This document shows positions 1-64,000 of a DNA stretch of 64,000 nucleotides, in pieces. Both the position numbers and the translations under genes were made by a program. This DNA comes from an uncultured Verrucomicrobiota bacterium. Its GTDB lineage: Bacteria; Verrucomicrobiota; Verrucomicrobiia; Opitutales; Seribacteraceae. Within the stretch, counting starts at the first letter, position 1. Each line of letters begins with the position of its first letter. The notes under the pieces were generated by a model that did no database searches, was not told the origin of the DNA, and saw only the letters and a list, made by a program, of their open reading frames with translations. The stretch covers positions 1-64,000 of the forward strand of contig CACMBV010000005.1 of the NCBI GenBank assembly GCA_902612125.1, given 5' to 3'.

Positions 1-91
1 TCAGCTTTCCAAAGGTTTCCCAACGCGCAAAAAGTCTAAACCTTCTAATTCACAGATTCTCGTTCGTAAAAATGGGCGTCGCATTCAATAA
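1..91 (+). CDS. rplB: 50S ribosomal protein L2, C-terminal end only (truncated by window start)
   Basis: Frame reads ...GFPTRKKSKPSNSQILVRKNGRRIQ* just upstream of rpsS; the position matches S10 operon order. Confidence 0.8.
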   Translation, partial: QLSKGFPTRKKSKPSNSQILVRKNGRRIQ

Positions 92-100
92 GTTCTGATT

Positions 101-370
101 ATGACAAGATCAATCAAAAAAGGTTTTTATGTTGAGCCAAGCCTCATGAAAAAAGTTGTTACAGCACAAGAAAATGGAGATCGAAAGCCAATCAAAACAT
201 GGTCTCGCAAATCCACTATCACACCAGATTTTGTTGGATTAAATTTTACAGTGCATAATGGAAAAGGATTTTTACCCGTTTATGTAACCGAGAATATGGT
301 TGGTCACAAACTTGGGGAGTTTTCGGCTACTCGTTCCTTCAAATCACACAACCCTCACACTCAGAAATAG
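101..370 (+). CDS. rpsS: 30S ribosomal protein S19
   Basis: [19 protein letters not shown]...[16 protein letters not shown] is typical S19; operon context. Confidence 0.97.
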
Positions 371-375
371 TTCCC

Positions 376-711
376 ATGGAAGTTAAAGCTTATTCGAAAT
401 ACGCGAGAATTTCTCCTAAAAAGGCCAGGGATGTGTCTCGTCTTTTACCCGGACGAAAAGCTGGAGAAGCCGCATCGCTTCTTAAGTACATCCCGAGGAA
501 AGCCGCCAAGTTGTTAGGCAAGACATTACAATCAGCTATGGCAAATGCTGAGAACAATAATAATCTTAATGCGGATGATCTATACATCAGTGAGGCTATC
601 GTGGAAGAGGGCCCTGCACTGAAGCGCTTCAGGCCATGTGCAAGGGGTTCTGCTCATCCTTACAAAAAGCGCATGAGTCATTTGCGCATAACCCTTAGCG
701 ACGAATTTTAA
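376..711 (+). CDS. rplV: 50S ribosomal protein L22
   Basis: ARISPKKARDVSRLLPGRKAGEA...RPCARGSAHPYKKRMSHLRITL; operon context. Confidence 0.97.
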   Translation: MEVKAYSKYARISPKKARDVSRLLPGRKAGEAASLLKYIPRKAAKLLGKTLQSAMANAENNNNLNADDLYISEAIVEEGPALKRFRPCARGSAHPYKKRMSHLRITLSDEF

Positions 712-713
712 TT

Positions 714-1349
714 ATGGGACAGAAAGTAAATCCAATCGGTTTCAGGCTTGGCGTAAGGCGCAACTGGAGTGCCCGTTGGTATGCCAATAAAAATGACTAT
801 CCAAAGTTCATGGAAGAGGATAACTTAATCCGTGGATTCTTGGATAAGAAACTTCGCTATGCATCCGTTCCTAGAATTGTGATTGAGCGAGCCTCTACCC
901 GAACTCGAGTAACTATTTGGACTGCCCGTCCCGGAATTGTCATTGGAAGAAAGGGACAGGAACTTGATTCGCTCAAGGATTCATTGAACAAAACGGTTGG
1001 GAAGGACATTCGCTTGGAAATTCAAGAAATTAAAAAACCTGATCTCATTGCGTCATTGGTTGCTGAAAATGTGGCGCTTCAACTTGAACGAAGAATCGCA
1101 TTTAGACGGGCTATGAAAAAAGCAGTCCAAACTACCATGTCTATGGGGGCTGAAGGGATTCGAATTCAGTGTGCCGGTAGACTTGCCGGAGCTGACATTG
1201 CACGCACTGAACAATTGAGGGAAGGTCGTGTCCCTCTCCATACGCTCCGAGAAAATATTGATTACGGGTTAGTTGAGGCAAACACAGTTTATGGAATCAT
1301 TGGAATCAAATGTTGGATTTGCCTAAAAGAAGAGGACAAACTTTTTTAA
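714..1349 (+). CDS. rpsC: 30S ribosomal protein S3
   Basis: MGQKVNPIGFRLGVRRNWSARWYA...PGIVIGRKGQE (KH domain)...GRLAGADIARTEQLREGRVPLHTLRENIDYG. Confidence 0.98.
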   Translation: MGQKVNPIGFRLGVRRNWSARWYANKNDYPKFMEEDNLIRGFLDKKLRYASVPRIVIERASTRTRVTIWTARPGIVIGRKGQELDSLKDSLNKTVGKDIRLEIQEIKKPDLIASLVAENVALQLERRIAFRRAMKKAVQTTMSMGAEGIRIQCAGRLAGADIARTEQLREGRVPLHTLRENIDYGLVEANTVYGIIGIKCWICLKEEDKLF

Positions 1350-1363
1350 TAGACTTTTAAGCC

Positions 1364-1786
1364 ATGCCTAAATTATTACCGTCAAGAACCAAGTACAGAA
1401 AAGTCCACAAAGGTCGGGTGCGCGGGGTTGCATCTCGCGGAAACTTCGTTTCTTTCGGGGAATTTGGCATCCAGTCTTTGTCAAGGGGAAGAATGACCTC
1501 CAATCAAATTGAGGCTGCCCGGGTAGCCATCAACCGTCATCTCAAGAGAAAAGGAAAGGTTTGGATCAGAGTTTTCCCTCATAAACCCGTTACCAAAAAA
1601 CCGGCGGAAACAAGACAAGGTAAGGGTAAGGGACCGGTCGACCATTGGGTAGCGGTTATCAAACCCGGTCATGTGCTTTTTGAAATTGCAGGATGTTCCC
1701 TAACCTTAGCAAGAGAAGCACTCGGATTAGCCGATGCGAAACTTCCGTTTCGATGTCGTCTCGTCACTCGTCAAACATCATATTAG
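1364..1786 (+). CDS. rplP: 50S ribosomal protein L16
   Basis: [18 protein letters not shown]...[34 protein letters not shown]. Confidence 0.98.
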
Positions 1787-1793
1787 CCAAACC

Positions 1794-2009
1794 ATGAAGA
1801 TGTCAGAAATTAAAGATCTATCATTGCCTGAACTAAATAAGAAATTACGCGAACTGGGTGACGAACTATTGAAACTTCAAGTGCGCAAACAGACCGGGCA
1901 AGTTGAACGACCCCACATTATTAAACAAACTCGGCGTACACGGGCCAGAATATTGACCATGATAAAGCAACTTAACCAAGCATCTTCAAACATGCATAAT
2001 CTTCTATGA
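1794..2009 (+). CDS. rpmC: 50S ribosomal protein L29
   Basis: ORF track opens at 1734, but the likely start is ATG at 1794 (MKMSEIKDLSLPELNKKLRELGDELLKLQVRKQTGQVERPH), just after rplP. Confidence 0.93.
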   Translation: MKMSEIKDLSLPELNKKLRELGDELLKLQVRKQTGQVERPHIIKQTRRTRARILTMIKQLNQASSNMHNLL

Positions 2010-2278
2010 CAAAGGAAACAGAAAGGAATAATCGTAAGGAACTCATCGGGGTTGTCAGGTCAAAAACGGGAGACAAGTCCGTCAAGGTTGTTTATGAATA
2101 TAAGATCCCTCACCCTCTTTACAAAAAAGAGATACGTAGAAAGACGACAGTTCATGTGCATGATTCCAAAAATGATTCTAATGTTGGTGATAAAGTTAGA
2201 ATTATGGCAACAAGACCAGTCAGTAAGCTAAAACGCTGGAGAATCATAAAAGTCTTGGAAAAAGCTCCAACCGTCTAA
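2006..2278 (+). CDS. rpsQ: 30S ribosomal protein S17
   Basis: RKELIGVVRSKTGDKSVKVVYEYKIPHPLYKKEIRRKTTVHVHD; operon context. Confidence 0.96.
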   Translation: MTKETERNNRKELIGVVRSKTGDKSVKVVYEYKIPHPLYKKEIRRKTTVHVHDSKNDSNVGDKVRIMATRPVSKLKRWRIIKVLEKAPTV

Positions 2279-2284
2279 TTCGAA

Positions 2285-2647
2285 ATGATACAACTATTAA
2301 GTAGACTAGAAGTCGCGGACAATACAGGTGCTAAAAAGGTTCGCATGATAAGAAGGATCGGGCAAAATAAAAAAACCGCTTCAGTTGGAGATATTATAGT
2401 CTGTCATGTCAAGGAAAGTTCAACCGAAGCTTCCGTTAAAAAAGGGACGGTATGCAGAGCCGTGGTAGTGCGTACAAAATCCGCTTTGCGCAGAGTGGAC
2501 GGCAGCTATCTACGTTTTGATGAGAATGCAGTTGTGATCGTCAACAATGATGGCACCCCTAAAGGCACTCGTATTTTTGGACCGGTTGCCCGGGAGTTGC
2601 GTCAAAAATACATGAAAATTATTTCACTTGCGCCAGAGGTCTTATAA
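2285..2647 (+). CDS. rplN: 50S ribosomal protein L14
   Basis: [25 protein letters not shown]...[23 protein letters not shown]. Confidence 0.98.
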
Positions 2648-2648
2648 A

Positions 2649-2870
2649 ATGGCCACTAAACTTAGAAAAGGTGACGAGGTTGTTGTTATTACAGGTGATG
2701 ACAAAGGCAATAAAGGTAAAATCTTACAAGTACTTCGCGAAAAAAATCGAGTGCTGGTTGAAGGCATCAATTTGTCCAAGAAGCATGAACGGAAAACCCA
2801 GGACAATCCGCAAGGTGCGATCGTTGAAAGAGAAGCCTCCATTCACTACTCCAATGTAAAAAAAATCTAG
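2649..2870 (+). CDS. rplX: 50S ribosomal protein L24
   Basis: Likely start ATG at 2649 ([46 protein letters not shown]); KOW motif. Confidence 0.95.
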
Positions 2871-2885
2871 CATTCAACCACCACG

Positions 2886-3452
2886 ATGAGAATACCAGTA
2901 TTAAAAAACACCTACTTAAATGAAGTGGTGCCCGCTTTATTTAAATCCTTAGGGTACACGAATATTCATCAAGTACCCAAAATTGAAAAAGTTGTGATTA
3001 ATAGTTCATTCGGTGCAGAAATGGACAAAAACGGAGTGGAAGAGCTAAGAAAGGACATCGCTTCTTTAGCCGGACAGGCTCCAGTAGTCGCAAAAGCCAA
3101 AATGAGTGTCTCAAATTTTAAGCTCAGGCAAGGCATGCCTGTCGGAATAAAGGTCACCCTGCGGGGAAACCACATGTGGGATTTTCTGCTTCGACTTATT
3201 GCAATAGCCTTACCAAACATTCGAGACTTTAGAGGAGTGCCCACAAAACTGGATGGACAGGGAAACTACACTTTGGGCATCGTTGACCATAGTATATTCC
3301 CCGAAATAAATGTTGAACGTCAAAGAGTCAACACAGGTATGGACATATCGATTGTTACCTCCGCTTCTTCTGACCAAGAGGGCATGGAACTTTTAAAATT
3401 ACTTGGGGTTCCTTTCCGCAAGGACTCAAGCGAACAAGCCGCAGCCGCGTAA
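2886..3452 (+). CDS. rplE: 50S ribosomal protein L5
   Basis: PKIEKVVINSSFG...VAKAKMSVSNFKLRQGMPVGIKVTLRG...IRDFRGVPTKLDGQGNYTLGI. Confidence 0.98.
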   Translation: MRIPVLKNTYLNEVVPALFKSLGYTNIHQVPKIEKVVINSSFGAEMDKNGVEELRKDIASLAGQAPVVAKAKMSVSNFKLRQGMPVGIKVTLRGNHMWDFLLRLIAIALPNIRDFRGVPTKLDGQGNYTLGIVDHSIFPEINVERQRVNTGMDISIVTSASSDQEGMELLKLLGVPFRKDSSEQAAAA

Positions 3453-3464
3453 CCAAAATTTGTT

Positions 3465-3770
3465 ATGGCAAAAAAATCAGTAACTTACCGAAACAAGAAA
3501 AGAGAGCGATTAGTTGCTCGTTATGCTTCTAAAAGAGCAGAACTTAAAAAGATTTTAGCTGCTCCTGATACAAGCGAGGAAGACTTTTACAATGCCCAGG
3601 CCAAGTTGGACAAGCTCCCTAAAAATTCTTCACAAGTTAGACTTGTGAAAAGGTGTTCATTGACCGGTCGTCCACGTGCAACGATCCGTAAATTTGGACT
3701 TTCAAGAATAACTTTTAGAGAACTCGCCTTACAGGGCAAAATGCCCGGGATAATCAAATCCTCTTGGTAG
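3465..3770 (+). CDS. rpsN: 30S ribosomal protein S14 (long, zinc-free type)
   Basis: [28 protein letters not shown]...[39 protein letters not shown]. Confidence 0.97.
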
Positions 3771-3792
3771 GAACTACATATATAAATATACC

Positions 3793-4191
3793 ATGGCCGT
3801 ACATGACACAATAGGTGATTTTATTACTGTAATTCGAAATGCAGGCAGTGCTGGCAAAGCATCCTGTCAGTATCCCCATTCTAATCTAAGGGCGGGTATT
3901 GCGAGTATCCTTCGTGATCGTGGGTTCGTCGAGAAAGTTTCAGAAATCAACAGAAATTCTGGAATCAAGCATTTGGAGATCGAACTAAAGTATGTCAATG
4001 GAGAGCATGCAATCCGTGGTCTTTCTCGGATTAGTAAGCCTGGCAGACGATCCTATTGTGGTTACCGGGATATACCCAGAACCCTTGGCGGGCTTGGTAT
4101 ATCAATACTAAGTACACCTCAGGGAATTATGGATGATAAATCAGCTCGAAAGAACAAGCTAGGCGGAGAGTTACTTTGCAGTGTTTGGTAA
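3793..4191 (+). CDS. rpsH: 30S ribosomal protein S8
   Basis: HDTIGDFITVIRNAGSAGK...SKPGRRSY...LGGLGISILSTPQGIMDDKSARKNKLGGELLCSVW. Confidence 0.97.
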   Translation: MAVHDTIGDFITVIRNAGSAGKASCQYPHSNLRAGIASILRDRGFVEKVSEINRNSGIKHLEIELKYVNGEHAIRGLSRISKPGRRSYCGYRDIPRTLGGLGISILSTPQGIMDDKSARKNKLGGELLCSVW

Positions 4192-4200
4192 AAATTTAAA

Positions 4201-4737
4201 ATGAGTAGAATTGGAAAATTACCGATCGAGATACCAACTGGTGTTAGCGTAAGTGTCGAGAACCATATGGTATCTGTAAAAGGACCAAAAGGGGAACTTA
4301 CCCAAAGAGTTTCGTCCCTTATTAGCGTAAACATCGAAGAGAAGATTGTTTCAGTTGCTCAACTTGAAAAAACCCGCGAAGCTAAAGCTATCTACGGTAC
4401 AACCCGCTCCTTGATCGCCAATATGCTTCAAGGAGTATCCCAGAATTTTTCCAAAGATCTTTTGATAGAGGGCGTAGGCTTCAGGGCAACTGTCAAAGGA
4501 AAAGTCATCGACCTTGAACTCGGCTATTCGCATCCGATTGATCACCCCATCCCAGAAGGGGTGATGGTTACTGTCGCCGATAATGTCAAAATTCATATTG
4601 AAGGTCCAGACAAGCAGAAGGTTGGTCAACTCGCTGCAGAAATTAAAAACTATTATCCAGCCGAACCTTACAAAGGAAAGGGTGTTCGAATTGTCGGTGA
4701 ATATGTCCGCAGAAAAGAAGGTAAGAAGTCCGCATAA
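4201..4737 (+). CDS. rplF: 50S ribosomal protein L6
   Basis: MSRIGKLPIEIPTGVSVSVENHMVSVKGPKGELTQ...GKGVRIVGEYVRRKEGKKSA. Confidence 0.98.
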   Translation: MSRIGKLPIEIPTGVSVSVENHMVSVKGPKGELTQRVSSLISVNIEEKIVSVAQLEKTREAKAIYGTTRSLIANMLQGVSQNFSKDLLIEGVGFRATVKGKVIDLELGYSHPIDHPIPEGVMVTVADNVKIHIEGPDKQKVGQLAAEIKNYYPAEPYKGKGVRIVGEYVRRKEGKKSA

Positions 4738-4750
4738 TAAAATTCTAAAA

Positions 4751-5107
4751 ATGAAATTAGCTAAAAAAAGAGAGCTTGCCCAAAAGCGAAGGTGGAGAAT
4801 TAGAAAAAAAGTTTATGGCACAAAAGGCAGGCCTCGGGTTACAGTATGTTTTACTAATAAAAATATTCATGCTCAGTGCATTGATGATGAAAATGGTCAT
4901 ACACTCAATGCGTTATCTACGAATAATCCTGATTATAAAGACCTATTACCCAACATTGATGGGGCAACCAAACTAGGTGATGCATTTGGAGACATTCTTT
5001 CTAAACATGGAGTAAATACTATCGTTTTTGATCGTGCAGGACGCAAATATCATGGGTCAATCAAGGCCTTTGCTGAGTCCCTTCGCTCCAAAAAAATAAA
5101 ATTTTAA
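4751..5107 (+). CDS. rplR: 50S ribosomal protein L18
   Basis: Likely start ATG at 4751 (MKLAKKRELAQKRRWRIRKKVYGTKGRPRVTVCFTNKNIHAQCIDD); the ORF track extends upstream into rplF. Confidence 0.94.
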   Translation: MKLAKKRELAQKRRWRIRKKVYGTKGRPRVTVCFTNKNIHAQCIDDENGHTLNALSTNNPDYKDLLPNIDGATKLGDAFGDILSKHGVNTIVFDRAGRKYHGSIKAFAESLRSKKIKF

Positions 5108-5108
5108 T

Positions 5109-5684
5109 ATGAAAAAGCCTCACCATAAAACAACAAAAGAAGCAATTGAAGACAACGAGCCCGAACTTTTTGAGAAAGTTGTTCACATCAACCGATGTGC
5201 AAAAGTGGTTAAAGGGGGAAGAAGGTTTAGTTTCGCTGCACTAGTTGTCGTTGGGGATCAGGAGGGAAATGTTGGTTTCGGTTATGGTAAAGCTCAAATG
5301 GTTCCGGACGCCATTCGTAAGGGTACGGATCAGGCTAAAAAGGCTATTTGCCATGTTTCTATCTCAGGTGATACCCTACCTCATCCAGTACTTGGAACAC
5401 ACGATGGTGGAAAAGTTATGCTTAGACCAGCAAGAAAGGGGACAGGAATTATAGCCGGTGGTGGTGTTCGAGCCGTGCTAGAAGCAGCCGGTGTGAAAAA
5501 TGTTCTCTCCAAATCTCTAGGCTCTAACAACCAACTCTCAGTAGTATCAGCTACTCTCGATGGCCTCTTACAACTTCGGACGGCAAGTCAAATCTCTGAA
5601 ATCAGGGGGGAAACAGTTTTTGGTCCAACTTTCACCGATAATCAGTCTCAGGTCCAACCTTCGATAGAAGCAAAATCAGAATAA
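5109..5684 (+). CDS. rpsE: 30S ribosomal protein S5
   Basis: EKVVHINRCAKVVKGGRRFSFAALVVVGDQEGNVGFGYGKAQMVPDAIRKG...GVRAVLEAAGVKNVLSKSLGSNN. Confidence 0.98.
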   Translation: MKKPHHKTTKEAIEDNEPELFEKVVHINRCAKVVKGGRRFSFAALVVVGDQEGNVGFGYGKAQMVPDAIRKGTDQAKKAICHVSISGDTLPHPVLGTHDGGKVMLRPARKGTGIIAGGGVRAVLEAAGVKNVLSKSLGSNNQLSVVSATLDGLLQLRTASQISEIRGETVFGPTFTDNQSQVQPSIEAKSE

Positions 5685-5701
5685 TTTCAACTTTTATTAG
5701 A

Positions 5702-6136
5702 ATGAAAGAATCCAATTTACCAAAAGGTCCTAATCGAGAGAAAAAGCGACTCGGTCGTGGCGAGGGTAATGGTCACGGCAAGACATGCTGTCGTGGTCAC
5801 AAAGGTGCGGGAGCCCGCTCAGGCTATTCCTTACATCCCGGATTTGAGGGTGGCCAAATGCCCTTATTCCGCAAACTTCCGCAAAGAGGCTTCAGTCAAG
5901 CTAGGTTTAGAAAACCATGTTCGATCGTTAATTTATCAGACTTGGAAAAAATCAGCGGTGAAGTTGTGAATGCCGATTCACTAAAAGCCGCTGGTCTTGT
6001 TCGCCAAAACTCCAAAAAAATCAAACTTTTAGGCGATGGCGAAATAAACAAGTCTTTTACTGTAGATGTAGATCTCATTTCATTTTCCGCAAAAGCTAAA
6101 ATTGAGGCAGCCGGCGGTAAAATTCAAAATAAGTAA
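5702..6136 (+). CDS. rplO: 50S ribosomal protein L15
   Basis: NREKKRLGRGEGNGHGKTCCRGHKGAGARSGYSLHPGFEGGQMPLFRKLPQRGF. Confidence 0.97.
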   Translation: MKESNLPKGPNREKKRLGRGEGNGHGKTCCRGHKGAGARSGYSLHPGFEGGQMPLFRKLPQRGFSQARFRKPCSIVNLSDLEKISGEVVNADSLKAAGLVRQNSKKIKLLGDGEINKSFTVDVDLISFSAKAKIEAAGGKIQNK

Positions 6137-6156
6137 TTTTTTCATTTTACTGTCTT

Positions 6157-7707
6157 ATGTTTTCAGCCTTTACCAACTCTTTGAAAATACCTGAACTAAG
6201 GCAGAAGATTTTCTTCACACTGGCCTTGCTTTTCATTGCTAGAGTAGGAGCTAACATCCCATTGCCAGGGGTGGATCCGGCACCAATTAAAGAGTTTTTC
6301 GAGCTGCGGGAATCCACCCGTAGTGAGACTGAGGGTAATGACATACTTGGATTTTATAATATGTTTACAGGTGGTGCCTTGCTCAATGGTGCCTTATTCG
6401 CCCTTGGCATTATGCCCTACATTAGTGCATCCATTATTATGCAACTCATGGGAGCAGTCTTTCCAACACTCGCAAGACTTCAACAAGAGGGTGAGCCTGG
6501 TAGGCAGAAAATTTCACAATATACACGTTATCTGACGATTTTCATTTGTTTAGTTCAAGGTGGTCTGCTCGCTGTGGCTCTGCGGGATAGTCCTGGAAGT
6601 CTCATTCAAGGATTCAATCCATCTGAGATAGGGCTTGATGGTAATCCTCTGGGACCAATAGTCATTGCTAGTTCGCCTACTCTCTTTTTATTCAATACAA
6701 TCATCTTCTTAACCACAGGTTCCCTGATCCTGATGTGGCTAGGTGAACAGATTACTCAACGAGGTATTGGGAATGGAATTTCCTTATTGATTACAGTGGG
6801 CATCCTGGCTGATTTGCCTAAAGCTTTATCCGATGCCTACGCTCTTATCTTCCTTGCTCCTGACGGTGACAATCTCGTGATCCTTAAAGGATTTTTAATG
6901 GTTGGGTTGTTTTTGATTGTAGTAGCGGGTATTGTTGCGGTAACCCAAGCCCAAAGAAAAATTCCCGTTCAGTACGCCAAGCGGATGGTCGGAAGAAAAG
7001 TATTTGGTGGGCAAAGTTCATTTCTTCCGTTGAAGGTTAATTACGCTGGGGTTATGCCGGTGATTTTTGCAAGTGCCATTCTGATGTTCCCTGCACAATT
7101 ACTCAGGACTTTTGGTGCGGCTTTTGAACAAGACTGGGCAATTGACTTGGCCAATGTCTTTGCAAGTAGAGGTTGGTTTTATTATCTTGTTTATGGTGGT
7201 TTAATTTTGGTTTTTAGTTACTTTTGGGTCTCGATTATGTTTAAGCCCGTTCAGATCGCGGATGATTTGAAAAAAAATGGTGGATATGTCCCAGGCGTTA
7301 GACCAGGAGAACATACAGCCAAGTTTCTCGATTTTGTTATGACTAGACTTACCCTTGCTGGAGCAATATTTTTGACCGTGATTGCGGTATTTCCAGATTT
7401 TATATTCAAAACCGCCAATGTTTCTTATAATGTTGCTACCTTTTTTGGCGGAACCGGAATGCTCATTATCGTTGGCGTAGTGCTTGACACAATGAGACAG
7501 GTTGAAACCTTTTTACTACAAAGGCATTACGATGGCTTTCTTCGTAAAGGTCGTATTAAGGGTAGATCCACCAACACTGGTCAGGGGATCGAGTCCCTCG
7601 AATTAAAAGATTTTGAAGCCCAGTGGCGTCCACTTCTTCTTATTTCCACTGCTTTATTTGCCCTTGGGTTTCTCAGTCTGGCAATCAAAAATTTCGTTTT
7701 AAACTAG
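6157..7707 (+). CDS. secY: Preprotein translocase subunit SecY
   Basis: Multi-TM protein with [16 protein letters not shown]...[12 protein letters not shown]-like...[20 protein letters not shown]; between rplO and rpsM. Confidence 0.98.
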
Positions 7708-7720
7708 GAGAAGCATTATT

Positions 7721-8095
7721 ATGGCAAGATTATTAGGCGTAGACATACCAAATCGCAAAAAAGTTGGGTATTCCCTCCGTTATATTTATGGAGTTGGACC
7801 CACCCGTGCAAAAGAAATTTTAGATGCCGTTGAAATAGACTCCAACCGCAGAACCCAGGATCTCACAGAACAGGAATTAAGCCTTATCACTAACTACATT
7901 ATTGATAATAAAATCATGGTTGAAGGTGATCTTAGAAGGGCTATAACAAATAATCTCAAAAGACTTCAAAGCATTCGCTGCTACCGTGGTTTGCGGCATC
8001 AGCGTGGATTACCGGTAAGAGGACAAAGAACGATTACTAATGCTCGTACTCGTAAAGGTGGACGGAAAACCGTAGGCGTAGTCAGAAAAAGCTAA
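7721..8095 (+). CDS. rpsM: 30S ribosomal protein S13
   Basis: [34 protein letters not shown]...[27 protein letters not shown]. Confidence 0.98.
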
Positions 8096-8103
8096 TTTAT
8101 ATT

Positions 8104-8661
8104 ATGAGTGAAGATAACACTAAGGAAGAGGAACAAAAATTAGAAGAGACTAGTACTTCTGGAGAGCATAAAGCAGTAGAAACAAAACAAAAAGAGGTTG
8201 CAGATTTCACGAGTCCGGCGGAAAAAACGCCCGAGAAAAAGGAAGAGACTGCAGCTGACCTACTTGGTGCCAACATTGAGCAAGTAAAAGTTCGTAAAGC
8301 GAAGGGTAGCAAAAATATTTCGACTGGTATTTGTTTTATTGTCGCAACATTCAACAATACAAAAGTTTCCTTTTCCGACATAAAAGGAAATGTGATATCT
8401 TGGTCAAGCTCGGGAAAGTGTAATTTTCGTGGATCCAGAAAATCTACTGCCTATGCTGCGCAAGTAGTTACGCAAGATGCAGGTAAAGCTGCGATGTCCC
8501 ATGGTATGAAAGAAGTGATTGTTAAAGTTAAAGGTCCTGGAATGGGAAGAGATTCTGCAATTCGTGCCTTACAGAGCTTAGGATTCACGGTATCTACCAT
8601 AATAGATGTTACCCCAGTTCCTCATAACGGTTGCCGTCCGCCTAAGCGCAGAAGAGTCTAA
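8104..8661 (+). CDS. rpsK: 30S ribosomal protein S11 with acidic/Lys-rich N-terminal extension
   Basis: C-terminal part ([46 protein letters not shown]...[17 protein letters not shown]) is canonical S11, preceded by about 60 aa of E/K/T-rich sequence. Confidence 0.97.
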
Positions 8662-8689
8662 AATCCTTATTTTGTAATCATCATATATT

Positions 8690-9298
8690 ATGTCTAGATA
8701 CACCGGTCCAACGACTCGAATAAATCGCCGTTTTGGTATGGCGATCTTCCCTGCCAATAAAGCATTTGAAAGAAGAACATATCCCCCGGGACAACACGGT
8801 CCGACTTACCGACGCAAAGTCAGCGACTATGGTGAGGGCTTGCTTGAAAAACAAAAACTCAGAATGCTATACTGCCTCACCGAAAAACAATTTAGAAATC
8901 TTTTTGAAAAAGCGAAAAGAAAACAGGGAGTTACTGGAGAAAACTTTTTGACCCTTCTGGAAACAAGACTCGATAATGTTGTATACCGACTTGGTTTTGC
9001 TAAGACTCGTAAAGCTGCACGCCAATATGTTAATCATGGACACATCTTGGTAAACGGCAAAAAAGTCGATATCCCAAGTTTTGCGGTTTCTGTTGGTGAT
9101 GAAATTGGTGTTCGTGAAAAGACTTCATCTCGCCAATTGGCAACCCGAAATCTGGAAGGTACTCAGTATCACCCCTCCCCACCTTGGGTTGATGTAAACG
9201 CTGATTCATTGCAGGGAACTGTTTCGAGGTTTCCCCAAAATGATGAGCTAGAGCAAAGCATCAATGTACAACTTGTGGTTGAATTCTACAGCCGATAA
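8690..9298 (+). CDS. rpsD: 30S ribosomal protein S4
   Basis: MSRYTGPTTRINRRFG...ETRLDNVVYRLGFAKTRKAARQYVNHGHILVNGKKVDIPSF. Confidence 0.98.
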   Translation: MSRYTGPTTRINRRFGMAIFPANKAFERRTYPPGQHGPTYRRKVSDYGEGLLEKQKLRMLYCLTEKQFRNLFEKAKRKQGVTGENFLTLLETRLDNVVYRLGFAKTRKAARQYVNHGHILVNGKKVDIPSFAVSVGDEIGVREKTSSRQLATRNLEGTQYHPSPPWVDVNADSLQGTVSRFPQNDELEQSINVQLVVEFYSR

Positions 9299-9326
9299 AC
9301 CTTCACCAATCAACAAATAATTCATC

Positions 9327-10325
9327 ATGGCAACTAGATTAGGAAAGTTCGAACTACCCAACCGTCTCATAAAAGAAGAAGATACTTCCACAGATACCTA
9401 CGCTAAATTTATCGCAGATCCTTTTGAATCGGGATATGGTCACACAATAGGCAATGCGTTTCGTCGCGTCCTTCTTAGTTCTATCGAAGGAGCTGCGATC
9501 TCATCACTAAAACTTGATGGGATACAGCATGAGTTCCAAAGTATCGACGGTGTTGTGGAAGATGTAACAGATATCGTTCTCAACCTTAAAAAGGTTCTAG
9601 TGATCAGCCATAAAGCTAAACCTGTCACTATGACAATTGATACGGAAAAAGAAGGTGAAGTGACTGCCAGTGATATTTCACCAGCAGAAGGAATCGAAAT
9701 TATCAATCCTGAGCAGATTATTTTAACCACTGATCGCAAACTTCGTTTAACCGGAGAGATGGTGGTAACAGTTGGGCGAGGATTTTGCCTTGGTGAAGAT
9801 AGTAAAATCGATGATCAGCCCATCGGCATGATAAATGTTGATGCTTTGTACAGCCCAGTGAAATTAGTTAAATACGAAGTCCAAAACACGCGGGTTGGGC
9901 AAATGACTGATTATGATAAACTCCTTCTTGAAATTACTACCGATGGGAGAATCACTCCTGATGATGCCCTTAAACAGTCCGCTGCAATTCTTAGGCATCA
10001 TTTAGATGTTTTTGATCAAATAAGTGAAGAACAAATTGAATTTGAAAGCCACTCCAAGGAGGTGAGCGAAGAGCAAAACCGTCTCCGTAATTTGCTTAGC
10101 ATGAGTGTGAATGAAATTGAACTTTCAGTCCGTGCGGCAAATTGTCTGAACAATGCCAATATCACAACCGTTGGAGAATTGGCAACGAAGAGCGAACCAG
10201 AAATGCTCAAATATCGTAATTTTGGAAAAAAATCCCTCAACGAGATAAAGGCTAAATTGGAGCAACTTGGCTTGTCCTTAGGGATGAAATTTGAAAGCCG
10301 TTTACTCGAGACTGCCATCAATTAG
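9327..10325 (+). CDS. rpoA: DNA-directed RNA polymerase subunit alpha
   Basis: EPFESGYGHTIGNAFRRVLLSSIEGAAISS-type NTD and alpha-CTD LSVRAANCLNNANITTVGELATKSEPEMLKYRNFGKKSLNEIKAKL. Confidence 0.99.
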   Translation: MATRLGKFELPNRLIKEEDTSTDTYAKFIADPFESGYGHTIGNAFRRVLLSSIEGAAISSLKLDGIQHEFQSIDGVVEDVTDIVLNLKKVLVISHKAKPVTMTIDTEKEGEVTASDISPAEGIEIINPEQIILTTDRKLRLTGEMVVTVGRGFCLGEDSKIDDQPIGMINVDALYSPVKLVKYEVQNTRVGQMTDYDKLLLEITTDGRITPDDALKQSAAILRHHLDVFDQISEEQIEFESHSKEVSEEQNRLRNLLSMSVNEIELSVRAANCLNNANITTVGELATKSEPEMLKYRNFGKKSLNEIKAKLEQLGLSLGMKFESRLLETAIN

Positions 10326-10343
10326 TTCTTTTAACCCACGAAG

Positions 10344-11039
10344 ATGAGACACCGTAAACATAATCACCAACTTGGAGTTAAAACAGCCCACCGTACATCT
10401 ATGTTGGCTAATTTATGTTGCTCCCTTATTGAAAATGGTAGGATAAAAACCACTCTTGCTCGAGCTAGAGCATTGCGTCCAACTATTGAGAAGATCATTA
10501 CTTTAGCCAAGAAAGCTCATTTCGCTCAGGATACGGCCAAAAAAGTACACTTCCGAAGGTTGGCTATCTCCAGATTACGGAGTACGAGTGCAACTAAAAA
10601 ATTGTTTGACGAACTAGTCGAAGAATTTGTGAATCGAGAAGGTGGCTACACCCGAATTTACAAGTTAGCCATTCCTCGTTTAGGAGATGCGTCTGAAATG
10701 GCTTTGATTGAATTCGTGGAAGAGGCAAACAATAAAAAGAAGAAAAGCAAAGCCAAAAAAGCCATTAAAAAATCAGTCTCAGCGAAAGAAAAAACTGGTA
10801 TAAGATCTAAAGAAAATGATCTCGCTGAATCAACAAAGGATAAGACTGCAGTAACAGCGAATTCATCAATTGAAGATGCCCAGAAAGCAGAATCTGTTCT
10901 GGAAGATAAACCTGCGAACTTTGAAATTGCTGATAATACCACTATCGAAGAGGCTGTTGAACAAGCGGAAGAGGCAAAAGAATCAGCCAATCAAGGTCAA
11001 AAAGAGGTCGAAGACGCGAATTCGAAAGATTCGAAGTAA
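10344..11039 (+). CDS. rplQ: 50S ribosomal protein L17 with long C-terminal low-complexity extension
   Basis: MRHRKHNHQLGVKTAHRTSMLANLCCSLIENGRIKTTLARARALRPTIEKIITLAKK...YTRIYKLAIPRLGDASEMALIEFVE, then about 100 aa of K/E/A-rich tail. Confidence 0.97.
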   Translation: MRHRKHNHQLGVKTAHRTSMLANLCCSLIENGRIKTTLARARALRPTIEKIITLAKKAHFAQDTAKKVHFRRLAISRLRSTSATKKLFDELVEEFVNREGGYTRIYKLAIPRLGDASEMALIEFVEEANNKKKKSKAKKAIKKSVSAKEKTGIRSKENDLAESTKDKTAVTANSSIEDAQKAESVLEDKPANFEIADNTTIEEAVEQAEEAKESANQGQKEVEDANSKDSK

Positions 11040-11166
11040 AGACAAATATATATAATCTTATTTGGCAGGTATTATTGATGCCTGAAAAATATCGTTTTTC
11101 CTTTTGGAATCTTTGATATTGGTTTGTGTTTCTTGCCTTAGTTTAAAGTAATTATAATCCAGTGCC

Positions 11167-12705
11167 ATGCCACAAACCATAATAGTTCTCGATTTTGGGT
11201 CACAATATACCCAGGTTATTGCAAGAAGAATTAGAGAAATAAATGTCTTTTCTTCAGTGCTTCCTTACAACTCCAAACTCTCCGAAATCCGAAAACAAAA
11301 TCCCGTTGGAATAATTCTTTCTGGGGGGCCTGCCAGTGTATTTGCCAAAAATTCACCAAAGCCTAATCCTGGCGTATTTAAGCTAGGAATTCCAATTTTG
11401 GGAATTTGCTACGGGCTTCAATTAATGGGGAAAATGCTCGGAGGTGAAGTTAAGCCAAGCGATCGGAGGGAATATGGTCGTGGAACTTTAACCATTGAGA
11501 GAAAAGGAACTTTATTCAACAGTTTACCTTCAAAACTATGCGTATGGAACTCCCATGGAGATTACCTTTCAAAACTGCCCAGAGGTTTCCGAGTATTAGC
11601 CAAAACAGAGAATTCTTCTTTTGCAGCGATTGAGGATGAAAAGAGAAAATTTTTTGGACTACAGTTCCATCCCGAAGTGGAACATTCAGAGAAGGGAGAT
11701 ATAATTTTAAGAAATTTTCTTACCCATGTTTGCAGGTGTAAGGGTGATTGGGATATGGGCGATTTTTTAAACTCTTCCATTCATCAAATCCGGGAAGTTG
11801 TTGGTAAAGAAAGAGTGATTCTAGGATTAAGTGGGGGAGTTGATTCTTCAGTTGCAGCGGCACTCATCCATCAAGCAATAGGAGATCAACTCACATGTAT
11901 CTTCGTTGACAACGGCCTTCTTCGGTTACACGAGAGAGAGCAGGTAAAAACGCTTTTTGAAAATCATATTCCGGGAAAACTACGAATCTCCAAAAGAGGC
12001 TCCCTGTTTCTAAAAAGACTAAAAGGAATTAAGGATCCCGAGAAAAAAAGAAAAATTATAGGCAAAACATTTATTGAAGTTTTTGATTTGGAAGTCTCAA
12101 AACTTGGAAAAATAGATTTTTTGGCACAGGGCACCTTATATCCAGATGTCATCGAAAGCGTTCCTGTAGGTGGAAACCCGGCATCTCTCATTAAAAGCCA
12201 TCACAATGTAGGGGGATTACCCAAGAAAATGAAACTCAAGCTTCTTGAGCCATTAAGGGAACTCTTTAAGGATGAGGTTAGAAATTTGGGCCGAGTATTG
12301 GGCCTTCCAAATTCCGTACTGATGAGGCATCCTTTCCCCGGTCCAGGCTTGGGTGTGCGAGTAGTGGGAGATTTATCCCCGACCAAGCTTAGGATATTAC
12401 GGGAAGCGGATCACATTTTCATTGAAGAATTATCAAAGCATAAACTATATCATAAATTATGGCAGGCTTTTTGCGTATTTTTACCCCTCCGAAGTGTGGG
12501 AGTCATGGGAGATGAGAGAACCTATGAAAATGTTATATGCCTACGTGCAGTGACAAGCTCGGATGCGATGACAGCAGATTGGGCTAAATTACCAGATAAA
12601 TTTCTCCGAAAAGTTTCCAACCGTATCATCAATGAGGTGAAGGGAGCAAATCGTGTCGTTTACGATATTAGCTCTAAGCCACCCAGCACAATTGAATGGG
12701 AGTAG
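11167..12705 (+). CDS. guaA: GMP synthase (glutamine-hydrolysing)
   Basis: Class-I GATase (GICYGLQLM...[10 protein letters not shown]) plus PP-loop ATPase ([13 protein letters not shown]) and C-term [17 protein letters not shown]. Confidence 0.99.
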
Positions 12706-12717
12706 CCACTGCCTATC

Positions 12718-14028
12718 GTGAAAATTAAGCTCGAATACAAAATATTCGCACCCAATCTTCTCGCCGAGATTGAGAAGTTTGCCACTTCAACCAATGTGGA
12801 TGAAGGAATCGCGTCGACTGTCTCCGAAATTTTACTGGATGTTAAGACGCGTGGAGATCAAGCAATTGTCGAGAGAACCTTGCTCTACGATAAAGCAAAT
12901 TTAAATAAATTTGAGCTCCGTATTCCCCTTAATCAAATAAACGAAGCATCCTCTTCATTGTCTTTAAAATTCAAGGCAGCGATGGAGGACGCGATTGAAA
13001 ATGTAACTTTCTTTCATCAGCAGAATCTTCCTCGAAATTGGCAAGGCAGGAATTCACACGGAGCCATTATTGGTGAGAACTTTTATCCCATTAACCGAGT
13101 GGGTCTGTATATTCCGGGTGGTAATGTACCCCTTGTTTCAACTGTCATTATGACTGCAACCTTGGCAAAAGTTGCAGGAGTTAATCAGATAGCTGTCATG
13201 ACTCCACCTAATCCCGACGGCACGGTTTCGCCTGAGTTGCTGGGAGCTTTGGCTATTCTGGAAGTTGACGAAGTGTATAAGGTAGGGGGCGCTCAGGCAA
13301 TCGGTGCTTTGGCATACGGAACAGAGTCGATAAAAGCTGTTGATAAAATTTTTGGACCTGGCAATGCTTTTGTCAATGAAGCGAAAAAACAAGTATTCAG
13401 TACCGTTGGCATAGATTTATTACCTGGTCCAAGCGAAGTTATGGTTATTGCGGATGAAACTGCTAATCCTGCTTACATTGCTGCAGCTCTTCTTGCCCAA
13501 GCAGAACATGGTTCTGGAAAAGAAAAAATTTATTTAATTTTTTCAGCAAAAGACCAGTTCGAGTCTGTAGTGAAAGAAATCATACATCAAACTAATTCTC
13601 TTTCACACCAAGATTCAATCTTGCATATTTTAGAAAAGGGCTTTTTGGCCATACTCGCTAAGAATTTAGAAGAAATTGTCAAGGTAGCTAACTTTATTGC
13701 GCCAGAACATCTTGAACTTCAGGTTAAAAACGAGGATCTTCCTTATTTGCAGGAAAATATTAACACTGCTGGTGCACTCCTGTTGGGTCATTTTAGTGCC
13801 ACCGCACTTGGGGATTTTGTTGCAGGACCAAGTCATGTGTTGCCCACAGGTCGGTCTTCCCGCTTTTCTTCCGGGCTTAGAATGGAAGATTTTTTTCGTC
13901 GGGCGAGTATTATTAGGTATGATCAAGACGCTCTTATAAATGCTTCCGAGTCCGCACTTCTTTTTTCCGAAATGGAAAAACTTGACGGGCATGGGTATTC
14001 CATTTCCGTTAGGCTAAGACAGGATTAA
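12718..14028 (+). CDS. hisD: Histidinol dehydrogenase
   Basis: NRVGLYIPGGNVPLVSTVIMTATLAKVAGV...DLLPGPSEVMVIADETANP...GPSHVLPTGRSSRFSSGL. Confidence 0.98.
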   Translation: MKIKLEYKIFAPNLLAEIEKFATSTNVDEGIASTVSEILLDVKTRGDQAIVERTLLYDKANLNKFELRIPLNQINEASSSLSLKFKAAMEDAIENVTFFHQQNLPRNWQGRNSHGAIIGENFYPINRVGLYIPGGNVPLVSTVIMTATLAKVAGVNQIAVMTPPNPDGTVSPELLGALAILEVDEVYKVGGAQAIGALAYGTESIKAVDKIFGPGNAFVNEAKKQVFSTVGIDLLPGPSEVMVIADETANPAYIAAALLAQAEHGSGKEKIYLIFSAKDQFESVVKEIIHQTNSLSHQDSILHILEKGFLAILAKNLEEIVKVANFIAPEHLELQVKNEDLPYLQENINTAGALLLGHFSATALGDFVAGPSHVLPTGRSSRFSSGLRMEDFFRRASIIRYDQDALINASESALLFSEMEKLDGHGYSISVRLRQD

Positions 14029-14033
14029 ACTAG

Positions 14034-15131
14034 ATGGATAGTAGGCTGAAGAGTTTTGTCTCTCCCGAAATTCTTTCTCGTGAAGGCTACACGCCCGGTT
14101 TTCAGCCAAAAGGTAAAGGAAATTTAATAAAGCTCAATACCAATGAGAATCCTTTCCCCCCAAGTCCTTTGGTTGCAAATGCCGTTTTAGAACAGACACA
14201 ACGATTGCAATTCTATCCGAATCCTAGTTCTCACAAACTTCGCAATTTGATTGCCGAAACACATGAGTTGCAAGAAGAACAGGTAATCGTAGGAAACGGT
14301 TCGGATGATATTCTGAATTTATGTGTCCGTGCGTTTTCCGACTCGACACGTTCGGTGGGAATGCTTAATCCGAGTTACTCTCTTTATCCTACATTGACAT
14401 CCTTGCAGGGATCTAAATTAGAACAAGTTGAGTTTAGTGATGATCAATTTGATCTCCCTGTCGAAAAAATTATTTCAAGTGGTGTAAACCTCTTTTTTTT
14501 AACAAATCCTCATGCTCCCAGTGGTTTATCATTTCCTCAACATAAGATTTTAGAGATTCTAAATCGCCTAGATGCAATTCTTGTTGTGGATGAGGCTTAC
14601 GCTGACTTTTCTACAAAATCATCTATATCTTTTCTTGAATATGTTGACAATTTGATTATCACTCGCACATTCTCAAAATCCTATTCGTTAGCTGGTGCTA
14701 GGGTTGGTTATGCCTTTTCTACTCCCCGAATCATAGAGGTTTTAGACAGTGTTAGGGAGGTTTATAATGTAGACAGAATGTCTCAGGCAGCAGCTTTCGC
14801 TGCCTTGTCCGACAAGGAATATTTTGAGGATTGTAAGTCCAAAATTATTTCAGAGCGTTCAAAGGCACATGAATTTCTAACGAGGCTTGGATGGCGTACG
14901 GTTGAAAGCCAGGCAAATTTCATTTTGACAGAACCGGTTACTAAAGGAGGAAAAGCTGGAAAAATAGTGGCTAAATCCTTGTTCGACTATCTTGAGAAAC
15001 ATGATATATTTGTCAGATATTTTCCCAATCATCGTTTGACCGAGTCTAAAATAAGAATCAGTATTGGTACCGAAAAACAGATGACTACATTATTTCAAAA
15101 TATTAATAACTGGCAAAATGAGAACAGCTGA
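14034..15131 (+). CDS. hisC: Histidinol-phosphate aminotransferase
   Basis: [13 protein letters not shown]...[16 protein letters not shown]...VVDEAYADF...[19 protein letters not shown] (PLP lysine motif). Confidence 0.97.
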
Positions 15132-15711
15132 AATTACTAGGGATACACAGGAAACTAAAATCTCTTTGAAGTTGAATATAGAAGGTACAGGAAAAGCTGA
15201 AGTAGAAACCGGCGTAGCGTTTCTGAACCACATGCTTCAACTCTTTGCCAGGCATGGTTATTTTGATCTTTCTGTTTCCGCAAAAGGTGATTTAGAGGTA
15301 GATTATCACCACCTCGTCGAAGACATGGGCATTGCTATGGGTCAAGCGGTTAAACAGGCTTTATCGGAAAAGGCAGGGATTCAGCGTTATGGTTTTTTCA
15401 TTCTGCCTATGGATGAAACTCTTGTTACTGTGGCAATGGATGTCAGCAACCGGGGATATTTATATTACAAGGTAGAATGTCAGAATTCGCAGGTGCGAGA
15501 TTTCAACATTCATCTCTTTAAGGAATTTTTTCAGGCATTCGCCAATGAGGTTGCCTGCAATCTTCACATACGCTTAGAGCATGGGCAGGAACCTCACCAT
15601 ATTGCGGAAGCAATTTTTAAAGGTTTTGCAAAAGCTCTGGACATGGCCACGCGACCTGAACCCAGGCTTTCAGGCCTTGTGCCTTCAACTAAGGGAACTC
15701 TTTCTAATTAA
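15118..15711 (+). CDS. hisB: Imidazoleglycerol-phosphate dehydratase (monofunctional)
   Basis: [22 protein letters not shown]...[16 protein letters not shown]...EGQ-like [22 protein letters not shown]. Confidence 0.98.
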
Positions 15712-15733
15712 TTCGAAAGGATTAAATTTTAAA

Positions 15734-16354
15734 GTGAAAAGAGTTGGGGTGTTAGATTATGGAACTGGTAATCTACGAAGCGTAATTAAAGCCTTTGAAT
15801 TTACTGGGGCAGAAGTATCCATCATTCGTTCACCAGTGGAGTTTGCGGTAATTGATGCATTAATCTTTCCGGGACAGGGAACATTTGACCAGTGCATGGG
15901 CAGCCTTGCTGAAAGTGGCTTGGATAAATTTATCATCAAATGGATTGAAGCGGATAAACCTTATTTTGGGATTTGTTTGGGACTTCAGGTTCTTTTTTCT
16001 TCTTCTGAGGAGGGTGAAAGGTCCGGTCTTGGCTTGGTAAGGGGCAAAGTAAAAAGATTCGCCTTCGATACTGGATTAAAAATACCCCATATGGGTTGGA
16101 ATTCAATATATTGGAATGATGATTTGGAAGATGATATAATGAACGAGATTGATAATGGTGACCAATTTTACTTCGTACATAGCTATCATGTTTGTGACAC
16201 TGAAAGCAGTATGACTACTTATTTAACTTCGTATGGATATGATTTTATTAGTGGTATCCGATTTGGAAATAGTATTGCAACACAATTTCATCCTGAAAAG
16301 AGTCAGGAGAAAGGATTAAAATTATACAGGAACTTTCTTGAAAAACTGGCGTAA
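15734..16354 (+). CDS. hisH: Imidazole glycerol phosphate synthase subunit HisH
   Basis: Likely GTG start at 15734 (VKRVGVLDYGTGNLRSVIKAFEFTGAEV...PYFGICLGLQVLF...GIRFGNSIATQFHPEKSQEKGL); the ORF track extends into hisB. Confidence 0.95.
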   Translation: MKRVGVLDYGTGNLRSVIKAFEFTGAEVSIIRSPVEFAVIDALIFPGQGTFDQCMGSLAESGLDKFIIKWIEADKPYFGICLGLQVLFSSSEEGERSGLGLVRGKVKRFAFDTGLKIPHMGWNSIYWNDDLEDDIMNEIDNGDQFYFVHSYHVCDTESSMTTYLTSYGYDFISGIRFGNSIATQFHPEKSQEKGLKLYRNFLEKLA

Positions 16355-16396
16355 GATTGGCACAAAGAATATTTAATCCCCACTATACCGCACCTA

Positions 16397-17680
16397 ATGT
16401 CTAAACAAGCTACCCTAAATATCGGCGATAAAGAATATACTCTTAAAATTCTTACAGGTTCAGAAGACGAACATGCTCTCGACATTAGCATCCTCCGTAA
16501 AGAAAGTAATTTCATTACTTATGACGATGGCTATGGAAATACGGGATCTTGTGAGAGTGACATTACTTTCATTGATGGAGATAAAGGCGTACTAAGGTAT
16601 CGTGGTTTCGATATTGCCGAGTTAGCGGAAAAATCTAATTTTTTGGAAACATGTTTTCTTCTTTTTAACGGTGAACTTCCCAACTCTTCCGAGTTAGATA
16701 ATTTTAAAACCAAAGTTTTTTCTCACTCCACCCTCCCCTCCCCCGTTGAAAAAGTTATTCATTCAATGTCGGGGAATAGTCATCCAATGGGTGTTCTAAG
16801 TTCGGCTCTTCAAGCACTGGGTGGTTGTTTTCCTCACCTTTGCACAAATACACGCCCTGCCGATATTGACTCTTTTCAGGAGGCAGCCTCTTTAATCGTT
16901 GCATCGATCCCATCCATTGCCGCCAGTACATATCGTTCTTCCAAAGGTGAAAATATGCCTGAAATTGGTAATGTATTTTCTTATTGTGAGAATTTTCTCC
17001 ATCTGATGTTTGGTAGTGCCTCTGCTGAGCCGATAGATTCCTCTATCAGTAAAGCATTGGATCTTATATTCCTTTTGCATGCAGATCATGAGCAAAATTG
17101 TTCCACATCGACATGTCGTATGATTGCATCTGGTGGTGCCAACGCTTTTGCATCCTTGTCTGGGGCGGTTTCAGCTTTGTGGGGTCCATTGCATGGTGGA
17201 GCAAATATGGCTGTTATCAGGATGCTGAATGAAATTCACTCCGCGGGTGATGATGGTAGTCAATTTATTCAGTCCGCTAAGGAGGGTAAGTCGCGTTTAA
17301 TGGGTTTTGGGCATCGTGTGTATCGGAATTACGATCCGCGTGCCAAGATTCTCAAGAGTGCCTGCGATCAAGCATTAGAAGCCCTTGGTGTAGAAAGTCC
17401 AATTCTGGACATTGCAAGGAATCTAGAGACTTCCGCTTTACAGGATGAATATTTTATTGCCCGTAAGCTTTATCCAAATGTTGACTTTTACAGCGGAATT
17501 ATTCTGCAGGCCATGGGATTCCCCACCAATATGTTTACAGTACTGTTTGCCCTTGGCAGGGCACCCGGATGGTTAGCCCACTGGAAAGAGATTGCTACGA
17601 ACGGAAAGCGCATCCATAGACCCAGACAGATTTATCAGGGGTCGACCCATCGTCCCTATGTTGGGTTGGGCGACAGATAA
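16397..17680 (+). CDS. gltA: Citrate synthase (type II)
   Basis: LLHADHEQNCSTSTCRMIASGGANAFASLSGAVSALWGPLHGGANMAV...MGFGHRVYRNYDPRAKIL...PNVDFYSGIILQAMGFPTNMFTVLFALGR. Confidence 0.98.
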   Translation: MSKQATLNIGDKEYTLKILTGSEDEHALDISILRKESNFITYDDGYGNTGSCESDITFIDGDKGVLRYRGFDIAELAEKSNFLETCFLLFNGELPNSSELDNFKTKVFSHSTLPSPVEKVIHSMSGNSHPMGVLSSALQALGGCFPHLCTNTRPADIDSFQEAASLIVASIPSIAASTYRSSKGENMPEIGNVFSYCENFLHLMFGSASAEPIDSSISKALDLIFLLHADHEQNCSTSTCRMIASGGANAFASLSGAVSALWGPLHGGANMAVIRMLNEIHSAGDDGSQFIQSAKEGKSRLMGFGHRVYRNYDPRAKILKSACDQALEALGVESPILDIARNLETSALQDEYFIARKLYPNVDFYSGIILQAMGFPTNMFTVLFALGRAPGWLAHWKEIATNGKRIHRPRQIYQGSTHRPYVGLGDR

Positions 17681-17688
17681 TTTGAGTT

Positions 17689-18468
17689 TTAATTGCCCGA
17701 GTTTTGTGGTGCCTGTGCCATAACTTCTTCCATAGAAAGACCGGTAAATTTTCGAATTCCCTTGATAAGAAGCCAAAAGGCATAACCACTCACGACCATA
17801 CAAGGAATGCTTATAACCGGGAGGCTCCATCCCATCATTTGACCCACCTCGTCATTAAAAGCGATTTTATCAATACTAGGCTCGGTTACCACAATCATCC
17901 GGGAAAGAATAAAATTTAGCACAGCACTTACCGCAAAAGATAAACCTATCAACCATGTACATTTAACCAAGAGTTTGTCAAAATGTCTCTTCGTTCCCAA
18001 TTCCTTTAATTTGTGTTCTACTAATGAAACTTTGATAATTTCGGGATTGTAGAGAAACAATCGTACCAGGGGCTTTTTTGTTCTTAAAGTAATGATGGTA
18101 ATCATCCCGAGAATTGCAGGTAGTGCGGATTCCTTGATTGCAAACATTAAAACATTCGCTCCGGGAAGTAGCCCAATACCTCCGGTCAACAAGGCACTGA
18201 TTGAACCGAGAATGGAAAAGAAATTCCATTTTCTGCGTCGAATCAAATCAAGAATTCCATAAGATACCGGAAAAGAAATGGCTAAAAGTAAAATAATTGC
18301 ACCCACAACGGCAGAGTCCGGTGTGCTGTCGGTGAAATTTGCCAAGGACTCCCCCATCCACTCGTCCCCTTTTCTTAAAATCACAATGGGTAAGAGCAGG
18401 TTAAACCCCAAGTTTAAGAACATATTTTCCCGTTTTGGACTGGATATTTCTGCCGAGTCGATACTCAT
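17689..18468 (-). CDS. Integral membrane protein of unknown function (VC0807-like by eye)
   Basis: Long ORF with several predicted TM helices; convergent with gltA. Family is not certain. Confidence 0.65.
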   Translation of the reverse strand: MSIDSAEISSPKRENMFLNLGFNLLLPIVILRKGDEWMGESLANFTDSTPDSAVVGAIILLLAISFPVSYGILDLIRRRKWNFFSILGSISALLTGGIGLLPGANVLMFAIKESALPAILGMITIITLRTKKPLVRLFLYNPEIIKVSLVEHKLKELGTKRHFDKLLVKCTWLIGLSFAVSAVLNFILSRMIVVTEPSIDKIAFNDEVGQMMGWSLPVISIPCMVVSGYAFWLLIKGIRKFTGLSMEEVMAQAPQNSGN

Positions 18469-18514
18469 GAGTCATTTTATATGAATTTCCTTATGATAAG
18501 TCGCCAATAATTTT

Positions 18515-19153
18515 ATGAACAAACCGGTCAAGTGTTTGATATCAGCTGGTCCCACAAGGGAGTGGATAGATGATGTGCGATTTATCTCAAACCCATCGAG
18601 CGGGAAAATGGGATTTGAGTTGGCAAGCGTTGCCAAAAAAATGGGATTTGAAGTTACATTGGTAAGCGGTCCCGTATCCATACCCCGTCCGGATGGAGTA
18701 ATTTATAAATCGGTAGAAACTGCCATAGAAATGAGGGAAGTTTTAGTTAAGTTATTTCCCCAAAGTAGCTTAGCGATCATGACTGCGGCTGTTTCGGATC
18801 ATCGTCCGGAATTTCTTGGAAAAAAGAAAGTTAAAAAAGATGAATTCCCATCTTCCTTAAAATTCATTCGCAACCCAGATATTCTGCAGGAGTTAGGAGA
18901 CATGAAGTCCTCAAATCAGAAATTAATTGGATTTGCTGCCGAGAGTTTCGATCATTTGGCGAATGGACAAAAAAAACTCGAGGCGAAAAACCTGGACTGG
19001 ATTGTAGTGAATGACATTTCAAACCCCAAGACCGGTTTTGAATCAGAAATGAATGAGGTTACTTTATTGTCTCGAAATAATGAGCACTTTTCTTTTCCAT
19101 TATCAACCAAAAGAAAAATCGCTGCAGATATTCTTAATCAGGTATGGAAGTAA
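18515..19153 (+). CDS. coaB: Stand-alone phosphopantothenate-cysteine ligase domain (CoaB)
   Basis: LISAGPTREWIDDVRFISNPSSGKMGFELA...MTAAVSDHRPEF...LKFIRNPDILQELG...GFAAES...DWIVVNDISNPKTGFESEMNEVTLL; no flavoprotein CoaC half. Confidence 0.9.
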   Translation: MNKPVKCLISAGPTREWIDDVRFISNPSSGKMGFELASVAKKMGFEVTLVSGPVSIPRPDGVIYKSVETAIEMREVLVKLFPQSSLAIMTAAVSDHRPEFLGKKKVKKDEFPSSLKFIRNPDILQELGDMKSSNQKLIGFAAESFDHLANGQKKLEAKNLDWIVVNDISNPKTGFESEMNEVTLLSRNNEHFSFPLSTKRKIAADILNQVWK

Positions 19154-20346
19154 ACAAATCAAACCGTAACCCACTAGACCGCGTCCTCGGTCGATTGGAC
19201 GATTTAGATGAAGTAAATCTCGGAATTTTGGTTCAAAGGCTCGCGAGGGAACGTAAATTACTGGAAACAGTTTTTGATGTTATTCGGGATGGTGTATTGG
19301 TATTGGATGAAAAAGGCTTCTTGACTTATTCCAACCAACAGGGCCGAAACTTGATTGGATTGAAGGACAACCATTCCGAAAAAATCAACATTAGAAAAGC
19401 TTCTCCGGAAATTGCCCGGGCCCTGGGAATGGATAGAACAAATGATCCTTCTTATCCGGAAGTTGTGGTGAGGGAAATGCAAATTTCATATCCTGAATTA
19501 AGACAACTACGAATCTATGCCGTCCCTATTGAGAGATCAGGTGCACAAGAGGCTGAGGTGGACAAGGCTGGTCTCGCGGTGGTAATGACAGATTTTACCG
19601 AAGAGCTGGATGATTTAAACGCCAAAATAGAAAGCGAAAAAGTATCCAGTATTATGGATCTTGCTGCCGGCGTGGCCCATGAATTGGGCAACCCATTGAA
19701 TTCAATAAACATTCATCTTCAATTATTACAACGGAATTTAAAGGGGATGGAGCAAGATACCAAAACGCAAAAATCCTTACACTCCTGCATTAAGGAAGTA
19801 AAGCGTTTGGACGGAATCATTTCGCATTTTTTGAAAGCAATTCGACCTTCAGATCCAGATTTTAAAAAGATTAACCTCCTGAAAATTGTTGAAGAAACGG
19901 TTTTATTGAGGGAGAAGGAATTGAATGCAAAAAAAATCTCTGTAAGGATGGAGGCAGGGGTCAGGGAACCCATGATTCATGCAGACGCAGAGCAGATTAA
20001 ACAGGTCTTTTTCAATGTTATTGGCAATGCAGTCGATGCCGTTGGTGAAAGTTCTACCATTCGAATTGTGACAGGAATTGATGACCACTATGTATTTGCC
20101 AAAATTGTCGATCAGGGTTCAGGGATTAAAAAAGAGGATATCTCCAGGGTATTTGAGCCATATTTTACCACGAAGAAATCGGGTCATGGAATAGGCATGA
20201 TGATTGTGCACCGTATCATGCGGGATCATCGAGGAGAAGTGGGTATTGATAGCAAAGAAGGCTCGGGTACGATTGTTACATTGAATTTTCCGCGAAAATC
20301 TGCTCGTCGTACTCTTCTAGAAAGTGCAGAAAAAGAAATTTCATGA
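19144..20346 (+). CDS. PAS-containing sensor histidine kinase (NtrB/AtoS-like)
   Basis: DGVLVLDEKGFLTYSNQQGRNLIG (PAS); AAGVAHELGNPLNSINIHLQLL (HisKA H-box); NVIGNAVDAV, DQGSGI, GHGIGMMIVHRIM (HATPase). Confidence 0.95.
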   Translation: MEVNKSNRNPLDRVLGRLDDLDEVNLGILVQRLARERKLLETVFDVIRDGVLVLDEKGFLTYSNQQGRNLIGLKDNHSEKINIRKASPEIARALGMDRTNDPSYPEVVVREMQISYPELRQLRIYAVPIERSGAQEAEVDKAGLAVVMTDFTEELDDLNAKIESEKVSSIMDLAAGVAHELGNPLNSINIHLQLLQRNLKGMEQDTKTQKSLHSCIKEVKRLDGIISHFLKAIRPSDPDFKKINLLKIVEETVLLREKELNAKKISVRMEAGVREPMIHADAEQIKQVFFNVIGNAVDAVGESSTIRIVTGIDDHYVFAKIVDQGSGIKKEDISRVFEPYFTTKKSGHGIGMMIVHRIMRDHRGEVGIDSKEGSGTIVTLNFPRKSARRTLLESAEKEIS

Positions 20347-21710
20347 AACCAAATTTGCTGATTGTTGATGATGAAGAGCATACGCGTGAAGGGCTAGAAC
20401 TTGCATTGGAAGATAAATTCGAAGTCTTTCTTGCTTCGAGTGCGGAAGAGGCTTTCAATGCAATGGAGGCTGAAGAATTTGAGGTTGTCTTGACTGATTT
20501 AAGAATGTCTGGCGATTCCGGAATGAGCGTAATTGATTTTGCGATCGGTCATGCCCCTGATTCGATTTGTATTATGATGACCGCCTACGGGGAAGTGGAT
20601 GTGGCTGTGGAAGCGATGAAACGGGGAGCCTTTGACTTCCTATCCAAACCGGTAAATCTTGAGAAATTAGATTTACTGATCTTTCGTGGCTTAAACGAAA
20701 GAAAGTTAAAAAAAGAGAACCATGATCTTCATAAACGCCTGGATAAGACTTACAGTTTTGATGGAATCCTCGGGAAATCTCAGGCTCTTGAAAAAGTGCT
20801 GGAGCAGGTTCAATTAGTGGGTCCGTCCAAAGCTACAGTTTTAGTAACCGGAGAAACTGGCACAGGCAAGGAGCTCATTGCTCAGGCAATTCATCAGAAT
20901 AGTGATCGTTCACGCGGACCCTTTGTTCCGGTTCACTGTGCGGCCCTACCTTCCAACCTGCTGGAGAGTGAATTATTTGGCCATGAAAAGGGTGCATTCA
21001 CCGGAGCAATGGAGAAACGAATAGGTCGTTTTGAATCTGCCAGTAAAGGTACTTTATTTCTTGATGAAATTGGAGAAATCGATGCATCCACCCAAGTGAA
21101 GCTGCTTCGATTTCTTGAATCGAAAAGTATTGAAAGGCTGGGAAGTGCTCAGACCATTGGTTTAGATGTTCGTCTCGTCTGTGCAACGAACCGAAACTTA
21201 CGAAAAATGTCGGAAAAAGGTGAATTTCGAGAAGATCTCTTTTATCGTATGAATGTGGTTACGGTTCACTTACCACCTCTTCGAGAAAGGGGCGAAGATG
21301 TTTCTCTCTTGCTTCATCATTTCTTAAAACACTTTGCCAAAGAGAATCAATTTGATGTTCCCACTCTCAATCGAGAAGCACTTGGAGTACTCGAAAAATA
21401 TTCTTGGCCTGGAAATATCCGTGAATTGCGGAATTTTTGCGAGAACCTCGTAGTGTTAAAGCGAGGCTTGGAGATTACACCTTATGATTTGGATATGCGG
21501 TTCTCATCCACTGAGCCAAGTGCTCAAAATGTTCATTCTGTGGGAGTTGCGGTAACCCATCTTTCCGTCGAGGAAAATGAAAAAAGGCTTCTGCGCAATG
21601 CACTACTGGAATCTGGAGGAAATCGTACAAAGGCAGCGGAGTTGATGGGTATTAGTAGGCGAACATTGCATCGAAAGCTGGAGAAATGGCCGGAGCTCGA
21701 TCACAAATAA
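20343..21710 (+). CDS. Sigma-54-dependent response regulator (NtrC/AtoC-like)
   Basis: Receiver domain ([14 protein letters not shown]...VLTDLRM...PV), AAA+ with [15 protein letters not shown] and [15 protein letters not shown], Fis-type HTH ([21 protein letters not shown]); 4-bp overlap with the kinase gene. Confidence 0.97.
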
Positions 21711-21717
21711 AAGTGAA

Positions 21718-21792
<75 letters not shown>

Positions 21793-21852
21793 TGTATTAA
21801 AATACAATGGGAAATCTTTTGGCTTGTGTCAACCTTGACCCATAAAGTAAAA

Positions 21853-21886
21853 GACCCTACCTTCAGTTTCCTTCTAAGGTAGGGTC
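21853..21886 (-). terminator. Rho-independent terminator candidate for the TonB receptor gene
   Basis: Perfect 11-bp inverted repeat gaccctacctt / aaggtagggtc with 12-nt loop; read on the minus strand it is followed by TTTTACTTT. Lies downstream of the minus-strand TonB gene. Confidence 0.75.
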
Positions 21887-22006
21887 CCTAAGACCTATGT
21901 AGACAGTGCTGCCCCCACTTTCTACTAAAAACAAGTTATTGCGTGTGCTTTCGGATAACCTGAAACAACAAACTAGGTCTTAAATTTTATATTACTATGT
22001 TGAATC

Positions 22007-24166
22007 CTAGAAAGAACTGGTGATACTCAACATTGCATTGATAGGAGCACCAACGGATGCTTGGTGAATACTATGGGAATGGGGGAAATATAGCTCATCT
22101 GTAAGATTTTCTATATTAAGACCAACAATAGTATTTTCTGTGAGTGCATAGTTTGCACCTACATCGACACGAGCATATTCCGGCAAAATTGCTGAACTTC
22201 CTGTCTTCATAACAGTTTCATCTTGATAAATTACACCAAGATTTAAGGCAAGGCGGTCAGAAACATTGTAGTTATTCCATATGGAAAACATATTTTCTGG
22301 TGCTTCACGAAGAGGGTTACCACCGTTAGCTTTTGCATCTAAGCTAGTGTAACCTGCACTTAGAAACCATTGGTCGGTCAAAGTTCCAATAAGCTGTAGC
22401 TCGAATCCACTGATATCAGATTTTACCATCGAACTCGTCATAGTCACAGTGTCATACTCTGGTTTGTTGGCTTCTACTTCAAAATACGCAGCACTAAAGC
22501 TTAGGCCCATAGGTAGATCGTATCTCAAACCAAATTCGAGGTTTTCAAAAGTATCGGGATCAATTTTGTCATCATTTGCACTTACCTTTGCGTATTGGTC
22601 ACCTGCTTTTGGAGCAAAAGTTTCGCTGTAACTTGCATATAGAGAAGCTTGTTCAGTCAAATCAAAGATTAAACCGATACGAGGTGAAATGGTATCATCT
22701 TCATCAGATCCGGTAGTGGTACCAGAAACACCAATGTCCATGTTATCAAAACGTGCTCCTAGAATTAAATCTATTGAGTCAGTCAATGCGATCTCGTCAT
22801 TGAGATAAAATGACAATACCTTAATATCAGCAAAAGTTTGATCTGCACGTACACGATTCGCACCAGTGTAGTAATTGGTGGTGGTGTTGCCATCAGCTGT
22901 TTGGCCCACTCCGCCAGCAAGATTTCCGGGGAATTCCGCAATGCTGAATATATCAGTGTCGGCATCACCGAAAGAAACTGCATTTGTATTTGATCGAATC
23001 CAATTTGCATGATAACGGTCGTTATCATTATCAGTGTCAAGGTACTCAGCACCTACAGAGACGCTGTGGATGATTCCGCCAGTTTCAAATTCTCCAGATA
23101 GATCATAAGAAATAATGGAAGTTTTGCGTTTGGTTGTATCAACATATCCATCAAGCGCAACGGTACCGGCATTAGCATCATAACCATTCGTTTTTGCAGC
23201 ACCCCAACTATCCGGAACATAGAAATTTTGATAAAGCTTATCGTGGTGACTGTGACTAGCTGCAAGACGACCAGTGAAATTATCAGTTGCCTGGTGTTCG
23301 AAGATTGCACGAAGTATATGTGCTTCGTGTGTGGAATAGTTTTCTGTTGGGTCACCAAAAACTATATCTTTCAATGCTTTGACTGGTTTATTGTCAGCAC
23401 CGGTGGGTATTCCACGATCAATGAAGCGCTCTTGATCTAGATATTCATAGGAAATATCCAGAGTACTCCCACCACCCAGATCATATTTCAATGTAGGGTT
23501 TAGGCCAATTCCATCTCCGTAGTAAAAATCACGATGATTCTCCAAGTTTTCACCAAAGATATTGACCCGAAGTGCCGTTTTGTCATTTAGCTGCATATTT
23601 TTATCGAGCTGAACATTATGTTCGCCGAAGGTGTCAATACTTCCGCTTAGAACCGTAAAATCCTCTCCGATTTGTCCTTTTTTGGAAACACGATTGATTA
23701 AACCGTAACCACCGCCAAAACCTGAAAGAAGGGCATCAGGACCACGGATAATTTCCACTTGTTCTATGTTGTAGAGCGGACGGTAGTACTGTACGTCGTC
23801 ACGAATGCCGTCGCGGTAAAAGTCTTGCGTAGTACGTACTCCACGAATTACGGCAGCATCACGATGCCCTTCACCTTGGGAATTGTTTACACCAGGTGTG
23901 TAGTCGATTATATCGCCAACACTATTTAACCCCTGTGCTTTAATTTGATCAGCTGACATGATGGACAAACTCTTGGGTGAGCTGTCGACAGACAAAGATG
24001 TTTTAAGGCCTGAAGTTAGTGCAGGGGCATCTATCTTTGATCCAATGACATTTAACGGGTTAAGCTCAGAGGTAGTACCATCGCCGCCATCTTGAGCACT
24101 AAGATTGAAGTTGGCCAAGGCTAAAGCCAATAGGGCAACTCCGTATTTACCATTGTTTTTTTTCAT
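22007..24166 (-). CDS. TonB-dependent siderophore receptor
   Basis: Signal peptide, plug domain (SLSIMSADQIKAQGLNSVGDIIDYTPGVN...IRGVRTTQDFYRDGIRDDVQYYRPLYNIEQVEIIRGPDALL), beta-barrel ending in ...INAMLSITSSF (C-terminal F). Confidence 0.95.
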   Translation of the reverse strand: MKKNNGKYGVALLALALANFNLSAQDGGDGTTSELNPLNVIGSKIDAPALTSGLKTSLSVDSSPKSLSIMSADQIKAQGLNSVGDIIDYTPGVNNSQGEGHRDAAVIRGVRTTQDFYRDGIRDDVQYYRPLYNIEQVEIIRGPDALLSGFGGGYGLINRVSKKGQIGEDFTVLSGSIDTFGEHNVQLDKNMQLNDKTALRVNIFGENLENHRDFYYGDGIGLNPTLKYDLGGGSTLDISYEYLDQERFIDRGIPTGADNKPVKALKDIVFGDPTENYSTHEAHILRAIFEHQATDNFTGRLAASHSHHDKLYQNFYVPDSWGAAKTNGYDANAGTVALDGYVDTTKRKTSIISYDLSGEFETGGIIHSVSVGAEYLDTDNDNDRYHANWIRSNTNAVSFGDADTDIFSIAEFPGNLAGGVGQTADGNTTTNYYTGANRVRADQTFADIKVLSFYLNDEIALTDSIDLILGARFDNMDIGVSGTTTGSDEDDTISPRIGLIFDLTEQASLYASYSETFAPKAGDQYAKVSANDDKIDPDTFENLEFGLRYDLPMGLSFSAAYFEVEANKPEYDTVTMTSSMVKSDISGFELQLIGTLTDQWFLSAGYTSLDAKANGGNPLREAPENMFSIWNNYNVSDRLALNLGVIYQDETVMKTGSSAILPEYARVDVGANYALTENTIVGLNIENLTDELYFPHSHSIHQASVGAPINAMLSITSSF

Positions 24167-24195
24167 TTATAGTTTGAGTTTGGATAGGGCCTGAG

Positions 24196-24236
24196 ACTGA
24201 GACTCAATCTCATTGATATTGAGACTCAATCTCAAT
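24196..24236. promoter_or_regulatory. Tandem Fur-like operator upstream of the TonB receptor
   Basis: Two copies of TGAGACTCAATCTCA (24198-24212 and 24220-24234) spaced 22 bp; the second sits in the inverted repeat ATTGAGA-CTCAA-TCTCAAT. Resembles the 7-1-7 Fur box (TGAGAAT-N-ATTCTCA). Confidence 0.75.
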
Positions 24237-24361
24237 ATGCATTTAATGTCAACCCCCTTTTCCGAAACAATTCAACATCTGCAAATGATTTAAGTTATTC
24301 TTAATGCAGTCATGGTAATCGATTTGACCGCTTTGTCCTTTGAATATTTTATAACAATAAT

Positions 24362-24436
24362 GCTCCTGTAGTTCAATGGATAGAACATTGGTCTCCGGAA
24401 CCGAAGATCTGGGTTCGACTCCCAGCGGGAGCGCCA
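24362..24436 (+). tRNA. tRNA-Arg (anticodon CCG), CCA encoded
   Basis: GCTCCTGTAGTTCAATGGATAGAACATTGGTCTCCGGAACCGAAGATCTGGGTTCGACTCCCAGCGGGAGCGCCA; anticodon stem TTGGT/ACCGA, loop CTCCGGA. Confidence 0.96.
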
Positions 24437-24480
24437 CTTTTCCCTTTTGATCAAAACTTGGCACGGATGGTATTTGGAGT

Positions 24481-25248
24481 ATGATGAATGTTATGAATTT
24501 TGATTCATTAATACCCCTTAAGCACAAACTTGAAGAACATCCTATTTTTGACAGGATCAACTCGATTGAGGAGTTACAAATCTTCATGGAACATCATGTA
24601 TTTGCAGTGTGGGATTTCATGTCACTGCTAAAAAAGCTTCAGAAAGATTTGGTTCCAAGCGGCTCGCCTTGGATTCCCAACCCAAATGGTAACCTAGTCA
24701 GGTTTATAAATGAAATCGTTATGGAAGAGGAGTCAGATCAGGCTTTTGGAAACGGAAATGAAATTACCTACACGAGTCATTATCAAATTTATTTGGACGC
24801 AATGTCAGAAGTGGGTGCATCAACAAAATTGATCTCGGAATTCGTAAATGAAGTCTCATTCCGAGGGATTCGAATGGCTCTAGATTATCCAGAGATTCCA
24901 GAGCCATCTTTACAATTCATGAGACATACTTTCGAACTTGTTGATGAAGGTAAGTCGCATGAAATTGCTTCTTCGTTTGCAATAGGTCGCGAAAGTATCG
25001 TGCCCCTGATGTTTCAGAGGATACTCAATCAGTCCAAACTAGGAAGTGATAAAGTACCGGTTTTCCGTTATTATTTACAGAGACATGCAGAATTAGACGG
25101 AGATCATCACGGGCCGATGGCTCTTAAGCTGTTAGAAAATATGTCTGCAGGTGATACCAGAGTTGAAACCGAAATAGTTAAACAGGCAGAAAAAAGTATT
25201 GAAGAAAGAATAATTTTCTGGGATGGCGTGCTCGACGCATTGAGTTAA
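24481..25248 (+). CDS. DUF3050 family protein
   Basis: KHKLEEHPIFDRINSIEELQIFMEHHVFAVWDFMSLLKKLQ...IVMEEESDQAFG...YLQRHAELDGDHHGPMALKLLE matches my recollection of DUF3050. Confidence 0.85.
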   Translation: MMNVMNFDSLIPLKHKLEEHPIFDRINSIEELQIFMEHHVFAVWDFMSLLKKLQKDLVPSGSPWIPNPNGNLVRFINEIVMEEESDQAFGNGNEITYTSHYQIYLDAMSEVGASTKLISEFVNEVSFRGIRMALDYPEIPEPSLQFMRHTFELVDEGKSHEIASSFAIGRESIVPLMFQRILNQSKLGSDKVPVFRYYLQRHAELDGDHHGPMALKLLENMSAGDTRVETEIVKQAEKSIEERIIFWDGVLDALS

Positions 25249-25265
25249 TCAAGCAGATTTCAGAC

Positions 25266-26177
25266 TTAGGCTAATTCAATTTCAACGGTAAATTCATCCC
25301 GGGCTGCGGGACCAACCAAACGGGTTGTCCCGTTTGCCGGTGAATTGGGGGGTGACATCCATGGCTCCACACAAAAGTATGGGCTCTCTGGCTTTGTCCA
25401 TGTGACAAAGGTTAATCGTGATCCCGTTTTTGCTCCACCTACTTCGGAAATTCGTATGGTTTCCTCACCGTTGCCCAGACAGATCTCCGCCGAGGGCTCA
25501 GTCGTCTGGTTAAAAATATTGTTGACCAGATCGGGAGCGTCTAGTCGGTAACAGTCATCCTTCGATGATGCTCTCTTGATCAAATTCCCCCCGTTTTGGT
25601 ATTGATATACCGAATTTGCACGAATCTTTAAGGTATGTTCTCGAAGTGTTAAATGTTTCCTCCAAGGAACCTGAAAATAAGGATGTAAGCCGGCCGACCA
25701 GGGTATAGGAGTTCTTCCTTCATTTTCTAAGATCAGACTAATCTGTAGTGATAATTCAAGAAAATGGTAAATTACCGTAAAAGTGTAGTCGTAAGGGTAG
25801 GATTGTTTTTCTTTTTGTATCAGTTCTACTTCGAAACCAGACTGATCAATTGAACGGACATGGAAGTCAGCATCCTTAGCAAAGCCATGCATAGGCATGC
25901 TCACTGGGTCGCCAGAGGAGGGGGACCATTTGTCTTCCTTGCCATCATGAAAACATCTACCGGCGAAAGGAAATAGAATCGGAATACCCCCATGAACATT
26001 ACGAATACCGCTTTCGCCAATTGTTTCCGGCCAATGAATAACATCCCTAACCGAGCCATCTGCCATGTTAAGATGCCAATTCATGAGCAATGCCCCCTTT
26101 TCGGGCGAAGCAAGAAAGGTAGATGGACCGACATCCCATCTTCTAATTTCCTGATTTTGATAGCTGATTTTTTCCAT
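25266..26177 (-). CDS. Aldose 1-epimerase / glucose-6-phosphate mutarotase-like protein
   Basis: Galactose-mutarotase-like fold motifs: GGIPILFPFAGRC...PMHGFAKDADF...PWSAGLHPYFQVPW...VEPWMSPPNSPANG. Likely start ATG at 26177. Confidence 0.88.
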   Translation of the reverse strand: MEKISYQNQEIRRWDVGPSTFLASPEKGALLMNWHLNMADGSVRDVIHWPETIGESGIRNVHGGIPILFPFAGRCFHDGKEDKWSPSSGDPVSMPMHGFAKDADFHVRSIDQSGFEVELIQKEKQSYPYDYTFTVIYHFLELSLQISLILENEGRTPIPWSAGLHPYFQVPWRKHLTLREHTLKIRANSVYQYQNGGNLIKRASSKDDCYRLDAPDLVNNIFNQTTEPSAEICLGNGEETIRISEVGGAKTGSRLTFVTWTKPESPYFCVEPWMSPPNSPANGTTRLVGPAARDEFTVEIELA

Positions 26178-26248
26178 GTATTTCAATTGTCCATTCTTTC
26201 CGGTTTGCGCAAATACATTAATCAAACAAAATTAATTCTATCCTTTCC

Positions 26249-27736
26249 ATGTTACTTACATTACCCAAATTTGTTTTACTTCTTGTTTTATTCTGTGCCT
26301 TTGCTCTGGCTGATGAAAACGCTTCGGATGTCAATTCCTCCTCTTCAACCTCATCTTTTGAAGGAACTAATAGTAAAATAACTGCTTTTCAAATACCTGT
26401 ACGTGATCAAATTGGACCACCTATCCTTGATATTTTACGTCGTGGATTGAAAGATGCCATCCGAGACAAGGCAGACTTGGTTATTCTGGACATGGATACA
26501 CCGGGAGGAGAGCTCGGGGTAACATTGGAAATAATGGAGGAAATCATCGAAAATTTAGAAAAGTTTGATGGAAGAATTATTACCTATGTAAATGATGAAG
26601 CAATCTCTGCAGGGGCATACATAGCGATTGCCACCAGTGAAATTGCTTTTTCTCCAAAATCACAAATCGGAGCCGCTGAAGCAGTCAGCGGCGGAGGTGC
26701 CAACATTGATTCTTCGATGAAGAGGAAAATTAATTCTTATCTTAAGGCGAAAATTCGAAATTATGCAGGCGATTACAGATACCGTTCGCAAGTCATGGCT
26801 GCGATGATGGATGCAAATGAGAGCCTGATCATCGAGGGGGAGCCTTTGAAAACAGAAACAGGAAGCCTAATAAAAAAGCCTGGTGAATTGTTAACCCTCA
26901 CCGGTCAGGAAGCATGTCAAAATTATGGCAACCCCCCTGCCCCGCTGCTGGGTTTTGGCGTGTATGATTCAGTCGAAGATATAATGAAAGATAGATACGG
27001 TTCTGAACAATGGCAGATTAAGAAGATGGAAATTAATTGGGCAGAGGAAATGGGGTTGTGGCTCAATGGCATTGCTCCGCTAATTCTTAGCATCGGTTTG
27101 GTTTGTATATTTGTGGAATTCAAGACACCAGGCTTTGGTGTTTTTGGCGTTGCCGGGATTATTCTTCTGCTTGTTTTCTTCGGATCAAAATATGTGGCAG
27201 GATTAGCAGGGCAGGAGGAATTATTGGTTTTTCTATTGGGAGCTTGCCTAGTTTTGGTGGAGATCTTTTTGGCACCAGGTTTGGTAATACCCGGAGTTTT
27301 GGGAATTGCGTTGATGATGGGCGGTATTTTTTGGGCAATGATAGATGTATGGCCGACTCCTGATTTTCAATGGAGTATGGAAGTGATCCGCCCACCTTTA
27401 TGGGAAATGATACAGACTTTAGGGCTGGTGTTTTTGTTCGGTCTGCTGGTCTCAAAATTTTTACCCAAAACATCTATGTGGAAAAAACTTGTTCTTTCCA
27501 CAACTCTTGGAGGTGAGGGGATATTAAAAGAGAATATGCAGAATCAAAAGTCGACCAGTCAATTGGTTGGCAAAATGGGAAAATCCATTTCAGAATTGTA
27601 TCCAATTGGACAAATTGAATTGGATGGAATCCGCTATGATGCGCGTTCGGACATGGGTAAAATCGCCAAAGGAGAGAAAATTGAAGTTATCAAAAAAACA
27701 GAATTTGAACTGGTCGTTAGGCTCGTGGAAACATGA
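26249..27736 (+). CDS. NfeD long form: ClpP-like membrane serine protease fused to NfeD TM/OB region
   Basis: Signal peptide, DMDTPGGELGVTLEIMEEI, AISAGAYIAIAT (nucleophile Ser), TM cluster, C-terminal OB-like MGKSISELYPIGQIELDGIRYDARSD. Confidence 0.93.
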   Translation: MLLTLPKFVLLLVLFCAFALADENASDVNSSSSTSSFEGTNSKITAFQIPVRDQIGPPILDILRRGLKDAIRDKADLVILDMDTPGGELGVTLEIMEEIIENLEKFDGRIITYVNDEAISAGAYIAIATSEIAFSPKSQIGAAEAVSGGGANIDSSMKRKINSYLKAKIRNYAGDYRYRSQVMAAMMDANESLIIEGEPLKTETGSLIKKPGELLTLTGQEACQNYGNPPAPLLGFGVYDSVEDIMKDRYGSEQWQIKKMEINWAEEMGLWLNGIAPLILSIGLVCIFVEFKTPGFGVFGVAGIILLLVFFGSKYVAGLAGQEELLVFLLGACLVLVEIFLAPGLVIPGVLGIALMMGGIFWAMIDVWPTPDFQWSMEVIRPPLWEMIQTLGLVFLFGLLVSKFLPKTSMWKKLVLSTTLGGEGILKENMQNQKSTSQLVGKMGKSISELYPIGQIELDGIRYDARSDMGKIAKGEKIEVIKKTEFELVVRLVET

Positions 27737-28200
27737 TTGAAGTAATTGGAGTTTTATTCCTTTGTTACTTACTGATTGGGCTGGAAGCGATCGTGCCTGG
27801 AGGTGTTCTTGGAATTCTAGGTTTCCTCGGGTTATTTTTTGCTGCCTACTTGGCTCAAGTCGAATTTGGCGGTTGGTTTGCTCCTTCCTTGACCTTTCTT
27901 CTTGGAGGACTGGGGGCTATGATTTTGGTTTTCATGGAGTTTACTTGGTTATCAAGAAGTCCGCTCGGCAGGCGTCTCTTTATGAGTCATTCCATAGAGG
28001 GTGGTAGCAACAAAGAGGTGGCAACACCTGAAGTTTTGGGCAAATGCGGAAAAACTGTAACCGACTTACATCCAGGAGGACGAATTCAGATTGAGAAGGA
28101 AGAATTTGATGCAGTATCTGAGGATGGGTTGATTCCAAAGGGAAGTAAGGTGAAGGTTGTATCAATTGAAAATTTTTGTCTCAGGGTTCGCGTCGATTGA
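27733..28200 (+). CDS. Short NfeD-like membrane protein
   Basis: Two-TM N-terminus plus OB fold LGKCGKTVTDLHPGGRIQIEKEEFDAVSEDGLIPKGSKVKVVSIE. Confidence 0.9.
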   Translation: MIEVIGVLFLCYLLIGLEAIVPGGVLGILGFLGLFFAAYLAQVEFGGWFAPSLTFLLGGLGAMILVFMEFTWLSRSPLGRRLFMSHSIEGGSNKEVATPEVLGKCGKTVTDLHPGGRIQIEKEEFDAVSEDGLIPKGSKVKVVSIENFCLRVRVD

Positions 28201-28251
28201 TTTTGCAAGGTTTGAATTACTATTTATAAATAGGAATAAAATTACTTAATT

Positions 28252-29244
28252 ATGATTGAATGGATTATTATTGGTTTGTTGACCGTCATCGGATTGGTCG
28301 TATCACTCGTCATCATCTCGTTTTTCAACACTTGGCTGAAAGCTTTTCTGGCTAAAGCTACCGTTGGGTTTACTACCTTACTGGCGATGAGACTGAGGGG
28401 CGTTCCTGTTGGTATGATTGTGGATGCGAGAATAACTGCAGTGAAGGCGGGAATTCCCCTGGAAACGGATCAACTCGAAGCCCACTATCTCGCTGAAGGA
28501 AATGTGGTTCAGACGGTTCAGGCACTCATTGCTGCATCTAAAGCTAACATTGAATTAGCTTGGGATCGTGCCTGTGCAATAGATTTGGCTACTCGTGGGA
28601 CGAGTAAATCTGTACTCGAAGCGGTAAGAACTTCGATCAACCCAAAAGTAATCGACTGTATGATTGAAGGCAGAGAGACGATTGATGGGGTTGCCAAAGA
28701 TGGTATTCAAGTAAAAGTACGCGTTCGGGTTACGGTGAGGAGTAATTTGGACCGTTATGTGGGAAGTGCTCAGGAAGAAACCGTGATTGCCCGAGTCGGA
28801 GAGAGTATTGTTTCAACAATTGGATCCTCCGAGAATTATAAAGTAGTTTTGGAGAACCCAAATTCGATCACTGAAAAAGTCTTGGACCGTGGCTTGGACC
28901 AGGGTACTGCGTTTGAAATTCTTTCTATTGATATTGCGGATGTGGATTTGGGTGAAAACCGAGGAGCGGCCTTACGGTCTTCTCAGGCTGCCGCTGATAA
29001 AGAAGTTGCTCAGGCACAGGCAGAAATAAGAAGGGCGGCTGCGGTCGCCCTTGAACAGGAAAACATAGCCAAGGTACAGGAAATGCAGGCTAAGTTGGTG
29101 GAGGCTGAAGCACAGATCCCTCTGGCAATGGCAGTGGCTTTTAAAAGCGGTAATCTTGGCGTAATGGATTATTACAAGTTACGAAATGTCGAGGCGGATA
29201 CAGAAATGAGGGATAGTATTTCCAAGGGATCAGAGCAGGATTGA
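28252..29244 (+). CDS. floA: Flotillin-like protein FloA (UPF0365)
   Basis: N-terminal [46 protein letters not shown]...[31 protein letters not shown]...; downstream of NfeD genes. Confidence 0.95.
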
Positions 29245-29261
29245 TGAAACTTTTCTGAAAG

Positions 29262-29741
29262 ATGCCCGACTTACCTTTAGACACGCTTTTTATAGTGGGA
29301 CTGCTCATTGCATCCTTTGTAGGTAGATTTTTCCAAAAAAAATCTGGGCCAGAATCCTCTTCCGGCAAAAACCAAGAAGACAAGAAAGGTAATCAAAAGA
29401 GATCAACTTTACGTGATGTTCTGAGGGATGCATGGGAGAAGGCGAACCAACCAGAAGTGATCAATCCTGAATTCACTGATTCGATACCACCACCTCTGCC
29501 TTTGGAAAAAGAAACAATAGTTGCCGCAGAAGAAGAGGAATTTTCCACCGATGAGGTATTCCCGAAAGCTTTATCACAGCCAAAGAACGCGAATGTCTTT
29601 CGTTATAACTCGGATAAAAGTCATATGAATGGACGGCACGGGTGGATTAAAAAGGAGCTTTTTACAAGCCAAAATTCGCTTAAACGGGCTGTTATATTAA
29701 AGGAGATATTGGACAAGCCCAAGTCCCTCAGGTCTTCTTAA
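29262..29741 (+). CDS. Membrane-anchored hypothetical protein with C-terminal SLKRAVILKEILDKPKSLR motif
   Basis: N-terminal TM (LFIVGLLIASFVGRFF), low-complexity middle, conserved-looking C-terminus; co-directional with floA. Confidence 0.7.
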   Translation: MPDLPLDTLFIVGLLIASFVGRFFQKKSGPESSSGKNQEDKKGNQKRSTLRDVLRDAWEKANQPEVINPEFTDSIPPPLPLEKETIVAAEEEEFSTDEVFPKALSQPKNANVFRYNSDKSHMNGRHGWIKKELFTSQNSLKRAVILKEILDKPKSLRSS

Positions 29742-29961
29742 TCCCAGTTTTTTTCGCGTTTTCAACTGTATCCGGACGGAGAAGAGTTTTTTTTGAAGAG
29801 ATGCTTAAGAGTAGCTCTTTTTGCATGCATTTGTGATTCCAATTGCAGGTGTTGGGAAATTTACACATTTTCTGGGAACAATCTTGTATTGAACCCATTT
29901 CTTTCAATTTTTTTTTCACTCGTGTTACCATTTTCTTTGTCAATAAATGTAATTCTTTGCA

Positions 29962-30321
29962 ATGCTGAAGCCCTCTTCCAACACATCACTAGTAAGCAGA
30001 GATGAACGGGTCAGGTATGTCGACGGTACCACCTGTCTAACCATCTGGTATGACGAACAGGAAGAAATAATCGCCTTTGAAGTAATATTTGGACTAGCCA
30101 TCGATGAATGGGCGTTTCTTTATCACCGGAAAGGAATGACTAGGTATTGTAAGGTTGATGATGGTGAAAATCGTTTTGGTCGACCTCAAAAGCAAATCAT
30201 GACGGGAACCTACATACTGCCCGATTCGGAACTCGAAAAGTTTTCTCATTTTGACGGAGCCATACCCTTAAAAGAAAAGAACTTTGTCTTGAACATAATG
30301 AAAGCAAGAATTGTCAAATAG
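29962..30321 (+). CDS. Hypothetical protein
   Basis: 119-aa ORF with ordinary composition between floA operon and PmoA-like gene; no family recognised. Confidence 0.55.
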   Translation: MLKPSSNTSLVSRDERVRYVDGTTCLTIWYDEQEEIIAFEVIFGLAIDEWAFLYHRKGMTRYCKVDDGENRFGRPQKQIMTGTYILPDSELEKFSHFDGAIPLKEKNFVLNIMKARIVK

Positions 30322-30368
30322 TTTGTTGACCATTCAAAAATGAAACTTACAACTTTTCTACTATTTCA

Positions 30369-31322
30369 ATGGCTTGTACATTCCTAAATCTTTCCTGTTT
30401 GGGCATCCTTTTCAGTAGCCTATTAACCATTCTTCATGCTTCCGAAATCAGCATTGTAAGGGAAAACGGAAAACTGATTATAAGAGCCGGTGAAGATCTT
30501 TTCACCCAGTATATTTACAAAGATGAAAAGCGAGCAAAACCAATTTTGTACCCCGTGCTTGGCCCTTTACAAAGATCAATGACCCGAAAATTTCCAATCG
30601 GAGCAAAGAGCGAAGGGGAGGAATCAGATCATCCCCACCATACTTCCTTGTGGTATACTCACGGAGATGTGAATGGCGTTGATTTCTGGGCGGTTGGTGA
30701 GCGTAAGGGGAAGATCATACACCAAGAATTTCTCAACTTGCAGGGGAACACCTTCACTTCATTGAATTTTTGGAAGGATGGACAGGGAAAAACAATATGC
30801 CAAGATGAGCGAACTCTTCACTTTTATGAATTTACAAAAAACGAACGGGCGATTGATATAAAAATTACCCTGAAGGCTACCGTAGATGACTTGGTTCTGG
30901 GAGATACCAAGGAGGGAAGCATGGGAATAAGAATGGCTCCGGAGTTCCGTCTGCGTGGAAAGGTAGCCCGTGGTTCATGCTTAAATAGTGATGGTGTAGT
31001 TGGAAAAGCAATTTGGGGGAAACGGGCTTCATGGGTTTCATATTGGGCGAAGTTTGATGATCAAGATTTGGCAATTTCGATTTTTGATCATCCTTCCAAT
31101 CCCCGGCATCCCACCTGGTGGCATGCTCGTGATTATGGTTTGGTTGCGGCCAACCCCTTTGGTCAGCATGATTTTGAATCAAAACCAGAGGGAATCGGAA
31201 AGATGGAGCTTAAGTCAGGTGAAAGTATCTCCTTTTCTTACCGGTTCCTATTCCATTTGGGAGATCCATCAAAAGCTGAGCTTCCCCAAAAATATATTGA
31301 ATGGTCGAAGGGAAAGACTTAA
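30369..31322 (+). CDS. PmoA-like family protein (DUF6807-type), secreted
   Basis: Signal peptide; RPILYPVLGP-type motif (AKPILYPVLGPLQRSMTRKFPIG...EESDHPHHTSLWYTHGDVNGVDFWAV) and CDERTLHF-like region. Confidence 0.82.
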   Translation: MACTFLNLSCLGILFSSLLTILHASEISIVRENGKLIIRAGEDLFTQYIYKDEKRAKPILYPVLGPLQRSMTRKFPIGAKSEGEESDHPHHTSLWYTHGDVNGVDFWAVGERKGKIIHQEFLNLQGNTFTSLNFWKDGQGKTICQDERTLHFYEFTKNERAIDIKITLKATVDDLVLGDTKEGSMGIRMAPEFRLRGKVARGSCLNSDGVVGKAIWGKRASWVSYWAKFDDQDLAISIFDHPSNPRHPTWWHARDYGLVAANPFGQHDFESKPEGIGKMELKSGESISFSYRFLFHLGDPSKAELPQKYIEWSKGKT

Positions 31323-31325
31323 TTC

Positions 31326-32696
31326 TTATTCCTCCCACCGCAACCCAAGTGACTTAGAAAGATCCAAAGCAAATTGAAATACTTGCAGTCTCGTTGATAG
31401 TTCATCTCTTTGGATTCTGAGAAACTGTCTTTCATCCTCCAATAACTGGAGTTGTGAAACCAGACCTGCCCGCAAGCGGTCATTGGTAAATGCATAGACC
31501 TTGGCAAAATTTTTCGATGCTTCGACTGCAATGGAATGCTCTCGTAAACTCATAACAAAAGATTTGGTAGCAAATTCAATTTCCTCGATGGCTGAATTAA
31601 TCGAGGCATTCCATTCTTCTTTGTAAAGTTCTACTTGCGATTCAGCGATTTTTAGACCGAGTTTTTTTCTGGGACTCCAAACAGGAAGATTGAAAACAGG
31701 ACCAAAGGATGCCTTCCATTGTTTAAATGGAGCAGATAAATCCGAGCCCAAGGAGATGCCTGACATGCGAAAGGTCAAGTTAGGATAAAGGTCATACTTA
31801 GAGCTTTCTTTAAGCAACAGATTTTCCTTAAGTTTGGCCTCTTTTTCCTGAAGAAAGGGTATATTCTTCATAGCTTGTGCGGGAAATACCTTTGGCAAGG
31901 AAGGCAGTTCTATTTGGGAGATTTTCTTTATTTCCGGAAGATCCGGATCAAAAGGGTTCCCAAGTAATGATCCCAGCCGAATCCTGGTGGTTTCAAATTT
32001 TCGGAGCACCTTAGCCTGCTCCAGTCTTAACTGTTCGTAAGCAATCTTTTGTCTCTCGTAAGTTATGTCACTATCTAAACCTGAATCCACCCGTTTCCTG
32101 TAATATTCCATGCTTTTTTCCTGACTTAGCGTGGCTTTTTCCAAAATCTGCATTTCAGTCTTAAGGGCACATAGTAAAAGCCAAGTGCCGGTAATCTCAT
32201 GAATAAAAGTTAATTTTGCTGCTTCCTTAATATATTCCGCTTCCTGGATGTGTATTATGGAAGATTGCTTTATAAATTTCCATTTTCCCCAAAGATCCAT
32301 TTCCCAATTAAATAAGGCACCTGTATTCCAGCTAGGGATTGATTGCTCAGTAAAGCCTGATTCCCTGGTATTTTCCTTACCCTGACTAAAGCCGATTTGA
32401 GCATTTAGCCTGGGTTCTGAATCTGTACTAAGAATTCCTGAATTGACTCGGATTAATTCGACTTTTGCGAGTTGCACTTTCCAATCAGGATTTTTCAGAA
32501 GAGCCCGGCTAATTATCGGCTTGAGCGAATCAATTTTGATTACTGATTGGAAAGATGGAATCTTGGAAACATTAAGATCGCCGGAAAGAGAGAACTGACT
32601 ATTGGATAAGGAAGTTTTTTCTATTTTGGGTTCTGGAATACCCCGGGAGTTACATCCACAAATAAAAAGTAAAAAAATTAAATAAATTGTAGGCAT
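31326..32696 (-). CDS. Outer membrane efflux lipoprotein (TolC/NodT-like)
   Basis: Lipoprotein-like start (MPTIYLIFLLFICGCNS), LKNPDWKVQLAKVELIR...SQEKSMEYYRKRVDSGLDSDITYERQKIAYEQLRLEQAKVLRKFETTRIRLGSLLG. Confidence 0.92.
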   Translation of the reverse strand: MPTIYLIFLLFICGCNSRGIPEPKIEKTSLSNSQFSLSGDLNVSKIPSFQSVIKIDSLKPIISRALLKNPDWKVQLAKVELIRVNSGILSTDSEPRLNAQIGFSQGKENTRESGFTEQSIPSWNTGALFNWEMDLWGKWKFIKQSSIIHIQEAEYIKEAAKLTFIHEITGTWLLLCALKTEMQILEKATLSQEKSMEYYRKRVDSGLDSDITYERQKIAYEQLRLEQAKVLRKFETTRIRLGSLLGNPFDPDLPEIKKISQIELPSLPKVFPAQAMKNIPFLQEKEAKLKENLLLKESSKYDLYPNLTFRMSGISLGSDLSAPFKQWKASFGPVFNLPVWSPRKKLGLKIAESQVELYKEEWNASINSAIEEIEFATKSFVMSLREHSIAVEASKNFAKVYAFTNDRLRAGLVSQLQLLEDERQFLRIQRDELSTRLQVFQFALDLSKSLGLRWEE

Positions 32697-32717
32697 ACTT
32701 CCCTCAAAATAAATTAA

Positions 32718-33240
32718 TTAAGAACCTGAATTTTCTGGTTGCTTAGGCTGACTGATTGTGAAGTTGAATCGTTGCTCGGAACTCCTTGAGCCTTTAGCCT
32801 TTTCCCAGCCTCTATTTCCCCCCACACCTTCCCGTCTACCAGTCAACAAAGCTCCGTAACGATCGATTATTGAAATCATAGTTCTTGCAATTCGTTTGCG
32901 ATCTATGCAGCAAGAATGCCAAGGGCTCGGACACTTAACTCCGGAAATTTCTTCATAAGTCTCCCAAGAATCATCCCCAATAACTGTTATTTCCCGATGA
33001 GCCAGGAATGGTTTTTTCACTCCACTAATGAAACTCTCGACCACGATCGCTTCCTTAGGCCGATTCATTATTTGCATCCGTGACTCCGAGGGGAGGGCCC
33101 ATATCTTGCGTAGTAATGAAATCGTTGGGTAATTGTCGTCCATTTCGTTTTGGAATCATTTTTTCTATTGGAATAGCTTGTAAAGGATAGTTGGGTTAGT
33201 GCGGTTAAAAGTCGGATACAAATGGGGAAAATTTTCATTG
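32718..33240 (-). pseudogene. Frameshifted gene for a small PWxxCC-motif protein (Planctomycetes/Verrucomicrobia-type hypothetical)
   Basis: Main ORF 32718-33143 encodes AIVVESFISGVKKPFLAHREITVIGDDSWETYEEISGVKCPSPWHSCCIDRKRI but lacks a signal peptide. A signal-peptide-like start (MKIFPICIRLLTALTQL) lies upstream at 33238 in another frame, and a third frame reads LPNDFITTQDMGPPLGVTDANNESA. Confidence 0.6.
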
Positions 33241-33257
33241 GTTCTATGTGATTAGAT

Positions 33258-34409
33258 TCAATAGGAACGAAGAGTTTCCGGTAAATCGGGTCGCAAGCAT
33301 TTCCAGGAAGGCGGAAAGACGCCGACGATTCCAAGAATGACGCCAGAGATAATTCCCGTAAAAATTATGCTTTGATCGAAATGGAGAGTAAAAACACCGA
33401 TAGCAAAAGGAAATGAAAGACCCTCCATAAATAATATTCCGATAAGAATGGAGGAGGTGGCGGAAATGAATCCAGTAAATGCCGCCTCTTGGGATAAACT
33501 ACAAAATATAGCAAGCCTTGAGAAACCAATTGCCTGCAAGGCTCCGAATTCTTTAATCCTTGCCGTAAATGTTGCAAATAGGGTATTTAAGCCGCCCATA
33601 AATGCACCGATCGAAATGAGAATGGCTGAAATCCAGGCCATCCATCGTATCGGGGAATAAAAATTTGAAACTTCCGCATAATAGATTGATTCCCTAATGG
33701 CAACGAGTTCCAAATCCAGTCGTGATCTGGTAAAGATTTCAGCGTTTGAAAAAGTATTTTTATCTTCTACCGAAAGTACCACGCAAGAGAGATTATCCCG
33801 TTGAGTGTAGGTCATAAGGTCTAAAAGGGGAATCCATATTTCAGCTTCCATTACTGTACCCCGAGCATCAAAAATTCCCACGATCTTAAGTTTTTCACTG
33901 TTGAAGTTAAGAAATTCACCAACTTCTAAATCAATGGGCTTTAATCCGAGTTTGTGATGTGCAAGTCTCCCGATCATAATTTCCCCGGACTGAGGAAATC
34001 TACCTTCAATGATACGTACTTTCGGGTGCACCCATAACGCTTGGTGCTGAACACCCCTCAAAAGTGCCTGAGCACCTTGACCTTGCAGGGTATGAACCAT
34101 GCCATTGTAATGAACTTCCGGTGATATGGCAGACTGGTTCATGATCTGTGCAATTCCTTGCAGGTTTGCATTGACAATTTCATCGGTGCCAAGAGCAATT
34201 TCACTGCGCTCAATACTTTCTTCACTGCCTGCACTCAAGAGAATAATATTTTGCTCGCTACCTGAATTGGTGAGAGTTTCCTGCATCGCCTGATTGATTG
34301 CAAAAGCAACCATAATTAAAAGAACAACCATTCCACTACCTCCAACTAATTGAAGAGTCTGAATAGGTCTTCTAAAGATATTTCGGATTGTATAGGCAAT
34401 GGGAAGCAT
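33258..34409 (-). CDS. ABC transporter permease (FtsX/MacB-like) 2
   Basis: FtsX topology: N-terminal TM, periplasmic domain, three C-terminal TMs; FGALQAIGFSRLAIF motif. Confidence 0.92.
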   Translation of the reverse strand: MLPIAYTIRNIFRRPIQTLQLVGGSGMVVLLIMVAFAINQAMQETLTNSGSEQNIILLSAGSEESIERSEIALGTDEIVNANLQGIAQIMNQSAISPEVHYNGMVHTLQGQGAQALLRGVQHQALWVHPKVRIIEGRFPQSGEIMIGRLAHHKLGLKPIDLEVGEFLNFNSEKLKIVGIFDARGTVMEAEIWIPLLDLMTYTQRDNLSCVVLSVEDKNTFSNAEIFTRSRLDLELVAIRESIYYAEVSNFYSPIRWMAWISAILISIGAFMGGLNTLFATFTARIKEFGALQAIGFSRLAIFCSLSQEAAFTGFISATSSILIGILFMEGLSFPFAIGVFTLHFDQSIIFTGIISGVILGIVGVFPPSWKCLRPDLPETLRSY

Positions 34410-34411
34410 AA

Positions 34412-35563
34412 TTAAGAAGCCCTCAAATTTTCAACTATGGAATGACTGCTTGCTTGCCAGGCAGGATAGGCACCTGCAACCACACCCAAAGCCCAGGAAA
34501 GAAAGAAGCCAGCCAGCCAGACTGAATGGCTTGGAATAAAAGCTATGGCCAAGCCCTCATTTCCTATGGTTATACTTTGCATATGTAGAAAAACCGTAGC
34601 AGAGGAAACGCCGACAACACCTCCTACGGTTGAAAGAATGACGGCTTCAGCGATGACTAACCAGGCAATGGCTCCGCGTGAGTAACCGAGGGTTTGTAAA
34701 ACCGCATTTTCCGAAATTTTGCCCCTAACAGCTATCAGGATAGTATTTGCGATTAATCCGATAACCGCAAAGACTGACGCAACACCAACCCATCTGGAAA
34801 AAGAAATTAGTTCGATCAGTTCCTTGGCAGTGCTTGCAAAAAAAGCTTTTTCTGGGCTTGTAGTGGTTGGTTCCGGTTCTGTTTTGAACCTCAGGTCGAT
34901 CTGCCTGGCTACCGAGTCCAAGATAGAGGAATCTTCAACCTTGACCATAAACTGAGTGACTGCTCCGAGCCCAGCTCTAGAGCTTTGCTGAAGAAAAGGC
35001 AGATGCACATAAGCAATATTTTCATCTTGAGAAGATTCAGAGGAACGAATTATTCCTGCGACGGTCACTGTAACACCCGCAGCATCGAAACTATCTCCCA
35101 CATGCAGCCTTCGCCTTTGAGCTAAATTAACCCCGACGAGAGCCCCGTCTTCCCGTTCCAGCCATTTGACAAGTGAACCATGTAAGAATTCCATCTTTTT
35201 TGAAAGGGCACCAACTTTGGAAGAGGGGATTCCCCGAAAAACAACCACATCCAAACTTGTTCCGCAATTATTGACAAGAATCTTGACAGGAATTACATCC
35301 GTAACTCCGTCAATTTTCTTAATTTCATTTTCATAGTATTCAGGAAGTTCGCTTGTGGATGGACAAAAACGGTTTTCACGAAAAACAATCAGGGTGGTGT
35401 CATTGGCAGTGATGGAAGTGGCACTCTTGAGAGAGTCTTGCATCGTTTCGATGGTTGTGAATAGAAACATGCCGGTAGCCACACCGACTATTGTCAGGAT
35501 TGAGCGGGTGCGGTTTCGTAAGGCATATTTTGCCGCCACCACAATCAGTTTTAAGGATTTCAT
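34412..35563 (-). CDS. ABC transporter permease (FtsX/MacB-like) 1
   Basis: NRTRSILTIVGVATGMFLFTTIETMQ...ISENAVLQTLGYSRGAIAWLVIAEAVILSTVGG. Confidence 0.93.
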   Translation of the reverse strand: MKSLKLIVVAAKYALRNRTRSILTIVGVATGMFLFTTIETMQDSLKSATSITANDTTLIVFRENRFCPSTSELPEYYENEIKKIDGVTDVIPVKILVNNCGTSLDVVVFRGIPSSKVGALSKKMEFLHGSLVKWLEREDGALVGVNLAQRRRLHVGDSFDAAGVTVTVAGIIRSSESSQDENIAYVHLPFLQQSSRAGLGAVTQFMVKVEDSSILDSVARQIDLRFKTEPEPTTTSPEKAFFASTAKELIELISFSRWVGVASVFAVIGLIANTILIAVRGKISENAVLQTLGYSRGAIAWLVIAEAVILSTVGGVVGVSSATVFLHMQSITIGNEGLAIAFIPSHSVWLAGFFLSWALGVVAGAYPAWQASSHSIVENLRAS

Positions 35564-36255
35564 GCTAAGATTTCTGAACGGGTGATTAGCTTACCTTTCT
35601 CAAGTTCAAGACAACGCGTAGCTCGAAGGGCAGCTTTGGGGTCATGAGTTACCATAACTACAGTTTTCTTTTCATAGGCAGAAAGCCCTTCAAGGAGATC
35701 AAGAATCTCATCTGCGGATTCCCTGTCAAGGTCCCCGGTGGGTTCATCCGCGACAATCATGGAGGGTTCAGTAACCAATGCCCGAGCAATGGCAACTCTC
35801 TGCTCCTGACCTCCGGAAAGTTCATTAGGGAAATGATCCAGTCTATCAGAAAGGCCAACATGCTCTAAGACGGCTTCCACTTTTTCTCTTCTTTCCTTTT
35901 TGTTGATATTATGAAGTAACAAAGGTAACTCAACATTTTCAAAGGCAGTTAGAACGGGCATCAAGTGGTAAAGCTGAAAAATATAACCAACATGTTTGCT
36001 TCTCCATTTGGTTAACTGCTCACGATTCATTTCGTGGAGGGAGTGTGAACCTACATCTAAGGTGCCTTCGCTTGGTGAATCAATGCCAGCGATTAAATTA
36101 AGAAGGGTGGTTTTACCGCTGCCTGAAGGTCCCATAAGGGAGATAAACTCAGCGGATGCCACCTCGAAGCTGAGTTGACGGACGGGAATGATTTCCCGCT
36201 TACCTTTATGAAATTTCTTGGAAAGTTGTACTGCTTTGATAAATGGTTTATTCAT
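35560..36255 (-). CDS. ABC transporter ATP-binding protein (LolD/MacB class)
   Basis: Walker A GPSGSGKTTLLN, signature LSGGQEQRVAIARAL, Walker B MIVADEPTGDLD. Confidence 0.97.
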   Translation of the reverse strand: MNKPFIKAVQLSKKFHKGKREIIPVRQLSFEVASAEFISLMGPSGSGKTTLLNLIAGIDSPSEGTLDVGSHSLHEMNREQLTKWRSKHVGYIFQLYHLMPVLTAFENVELPLLLHNINKKERREKVEAVLEHVGLSDRLDHFPNELSGGQEQRVAIARALVTEPSMIVADEPTGDLDRESADEILDLLEGLSAYEKKTVVMVTHDPKAALRATRCLELEKGKLITRSEILA

Positions 36256-37682
36256 AAAATTTGAGTTATTTTAACAGCATCCCCGATGGTTAAATTATGA
36301 GGCGGATTAAGAATAACTTGGTCTCCTGCTAGAAGGCCTGTTCTAACTTCGATGAATTTCTCTTTAAAAGTTATTCCAAAAGTTACCCTCCTTTTTTCAC
36401 AGTGTTTACCATCTTTGGAAATCACCCACAAAAACCCTTCAGAATTTGAAGAATTTGGAAAAGTATCGTAAGCTTCCTTTTTTACAAAAATTCCAAGCTT
36501 CGAACGGTCTTCTATTTTGATGGTTTTTGATTCAAAAAACTTGGCTCTGCAAAGCATTTCGGGACGAAGTCGTGGATGAGGATTTTCGATGCGGACTTTT
36601 ACCTGAAGCGTATTTCTTTGCAGATCAGCTTCTCCGAGAATTCGGGTTATTTTTCCTCGAAATGTTTGCTCTGGAAGAATGCTGGAGGAAATTTCTACGA
36701 TTTGCCCAAGATTCACCTTAGCAGCTTCGCTTAATGGAACATCAATCCTAGCCTGCAATTTGCCTTTTTCGAATAGGATTGCGGCCACCGCAGCCTCCCT
36801 GTTGTCCATATCCAGCATCATTCGAGATCCTGGTTTCGCAAGTAACCGAAGAATAATTCCGTTCATTGGCGATGTAATTCTTGTCCTTGTTAAATCCAAT
36901 TGCGCTTTTTCTTTTTGTACTGAAAAAATTTCAGTCTTTTTCTTTTGTGCGAGAAGAGTTTCTTCCAGTTTCCTGATGAGTGCCTTTTGCTGAAGAACCC
37001 CAGAATTAGAAGTGGCTAGTTCTGCAATTTGTCTTTGTAAAGCGAGTTTTGCCTGATAAAAGGACTGATCCGAAACCGCACCTTTGGGAAGAGAAGACAT
37101 TCGATTGACGGTATCATTATTTTCCTGCAACAAAGCCCCGTCTTTACTTACCTTGGATAGGGCAGCACCGAGTCCTGCCCGGGCCAGCTCTACATCCGCT
37201 TCGATGATAGCTTCTTCAGCTATTGATTGTGAATGCTTTGCGTTAATTTCAGAAAGCACCAAACGGGCATCTTCATCAATAAGGGTAGCGATGACCTGAT
37301 CCTTTTGGATTTGTTGGCCTTCGAGAACATGAACTTCCTTAACTACTCCACTGTAGAGGGATGTAACCCTGATGGGAAAAGGGTCAGGTTCAATCCATCC
37401 ACTTGCTTGGAATAAAAGTGAACCCTGTCCATGTGTTGAAAGATTATTATCTAGAACTTGTTTCTTTTCGTTCGGGTATAAGATGGCCGTGGTTACTTTG
37501 ACCTCGTATGCAGATAAAAAGTTTTCTCTGAAGGCAACGGCAAGAAAGATGGCAAAAAAACAAACTGAAAAAATCGTTAGTAATTTTTTATTGATGTAGC
37601 CTTTCGGCTTTTTAGGCTCTTCGATGCCAGTGAATGGGTTTCGATTTCGTAATATTATCATAGTTGTCTGTCTACAGTTCAA
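36252..37682 (-). CDS. HlyD/MacA-like membrane fusion protein
   Basis: N-terminal TM, biotinyl-lipoyl-like halves (VTSLYSGVVKEVHVLEGQQIQKDQVIATLIDEDARL / ITSPMNGIILRLLAKPGSRM), coiled-coil hairpin. Confidence 0.94.
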   Translation of the reverse strand: MNCRQTTMIILRNRNPFTGIEEPKKPKGYINKKLLTIFSVCFFAIFLAVAFRENFLSAYEVKVTTAILYPNEKKQVLDNNLSTHGQGSLLFQASGWIEPDPFPIRVTSLYSGVVKEVHVLEGQQIQKDQVIATLIDEDARLVLSEINAKHSQSIAEEAIIEADVELARAGLGAALSKVSKDGALLQENNDTVNRMSSLPKGAVSDQSFYQAKLALQRQIAELATSNSGVLQQKALIRKLEETLLAQKKKTEIFSVQKEKAQLDLTRTRITSPMNGIILRLLAKPGSRMMLDMDNREAAVAAILFEKGKLQARIDVPLSEAAKVNLGQIVEISSSILPEQTFRGKITRILGEADLQRNTLQVKVRIENPHPRLRPEMLCRAKFFESKTIKIEDRSKLGIFVKKEAYDTFPNSSNSEGFLWVISKDGKHCEKRRVTFGITFKEKFIEVRTGLLAGDQVILNPPHNLTIGDAVKITQIL

Positions 37683-37721
37683 TTTATCTCTTCAGGGAGA
37701 GAAGAAAGAATGAACTTTCGA

Positions 37722-38060
37722 TCAGACAATAATTACGCCCATCAAGAGATGCCGTCTGGCTTTAGATAAATAAGTATGAGGAGAAAAATTTTCTTGAGTG
37801 CGAAGGGAATGCGGTTTTATAGCTACTTCGATTGGTTTTCCTGCAGCAGAAAGAAGAAAATTTGAGGATTCCAGAATTTCAACAAGCCCAAGTTCGTCAA
37901 TTGCATCAAGACAGGGATGATTTTCGCATGGCTGGTTTGCGGTTGATTGATGGGCACAGCATGTCGATGAAATGGCATCATCTTCGCAACACAAACATTC
38001 AAACAAAGGAATGAAGAAGATGCTTGCAGCACAGATAATTGATTTAAAAATATTCAACAT
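37722..38060 (-). CDS. Small secreted Cys-rich protein, first gene of the efflux operon
   Basis: Signal peptide followed by ECLCCEDDAISSTCCAHQSTANQPCENHPC; same strand and 39 bp upstream of the HlyD gene. Confidence 0.65.
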   Translation of the reverse strand: MLNIFKSIICAASIFFIPLFECLCCEDDAISSTCCAHQSTANQPCENHPCLDAIDELGLVEILESSNFLLSAAGKPIEVAIKPHSLRTQENFSPHTYLSKARRHLLMGVIIV

Positions 38061-38360
38061 TTGTTAAAATACATGTTTTTGTCTTTTTTGCAATTGTCTA
38101 TCTCAATACCAAAAGCGATTTTGAAAAAAACTAAGTTTCAGCATTCCAGACTGACCATCCTTCATAACACTCTATTAGGCAAGTGGTATATTACGAAGGT
38201 AAATACACCAACAAGCACAATATTTAAATTTGTTAAATACGAAAAGCATGCCGAAACCTATCGTTGCCACATTATTTTCGGATAACTAATCGCTCTTAAA
38301 TAATACGCAAATTTATGGTCTTACCCTTGATATAATCGGACCTTGAGATGAAAAGCTAGG

Positions 38361-39950
38361 CTAATCAACTATCTGATTAGATGTGTCTTTTCTGAAAGAT
38401 AATAATTTTACTTCAGGTTTAACAGGTTTGAGGGCTTTCTCTTTTAATCTATCTTTGTTTTTGGCAATATTAAACCATTCCTTCGACATTTGGCTTACTT
38501 TTTGAGGATACTTTGCGGATAAATCTTTAAGTTCAGTTCGATCATTATCAAGATTGTACAGCTCCCACTTTCCGCCTTTCGCCGATACAAGTTTCCATTT
38601 CCCTTGTCTGAGTGCTCTGTCAGTGCCGAAATGGAAGTACATGGAGTCATGTCCATCTCTTTTTTCATTATTAAAGATTGGAGTAAGTGACTTTCCTTCT
38701 AGAGGATCAATTTGTCGGTTTCCTATTTTTCTTGGGTAAGTAGCTTTACCTAATTCAATGAAGGTTGCCATAAAATCAATGAGATGAGCAGGTTGGCGGG
38801 TTATACTTCCTGCCTTTACTTTTAAGCCGTTCGGCCAATGAGCAATTAGAGGAGATGAGATGCCTCCTTCATGTTGGTTTTGCTTATAAAGCCGAAAGGG
38901 AGTGTTACTTACCTGTGCCCAAGAGGCATCATAAGTCCAATATGAGTCCGGGTCCCAGGGAGCGATGTTTCTGCCGCGAGTTCTTTCGAAAGGACAACCG
39001 CCATTATCTGCACAGAAAAGAAAGAGTGTATTATCCAGAACGCCACGAGATTTTAAATCAGTAAGAAGTCTCCCAATATTTTGGTCCATAATATCAATCA
39101 TAGCCGCAAAAACTTCCATACGTTTTGCTTCCCAATGCCTCTCGGTTTCTTTGATGTCAGACCAAGCGGGAATATGAGGTGCACGAGGAGAGAGTTTAAA
39201 TTTCTCAGGAATCAGGCCGGATTTAACTTGGTTTTGATAGCGTAATTTACGAATCACATCCCAACCGACATCATATGCACCATTGTATTTTTCCACATCC
39301 TTCCTTGGTGCGTGGAGAGGATAATGGGGCGCATTGTAAGCGATATACAGAAAGAAGGGGTTGGAATGACTATCTATGTCTTCTTCTGACAAAAATTGCA
39401 GAGCATAATCAGTGATTGCATGGGTCGTGTAGAAAGGTTTTCCATTAAGCATTCTTGGAACATGCCATTCTTTTCCATTGAGCCTAAAAGATTTGTCTCC
39501 ACTAAAGAAATTAGTGGCGCCGGATAGATGACCCCAATATTTTTGAAAACCGAAATCAGTCGGCTGTTCGCTAAGGTGCCATTTACCAGTCATCCATGTC
39601 GAATACCCCGCAGGCTTAAGAACTTCAGCAATGGTTGCTCCTCTAGAAAGTGATTTACCACCTGCCTGATCACAATAGAGACCAGTTAGCAGTGAAACAC
39701 GAGAAGAATGACATTTAGCCGTATTATAAAATTGGGAAAATTTAAGCCCATTCTTCGCAAGCCGATCAAGATTGGGGGTCTGAATTTCTGAACCATAGCA
39801 TCCAAGGTCTGCGAAACCGAGATCATCTGCCATAATCAATACAATGTTTGGCCGGACTGCAAAAACACTTGTTAAGGATAAGAGGGAACCAAAAGAAAAA
39901 TAAGCCTTTAGCCAATATTTAAATAAATTTGTAAGTAGATTGCTTTTCAT
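38361..39950 (-). CDS. Secreted sulfatase with variant active-site motif CHSSR
   Basis: PNIVLIMADDLGFADLGCYGSEIQTPNLDRLAKNGLKFSQFYNTAKCHSSRVSLLTGLY...TGKWHL...DNGGC. Likely start ATG at 39950 (ATGA overlap with upstream sulfatase). Confidence 0.95.
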   Translation of the reverse strand: MKSNLLTNLFKYWLKAYFSFGSLLSLTSVFAVRPNIVLIMADDLGFADLGCYGSEIQTPNLDRLAKNGLKFSQFYNTAKCHSSRVSLLTGLYCDQAGGKSLSRGATIAEVLKPAGYSTWMTGKWHLSEQPTDFGFQKYWGHLSGATNFFSGDKSFRLNGKEWHVPRMLNGKPFYTTHAITDYALQFLSEEDIDSHSNPFFLYIAYNAPHYPLHAPRKDVEKYNGAYDVGWDVIRKLRYQNQVKSGLIPEKFKLSPRAPHIPAWSDIKETERHWEAKRMEVFAAMIDIMDQNIGRLLTDLKSRGVLDNTLFLFCADNGGCPFERTRGRNIAPWDPDSYWTYDASWAQVSNTPFRLYKQNQHEGGISSPLIAHWPNGLKVKAGSITRQPAHLIDFMATFIELGKATYPRKIGNRQIDPLEGKSLTPIFNNEKRDGHDSMYFHFGTDRALRQGKWKLVSAKGGKWELYNLDNDRTELKDLSAKYPQKVSQMSKEWFNIAKNKDRLKEKALKPVKPEVKLLSFRKDTSNQIVD

Positions 39951-41350
39951 AAGTTTTTTAATCTCTTGTATTCGGGCCGATTTTTCCATTCATTGAAATA
40001 TTTTTCATAGCTCTCTACTTCTGTCCAAAATATTCTTGGTGGCTGTGTCCGGACTTTGCCTTCAATGTAGTCTTTCCCGATAACACTGTTCCTTATCGAG
40101 ATCATACCAGCGTTCAAAAATTTATTTAAATTATTTAAAGTCTTACCTTCTTTATCTTTCAAATTGGTGGTTTCTGCCATATCTTTAGACAAGTCATAGA
40201 GTTCAAGTTTTGGACCATTTTTGCCCGGTAAGCTTAGTAGCTTCCAATTATTATCAATCACAGCCATCCTAGCATTGCTGCTAAAAATTAGCGGTTTTTT
40301 TCGCAAGGTAATTTCCCTTTTAAATAGTTTTGCTAGGCTTTCTCCATCTTGGGGATATAAGCATGATTCCTTGGGTAGACTAACGATCTCAGAAATAGTT
40401 GGAAAAATATCGACCGCCCCAGCTGGGTAACTGGTCTTTCTTGGCTTACTAATTCCTTGTGGCCACTCAATCACGCAAGGTACACGGATACCGCCCTCAT
40501 AAAGACTGCCCTTAAAATCCCTTAGACCTCCTGTCGTAGAAGGTTTTATCTTTGGTAAACCCCCGTTATCACTCATAAACCATAAAAGGGTGTTTTTTTC
40601 GATCGACAAATTACGAAGTCCTTTTCTTAGGTTTCCGATACTTCTATCCATTGCTTTGAGCTCTGCGTAGTGGTCCCTTGAAGACACATCAAGATCTGCA
40701 AAACAAGAGCGGTCTTTCTCCAGGGACATGAATGGAACATGAGGAGTACCGTACCAAACGACGCAAAAGAATGGAGTGCCTTTTTTCTTTTGCTCAGCTA
40801 TAAAGGATAAAGCTTCATCAATGATAATTTCAGAAGAATCACCCGTAAATTCTTCAAAGTTTCCATTCCGGCTCATGATCGGGTTAAGGTCAAAGAAATT
40901 GGTAACGGATACCCATTTTTGAAAACCAAAATCCTTTGGTCCATTTGGGTAAGACTTAAGAATGGGAACTCCTGGTCCTCTTAAACCGTTTAAATGCCAT
41001 TTACCGAAGTGGCCGGTAGCATAGCCCGCCTTTGATAAGGCCTCTGAGATAGTTTTTTCCTGCAAGCGGAGAGCATATCCGTGATTAAAAACCCCTGTCC
41101 GATCATGAGTGCGTCCCGTCAGCACAGTTGCCCTGGTTGGGGAACAGACGGGTCCACCAGCATAAAATCTTTTAAAACAAATCCCATTTTCTGCCATTTT
41201 ATCCAGGTTTGGTGTTTTTAGAACAGGGTGTTTCATGTAACCTGTCTGTCCCCAACCCTGGTCATCAGTCATAACCAGAATAATATTTGGTTTTGAATCC
41301 AAGCTTAAATTGACCAGTAAGAGCAAAGATAGAATTCTTAGTAAGCTCAT
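39947..41350 (-). CDS. Secreted sulfatase (CSPTR type)
   Basis: PNIILVMTDDQGWGQTGYMKHPVLKTPNLDKMAENGICFKRFYAGGPVCSPTRATVLTGR...FGKWHLNG...MSDNGG. Confidence 0.96.
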   Translation of the reverse strand: MSLLRILSLLLLVNLSLDSKPNIILVMTDDQGWGQTGYMKHPVLKTPNLDKMAENGICFKRFYAGGPVCSPTRATVLTGRTHDRTGVFNHGYALRLQEKTISEALSKAGYATGHFGKWHLNGLRGPGVPILKSYPNGPKDFGFQKWVSVTNFFDLNPIMSRNGNFEEFTGDSSEIIIDEALSFIAEQKKKGTPFFCVVWYGTPHVPFMSLEKDRSCFADLDVSSRDHYAELKAMDRSIGNLRKGLRNLSIEKNTLLWFMSDNGGLPKIKPSTTGGLRDFKGSLYEGGIRVPCVIEWPQGISKPRKTSYPAGAVDIFPTISEIVSLPKESCLYPQDGESLAKLFKREITLRKKPLIFSSNARMAVIDNNWKLLSLPGKNGPKLELYDLSKDMAETTNLKDKEGKTLNNLNKFLNAGMISIRNSVIGKDYIEGKVRTQPPRIFWTEVESYEKYFNEWKNRPEYKRLKNL

Positions 41351-41354
41351 ATAT

Positions 41355-44300
41355 TTATTTAACGGTTAAAATACCCTTCATGATTGTCCAGTGACCAGGG
41401 AAGGTGCACATGTATGGATATTCTCCAGGTTTCTTGGGTGCATTGAATCGAAGAATTTCTTTCTCTTCCTGCTTAAGCATTTTAGTATGTACAATTATTT
41501 TCTTTGAATCAGGTATAAATTGTCCTGTTTTTGCAGCATCAGGATCACTGGCCATCAAGTTTGCAGCCTGACCAATGTCTTCGAGAGAACCCGGTTCCAC
41601 GATTACAAAATTATGTGGTGTAGCATCGGGGTTGTAAAATTCCAGTCTAATGGGTTGGCCCTTTTTGGCTGAAATAGTTTCAAGATCAAAAAGCATTCTT
41701 TCTTTTAGGCATTTAATTTTTACTTTTAGTAAATTACGTTGGCGATCAAATTTAGAGTTCTTTTTAGATATCTCTATCTCTCTTTCTGTTCGCTTACTTT
41801 TACTTAAAATAGTGGCTATTTCTGGATGATCTATCCCAACTGTTTTTGGATCCCAAAAATTTCTCATTTTATGAGAACCAAGCGCTGTGATGATTGCATA
41901 ATTTAAGTGCTTTTCATTAGGTAATTCATTCATCTGCTTGAGAATATTAAATGCTTGCTTGGTTCCTACATAGCTACAAGCAATGGCAGCTTCCATTCTT
42001 ACTAATCCATTAGGGTCCTGGGCAGCCTGTTCCAGCAGTTTGTTTCCATCTTTAGTTTTTCCATGCCAGTATCTCAGTTGTTTTGCTGCGGCTGCTCTTG
42101 CATAATGATTATCTGAGTTGAGCAATTCCTTCAAAAGAGGAATATTTGACAGATCAAGATTTCTGTAAGCCCAAATAGCTTCAAGTTGATGATTTCTGTA
42201 TCTTAGATCCTGAGGATTCAGCTTTTCAACCCATTTATCAATTTCTCTTTTTACAATCTTAGGGTTTTTCTCCCTTAGCTCGCGTTTTGCCCAATAACGA
42301 TAACGGTATTCCTTCCTTTTTAATATATCCAATAGTGCTCCAATTGACACATTGTGAATCTTCGGAGGTGAAACAGGTTTCGCCCGCTTTGGCATAATTC
42401 TCCAGATTCTACCAGATAGTCGGTCCCGCCTTTCATCCCTAAGAGAATATTGGGCATGTCCCTTGACCGGGTTATACCAGTCACAAACATACATGGCCCC
42501 CATTGGACCGTACCGCAGATCAACCGGAATAAAACTTAGGTTTTTTGAAAAGATGATGTCCGACACATATTTTTCTTCATAACCAAACTCATATTCATTC
42601 CACTCCAAAAGCTCCACGCGGTTTGTGGGTTTATAACGAACTTTTACCATCATACCCTGTAGATCATCCGGCCAGTTGGGAAAATCTATAAACTCTTGTC
42701 CGCAAACTCCTGAGTAAGCCTGCATTCCATTAGGGCGTGGATGTTGTTCGGGGTATGGAGGGTCAAGAGCGTGATGAGCTGAAGCAAAAATAGGATAACT
42801 AGCGACATGGTTTCCCCACTCATCGAAGGTTATTCCCCATGGATTGGTACTTGGGTGACTGCCAAAAGATGTTAAACGATGTTTTTTTGGCTCCCATGTA
42901 AACCAACCACTATTTTTTTGCCTGACTGGTCCGTAGGGAGTTTCAACCTGAGAATGATGAAAAATTGACTCGCGGAAAATTAGATCACCATCAGGAGTCC
43001 ATGCGAAATCATGAAGGGCGTGATGTGAATCCTCGCATCCAAACCCGGTCAATGGAATCTCCCTTAGATCTGCTTTACCGTCGCCATCCGTATCCTTGAG
43101 AAAAGTCATGTGCGGTTCTTCCGAAACATAAACGCCTCCATTTCCAAATTCAAAAGATAAGGGAACATTGAGTCCCTCGGCCCAAACCGAGCATTTGTCC
43201 GCCTTTCCATCCTTATCTAAATCCTCAAGGATTACGATTTTATCATTGGGTGACTGGCCTGGGTATACATGGGGATAAGTCGTGGAACAACTGACCCACA
43301 TTCTGCCTTGTGAATCCCATCGCATTTGTATGGGGCAAGCAATGTCCGGAAACTCTTCTTCACTGGCAAAAAGAGATACTTCAAAACGGGGGTCTATTTC
43401 AAAGGCATCCAATTCCTGCTGAGGATTCATCCATTGGTTCGCACCTCGACTCTGTTGGGTTTTAGGAAGAGGAGGAACATTGGAATCATCAATAATTGGG
43501 CTGGGGTTCTCTCCTTTTACGAGTCGATGAATTCTTTGATCTCTATTCGATGTCATAAGATCAAAATTCTTCATCGCTGGTAAAAAATCGAGGTATCCGT
43601 ATTTCCCTTTTCTTCCTCCGGTGTAATAGAAAGTGTTGAGAGGTCGATACCGGTAGAAATGCTGGGTATTTTTTTCTAATACAGCTGCACGGACATCCTG
43701 GTTTAATTGAGGAGGAGAATTTCCAGTGAGGCTCTCATACAGAATTTTGGCAAGTTGCTGGTACCCGAATTCATTCAAGTGACATCCATTTATGGTTAAG
43801 TTCCTCGTGGTGTCTTTCATCGATTTAGAAATAGGAGAGTAGCAGTCAATGAAACCCACTTCTTCCATTGCACATATCTCTTGCATAGCCTTGGTGTAGG
43901 CAAGGATTCTGCGGTTATTCATATTACCAGCGTCGACTCCCTCGACATTTTCATTGGCAATTGGAGAAACCAATACCACTTCCGGAGCTGAAACTCCATT
44001 GTAACTGGCTGCTTTAAGATTAGCTAAATAAGACTGAAGGCGGATTTTGAAGTTGGATATTTTTTCAATTCCTGCGAATGATTCATTATACCCGAAGGCT
44101 GCGATGATAATGTCAGCATTCATTGCAGTAAGATGTTGATTAGTATCGGCGAAATTATCGGGTCTGGGTTGCAGGTCAATTTCATCGGCTGACCATGCAA
44201 GATTACGAACAATTAACTCATGGGTTGGGTGACCCTGTTGAAGAAGGGCTTCAAAATGACCAAAATCTCTCATTCGGTCAAAGAGGGTATTACCAATCAG

Positions 44301-44474
44301 GGCGATGCGCTCTTTTTTTCCTAATTTTAGGGGTAGTGCCGTTTTAACCGGCTGGGCAGGGGTTGCTCTTTCAGCACTTTGAGCGAACAGAGCGTACTTT
44401 TGATAATCTTCTTCTCCACCTCTGGCTATGAGGCTGGTAAGAAAATACAGGTAAGTGACTGTGCAGAATTTCAT
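41355..44474 (-). CDS. Multidomain protein: SGNH-like + PVC-type membrane-bound dehydrogenase (beta-propeller) + HEAT repeats + C-terminal cupredoxin
   Basis: ERIALIGNTLFDRMRDFGHFEALL...AAFGYNESFAG (SGNH-like); FEIDPRFEVSLFASEEEFPDIACPIQMRWDSQGRMWVSCSTTYPHVYPGQSPNDKIVILEDLDKDGKAD (PVC dehydrogenase); C-term ATPHNFVIVEPG...YPYMCTFPGHWTIMKGILTVK (type-1 copper). Likely start at 44474. Confidence 0.9.
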   Translation of the reverse strand: MKFCTVTYLYFLTSLIARGGEEDYQKYALFAQSAERATPAQPVKTALPLKLGKKERIALIGNTLFDRMRDFGHFEALLQQGHPTHELIVRNLAWSADEIDLQPRPDNFADTNQHLTAMNADIIIAAFGYNESFAGIEKISNFKIRLQSYLANLKAASYNGVSAPEVVLVSPIANENVEGVDAGNMNNRRILAYTKAMQEICAMEEVGFIDCYSPISKSMKDTTRNLTINGCHLNEFGYQQLAKILYESLTGNSPPQLNQDVRAAVLEKNTQHFYRYRPLNTFYYTGGRKGKYGYLDFLPAMKNFDLMTSNRDQRIHRLVKGENPSPIIDDSNVPPLPKTQQSRGANQWMNPQQELDAFEIDPRFEVSLFASEEEFPDIACPIQMRWDSQGRMWVSCSTTYPHVYPGQSPNDKIVILEDLDKDGKADKCSVWAEGLNVPLSFEFGNGGVYVSEEPHMTFLKDTDGDGKADLREIPLTGFGCEDSHHALHDFAWTPDGDLIFRESIFHHSQVETPYGPVRQKNSGWFTWEPKKHRLTSFGSHPSTNPWGITFDEWGNHVASYPIFASAHHALDPPYPEQHPRPNGMQAYSGVCGQEFIDFPNWPDDLQGMMVKVRYKPTNRVELLEWNEYEFGYEEKYVSDIIFSKNLSFIPVDLRYGPMGAMYVCDWYNPVKGHAQYSLRDERRDRLSGRIWRIMPKRAKPVSPPKIHNVSIGALLDILKRKEYRYRYWAKRELREKNPKIVKREIDKWVEKLNPQDLRYRNHQLEAIWAYRNLDLSNIPLLKELLNSDNHYARAAAAKQLRYWHGKTKDGNKLLEQAAQDPNGLVRMEAAIACSYVGTKQAFNILKQMNELPNEKHLNYAIITALGSHKMRNFWDPKTVGIDHPEIATILSKSKRTEREIEISKKNSKFDRQRNLLKVKIKCLKERMLFDLETISAKKGQPIRLEFYNPDATPHNFVIVEPGSLEDIGQAANLMASDPDAAKTGQFIPDSKKIIVHTKMLKQEEKEILRFNAPKKPGEYPYMCTFPGHWTIMKGILTVK

Positions 44475-44681
44475 CTTCAATTCGGTTTGGGCTAAGCAGA
44501 AAATTAGAGTACAGATTTCATTTTTGAGAATAACATGCCAAATTTGGCGAGGTAAAAATTTGCCAAACATCGAGATTTTATTGTTACCCATGCATCAATT
44601 TGTAGGGTGTTTGTAAGAAAAAGTTTTAGATATTACCACTTTCGAGTTCTAATTTTTCAAAAGATTATATCAACTACTGAA

Positions 44682-46166
44682 ATGAACCAATTGAAGTTAG
44701 TACTTTTAATTGCACCGTTTCTGATTGCCCATCTCATTCATGCCCTTCCCTTTGGAGTAAAACCCAATGTCATTCTTGTAATTACTGATGATCAGGGTTA
44801 CGGCCCGATCGGTAAACATGGAAACCCATGGATTAAAACTCCCAATCTGGATAAGCTTTATGGCCAGAGCACACGCTTCGAGAGATTTTTGGTCAGTCCA
44901 ACTTGCTCTCCTACGCGTGCAGCACTGATGTCAGGTAGACATCCCATGAAGAATGGTATTACCCACACTATTCTTGAACGTGAAAGAATGGCATTAAGTA
45001 CGGTCACCCTGCCCCAGGTTTTAAAAAATGCCGGATATACCTCGGGGATTTTTGGAAAATGGCACTTGGGCGACGAGGAACCTTATCAACCCAATAATAG
45101 AGGTTTTGATGAGGCCTTTATCCATGGTGCTGGAGGCATCGGTCAAAAGTTTAACTGTTCCTGTGCTGATGTTCCGGGAAATAAATATTTTGATCCGGTT
45201 ATCAGGCACAATGGTTCATTTGTTAAAACCATAGGGTATTGCACCGATATTTTTTTTACCGCAGGTCTAGGCTGGATGAAACAAGTGAGCGAAAAGAAAA
45301 AGCCATTTTTTGCCTATATTTCAACAAATGCACCACATGGACCATTTATTGCTCCCCCTCAAAATGCGAAACGATTCACAGACCTCGGCTTCTCCGAAAG
45401 AGATGCCGGCTTTTATGGAATGATCGAGAATATAGATGAGAACATGGGTCGTCTTTTGGAAAAACTTGATCAATGGGATCTAAGCAAAAACACTATTCTT
45501 ATATTTATGTCTGACAATGGTTCAGTAGGAGGAATGGTTCGAGAAGGCTCGAAACTAGGAACTAGTAAAGACGGAAAGCCCATGGAAGGTTTTAACGCAG
45601 GGATGAAAGGTGCAAAGGGCTCTGCAGACGAAGGTGGTGTCCGAGTCCCCTTTTTCATCCGCTGGCCGGGTAAATTCTCGCCGGGAAAAGTGGTAGAAAG
45701 AATTACTGCTCACATTGACCTTTTGCCAACACTCGCGGATATTGCGGGAATTAGCAAATTGCCGAAAGGCCAAATCGATGGACGAAGCCTCGTTCCTCTA
45801 CTTAAGAACCCCAAGGCAGAGTGGAGGGATCGCTATCTATTTACCCATAAAGGACGCTGGAAAACAGGTACTGAACCAACAGAGCGAAAGTGGAAAGGTT
45901 TTGCTGTCAGGAATGAGCGTTTTCGCCTGGTAGAGAATAACCTATACGATCTAGAAGCAGATCCCGGTCAAACTATAAATATAGCGGATAAACATCCGAA
46001 AGTGGTTAAGTCAATGAGAGAAGCATATGAAAGCTTTTGGAAAGAAACAAGGCCCTTGATGGTCAACGAGGAAGTGAACATGTCCGCGACCCGACCCTAC
46101 CATGTGCTCTATGAAAAACAGTTGAAGAATGAAGGTATAACCATCTGGCGTAAGCCTCACCTCTGA
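44682..46166 (+). CDS. Secreted sulfatase (CSPTR type)
   Basis: PNVILVITDDQGYGPIGKHGNPWIKTPNLDKLYGQSTRFERFLVSPTCSPTRAALMSGR...FGKWHLGDEEPYQPNNRGFDE. Likely start ATG at 44682. Confidence 0.96.
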   Translation: MNQLKLVLLIAPFLIAHLIHALPFGVKPNVILVITDDQGYGPIGKHGNPWIKTPNLDKLYGQSTRFERFLVSPTCSPTRAALMSGRHPMKNGITHTILERERMALSTVTLPQVLKNAGYTSGIFGKWHLGDEEPYQPNNRGFDEAFIHGAGGIGQKFNCSCADVPGNKYFDPVIRHNGSFVKTIGYCTDIFFTAGLGWMKQVSEKKKPFFAYISTNAPHGPFIAPPQNAKRFTDLGFSERDAGFYGMIENIDENMGRLLEKLDQWDLSKNTILIFMSDNGSVGGMVREGSKLGTSKDGKPMEGFNAGMKGAKGSADEGGVRVPFFIRWPGKFSPGKVVERITAHIDLLPTLADIAGISKLPKGQIDGRSLVPLLKNPKAEWRDRYLFTHKGRWKTGTEPTERKWKGFAVRNERFRLVENNLYDLEADPGQTINIADKHPKVVKSMREAYESFWKETRPLMVNEEVNMSATRPYHVLYEKQLKNEGITIWRKPHL

Positions 46167-46312
46167 TTATCCAACCTGCTAATATCACCGTTCCTAAGTT
46201 GCGATTTCATTGAACTTTTACAATCAAATTTCAAACCAAGAGCTTATTCGTAATTGCTTGCAAGTAGGGTGCGTGCTTGGTATTTCTAATCGCTTTTTAC
46301 CCTCAATAAGTC

Positions 46313-46975
46313 ATGTCAGAATTAAGCGATTTAACCCTAAAGTATTCACCTCGAGACAAAACAGGAACAAGTGCAAGCAAACAAATCCGTTTACAAGGTC
46401 TTATCCCCGCAATTCTTTATGGTAAGGAAACGAACCGATCTTTATCTGTTGATGATAAAGAGATGCGTATACTTTTACGCAAAGCAGCAGGAACCTCTTC
46501 CTTGATGAGGCTGATTGGAGAAAGCGGAGAAGACGAGTTAGTTTTGATCAAGGAATTGCAGGAAAATAAAATTCGGGATAAGATTCTTCATATTGACTTT
46601 GTGGAGGTAAAAAGGGGAGAAGATCTCGAGACTTCAATTCCCCTGAGTTTAATAGGTGAAGCGGAAGGGGTTAAAACACATGGAGGAATTTTGGAAGTAC
46701 TCGCTGATGATATCGAGATTCGTTGTCGTCCCAGTAAATTGCCCTCAGCTATTGAACTTGATATCAGCAATCTTGGTCTTGGAGAGAACTTACAAGTTAA
46801 AGATCTACCTATAATTGAAGGGATATCTTATACATCATCGGAAGAAACAATTTTGGTATCCTGCGTAGGCAGTGCCAGCGGACGCTCGGGATCAGACGAA
46901 GGAGAGGAGTCTGAACATTCCACGGAAGCTATCGATAGCAGTGGCGATACATCTGGGGTTAATACCTCCCAGTAG
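46313..46975 (+). CDS. rplY: 50S ribosomal protein L25 (Ctc-type, with acidic/Ser tail)
   Basis: TSASKQIRLQGLIPAILYGKETNRSLSVDDKEM...LHIDFVEVKRGEDLETSIPLSLIGEAEGVK; directly upstream of pth. Confidence 0.95.
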   Translation: MSELSDLTLKYSPRDKTGTSASKQIRLQGLIPAILYGKETNRSLSVDDKEMRILLRKAAGTSSLMRLIGESGEDELVLIKELQENKIRDKILHIDFVEVKRGEDLETSIPLSLIGEAEGVKTHGGILEVLADDIEIRCRPSKLPSAIELDISNLGLGENLQVKDLPIIEGISYTSSEETILVSCVGSASGRSGSDEGEESEHSTEAIDSSGDTSGVNTSQ

Positions 46976-46997
46976 AATTATCTAACCAGCATGCCGA

Positions 46998-47597
46998 GTG
47001 TCTTGCATAGCCATAGTAGGTTTAGGAAATCCAGGGACTCAATATGTTAATTCAAGGCATAATTTGGGCTTTTGGCTATTAAATAAATTGGCAGAATCGC
47101 AAAAGATTAATTTCACAGAGAAATCAAAATATTGTGCAGAAGTTTCTAAAATCTCTTTGCAGGAAAAATCCTTTATGCTTGTTAAGCCACTCACCTATAT
47201 GAACGAAAGCGGCAAATTTTTGAAAGGTTTGCTTGCAAACAATAATTGTGATTTGAGCAGATCTATTCTTGTTCATGACGAAATTACTATACCAGTTGGT
47301 CAAATGAAAATCTCAATAGGAAAAGGAGACGGCGGACATAATGGAGTAAAAAGTGTATTTTCCGAGCTCAGGTTCAACTTAATCCGTCTTCGCCTTGGCA
47401 TCGGATCGAAGCAAAACCCAGAAATGGATTTAGCCAAGCATGTTTTGTCAAAATTTACTTTAAAAGAAAAAGCTACCTTGGAGATGCAGGCTAGGCATTT
47501 CCTCAATGCCCTGAATTCCCTAATGACAGAGGGAGTCGAAAAAGCTATGAATCTCTATAATCAATCCCTTCCCCTCAATTTTAATCATGAAAAATAA
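46998..47597 (+). CDS. pth: Peptidyl-tRNA hydrolase
   Basis: IAIVGLGNPGTQYVNSRHNLGFWLLNKLA...KPLTYMNESGKFLKG...VHDEITIPVGQMKISIGKGDGGHNGVKSV. GTG start. Confidence 0.97.
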   Translation: MSCIAIVGLGNPGTQYVNSRHNLGFWLLNKLAESQKINFTEKSKYCAEVSKISLQEKSFMLVKPLTYMNESGKFLKGLLANNNCDLSRSILVHDEITIPVGQMKISIGKGDGGHNGVKSVFSELRFNLIRLRLGIGSKQNPEMDLAKHVLSKFTLKEKATLEMQARHFLNALNSLMTEGVEKAMNLYNQSLPLNFNHEK

Positions 47598-47874
47598 TTA
47601 TCTAGCAACTATTGTATTCGATCCAAAAGGCTCCAGTGGATCAACTGATGAAGTGATTCCTAAACTGAGCAAAATCATTGTAAGTGCGGATGGAGAAGTC
47701 CAAAAAGTTGAAAGCCAGGGAACCCACGACTTTGCTTATCCACAAAAGGGAAAAGCAAGTGGAGGAGTCTATTTGCAATTCGAACTTTCGGGTGATCCTG
47801 AAATGCCTTCACGCTTGAAAGCAAAGTTACGTCTCGAAAAAAAGGTTGATCGCGTTTTGATTGAGCGCAAATAA
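47587..47874 (+). CDS. rpsF: 30S ribosomal protein S6
   Basis: NYLATIVFDPKGSSGSTDEVIPKLSKIIVSADGEVQKVESQGTHDFAYP; upstream of ssb. Confidence 0.93.
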   Translation: MKNNYLATIVFDPKGSSGSTDEVIPKLSKIIVSADGEVQKVESQGTHDFAYPQKGKASGGVYLQFELSGDPEMPSRLKAKLRLEKKVDRVLIERK

Positions 47875-47880
47875 TAATAG

Positions 47881-48354
47881 ATGGCCTCTCTGAATAAAGT
47901 TTTACTCATTGGGAATCTGACTCGGGACCCTGATGTTAAGATGCTTTCAAACGGTCGACCCGTTTGTAATTTTGGGTTGGCTTTAAATCGTAACTATAAG
48001 GATGCGGAAGGTAACCGCAAAGAAGAAGTAACTTTTGTCGATGTCGAATGCTATGGTCCTCGTGCGGAGGCCGTCGGAAGATTTTTCACCAAAGGCAGAT
48101 CAATATTTGTGGAAGGCAGACTGAAGTTTGACCAGTGGGAATCCAAGGAAGGTGAAAAAAGAAGTGCCTTACGGGTAGTTTTGGATAACTTTGAATTTGT
48201 TGACTCCAAACAGGAAGCTTCTGGATTGGGCGAAAGGCAACCAGATATTGACACCCCTCCCAAAGTGGAGACCCCCAGAAATCAATCCTCATCTATGACC
48301 AGCAATCCTATTCCGAAGTCCGATCCTGATCTCGACGAAGATGTCCCCTTCTAA
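47881..48354 (+). CDS. ssb: Single-stranded DNA-binding protein
   Basis: SLNKVLLIGNLTRDPDVKMLSNGRPVCNFGLALNRNYKD...and acidic C-terminal tip DPDLDEDVPF. Confidence 0.98.
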   Translation: MASLNKVLLIGNLTRDPDVKMLSNGRPVCNFGLALNRNYKDAEGNRKEEVTFVDVECYGPRAEAVGRFFTKGRSIFVEGRLKFDQWESKEGEKRSALRVVLDNFEFVDSKQEASGLGERQPDIDTPPKVETPRNQSSSMTSNPIPKSDPDLDEDVPF

Positions 48355-48384
48355 ATATAAAACCACTTTCACCCCTCATTGATT

Positions 48385-48861
48385 ATGCCTATAACTGAAA
48401 TTTTACTTCTTGAACCAATCGAAAACCTAGGATCTGAAGGTGATATCGTAAAGGTCCGTCCCGGCTATGCCAGAAATTTTCTTTTTCCTCGCAATAAAGC
48501 CCTGCCCCTCAATCAGGCAAACAAAAAGAGACTTGATGCTCTTAAGGTTGCTCGAGCTGCAAGGGAATCTGAAGAAATTTGGGGAGCACAAGAAATTGCT
48601 TCCAAGTTGAACGATATTTCCGTTGCTGTCGCCGTGAAGACTGGTTCTGGAGGTAAATTGTTTGGTTCGGTTACTGCCCAGCAGCTTTTAGGAAAGCTTG
48701 AAGAAAAGGGTTTTAATTTAGATAAAAAACACCTCGTTAAGTTTACACCCATTAAGGAATTGGGACAAACGGAAGTCGTTTGTCAATTGCACAAGGATGT
48801 TTCTGCTCAATTCAAAGTTGAAGTAGTTTCAGAGAATCCAATCGAAGAAGTAGCTAAATAA
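48385..48861 (+). CDS. rplI: 50S ribosomal protein L9
   Basis: ITEILLLEPIENLGSEGDIVKVRPGYARNFLFPRNKALPLNQANKKRL. Confidence 0.97.
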   Translation: MPITEILLLEPIENLGSEGDIVKVRPGYARNFLFPRNKALPLNQANKKRLDALKVARAARESEEIWGAQEIASKLNDISVAVAVKTGSGGKLFGSVTAQQLLGKLEEKGFNLDKKHLVKFTPIKELGQTEVVCQLHKDVSAQFKVEVVSENPIEEVAK

Positions 48862-48884
48862 ACTTCGTAGAGGCGATACCAGGT

Positions 48885-50357
48885 ATGCCCTCATTGTCTC
48901 CTTCATCCACAGATTCGACTGGTCATAACTCGGGTGTAAAAACTTCTGGAAACACCTCCCCCCCGCTGGTATTACCGGGTCGACCTCTGCCCAATAGCTT
49001 GGATGCAGAACAAGGTTTGCTTGCAGCTTGCATCGTGGACACATCTGGTGAAGTTATCGGAAGATGCATGGAACAATCCATTAGCTCGGATCATTTTTAT
49101 GAACAATCTCACCAACTTATTTTCGAAGCCCTCCTCTTATTGTATAAGGAAAACCTAGAAGCAGATGAGATTCTCCTTTCCGATAAACTTTCGGATTTAG
49201 GAAATCTTGAAAAAATCGGTGGCCGTGACTTTATTATCAATTTAACTTCCCGTATTGAAACGATTGCTCACGCACCCTTCTGGCTCGATATTATTAAACA
49301 AAAAGCAATCCTTCGTAAATGTATTTATGTTGCTTTTGAAATTATCGATGACGCCAACCAACTCCAAGGAAATGTCGATGATTTTCTTTCCGGGATAGAG
49401 CAGAGAGTTTGTTCGCTTGCTGATCAAAGCAATATACGGGCATCGGTACCATTTCGTGAACCGGTTAATCACGCTATGGAGCAAATTCAAAGAATGCTAT
49501 CTCACGAAGAGATGGACGGACTTTTAACCGGGTACAAAGAACTAGATAATCTAACTAACGGCTTTAAGCCGGGTGAAATGATTGTGCTGGCAGCTCGTCC
49601 CTCCGTCGGAAAAACAAGTTTCGCCATGAATATTGTTGAAAACATTGCTTTTTCAAAGAAGTACGAAGAGAAACCTAAAAACATTCTTGTTTACAGTCTT
49701 GAAATGAGTGCGACTTCGTTGGCTATGCGAATGATTTGTGGAAGAGCACGGGTTAATATGAACGATCTTAGGAGAGGATTTGTTCGAAAGGATTATGCTG
49801 AAAAACTTAATGCGATAAGTAAAGAATTTCAGAAAGCTTCGCTGTGGGTTGATGATACAAGCGGATTGAGTGTTAATCAAATTCGGGCAAAAGCACGAAG
49901 ACTTAAAATGAGAAATCATTTGCATTTAATCGTGGTAGACTATCTTCAATTAATCTCAGGCGATGCCAAAGCCTTGTCCCGGGAAAATCAAATTTCAGAT
50001 ATTTCAAGGGGGTTGAAGGCAATGGCGAAGGAACTGGATGTACCTGTCATAGTTCTCAGTCAGCTTAATCGAGATTCAGAGAAAGAAAGAAGGGACCCTC
50101 GCCTGTCAGACCTTCGGGAATCAGGTGCGATAGAGCAGGATGCGGATGTGGTGATGCTACTAGGAAAGCATAGAAAAGGTGAGGATATTCGAGAATCAGA
50201 CCAGAATGCTGAAGAGGAACAGCAAGCTGAAGACTATGAGCCGATTAAATTGTTGCTAGCGAAGCAAAGAAATGGTCCAACAGGAAATGTTGATCTTGCT
50301 TTCCGCAGGAAATATACGAGATTTGAAATTCTTCAAGGTCAGCCACGTTTAAACTAA
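48885..50357 (+). CDS. dnaB: Replicative DNA helicase
   Basis: LPNSLDAEQGLLAACI...LTGYKELDNLTNGFKPGEMIVLAARPSVGKTSFAMNI...VDYLQLISG...LSQLNRDSEKERRDPRLSDLRESGAIEQDADVVMLL. Confidence 0.99.
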   Translation: MPSLSPSSTDSTGHNSGVKTSGNTSPPLVLPGRPLPNSLDAEQGLLAACIVDTSGEVIGRCMEQSISSDHFYEQSHQLIFEALLLLYKENLEADEILLSDKLSDLGNLEKIGGRDFIINLTSRIETIAHAPFWLDIIKQKAILRKCIYVAFEIIDDANQLQGNVDDFLSGIEQRVCSLADQSNIRASVPFREPVNHAMEQIQRMLSHEEMDGLLTGYKELDNLTNGFKPGEMIVLAARPSVGKTSFAMNIVENIAFSKKYEEKPKNILVYSLEMSATSLAMRMICGRARVNMNDLRRGFVRKDYAEKLNAISKEFQKASLWVDDTSGLSVNQIRAKARRLKMRNHLHLIVVDYLQLISGDAKALSRENQISDISRGLKAMAKELDVPVIVLSQLNRDSEKERRDPRLSDLRESGAIEQDADVVMLLGKHRKGEDIRESDQNAEEEQQAEDYEPIKLLLAKQRNGPTGNVDLAFRRKYTRFEILQGQPRLN

Positions 50358-50361
50358 TTTA

Positions 50362-52755
50362 ATGAGATTTTTTCGTACTTTTTTCCCCTATTCATTTTTC
50401 TTTTTTGGACTCGCTCTGCTTTGGGCACAAGTTTCTCCAGAGGGTAAAAAAATCAAGGAAATTGAAATACAATTAGTGGGAGCCAAAACATTGAGCGAAT
50501 CTTTTATTTTACAAAATTTGCAGGTTGAGAAAGACATAATTTACGATGCTGCCTCCATCGATAAATCAATCAGGAATTTGATTTCAACTGGGTCGGTCGA
50601 AGATGTGAGGGTTTTTCTGAATACTGATAAAAGCGATGAGAATAATGTGGCTTTGATTTTTAAAGTTTGGACAAAATCAAGGATCGGGAAAATATATTTT
50701 AAAGGTAATAAAAAGTTTTCCATCCGGAAATTGGAAAAAACCATTTCCCTGAAAGAGGGAGATCTCTTGGATGAGGCAACTTTGAAGGAGGATCAAAATC
50801 TACTAGTGGAAAAATACCTTGAGAAAGGATATTGGAATTCTTCAATCGATGTACAAGTTGTTCGTGGTGACGATAAGTCGCCTATAACCATTGAATATAA
50901 CATTGAGGAAGGAGAAAAAAGGACTATATCCAAAATTCTTTTTGAAGGGAATAGATTCCTCGAAGCCAAGAAACTTTTAAAAGTGATGGAGACGGCTTCA
51001 TGGAGATTTTGGAGATTTTGGTCCAAAAGATCCAAATACCGTCCGGAAATTATTGAAGAAGATCTCGAGATACTTCGCGAAACATATCGTAATGAAGGAT
51101 TTCTAGATGTTTCCATTGAACAATCTTCAGTGAAGGTCAATCCAGTGGGCAAATCTGACATTGAATTAGTGATAGGAGTGCAGGAAGGGAAGAGATCCTT
51201 TTTTGGTAAGCAATCCGTAGTGGGAAATATATCGATTGGGACAGATGAATTAATGGGGTATTCAGGAAAAGGTGAAAAATCAAAAATAGAGACAGGCGAT
51301 CCATATTCACCCACTTTGCTCAGCGATGAAAGAAATCGGCTCAGAAAAAAATATGGAGAAAAAGGTTACTTGGATGCACGCGTCCGAGCAATTAGGACAC
51401 CCAATTTGGAAACCAATCAAATAGACCTGCGTTTTGAGATCACTGAAAATAATAAGTTTACGGTTAATTCAATTAAGGTTCGTGGAAATGAAAAGACTAA
51501 AACTATTGCAATTATTCGGGAACTTGCACTTGCCCCTGGAGAAACTTTTGATCTGTTGAGAATGGAAACAAGCGAAGCCCGTCTAAAAAACACGAGGTTT
51601 TTCGAGAAAGTATCTTTAGATGATGAACCGATTGCCTCCCAGGATCCTGAATTGCAAAACACGCGAAGAAATTTGGTTGTTGATGTGAAGGAGGGTCGTA
51701 CCGGACATGTTTCTTTTGGCGTCGGATTTAGTACTCTTGAGAAGGCCATGATGTTTGCAGAATTTCGGCAGGGTAATTTTGATATCATGAAGTGGAGAAG
51801 TCCCTATCGCTTGCAGGGAGATGGTCAAAAGTTCCGTCTTCGCTTAAAGCTTGGGTCACGGAGCAATGAAGCACGATTGGCTATTGAAGAGCCATGGTTT
51901 CTTAACCGAAGAGTGGCCGCCGGTTTCGAAGCTTTTCGTGAGAAATCTGACTACTATAGCTCTTATTATGATGAAATGCGTGCCGGATTTGAGGTCTATT
52001 TTCGTAAACGTTTGTTTGAACTGGTAGAGGGAAGAGTGTTTTACAGTTATGAGGATGTTCTAATTGATGACATAGATTCGAATGCCCCAATGTTTATTCG
52101 CCAAGATGCCAATAACGGCGAAATCGAGCAGTTGATATCAAAAGTAGGTCTTACCCTTAGTCGCGATACCAGGGATAGTATTCTTTTCCCAAAGGAAGGC
52201 AGTATTGTTGCTCTCAGAAAAGAGTTCGCTGGAGGAATTTTCGGGGGCGATGCAGAATATGGACGGTTGGAATTGCAGGGAGCACGCTTCCTTGAAACTT
52301 TCGACCCCATGGAACAGGTTTTGTCACTATCCGGAAAAATTGGTACTATAGGCAGGTTTAATGGTGAAGATGCAAATGTGCCTTTTTTTGAAAGATTTTT
52401 CCTTGGCGGACCTTACAATCTTCGAGGATGGGATTATCGCGATGTTGGGATAGACCCTGCTGAAGGTGAGCCAGAAGGAGGAAATTCATATTCATACGCT
52501 AGCCTTGAATACACTTTTAAAGTAGCAGACCCGTTGAGGTTGGCTTTGTTTTATGATGCTGGGTACTTAAGGAGAGGTGATTTCAAATTGACCCCAGGTA
52601 GTGTTTACGAAGGATGGCACGACAACTGGGGTTTTGGGGTTAGAATTATGGTGATGGGTATGCCCTTACGTTTAGATCTTGGTTTCCCGATTACTGATCC
52701 TTCCAACACTGGTGGTTCTCCACAATTTCACTTTTCTGGAGGTTCCAGATTTTAA
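50362..52755 (+). CDS. bamA: Outer membrane protein assembly factor BamA
   Basis: POTRA repeats, Omp85 barrel (FFLGGPYNLRGWDYRDVG), terminal ...FHFSGGSRF; followed by skp-lpxD. Confidence 0.96.
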   Translation: MRFFRTFFPYSFFFFGLALLWAQVSPEGKKIKEIEIQLVGAKTLSESFILQNLQVEKDIIYDAASIDKSIRNLISTGSVEDVRVFLNTDKSDENNVALIFKVWTKSRIGKIYFKGNKKFSIRKLEKTISLKEGDLLDEATLKEDQNLLVEKYLEKGYWNSSIDVQVVRGDDKSPITIEYNIEEGEKRTISKILFEGNRFLEAKKLLKVMETASWRFWRFWSKRSKYRPEIIEEDLEILRETYRNEGFLDVSIEQSSVKVNPVGKSDIELVIGVQEGKRSFFGKQSVVGNISIGTDELMGYSGKGEKSKIETGDPYSPTLLSDERNRLRKKYGEKGYLDARVRAIRTPNLETNQIDLRFEITENNKFTVNSIKVRGNEKTKTIAIIRELALAPGETFDLLRMETSEARLKNTRFFEKVSLDDEPIASQDPELQNTRRNLVVDVKEGRTGHVSFGVGFSTLEKAMMFAEFRQGNFDIMKWRSPYRLQGDGQKFRLRLKLGSRSNEARLAIEEPWFLNRRVAAGFEAFREKSDYYSSYYDEMRAGFEVYFRKRLFELVEGRVFYSYEDVLIDDIDSNAPMFIRQDANNGEIEQLISKVGLTLSRDTRDSILFPKEGSIVALRKEFAGGIFGGDAEYGRLELQGARFLETFDPMEQVLSLSGKIGTIGRFNGEDANVPFFERFFLGGPYNLRGWDYRDVGIDPAEGEPEGGNSYSYASLEYTFKVADPLRLALFYDAGYLRRGDFKLTPGSVYEGWHDNWGFGVRIMVMGMPLRLDLGFPITDPSNTGGSPQFHFSGGSRF

Positions 52756-52784
52756 GTTTTCATCCTTATAACTTCTAACTCAAA

Positions 52785-53321
52785 ATGATCACATTCAGAT
52801 TCCTTACTCTATTCTTATTAATAATCCCATTTGTGGCCTACTCTCAAAAGGTTGCGGTTGTTGATGTACAAAAAGTTTTTGATGGCTATCAAAAAGTAAA
52901 AGAAGCCCGTGAGAGACTTGAGAAATCGAGTAAAATAGCAAAAGAGGAGATTGATATTTTCAGGGACGAACTGGGTAATATCGTTAAAGAACTTCGTGAA
53001 ATGGAAGAGAAGTTGAAAAACCCAAACATTGATAGTTCAACCCTGAAGGGCAAGTATCAGGAAAAGGTCAAGAAAGCACAGGAAAAAAAAGACGATATGG
53101 TTGCCTACGAAAAGCGCGCACGGGCAACCATCGCCCAGCGCCAAAAAAATCTGCTTGTTGAACATCTGGGTGATATTCGGGGAGCGATTGAAAAAGTTTC
53201 AATTACCAAAAAATTGGAATTAGTATTAAATTCATCCGAGACTCAATTAGGTGTTTTTTTTGCTTCAGATAAATTAAATATAACTGAGGATGTAATTGTT
53301 ATCCTCAATTCTTCAGAATAA
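52785..53321 (+). CDS. skp: Periplasmic chaperone OmpH/Skp family
   Basis: Signal peptide, [29 protein letters not shown]..., coiled-coil; between bamA and lpxD. Confidence 0.9.
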
Positions 53322-53361
53322 AAACATAATCTCTGGGAGTATTCAAGGGTCATACTCAATT

Positions 53362-54396
53362 ATGGGCTTTTCTCTGGATTTGGAAGTGATAAAAGAGGTA
53401 ATCCCCGATTACCAAATAGAGGGGAGTACAGAAAAGGTTTCTATCACTGGAATTTCTTCCATAAGCAAAGCTGAAGAAGGAGATTTATCGTTTTTGGCTA
53501 ATCCCAAATATAGGTCTGATGTCAAAGATTCGGTCGCGAGCTTTATTTTACTACCTATTGACTATTCTGATAGCAGTCCGAAAGTAAATCAATTATTTAT
53601 TAAGACGGAAAACCCTTCCCGCTCTTTGGCTAAGATTTGCAGGTTAATTTACGGAGAACTTTTTTTGAAACCTCCTGCGGGCATTAATCCGCTTGCATCA
53701 GTTCATGAGAATACTGCTATTGAGAAAGGTGTCTCTGTGGGGCCTTTTAGTTGTGTAGGAGAAGGTGCTCGAATTGGCAAAAACACCTATATCGAATCCC
53801 ACTGCCATATCGGAGATAATGTCTTCATTGGAGAAGACTGTCATTTATACCCAAATGTTAAGTTGCTATCCAATTGTCAGATTGGGAATGGAGTTCATTT
53901 AAATTCGGGAGTTGTAATTGGATCTGAGGGTTATGGGTTCGAGCAAGTTGGCACATCTCACGAAAAAATCCCTCATCTTGGAAAAGTAATTATAGAAGAT
54001 GATGTTGAGATCGGTGCAAATACTTGTGTAGATCGGGCTAGGCTTGAAGAAACTCGAATCGGGGAAGGTACGAAGATCGATAATTTAGTTCAAATAGGGC
54101 ATAATGTCAGAATAGGCAAAGGTTGCTTAATTGTGGCCCAGGTAGGTATTGCGGGAAGCGTGGTTTTTGAAGATGGAGTCGTAGTTGGTGGTCAGGCAGG
54201 GTTTGCTGGCCATTTGAAAATAGGAAAAGGAGCTAAAATCGCCGGGCAGGCGGGTATCACTAAAAATGTTGAAGCCGGTGCTTTTCTCAAGGGTAACCCT
54301 GCTCTACCAGTGCAGTTAGCTCATAAAATCTCAGTTTTGCAAAGAAAACTTCCTGATTTATTCAAAAGGATTGCTCAGGACTCGGTCGCTAATTAA
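53362..54396 (+). CDS. lpxD: UDP-3-O-acylglucosamine N-acyltransferase
   Basis: Hexapeptide repeats; [48 protein letters not shown]. Likely start ATG at 53362. Confidence 0.97.
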
Positions 54397-54406
54397 TTCA
54401 TTAACA

Positions 54407-55357
54407 ATGGATCACACTTCCAGTATCAAAGTTTTTAGTGGCACCTCAAACCTTCCTTTGGCTCAAGAAATTTGTTCTTATTTGAATGTGCCTTTGGGGG
54501 ACGCACTTGTGACGGCTTTTCCCGATAATGAAAGTTTCGTGCGATTTAATGAGAATATCCGAGGAACAGATGTTTTCCTCGTTCAATCAACCTCATCACC
54601 GGCCAATCATAATGTCATGGAGTTATTAATTATGATTGATGCTGCAAGGAGAGCTTCAGCCGCAAGAGTGACTGCAGTTATTCCCTTTTTTGGCTATGCG
54701 AGGCAAGACAGGAAAGATCAACCGCGTGTTCCCATTACTTCAAAGTTGGTTGCCAACTTATTGGTAGCAGCTGGTGTCAACCGCGTTTTGACTATGGATT
54801 TACACGCCCAACAAATTCAGGGTTTTTTTGACATCCCTGTGGATCATCTTTATGCATCTCCTGTTTTTTTTGATGAAATAAAGAACCGAGATGTCAGTAA
54901 TATGACCATCTTTTCCCCCGATGTAGGAGGAATGAAAATGGCAAACGCATATTCCGAATTGCTGGGTTGCCCTCTCGGCTTCGTAGCAAAGCGAAGAACG
55001 GGGGCAAACACGGTGGAAGCAATGAATCTAGTTGGTGAAGTGGAAGGAAGAGAGATCCTTTTGGTTGATGACATGACGGAAACCGCAGGTACCTTGACTG
55101 CGGCAGCAAAACTTTTAAAAGAACGCGGGGCTCAAAAAGTTAATGCAATTGTAAGTCATTGTGTGTTAAATGAAACCGGTCGTACGCGATTAATGAGTGG
55201 TATGTTGGATGAGCTTATCACCACTAATTCCGTTGGTATGGAATACGGAGATTTGCCAATCAAGCAATTAAGTGTGGCTTCACTTCTTGGAGAAGCAATT
55301 AACCGTACGCATACAGATAGTAGTATTTCAAGCCTCTTTCAAATAAAGGGCTTTTGA
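54407..55357 (+). CDS. prs: Ribose-phosphate pyrophosphokinase
   Basis: IKVFSGTSNLPLAQEICSYLNVPLGDALV...YARQDRKDQPRVPITSKLVANLL...LLVDDMTETAGTLTAAA. Likely start ATG at 54407. Confidence 0.97.
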   Translation: MDHTSSIKVFSGTSNLPLAQEICSYLNVPLGDALVTAFPDNESFVRFNENIRGTDVFLVQSTSSPANHNVMELLIMIDAARRASAARVTAVIPFFGYARQDRKDQPRVPITSKLVANLLVAAGVNRVLTMDLHAQQIQGFFDIPVDHLYASPVFFDEIKNRDVSNMTIFSPDVGGMKMANAYSELLGCPLGFVAKRRTGANTVEAMNLVGEVEGREILLVDDMTETAGTLTAAAKLLKERGAQKVNAIVSHCVLNETGRTRLMSGMLDELITTNSVGMEYGDLPIKQLSVASLLGEAINRTHTDSSISSLFQIKGF

Positions 55358-55413
55358 AGATTTCTTAATTTTATTGATAAACAAAAGAGGCGTATTTCTT
55401 CGCTGTTTTATAA

Positions 55414-56817
55414 ATGAAACATTTATCAGAGATTATATTAAAGTTCCTGATTTTCTCCATAGCCATTTTTAATCATAACCTTTTCTCACAACTTAAGATA
55501 AAGGTTGATAATTCTCAGATTGACAGGTCTGAAATTAACTTTTCGCAATCATATGCGCCGGTCCTCTCAAAAGCCACACCTGCCGTGGTGTCAGTGACCA
55601 CGCAACAATTTGTCAAAAGAATTCTTCCAGGAGGAGGAAATCCAATCGAAGAATTTTTACGTAGATATTATGGATATCCAAGGCTTTATCAGCCAAGAAT
55701 TGAGGAGGTGCCGGTGCCGGCAGGAATAGGCTCAGGAGTAATTGTCACTCCAGATGGATATACGATTACCAACGCTCATGTGATAACAGCAAATCAAAAC
55801 ACCGGTGATTTAGTAGAAGAAGTTTTGGTGAAAGTTTCAGAAAAAGAAGAATATAAGGCTTCGATTGTGGGTTATGATAGATCCACCGATGTAGCTGTTT
55901 TGAAAATTGATGCTGACCGACCCTTGCCTTTTGTCACGCTTTCTAATAGCGAAAACCTAGAGGTCGGGGATGTGGTTTTTGCCGTTGGGAATCCACTTGG
56001 CGTGGGCAAAACAGTGACAATGGGCATCATTTCAGCGACTATGAAATCTGAACTTGGTGTCTTGGGAGAAGCAGGAGCTTATGAAAATTTTATTCAAACA
56101 GACGCATCAATTAATCCCGGCAACTCGGGTGGTGCCCTTCTAGATGCAAAAGGTAGACTAATAGGAATTAACACGGCTATAATTTCCCAAACCCGTTCCA
56201 GTATTGGGATAGGACTTGCCATACCGATCAACATGGTCCGTAAAGTACTGACCGATTTCGTTGAAGGTGGAGAATTAAGAAGGGGTTTTTTGGGAGTTGA
56301 GCTAGATGAAACGGAATTAAGTGGCGGATCATTAATTGCCAAGGTCATTCCAGGCAGTGCTGCCTCAAGAGCTGGGTTGCGGGAAGGGGATTTAATTCTT
56401 TCGGTTGGTGATAAGGAGGTAAATTCAGTCAATCAAACTAGGGTAGCTATTTCACAGACAGCACCAGGAACAAAATTACCGCTCAAAATATCTAGAGCAG
56501 GTGTATCCATGACTCTTTTTGTAATCCTAGGTCTTATGGGAGAGATGGGAAATGATATTTTACCGGGAGTTAATTTAGAAGTTTTGAATAACAAGAACAG
56601 AAAGAAATTTGCAGTACCCGCAGACACTAAGGGAGTGTTGGTGATTGAATCGACGGGTGCTCAGGATAATTTCAAAGAAGGTGTCTTAATTGTTGAAATT
56701 AACGGTGCTCCTGTTCGTTCTTTGCAGGATGTGAAGAAAAACTTACAGAGAGGTTTTAATCGGTTTTATGTTTGGTATCTCGGCAAATACAGGTTTGTCT
56801 CATATAGAATACCCTAA
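55414..56817 (+). CDS. HtrA/DegP-type serine protease with PDZ domain(s)
   Basis: GYTITNAHVI (His), STDVAVLKID (Asp), INPGNSGGALL (Ser); PDZ GFLGVELDETELSGGSLIAKVIPGSAASRAGLREGDLILSV. Confidence 0.96.
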   Translation: MKHLSEIILKFLIFSIAIFNHNLFSQLKIKVDNSQIDRSEINFSQSYAPVLSKATPAVVSVTTQQFVKRILPGGGNPIEEFLRRYYGYPRLYQPRIEEVPVPAGIGSGVIVTPDGYTITNAHVITANQNTGDLVEEVLVKVSEKEEYKASIVGYDRSTDVAVLKIDADRPLPFVTLSNSENLEVGDVVFAVGNPLGVGKTVTMGIISATMKSELGVLGEAGAYENFIQTDASINPGNSGGALLDAKGRLIGINTAIISQTRSSIGIGLAIPINMVRKVLTDFVEGGELRRGFLGVELDETELSGGSLIAKVIPGSAASRAGLREGDLILSVGDKEVNSVNQTRVAISQTAPGTKLPLKISRAGVSMTLFVILGLMGEMGNDILPGVNLEVLNNKNRKKFAVPADTKGVLVIESTGAQDNFKEGVLIVEINGAPVRSLQDVKKNLQRGFNRFYVWYLGKYRFVSYRIP

Positions 56818-56829
56818 ACCAGTATTACT

Positions 56830-56846
56830 TACCATAGCTTATGGTA
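56830..56846 (+). terminator. Intrinsic terminator candidate for the htrA-like gene
   Basis: taccata-gct-tatggta hairpin followed by ttaatttttt; the T-tract overlaps the C-terminal codons of the convergent minus-strand gene. Confidence 0.55.
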
Positions 56847-58268
56847 TTAATTTTTTGTTTGTGCAACAGACCAGCCCAAGTTTATTTGTGGACCCATAGA
56901 ATTTAATTTTGAAGTAACTTCGCGTAACTTTGTACTGAATTTGTCGAGAGCTTCTGACTTTTCGGTTTCTAAAGAAACAACCGCCTTCATGGTATTCTCA
57001 AAATTTTCGGAAGGTACAAAATTGGAAATTTTCGACCTGTAAGAAGAAGGGTCTTTTCCAAACTTAGTTTTACAATTACCACAACATAAACCAATCATCC
57101 TTCCTTCAAAATTTATAAACGTAGTTTTATCAATCGGCTTGTTTGAAATAGGACATTCATCGTTTATCGGAGATGTGTCTTCGGTCTTTGCAGACAACTG
57201 TGTGATCTTAGTATTAAATTTTTCAAGTTCTTGGTCGTGAGTTTCAGAAATATCTTTAATTTTAGCGACAAGTGCGGACTTTTCATTAGCTAAATGGGCG
57301 TAAATTTTTGGATCAACGAAATTCTTACGCAGTGATTCCGCACCTGCGGGAGTCACTTTTGTTTGCCAAAGAAATACTTTTTCTAATTTTTTAAGTTTTC
57401 GAAAACTTTCAATCGAGGCGTCGGATATTCCAGTGCCGTAAAGGTTTAAATATTTCAAGTTTGATAGTTTGGATATATTTGGGGTTGCAGCGTCTGTAAG
57501 AAAGGTGTTTTCAGCGTGCAATCTTTCAAGGAGGGAAAAGTTGGCGATGGATTTCGACGATTTGTCCGTGATGGAGGTTCTAGCAACATTTAGCCATAAA
57601 AGTTGAGGCGCAATCGGTTGGAGTAATGCAATGCTATCGTCGGTAAATGACTTACCATTGTAGGATGCGTTGACATAAAGGGTATTGGTATTTTGTGCGA
57701 TAGGCATGACCAGGATTCCATTCTTCCGCAAATTTTCAATCACAGTAGAGTCAGCGGGAGAAACTTCCGGGAGTTTGGGTATCAGCAGAGCAGTCGCAGA
57801 AAGCTTCCTTACTGGTAAATTTTCAAGCACATGTTCCGCGGCTTTTTTTCCAGCTTGATCCAGATCATTTACCATCATGTCAAAGGATGCTCCTAAATTA
57901 ATCCAAGATTTGAGAACTGATAATTCCTCTATGGTTACAGGATTGTAGTGAGACTCATCATCCATTGGAGGCATTGCCTCTTCGTCATCCTTTGGTAATG
58001 TGAGTCGATAAATCAGTTCACTTTCTTCGACTTCTCCTTTAACAATGATAGCATCACCAGCACCCCTACCACCTTGTATAAGAGATTCTTTGTTGTGCAT
58101 GCGGAGTTTACCTTTGTTCTTTTCAGCTCCATGGCAACTTACGCATTTAGCTTCGAGAACTGGATTTATTATTGCGTCGTACACCTTTAAGGTACTGGGT
58201 TCTTTTCCTGAAGAATATGAAAAAGCGGCAAGAAGGATAATCAAGTTTGGTCTGGCGAATTTTTTCAT
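56847..58268 (-). CDS. Secreted planctomycete-type cytochrome c domain protein with LRR-like repeats and C-terminal YHS-like Cys cluster
   Basis: Single CVSCH heme motif (VLEAKCVSCHGAEKNKGKLRMHNKESLIQGGRGAG), LRR-like repeats (LSNLKYLNLYGTGISDASIESFRKLKKLEKVFLWQTKVTPAG), CPISNKPIDKTTFINFEGRMIGLCCGNCKTKFGKDP. Likely start at 58268. Confidence 0.88.
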   Translation of the reverse strand: MKKFARPNLIILLAAFSYSSGKEPSTLKVYDAIINPVLEAKCVSCHGAEKNKGKLRMHNKESLIQGGRGAGDAIIVKGEVEESELIYRLTLPKDDEEAMPPMDDESHYNPVTIEELSVLKSWINLGASFDMMVNDLDQAGKKAAEHVLENLPVRKLSATALLIPKLPEVSPADSTVIENLRKNGILVMPIAQNTNTLYVNASYNGKSFTDDSIALLQPIAPQLLWLNVARTSITDKSSKSIANFSLLERLHAENTFLTDAATPNISKLSNLKYLNLYGTGISDASIESFRKLKKLEKVFLWQTKVTPAGAESLRKNFVDPKIYAHLANEKSALVAKIKDISETHDQELEKFNTKITQLSAKTEDTSPINDECPISNKPIDKTTFINFEGRMIGLCCGNCKTKFGKDPSSYRSKISNFVPSENFENTMKAVVSLETEKSEALDKFSTKLREVTSKLNSMGPQINLGWSVAQTKN

Positions 58269-58320
58269 AGAGTATTTGGGAATGGATTGCACTACGCTAG
58301 CATAGACCTTTAAAATTCTT

Positions 58321-58617
58321 TTGCAAGTGGTCAAGAAATCAAAAACAAAAAATTCTGATAGTGGTAAAGAGCTCTGGTTCTTTCTATTGTTTAATTGTAT
58401 CGGTTTCACAGTCTGGCCTTTAATGATTTATTACCTTAGCAGGACCCTTAATATTAGTTATTTTATCGATCTTACCCTTAGAACTTGGGCAGAAGAGATT
58501 GTGTACGGTCCACTTGGTAGTTTTTCTACAGCAACTTTCCTCAGCCTAATATTCTTATTTGCTCCATACTTAATTTTTTTGAGTATTAGGATTTTACTAC
58601 TTCGATCCAAAACTTAA
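58321..58617 (+). CDS. Small membrane protein, hypothetical
   Basis: 98-aa ORF with two strongly hydrophobic segments; divergent from the cytochrome gene and 1 bp from the convergent ABC gene. Confidence 0.55.
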   Translation: MQVVKKSKTKNSDSGKELWFFLLFNCIGFTVWPLMIYYLSRTLNISYFIDLTLRTWAEEIVYGPLGSFSTATFLSLIFLFAPYLIFLSIRILLLRSKT

Positions 58618-58618
58618 G

Positions 58619-60376
58619 TTAAGCAACAACCAAGTTTTCTTGATATTCACAGAACTTGGAATATTTACCATTCAAATTTATTAATTCAGCATGATTACCG
58701 ATTTCAATCAATTTGCCGTTCTCAAGAAAGAGGATTTGGTCAGCATTACGAATGGTGCTAAGGCGATGAGCAATTATCAATGTAGTTCTTCCCACAACTA
58801 TGTTGTCCAACGCTTTTTGAATAAATCTTTCTGTCTCAACATCTACGCTTGCCGTAGCTTCATCTAAAATGAGGATGGGAGGATTTTTTAAAAGAGCCCG
58901 TGCCAGTGTAAGCCTTTGTTTTTCTCCCATGCTTAGCCTGATTCCGCGTTCCCCAATCATGGTATTTTCTTGTGAAGGCAATTCCTGAACAAAACCTTTA
59001 GCAGAAGCCATATCCAGTGCTTGCCATATTTCATCATCTCTGGCATTCGGATTTGCAAGAAGAAGATTTTCCCTGACCGTTGCATCGAATAGAAAGGGAT
59101 CCTGAGATACTAAACCTATGTTTTGCCGTAAATTTGTAAGATCAATTCTATCTAAGCTTTTTCCGCCAATGGATATGGTTCCTGATGAAATATCATAATA
59201 GCGTAGCAACAAGTTTGCTGTGGTGCTCTTTCCTGCACCGGTTGCACCCACTAGTGCAGTGGTTGATCCTTCGGGAATTGAAAAGGACAAATCATGAATG
59301 ATTGTATTTCTGTCGTCATAAGAAAAAGAAACATTTTTAAATTCTATTTCCTTTATAATCTGTGGAAAATCTAGCGGTTGTGAATGGTTGCTGATTTCGT
59401 TGGGTGTATCAAGAATTTCAAAAACCCTTTCACCTGATGCTTTTCCTGCCGCAACAAGATTATTTATGGATACTAATTGTCTAACAGGATCATAAAACAT
59501 ATTTGCATACAAAAGGAATGCAAAGAATTTACCTGAGGTGAAGGAAGGTTCCTTTTGAAGTAAATATGCACCCATTCCAACGACTGCGAGGATACCCAAG
59601 GAAGACAGAAAACTCGCACCCGGACCTTGAATGGACCATCTGTACATAGCTTCAAGTGAACGACTTTCCAATATGCGTCCAATTTGATCAAATCTTCTTC
59701 TCTCTCTTGCTTTAAGAGCGAATGCGTGAATCAAGCGGTTCCCCTGAATATCTTCGACAAGTAATGAATTTAAATCTCCGGAAGCTTCACGTACCGCTTT
59801 CCAGTTCTTTTTGGAAATTTTGGCGTAATTAAAGCCAAGAACGACTAAGATAGGCAGGGGTAAAAATACTAAAAAAGCCAAACGGGGTTCCTGTATAAAC
59901 ATCATCGTAGTAACTCCCGTTAGGGTAAGCAAAGCAATGACGCCCTGTTCGGTCCCATCTAGTATGGCTCTTTCGACATTTTGAACATCCTCAACCACTC
60001 TTGACGCGATTTCGCCACTTTTACGACGGTCATAAAAGCTAATTGGTAAATCCAGTAATTTATCATGCAAATCTTTCCTGACCTTAAAAATTACTTTCTG
60101 TTCCAGTTTATTATTAACTCTAATTCGCAGACAATTCAGGATTTCTTTACCTAGAAACATTAAACCGATCAACAGAATCCCATGAACCAGAATATCGTTT
60201 TCAAATAATTCAGACTCGAAGATATCGTCTAATACCTCCTGAATGACAGTTGGTACGCACACCGATAAGCCAGTCATTAGGCAGGCAAGAAGCAATGTGG
60301 TTGCAAAAAGTGCCTTTTGCTCAAATAAATACTTCGCAATTCGACGGATGACCTGCTTTTTTTCTTGGGACTTCAT
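58619..60376 (-). CDS. ABC exporter, TM-ATPase fusion (MsbA-like)
   Basis: TM region plus Walker A GATGAGKSTTANLLLRYYD, signature LSMGEKQRLTLARALL, LILDEATASVD. Confidence 0.96.
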   Translation of the reverse strand: MKSQEKKQVIRRIAKYLFEQKALFATTLLLACLMTGLSVCVPTVIQEVLDDIFESELFENDILVHGILLIGLMFLGKEILNCLRIRVNNKLEQKVIFKVRKDLHDKLLDLPISFYDRRKSGEIASRVVEDVQNVERAILDGTEQGVIALLTLTGVTTMMFIQEPRLAFLVFLPLPILVVLGFNYAKISKKNWKAVREASGDLNSLLVEDIQGNRLIHAFALKARERRRFDQIGRILESRSLEAMYRWSIQGPGASFLSSLGILAVVGMGAYLLQKEPSFTSGKFFAFLLYANMFYDPVRQLVSINNLVAAGKASGERVFEILDTPNEISNHSQPLDFPQIIKEIEFKNVSFSYDDRNTIIHDLSFSIPEGSTTALVGATGAGKSTTANLLLRYYDISSGTISIGGKSLDRIDLTNLRQNIGLVSQDPFLFDATVRENLLLANPNARDDEIWQALDMASAKGFVQELPSQENTMIGERGIRLSMGEKQRLTLARALLKNPPILILDEATASVDVETERFIQKALDNIVVGRTTLIIAHRLSTIRNADQILFLENGKLIEIGNHAELINLNGKYSKFCEYQENLVVA

Positions 60377-60421
60377 TCGGGATGATTATCTATCAAACTC
60401 TAATATAAGATTTTTACAAAC

Positions 60422-60874
60422 ATGGAGAAAAATATTGTCGATGGTCCCACTGGAGAAACCTGCTTAGATCTTCCCTCACCTTATGTGGCGCATCACACTG
60501 GTCTATTGCACCTTCCAAGGTTTTTGGCCAAAATAAAAAAGCACCTTTCAGGTAATCTGCCGGCAAGTTATCAAAGGAATTTTACTAAAGGCTTTGATGG
60601 TTTCTTATGCCTGCATCTGGGGATAGAACCGGACCAAATTATTGAATGCGTTAAAAATTCAGAGAACCAAAAAGAGTTGGATGAAAAATTAAAGAGTATT
60701 TTTCCTTCAGATTTAAGCCCTCATATTTGGAACAGAAAGGTAGTGCAAATGGGTACTGCTGACATAGCAAAGGATAAACTGAAGGAAGTGAAAAATAATC
60801 TCGGAGCAAGTGATCGAGACGATATAATTTCTTTTGCAGATGTCATTGATTTTGATGAGGGGAAAATAACCTAG
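60422..60874 (+). CDS. DUF5069 family protein
   Basis: LPRFLAKIKKHLSGNLPASYQRNFTKGFDGFLCLHLGIEPDQIIECVKNSENQKELDEKL matches my recollection of DUF5069. Confidence 0.85.
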   Translation: MEKNIVDGPTGETCLDLPSPYVAHHTGLLHLPRFLAKIKKHLSGNLPASYQRNFTKGFDGFLCLHLGIEPDQIIECVKNSENQKELDEKLKSIFPSDLSPHIWNRKVVQMGTADIAKDKLKEVKNNLGASDRDDIISFADVIDFDEGKIT

Positions 60875-62328
60875 GCAATGATATTTTTAATCGTTAGCAG
60901 AGTGATATCGTCTCTTTCAAATTGAGCTGATGAAAATGAATCTAAATTTGAGATTAGCTTACGGTTTATGATTTTGGGACTATGATTATTATTGCTTGAT
61001 GCAAAGTTTTTGAGGTTTTTGATTCCAAATTCTTCGCCTTCATCATTTGTTGCTTCAGTGACCCCATCGGTGTAAAGCAATAAGCAATCACCGTTTTCAA
61101 AATTGGTTTCATGGTCTTCAATCATTTCGTCAAAGATTTCGCAGGGAACCATCCCAACAGCCATTCCACCACCGTGAAGTTCTTCAACCCTTGAATGACC
61201 TTTTGCTACTGTCTCACCCCTTATCATCAGAGCTGGTTCATGTCCAGCCCTCGAATATATGATTTTTTTGATCTTGGTATCTATAATCGCGAAAAATAAG
61301 GTGATAAACATATCTTGGCGGATACGTTGTTCAAGCTGTTGATTTAAATTCTTGAGTATTACAGATGGTTGGGTTGATTTTTGAACAAAATGCCGAAGGT
61401 TAGTTTGACATATTGCCATAAGCAGGGAAGCCGGGACTCCTTTTCCGGATACATCTGCAACACAGACCCCAAATTTCGTCGAAGAAAGCTTATAAAAATC
61501 GTAAAAATCTCCTCCAACTTGAGCGGACGGGAGGTACAGTGCATCGAGTTCTAAACCTTTGTGAACGGGAAATTTCTGAGTTAAGAAAAGCTCCTGCACT
61601 TCACTGGCAAGATGCAGGTCGGAATCAATACGCGATTTTTCCAATCTGAGGTTCATTGCATCTGAATTTTTTATTGCAAGTGCGGCTTGTTCAGCCAAAG
61701 AACTTATCAGAGAAAAATCCATTTGAGAAAAAGGCAATCCGTTTGTCGGGTTGGCCACTACTAGAACTCCGTAACTACGATCGTCATGGATCAAAGGAGC
61801 ATAAACTAGAGATTTTGATTTCAAAGAGTCGTCCCTGTGAAGTATAATCCTTGGATCAATAGTTGCATCTTCAACCAAAACCGGTTTTCCGGTCTTGGCA
61901 ACCTGACCAACTATACCTTCCCCTTCCTCAAGTGTTTCCGAGGTTAAAACTGTTTCCAAAAATCTTGCTCTCGATTCATCCCTAATTAAGGTAGAATGTT
62001 TGATTGCACGCTGGGGCGGAAAAAGGCCTTCAACGGCAACCCCCTGTAGTCTGCCGCTTTTGTTTTTTTCGTAAATACAAGCACTCATTGCTCCCGTAGT
62101 AACTACTGCAGTATGGGCAATTCTTTGATAAAGTTCTTTACGAGGAATCCCCTCCCCTATGGCAACTGCAAGGTTATGCATAAATTCGATCACAATTTTT
62201 TTCTCCTGTTCGAGTCTTGCATTTTTGTCTCGTAAGGATGCCATTAACTTCTTGCTCTCTTTTCGGTGAAAAAAATAAAGACTTATTCCAATTAATAGAC
62301 CTGAACAAAATAAGATAAGTGGGTTCAC
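60871..62328 (-). CDS. GAF-domain PP2C-type (SpoIIE/RsbU) serine phosphatase, membrane-anchored
   Basis: N-terminal TM, GAF region (GEGIVGQVAKTGKPVLVEDATIDPR), SpoIIE domain (LPSAQVGGDFYDFYKLSSTKFGVCVADVSGKGVPASLLMA...LLLYTDGVTEATNDEGEEFG). Confidence 0.95.
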   Translation of the reverse strand: MNPLILFCSGLLIGISLYFFHRKESKKLMASLRDKNARLEQEKKIVIEFMHNLAVAIGEGIPRKELYQRIAHTAVVTTGAMSACIYEKNKSGRLQGVAVEGLFPPQRAIKHSTLIRDESRARFLETVLTSETLEEGEGIVGQVAKTGKPVLVEDATIDPRIILHRDDSLKSKSLVYAPLIHDDRSYGVLVVANPTNGLPFSQMDFSLISSLAEQAALAIKNSDAMNLRLEKSRIDSDLHLASEVQELFLTQKFPVHKGLELDALYLPSAQVGGDFYDFYKLSSTKFGVCVADVSGKGVPASLLMAICQTNLRHFVQKSTQPSVILKNLNQQLEQRIRQDMFITLFFAIIDTKIKKIIYSRAGHEPALMIRGETVAKGHSRVEELHGGGMAVGMVPCEIFDEMIEDHETNFENGDCLLLYTDGVTEATNDEGEEFGIKNLKNFASSNNNHSPKIINRKLISNLDSFSSAQFERDDITLLTIKNIIA

Positions 62329-62335
62329 TTAGAAA

Positions 62336-62836
62336 TTATTTGGTGCTGTCTGTTTCCTGTTCGAGAAAACTTACTACATCACAAAACATCCGAAGATTCT
62401 TCTCGTTTAGGTTCATCAATGTTTTATGAGCTTCATAAATGGTATCTGAAGAGGCAGATTCTGTTTGCACTTTTTTGTTCAGAGACTCCAAATCCTTAAA
62501 GTCTTTCGTTGAGAATGAGCTAACCTCGGCTATTTTGTCTATACCCAAGTTCTTTACAGTTTCCAGGTTTCTCCCTGTTAAGTTAACCAGCACTAACTTG
62601 CCAGCATCGTCTGAATTTCTTAAATTCAGGGCTAGCCTAACGAGAATACCCAAAAAAGTGCTGTCTACACTTGTGCAGTTTGCAAAATCAACAATGAAAG
62701 ATCTTTGTCCTTCATTGAATTTCTTATCAAGAAAGTTTCTTACTGGTTCGCAATTAATGTATGAAGCTTTTTTCAATACTTGTAAAATTGCCACCTTTGG
62801 GGAGTCGTGAACTTGATAATAAGTTTCTTTGTTCAC
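62336..62836 (-). CDS. STAS-domain anti-sigma factor antagonist-like protein
   Basis: RSFIVDFANCTSVDSTFLGILVRLALNLRN...GKLVLVNLTGRNLETVKNLGIDKIAEV; immediately upstream of the phosphatase. Confidence 0.88.
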   Translation of the reverse strand: MNKETYYQVHDSPKVAILQVLKKASYINCEPVRNFLDKKFNEGQRSFIVDFANCTSVDSTFLGILVRLALNLRNSDDAGKLVLVNLTGRNLETVKNLGIDKIAEVSSFSTKDFKDLESLNKKVQTESASSDTIYEAHKTLMNLNEKNLRMFCDVVSFLEQETDSTK

Positions 62837-63013
62837 GGAAATCCCTTTGTTTAGTTTAGATTATTTGTTAAGAAGATCCAAATTAATGAAAACTTGAACA
62901 GATTGTTTTCCGTCGACATGCAAATGTGGATCGAAGGGGCAGAAATTCATCAAATTTAGAATAACTTTACTTGTTAAATTAATTAAGTGGGGCAGACTAA
63001 GTTGTTTAGTTAA

Positions 63014-63484
63014 TTATTTTAGTGCTTCTTTAATTGCGTCAAAGTCAGGAAGTTGCTTGGGATCATCTGATGACCATGCATGGGTAATAAATCCATCTTT
63101 TGAAACTACAAAAGCTGATCTTTTGGCAACTCCAGCAAATCCAATAAAGTCATCGTACAATACACCATATGATGTAGAGACATCTTTATTAAAATCGCTT
63201 AATAATGGGAAATTTAAGTTTTCCTTTTCGGCCATAATTTCTTGAGCAAAAGGGCTGTCCACGCTTATGCCGTAAACTTGGGCATTCAAGTCGTTATATG
63301 ACGAAATGTCATCTCTTACGAAGCATGTTTCTTCGGTGCAAACACTAGTGAACGCGAAAGGGAAAAAAAGCAAAACAACCGCTTGTTTATCCTTATGATC
63401 ACTAAGAGAAATATTCTTCAGACCATCAGCGTTTTTAGTTTTGAGAGAAAAATCAGGTGCGATATCGCCAAGGTTTAAAGTCAT
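63014..63484 (-). CDS. Peroxiredoxin (AhpC/TSA family)
   Basis: LNLGDIAPDFSLKTKNADG...VVLLFFPFAFTSVCTEETCFVRDD (peroxidatic Cys). Confidence 0.94.
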   Translation of the reverse strand: MTLNLGDIAPDFSLKTKNADGLKNISLSDHKDKQAVVLLFFPFAFTSVCTEETCFVRDDISSYNDLNAQVYGISVDSPFAQEIMAEKENLNFPLLSDFNKDVSTSYGVLYDDFIGFAGVAKRSAFVVSKDGFITHAWSSDDPKQLPDFDAIKEALK

Positions 63485-63627
63485 ATTGTATTAGTTGTCA
63501 GGGTTACAGGATTAACTTGGTAATGTTGAAATGATCGAAAGCAAGCGGAATCACAATATCATAATCAATAAATTCAATTCTGCACTCGTCCTGTTAGCTA
63601 TTATCTTTTAAAGAGATATACCGTATT

Positions 63628-64000
63628 ATGGAAATCAAGACATTACTTTCAGGAGCTGAAACTATCATAGGAAAGGAAGAGCTTACTGAAAAGATTTGTT
63701 CCGGCGAAAAACTCAAGGTCAAGTTTGGTGTTGACCCGACTCGACCTGACCTGACTTTTGGGCATCTTGTCGTATTGAATAAGTTAAAGCAGTTTCAAGA
63801 TGCGGGGCATGCTGCAATTTTGTTGATTGGTGATTATACTGCCAGAATTGGTGACCCCAGCGGTCGTTCTGATTTGCGACCCGAGTTGTCTCAAGAAGAA
63901 GTTGAAGAAAATGCATCCACATACCTAGAGCAAGCTTTCAAGATTTTAGATTCAAATAAAACCGTAGTGAGAAGAAATAGTGAATGGTTTTCAAGGATGA
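63628..64000 (+). CDS. tyrS: Tyrosyl-tRNA synthetase, N-terminal part (truncated by window end)
   Basis: ATG at 63628: [88 protein letters not shown]; open to the window edge. Not in the supplied ORF track. Confidence 0.93.

Follow-up and report, generated by a model that had tools for sequence, protein, structure and literature searches.

A two-permease MacB-type ABC exporter of Verrucomicrobiota and Planctomycetota with invariant periplasmic cysteines, probable selenocysteine counterparts and a candidate metal-sensing leader

Among the closest described relatives of the gene cassette analysed here, MacAB-TolC combines a MacB_PCD+FtsX permease with a LolD/MacB-type ATPase, a MacA/HlyD-type adaptor and a TolC-type channel, and LolCDE, which has no adaptor, pairs a single ATPase with two different MacB-type permeases. 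The MacB-family substrates named in the accessible parts of two reviews are drugs, toxins, siderophores, heme, glycolipids and lipoproteins (PMC5985334, PMC8277102); a metal substrate of type VII (MacAB-type) systems is unmentioned in those parts, and in the part of the 2021 review concerned the substrate site of MacB-type pumps is called open (PMC8277102). The heme exporter HrtBA, as described in the same part, resembles the cassette in using a MacB-type permease for a metal-containing substrate taken from the membrane or outer side, but it has one permease, no adaptor and no Cys/Sec site, and its substrate is heme (PMC8277102).

Other parts of the cassette recall metal systems. CusCFBA (copper/silver efflux) shares with it an HlyD_D23 adaptor, an OEP channel, a putative periplasmic chaperone and the metal logic, whereas its engine is an RND pump and that of the cassette an ABC pump. 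Leaders of the CutF/CruR/HYC_CC_PP kind are short exported Cys-containing ORFs that stand first in metal operons, with a stem-loop over the next start (PMC9973294, PMC9426467); the anatomy of CutF is the same as that of the cassette's leader and hairpin (PMC9973294), and the CutF and CruR papers name no MacB-type ABC target (PMC9973294, PMC9426467). Metal-linked selenoproteins (MerT/MerP-like, CopZ-like, the UxxU HMA family NF041115 and the SO_0444 Cu/Zn transporter) use Sec for metal-binding Cys, but include no MacB/FtsX permease or PWxxCC lipoprotein (Table 1, PMC13188914).

The window, a 64-kb stretch of DNA from an uncultured Verrucomicrobiota bacterium, carries on its minus strand seven same-strand units, read from 38060 to 31326, that had been delineated by a sequence-only reading. 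Every unit was verified at its coordinates, as were the ATGA overlaps joining HlyD to the ATPase and the ATPase to permease P1, and the 2-bp gap between P1 and P2. The features are:

37722..38060, minus strand: CysR, Cys-rich leader ORF (112 aa; 8 Cys including CC)
37664..37729, minus strand: leader hairpin (RNA), covering the leader stop codon and reaching the HlyD start region
36252..37661, minus strand: HlyD/CusB-type membrane-fusion adaptor (HlyD_D23, E 1.9e-19; RND_mfp above cut-off)
35560..36255, minus strand: LolD/MacB-type ABC ATPase, its own polypeptide (ABC_tran, E 5.9e-36; LolD 231 of 307.75 bits)
34412..35563, minus strand: permease P1 (MacB_PCD+FtsX) with two invariant periplasmic Cys (Pfam, alignment)
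35363..35365, minus strand: P1 Cys67 codon (UGA in 14/16 Planctomycetota loci with a UGA-containing P1)
35264..35266, minus strand: P1 Cys100 codon (in Planctomycetota, UGA here at 2 loci and one codon after the Cys at 9 loci)
33258..34409, minus strand: permease P2 (MacB_PCD+FtsX), partner of P1 (Pfam)
32718..33238, minus strand: PWxxCC lipoprotein pseudogene (copies in relatives intact, with invariant C96, C104, PWD and CC)
31326..32696, minus strand: TolC/OEP-type outer-membrane channel lipoprotein (OEP, E 9.5e-26)

The HlyD ORF as first called spans 36252-37682, from a TTG at 37682; its start is probably the ATG at 37661; the TTG sits within the hairpin. Pfam and NCBIfam assignments were concordant (HlyD_D23, RND_mfp, ABC_tran, MacB_PCD+FtsX twice, OEP), and in both permeases the MacB_PCD and FtsX domains exceed the Pfam cut-off. 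The ATPase, P1 and P2 are three separate genes, with no MacB-style ATPase-permease fusion, and the adaptor scores 27.7 of 342 bits against the MacA model. The proposal of a MacAB-like export system whose permeases are two distinct proteins is supported. The cassette departs from MacAB-TolC in its separate ATPase, its two different permeases, the invariant Cys/Sec of P1, the leader ORF and the PWxxCC lipoprotein. Searched against the PDB, P1 has distant matches only (5xu1, 5gko). The best-matching models, LolC/E for P1 and LolD for the ATPase, would suit a pump for lipoprotein trafficking or for drugs in general (LolCDE- or MacAB-like) whose Cys merely form structural disulfides, which can also be invariant. 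We consider such a pump decidedly improbable: the scores lie far below the LolC/E and LolD cut-offs (55 of 362 bits for P1, 231 of 308 for the ATPase), LolCDE works without the adaptor that the cassette has, along with a channel and a Cys/Sec site, and structural Cys are unlikely to have become Sec in at least two lineages.

The set of Cys-rich leader, HlyD, ATPase, P1, P2 and PWxxCC was found in 39/388 Verrucomicrobiota genomes and is present in Planctomycetota too, with protein identities of about 30-90% across the phylum; this is a strong recurrence, far above chance. The gene-neighbourhood check that had been suggested was run, and the Cys-rich and PWxxCC genes keep their place beside the transporter in distant genera. 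Matches to the PWxxCC profile fall in exactly the pump-bearing genomes and in one genus without the pump, where both copies inspected are devoid of all Cys (n=2). The TolC gene had been counted as a member of the set, but outside the window's genus it adjoins the cassette in just a handful of genera, and its adjacency is a local trait rather than a fixed component. A single scan of genome contigs gave three loci, and a plasmid search with P1 returned just permeases of 26% identity.

In the window itself the PWxxCC gene, earlier described as apparently broken, is a decayed gene: compared with intact relatives it carries frameshifts as well as indels, and Tyr stands in place of the lipobox Cys and of the first invariant Cys. 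A single sequencing slip is ruled out because there are several independent lesions. With PWxxCC a pseudogene, the two functional thiol-bearing periplasmic partners that had been envisaged are not supported for this genome. By profile search the PWxxCC lipoprotein is unrelated to CusF, a sequence search of the PDB with its profile gave no match, and an AlphaFold model of its domain from a 2-sequence alignment (pLDDT 49.5) is too weak for use.

Two cysteines of P1, C67 and C100, are invariant in 43/43 sequences, and both are periplasmic. At 16 Planctomycetota loci, P1 has an in-frame UGA on C67 and/or on or beside C100, and two of these operons have UGA on invariant Cys of PWxxCC as well; the HlyD, ATPase and P2 genes alongside are free of in-frame UGA, and no leader copy with one was found at the Sec loci. 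The UGA-type P1 occurs in at least two lineages. SelB is present in 16/16 genomes with a UGA-type P1 and a strong tRNA-Sec in 13/16, these being drafts (either marker, 16/16 versus 13/24 for comparison). Hairpins after the UGA are stable on average (more stable), and weak at several sites. These patterns give good support from sequence to the two P1 cysteines being selenocysteines in some Planctomycetota, and we infer that selenocysteine is actually inserted at the UGA codons. That the UGAs are instead artefacts or pseudogene stops, which would leave no selenoprotein and a weaker Cys argument, would fit with the draft status of every genome with a UGA form and with the weak hairpins after some UGAs. 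We regard it as very improbable indeed: in 16 genomes, all of them with SelB and drawn from at least two lineages, UGA is confined to two invariant Cys or the codon beside them, and it occurs in PWxxCC too but in none of HlyD, ATPase or P2. A 2026 table that lists 119 prokaryotic selenoproteins includes neither the P1 nor the PWxxCC family (Table 1, PMC13188914). The window's own P1 has Cys codons at 67 and 100, not UGA, and its genome (64% complete) gave no SelB above cut-off and no strong tRNA-Sec. The most telling feature, the cysteines of P1 with selenocysteine as their probable equivalent in other genomes, had escaped the sequence-only reading.

HMA metal-binding lipoproteins with UxxU/UxxxU motifs adjoin the selenium forms of the cassette; at locus L172 the HMA protein is of Cys type. 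Near other cassettes there are RND, P-type ATPase and NicO genes, which are examples and not an enrichment: a motif scan for metal genes round all cassettes found few, at a minority of cassettes only. The metal or thiol-reactive cargo suggested earlier gains support from the invariant Cys/Sec of P1, the HMA neighbours and the CutF-like leader; a metal is the inferred substrate. Selenocysteine is usually a redox residue. The Cys/Sec pair of P1 and the PWxxCC protein might swap disulfides, in the export of small thiols (glutathione- or cystine-like) or in periplasmic reduction of a substrate during transport; interchange of Cys and Sec at a site of two residues is characteristic of redox-active thiols, and known selenoproteins are mostly thought to be redox proteins (PMC13188914). 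We hold this thiol-redox role to be unlikely, as the HMA lipoproteins beside the Sec form and the CutF-like leader favour a metal and the cassette contains no thioredoxin-like or DsbD-like gene.

CysR, at 112 aa below the 150-aa limit for CutF-like leaders, is the first gene, on the same strand and 60 nt ahead of the HlyD ATG, and has an N-terminal hydrophobic export signal (by eye) and a conserved hydrophobic C-terminus. The 5' arm of the hairpin contains the leader stop codon (37722-37724) and the 3' arm stops just upstream of the HlyD ATG (37661); among three sequences of the genus, 7/22 pairs show a compensatory change. The leader family is highly variable (mean column identity 15%); what it conserves is its end, its position and the hairpin across the start that follows. 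CysR matches no Pfam or NCBIfam family above cut-off: DUF2946 is unmatched by the family, and HYC_CC_PP reaches at best 17.4 of 28 bits, below cut-off, in 2/39 members. A PP motif lies within the final 20 residues of 24/39 members, as in the CutF/CruR/HYC_CC_PP leaders, but the window's copy has none. The identification of CysR as a CutF-type, cis-acting metal-sensing leader is well supported by sequence, and fits better than the periplasmic partner first proposed. One could also take the Cys-rich ORF for cargo, a secreted bacteriocin- or toxin-like peptide that is exported or warded off, PWxxCC then being a lipoprotein for folding or immunity: an exported Cys-rich peptide does head a MacB-type exporter operon, and the MacB-like YknWXYZ, in the relevant part of the 2021 review, guards against a disulfide-linked peptide (PMC8277102). 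Such a cargo role seems quite improbable, in that the sequence varies but end, place and hairpin are kept, the leader has its own export signal, and the Cys/Sec of P1 and the HMA neighbours are left unexplained.

Building on the computed gene set, invariant Cys, UGA at those Cys, Sec machinery and hairpin, we hypothesize that the cassette encodes a split, heterodimeric MacB-type (type VII) ABC exporter of a periplasmic soft metal, with a Cys/Sec site, a chaperone and a leader, a reading that we consider probable, somewhat better than even. P1 and P2 would form the membrane and periplasmic part of the pump, driven by the separate LolD-like ATPase, and the HlyD/CusB-type adaptor would connect it to a TolC-type channel. 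The metal, for which Cu(I) is the likeliest candidate and Hg, Ag or some other thiophilic metal a possible one, would be received at the two-residue Cys (or Sec) site in the periplasmic domain of P1, fed by the PWxxCC lipoprotein as a putative periplasmic metallochaperone, which HMA lipoproteins may replace or join in the selenium-using Planctomycetota. Metal bound to the nascent exported leader chain may hold the ribosome at the leader's C-terminus, whereupon the hairpin over the adaptor start would open and the operon be translated. Several observations count against this reading: the leader without PP and the dead PWxxCC gene in the window, the metal genes near a minority of cassettes, the usual redox role of Sec, the unmatched DUF2946 and sub-threshold HYC_CC_PP, and a C67-C100 contact unsupported by a weak AlphaFold model of P1 (shallow 4-sequence alignment, pLDDT 48.4, too weak to place the two residues near each other).

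The pump would be an undescribed one, selenium-using in some Planctomycetota and most likely serving a soft metal that is toxic, for instance copper. We give about even chances to the full combination of a MacB-family ABC pump, neither an RND pump nor a P-type ATPase, that uses a Cys/Sec site to clear soft metals from the periplasm, two new selenoprotein families and a metal-sensing nascent-chain leader common to two phyla. If true, the MacB family gains a metal-handling branch, the range of copper-sensing leader peptides widens to include the PVC group and a further target, and the two selenoprotein families are a P1-type (type VII) ABC permease, whose periplasmic domain holds as many as two selenocysteines and which has cysteine twins in many relatives, and the PWxxCC lipoprotein. 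The natural exchange of Cys and Sec marks residues to mutate, so that the question of the substrate site in MacB-type pumps becomes testable. Genes of the UGA type are expected to be truncated by automatic annotation.

The cassette, a minus-strand set comprising a Cys-rich leader ORF, an HlyD adaptor, a LolD-like ATPase, two permeases (P1 and P2) and a PWxxCC lipoprotein, is almost certainly a conserved unit. All seven same-strand units listed by the sequence-only reading, the seventh being a TolC-like channel gene (OEP), were recovered on the minus strand at matching coordinates, and the gene junctions it described, ATGA overlaps and a 2-bp gap between P1 and P2, were confirmed.

37722-38060, minus strand: Cys-rich leader ORF
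34412-35563, minus strand: P1 permease, MacB_PCD+FtsX (Pfam/NCBIfam)
33258-34409, minus strand: P2 permease, MacB_PCD+FtsX (Pfam/NCBIfam)
31326-32696, minus strand: OEP channel gene

Pfam and NCBIfam identify the window's genes as an HlyD/CusB-type adaptor, an ABC ATPase, two MacB_PCD+FtsX permeases and an OEP channel; no Pfam/NCBIfam family matched its Cys-rich and PWxxCC ORFs. The PWxxCC gene, suspected of being broken, is indeed a decayed pseudogene: alignment with two genus relatives reveals indels, frameshifts, and Tyr codons replacing the lipobox Cys and the first invariant Cys. Judged by eye, the cassette sits as an island, flanked on one side by a PmoA-like gene (DUF6807-type, 30369-31322) and on the other by a run of sulfatase-like genes (38361-46166) with a large cupredoxin-like-ended protein (41355-44591).

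A sequence search of 388 Verrucomicrobiota genomes returned a strong P2 ortholog in 39 (E 1e-87 or better, followed by a gap down to about 1e-55 and weaker). The order leader-HlyD-ATPase-P1-P2-PWxxCC, whose recurrence had been left to a neighbourhood check, is repeated across several classes (about 40 loci read). An independent PWxxCC profile search of the same 388 genomes matched the same 39, including the window's degenerate copy, as well as 11 genomes, all from genus g47, in which P2 has no strong match; in both g47 homologs read, every Cys and the PW motif have gone and no pump gene lies nearby, which ties the PWxxCC Cys to the pump. Cys-less PWxxCC-homologous lipoproteins of g47, possibly Akkermansia, lie at L181:8873-9238 and L182:8046-8408. 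Within the window's genus the cassette is scattered (P2 orthologs and HlyD orthologs are confined to the same 4 of 25 genomes), and Planctomycetota also have it, sometimes rearranged as P2-PW-HlyD-ATPase-P1. One Verrucomicrobiota genome carries a P2 with one in-frame TGA (G121:C137:5852-6991, within L102), which may represent Sec, a frameshift or decay, and a second, solitary PWxxCC copy (L183:6250-6615).

The cassette is not MacAB proper, because it has no fused MacB, and not LolCDE, because it scores far below the LolCDE cut-offs and includes an adaptor; functionally, the pump resembles a hybrid of MacAB-TolC and Cus. Two Cys in the periplasmic domain of P1, C67 and C100, are invariant in 43/43 orthologs, and a weak P1 model places them immediately behind strands one and two of a strand-helix-strand unit, an arrangement that would put both at one edge. 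At 16 fetched Planctomycetota loci P1 contains in-frame TGA: at C67 in 14, at C100 in 2, and directly after C100 (Cys-TGA) in 9, and nowhere else in the gene. Two of these operons also have TGA on invariant Cys of PWxxCC, one (L155) at the first invariant Cys and in 'UC' for CC, the other (L156) in 'CU' for CC; in the UGA-type operons, no in-frame TGA interrupts the best-scoring stretches of HlyD, ATPase or P2. When every UGA-containing frame was scanned, these sites came back as Cys/UGA exchanges.

All 16 genomes with UGA-type P1 encode SelB (in 15 it exceeds the cut-off, and in the other a contig end truncates it), against 11/24 comparison genomes; strong tRNA-Sec is present in 13 of the 16, and at least one of the two markers in 16/16 versus 13/24 (Fisher p 0.0012). 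Among related, non-independent sequences, hairpins following UGA are stabler (mean z -1.23) than those at Cys sites (0.01), some UGA sites being weak, and the tree requires at least two Cys/Sec state changes. Selenocysteine is thus strongly indicated, and very probable, in the UGA-type Planctomycetota forms. Two new selenoprotein families attached to the pump are probable: the MacB/FtsX permease and the PWxxCC-type lipoprotein are both absent from the 119 prokaryotic families in Table 1 of a 2026 review (PMC13188914), and no NCBIfam model (June 2026) scored over cut-off for either.

In both phyla the Cys-rich ORF heads the cassette, whichever gene follows. The members collected have 108-171 aa, 6-14 Cys and an N-terminal export signal (judged by eye); the last residue is hydrophobic or Cys in 37/39, PP occurs within the last 20 residues in 24/39, and resemblance to the Bacteroidota HYC_CC_PP family is weak (best 17.4 of 28 bits). 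Copper is sensed during synthesis by two short exported proteins, Rhodobacter CutF and Bordetella CruR, which control the next gene via a C-terminal stalling motif (PMC9973294, PMC9426467), the start of that gene being hidden by a stem-loop in CutF (PMC9973294). The cassette leader has a matching anatomy. The median leader-HlyD gap is 80 nt (P1-P2, about 0), and its RNA forms a strong fold (mean z of -2.9, compared with -0.14 within HlyD; p 1e-7); the leader stop region pairs with the HlyD start region over a mean of 11.2 bases (shuffles, 1.5), with 6 or more in 19/25 loci. Stop/start pairing occurs in 9/15 Planctomycetota loci, two with P2 as first gene.

37664-37729: leader hairpin of the window

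This hairpin has compensatory changes in 7/22 pairs across three genus sequences, versus 0-2 in slid controls. The leader is likely an attenuator, and by analogy with CutF and CruR it may stall and respond to metal.

HMA-domain lipoproteins adjoin the Sec-type cassette at L141, L142, L143, L147 and L149, several with UxxU or UxxxU. At these same loci, HMA-domain proteins with UGA for both metal-binding Cys (UxxU/UxxxU) lie at:

L141:11304-11555
L142:6593-6844
L143:9979-10221
L147:588-821
L149:10194-10427

These have lipoprotein-like N-termini where read and are distant from the known UxxU family NF041115, below its cut-off. A Cys-type HMA protein adjoins the Sec-type cassette at L172; further metal-type genes nearby encode RND pumps (L073, L074), a P-type ATPase (L077) and a NicO nickel-type transporter (L079). 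Most Sec-containing transporters known so far have a connection with heavy metals or metalloids (PMC13188914). Because of the HMA, RND, P-type ATPase and NicO neighbours, the CutF-like leader and the Cys/Sec sites, a soft metal seems a reasonably likely substrate. Copper in particular is a tentative best guess, preferred since copper genes follow the majority of Cys-type CutF-like leaders (PMC9973294); neighbours, leader and Cys/Sec sites do not fix which metal.

Most likely, the PWxxCC lipoprotein would take up periplasmic metal and hand it to the Cys/Sec pair of P1; powered by ATP, the periplasmic domains of P1 and P2 would then move, as in MacB mechanotransmission, and drive the metal into the adaptor, from which it would exit through a TolC-type channel. 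The window's species has kept the pump and lost the lipoprotein, so either the lipoprotein is dispensable in some cases or this species is losing the system. Outside the window's genus and a few others the OEP gene does not adjoin the cassette, and we infer that in most cases the pump must rely on a channel gene located elsewhere. In one genus relative a second ATPase and permease pair directly follows the OEP gene (L038:6348-7013 and neighbours). In two Sec-type operons P2 is immediately followed downstream by a 286-aa beta-barrel-like protein (L141:10267-11124, L142:5543-6400), which could be a dedicated outer-membrane partner.
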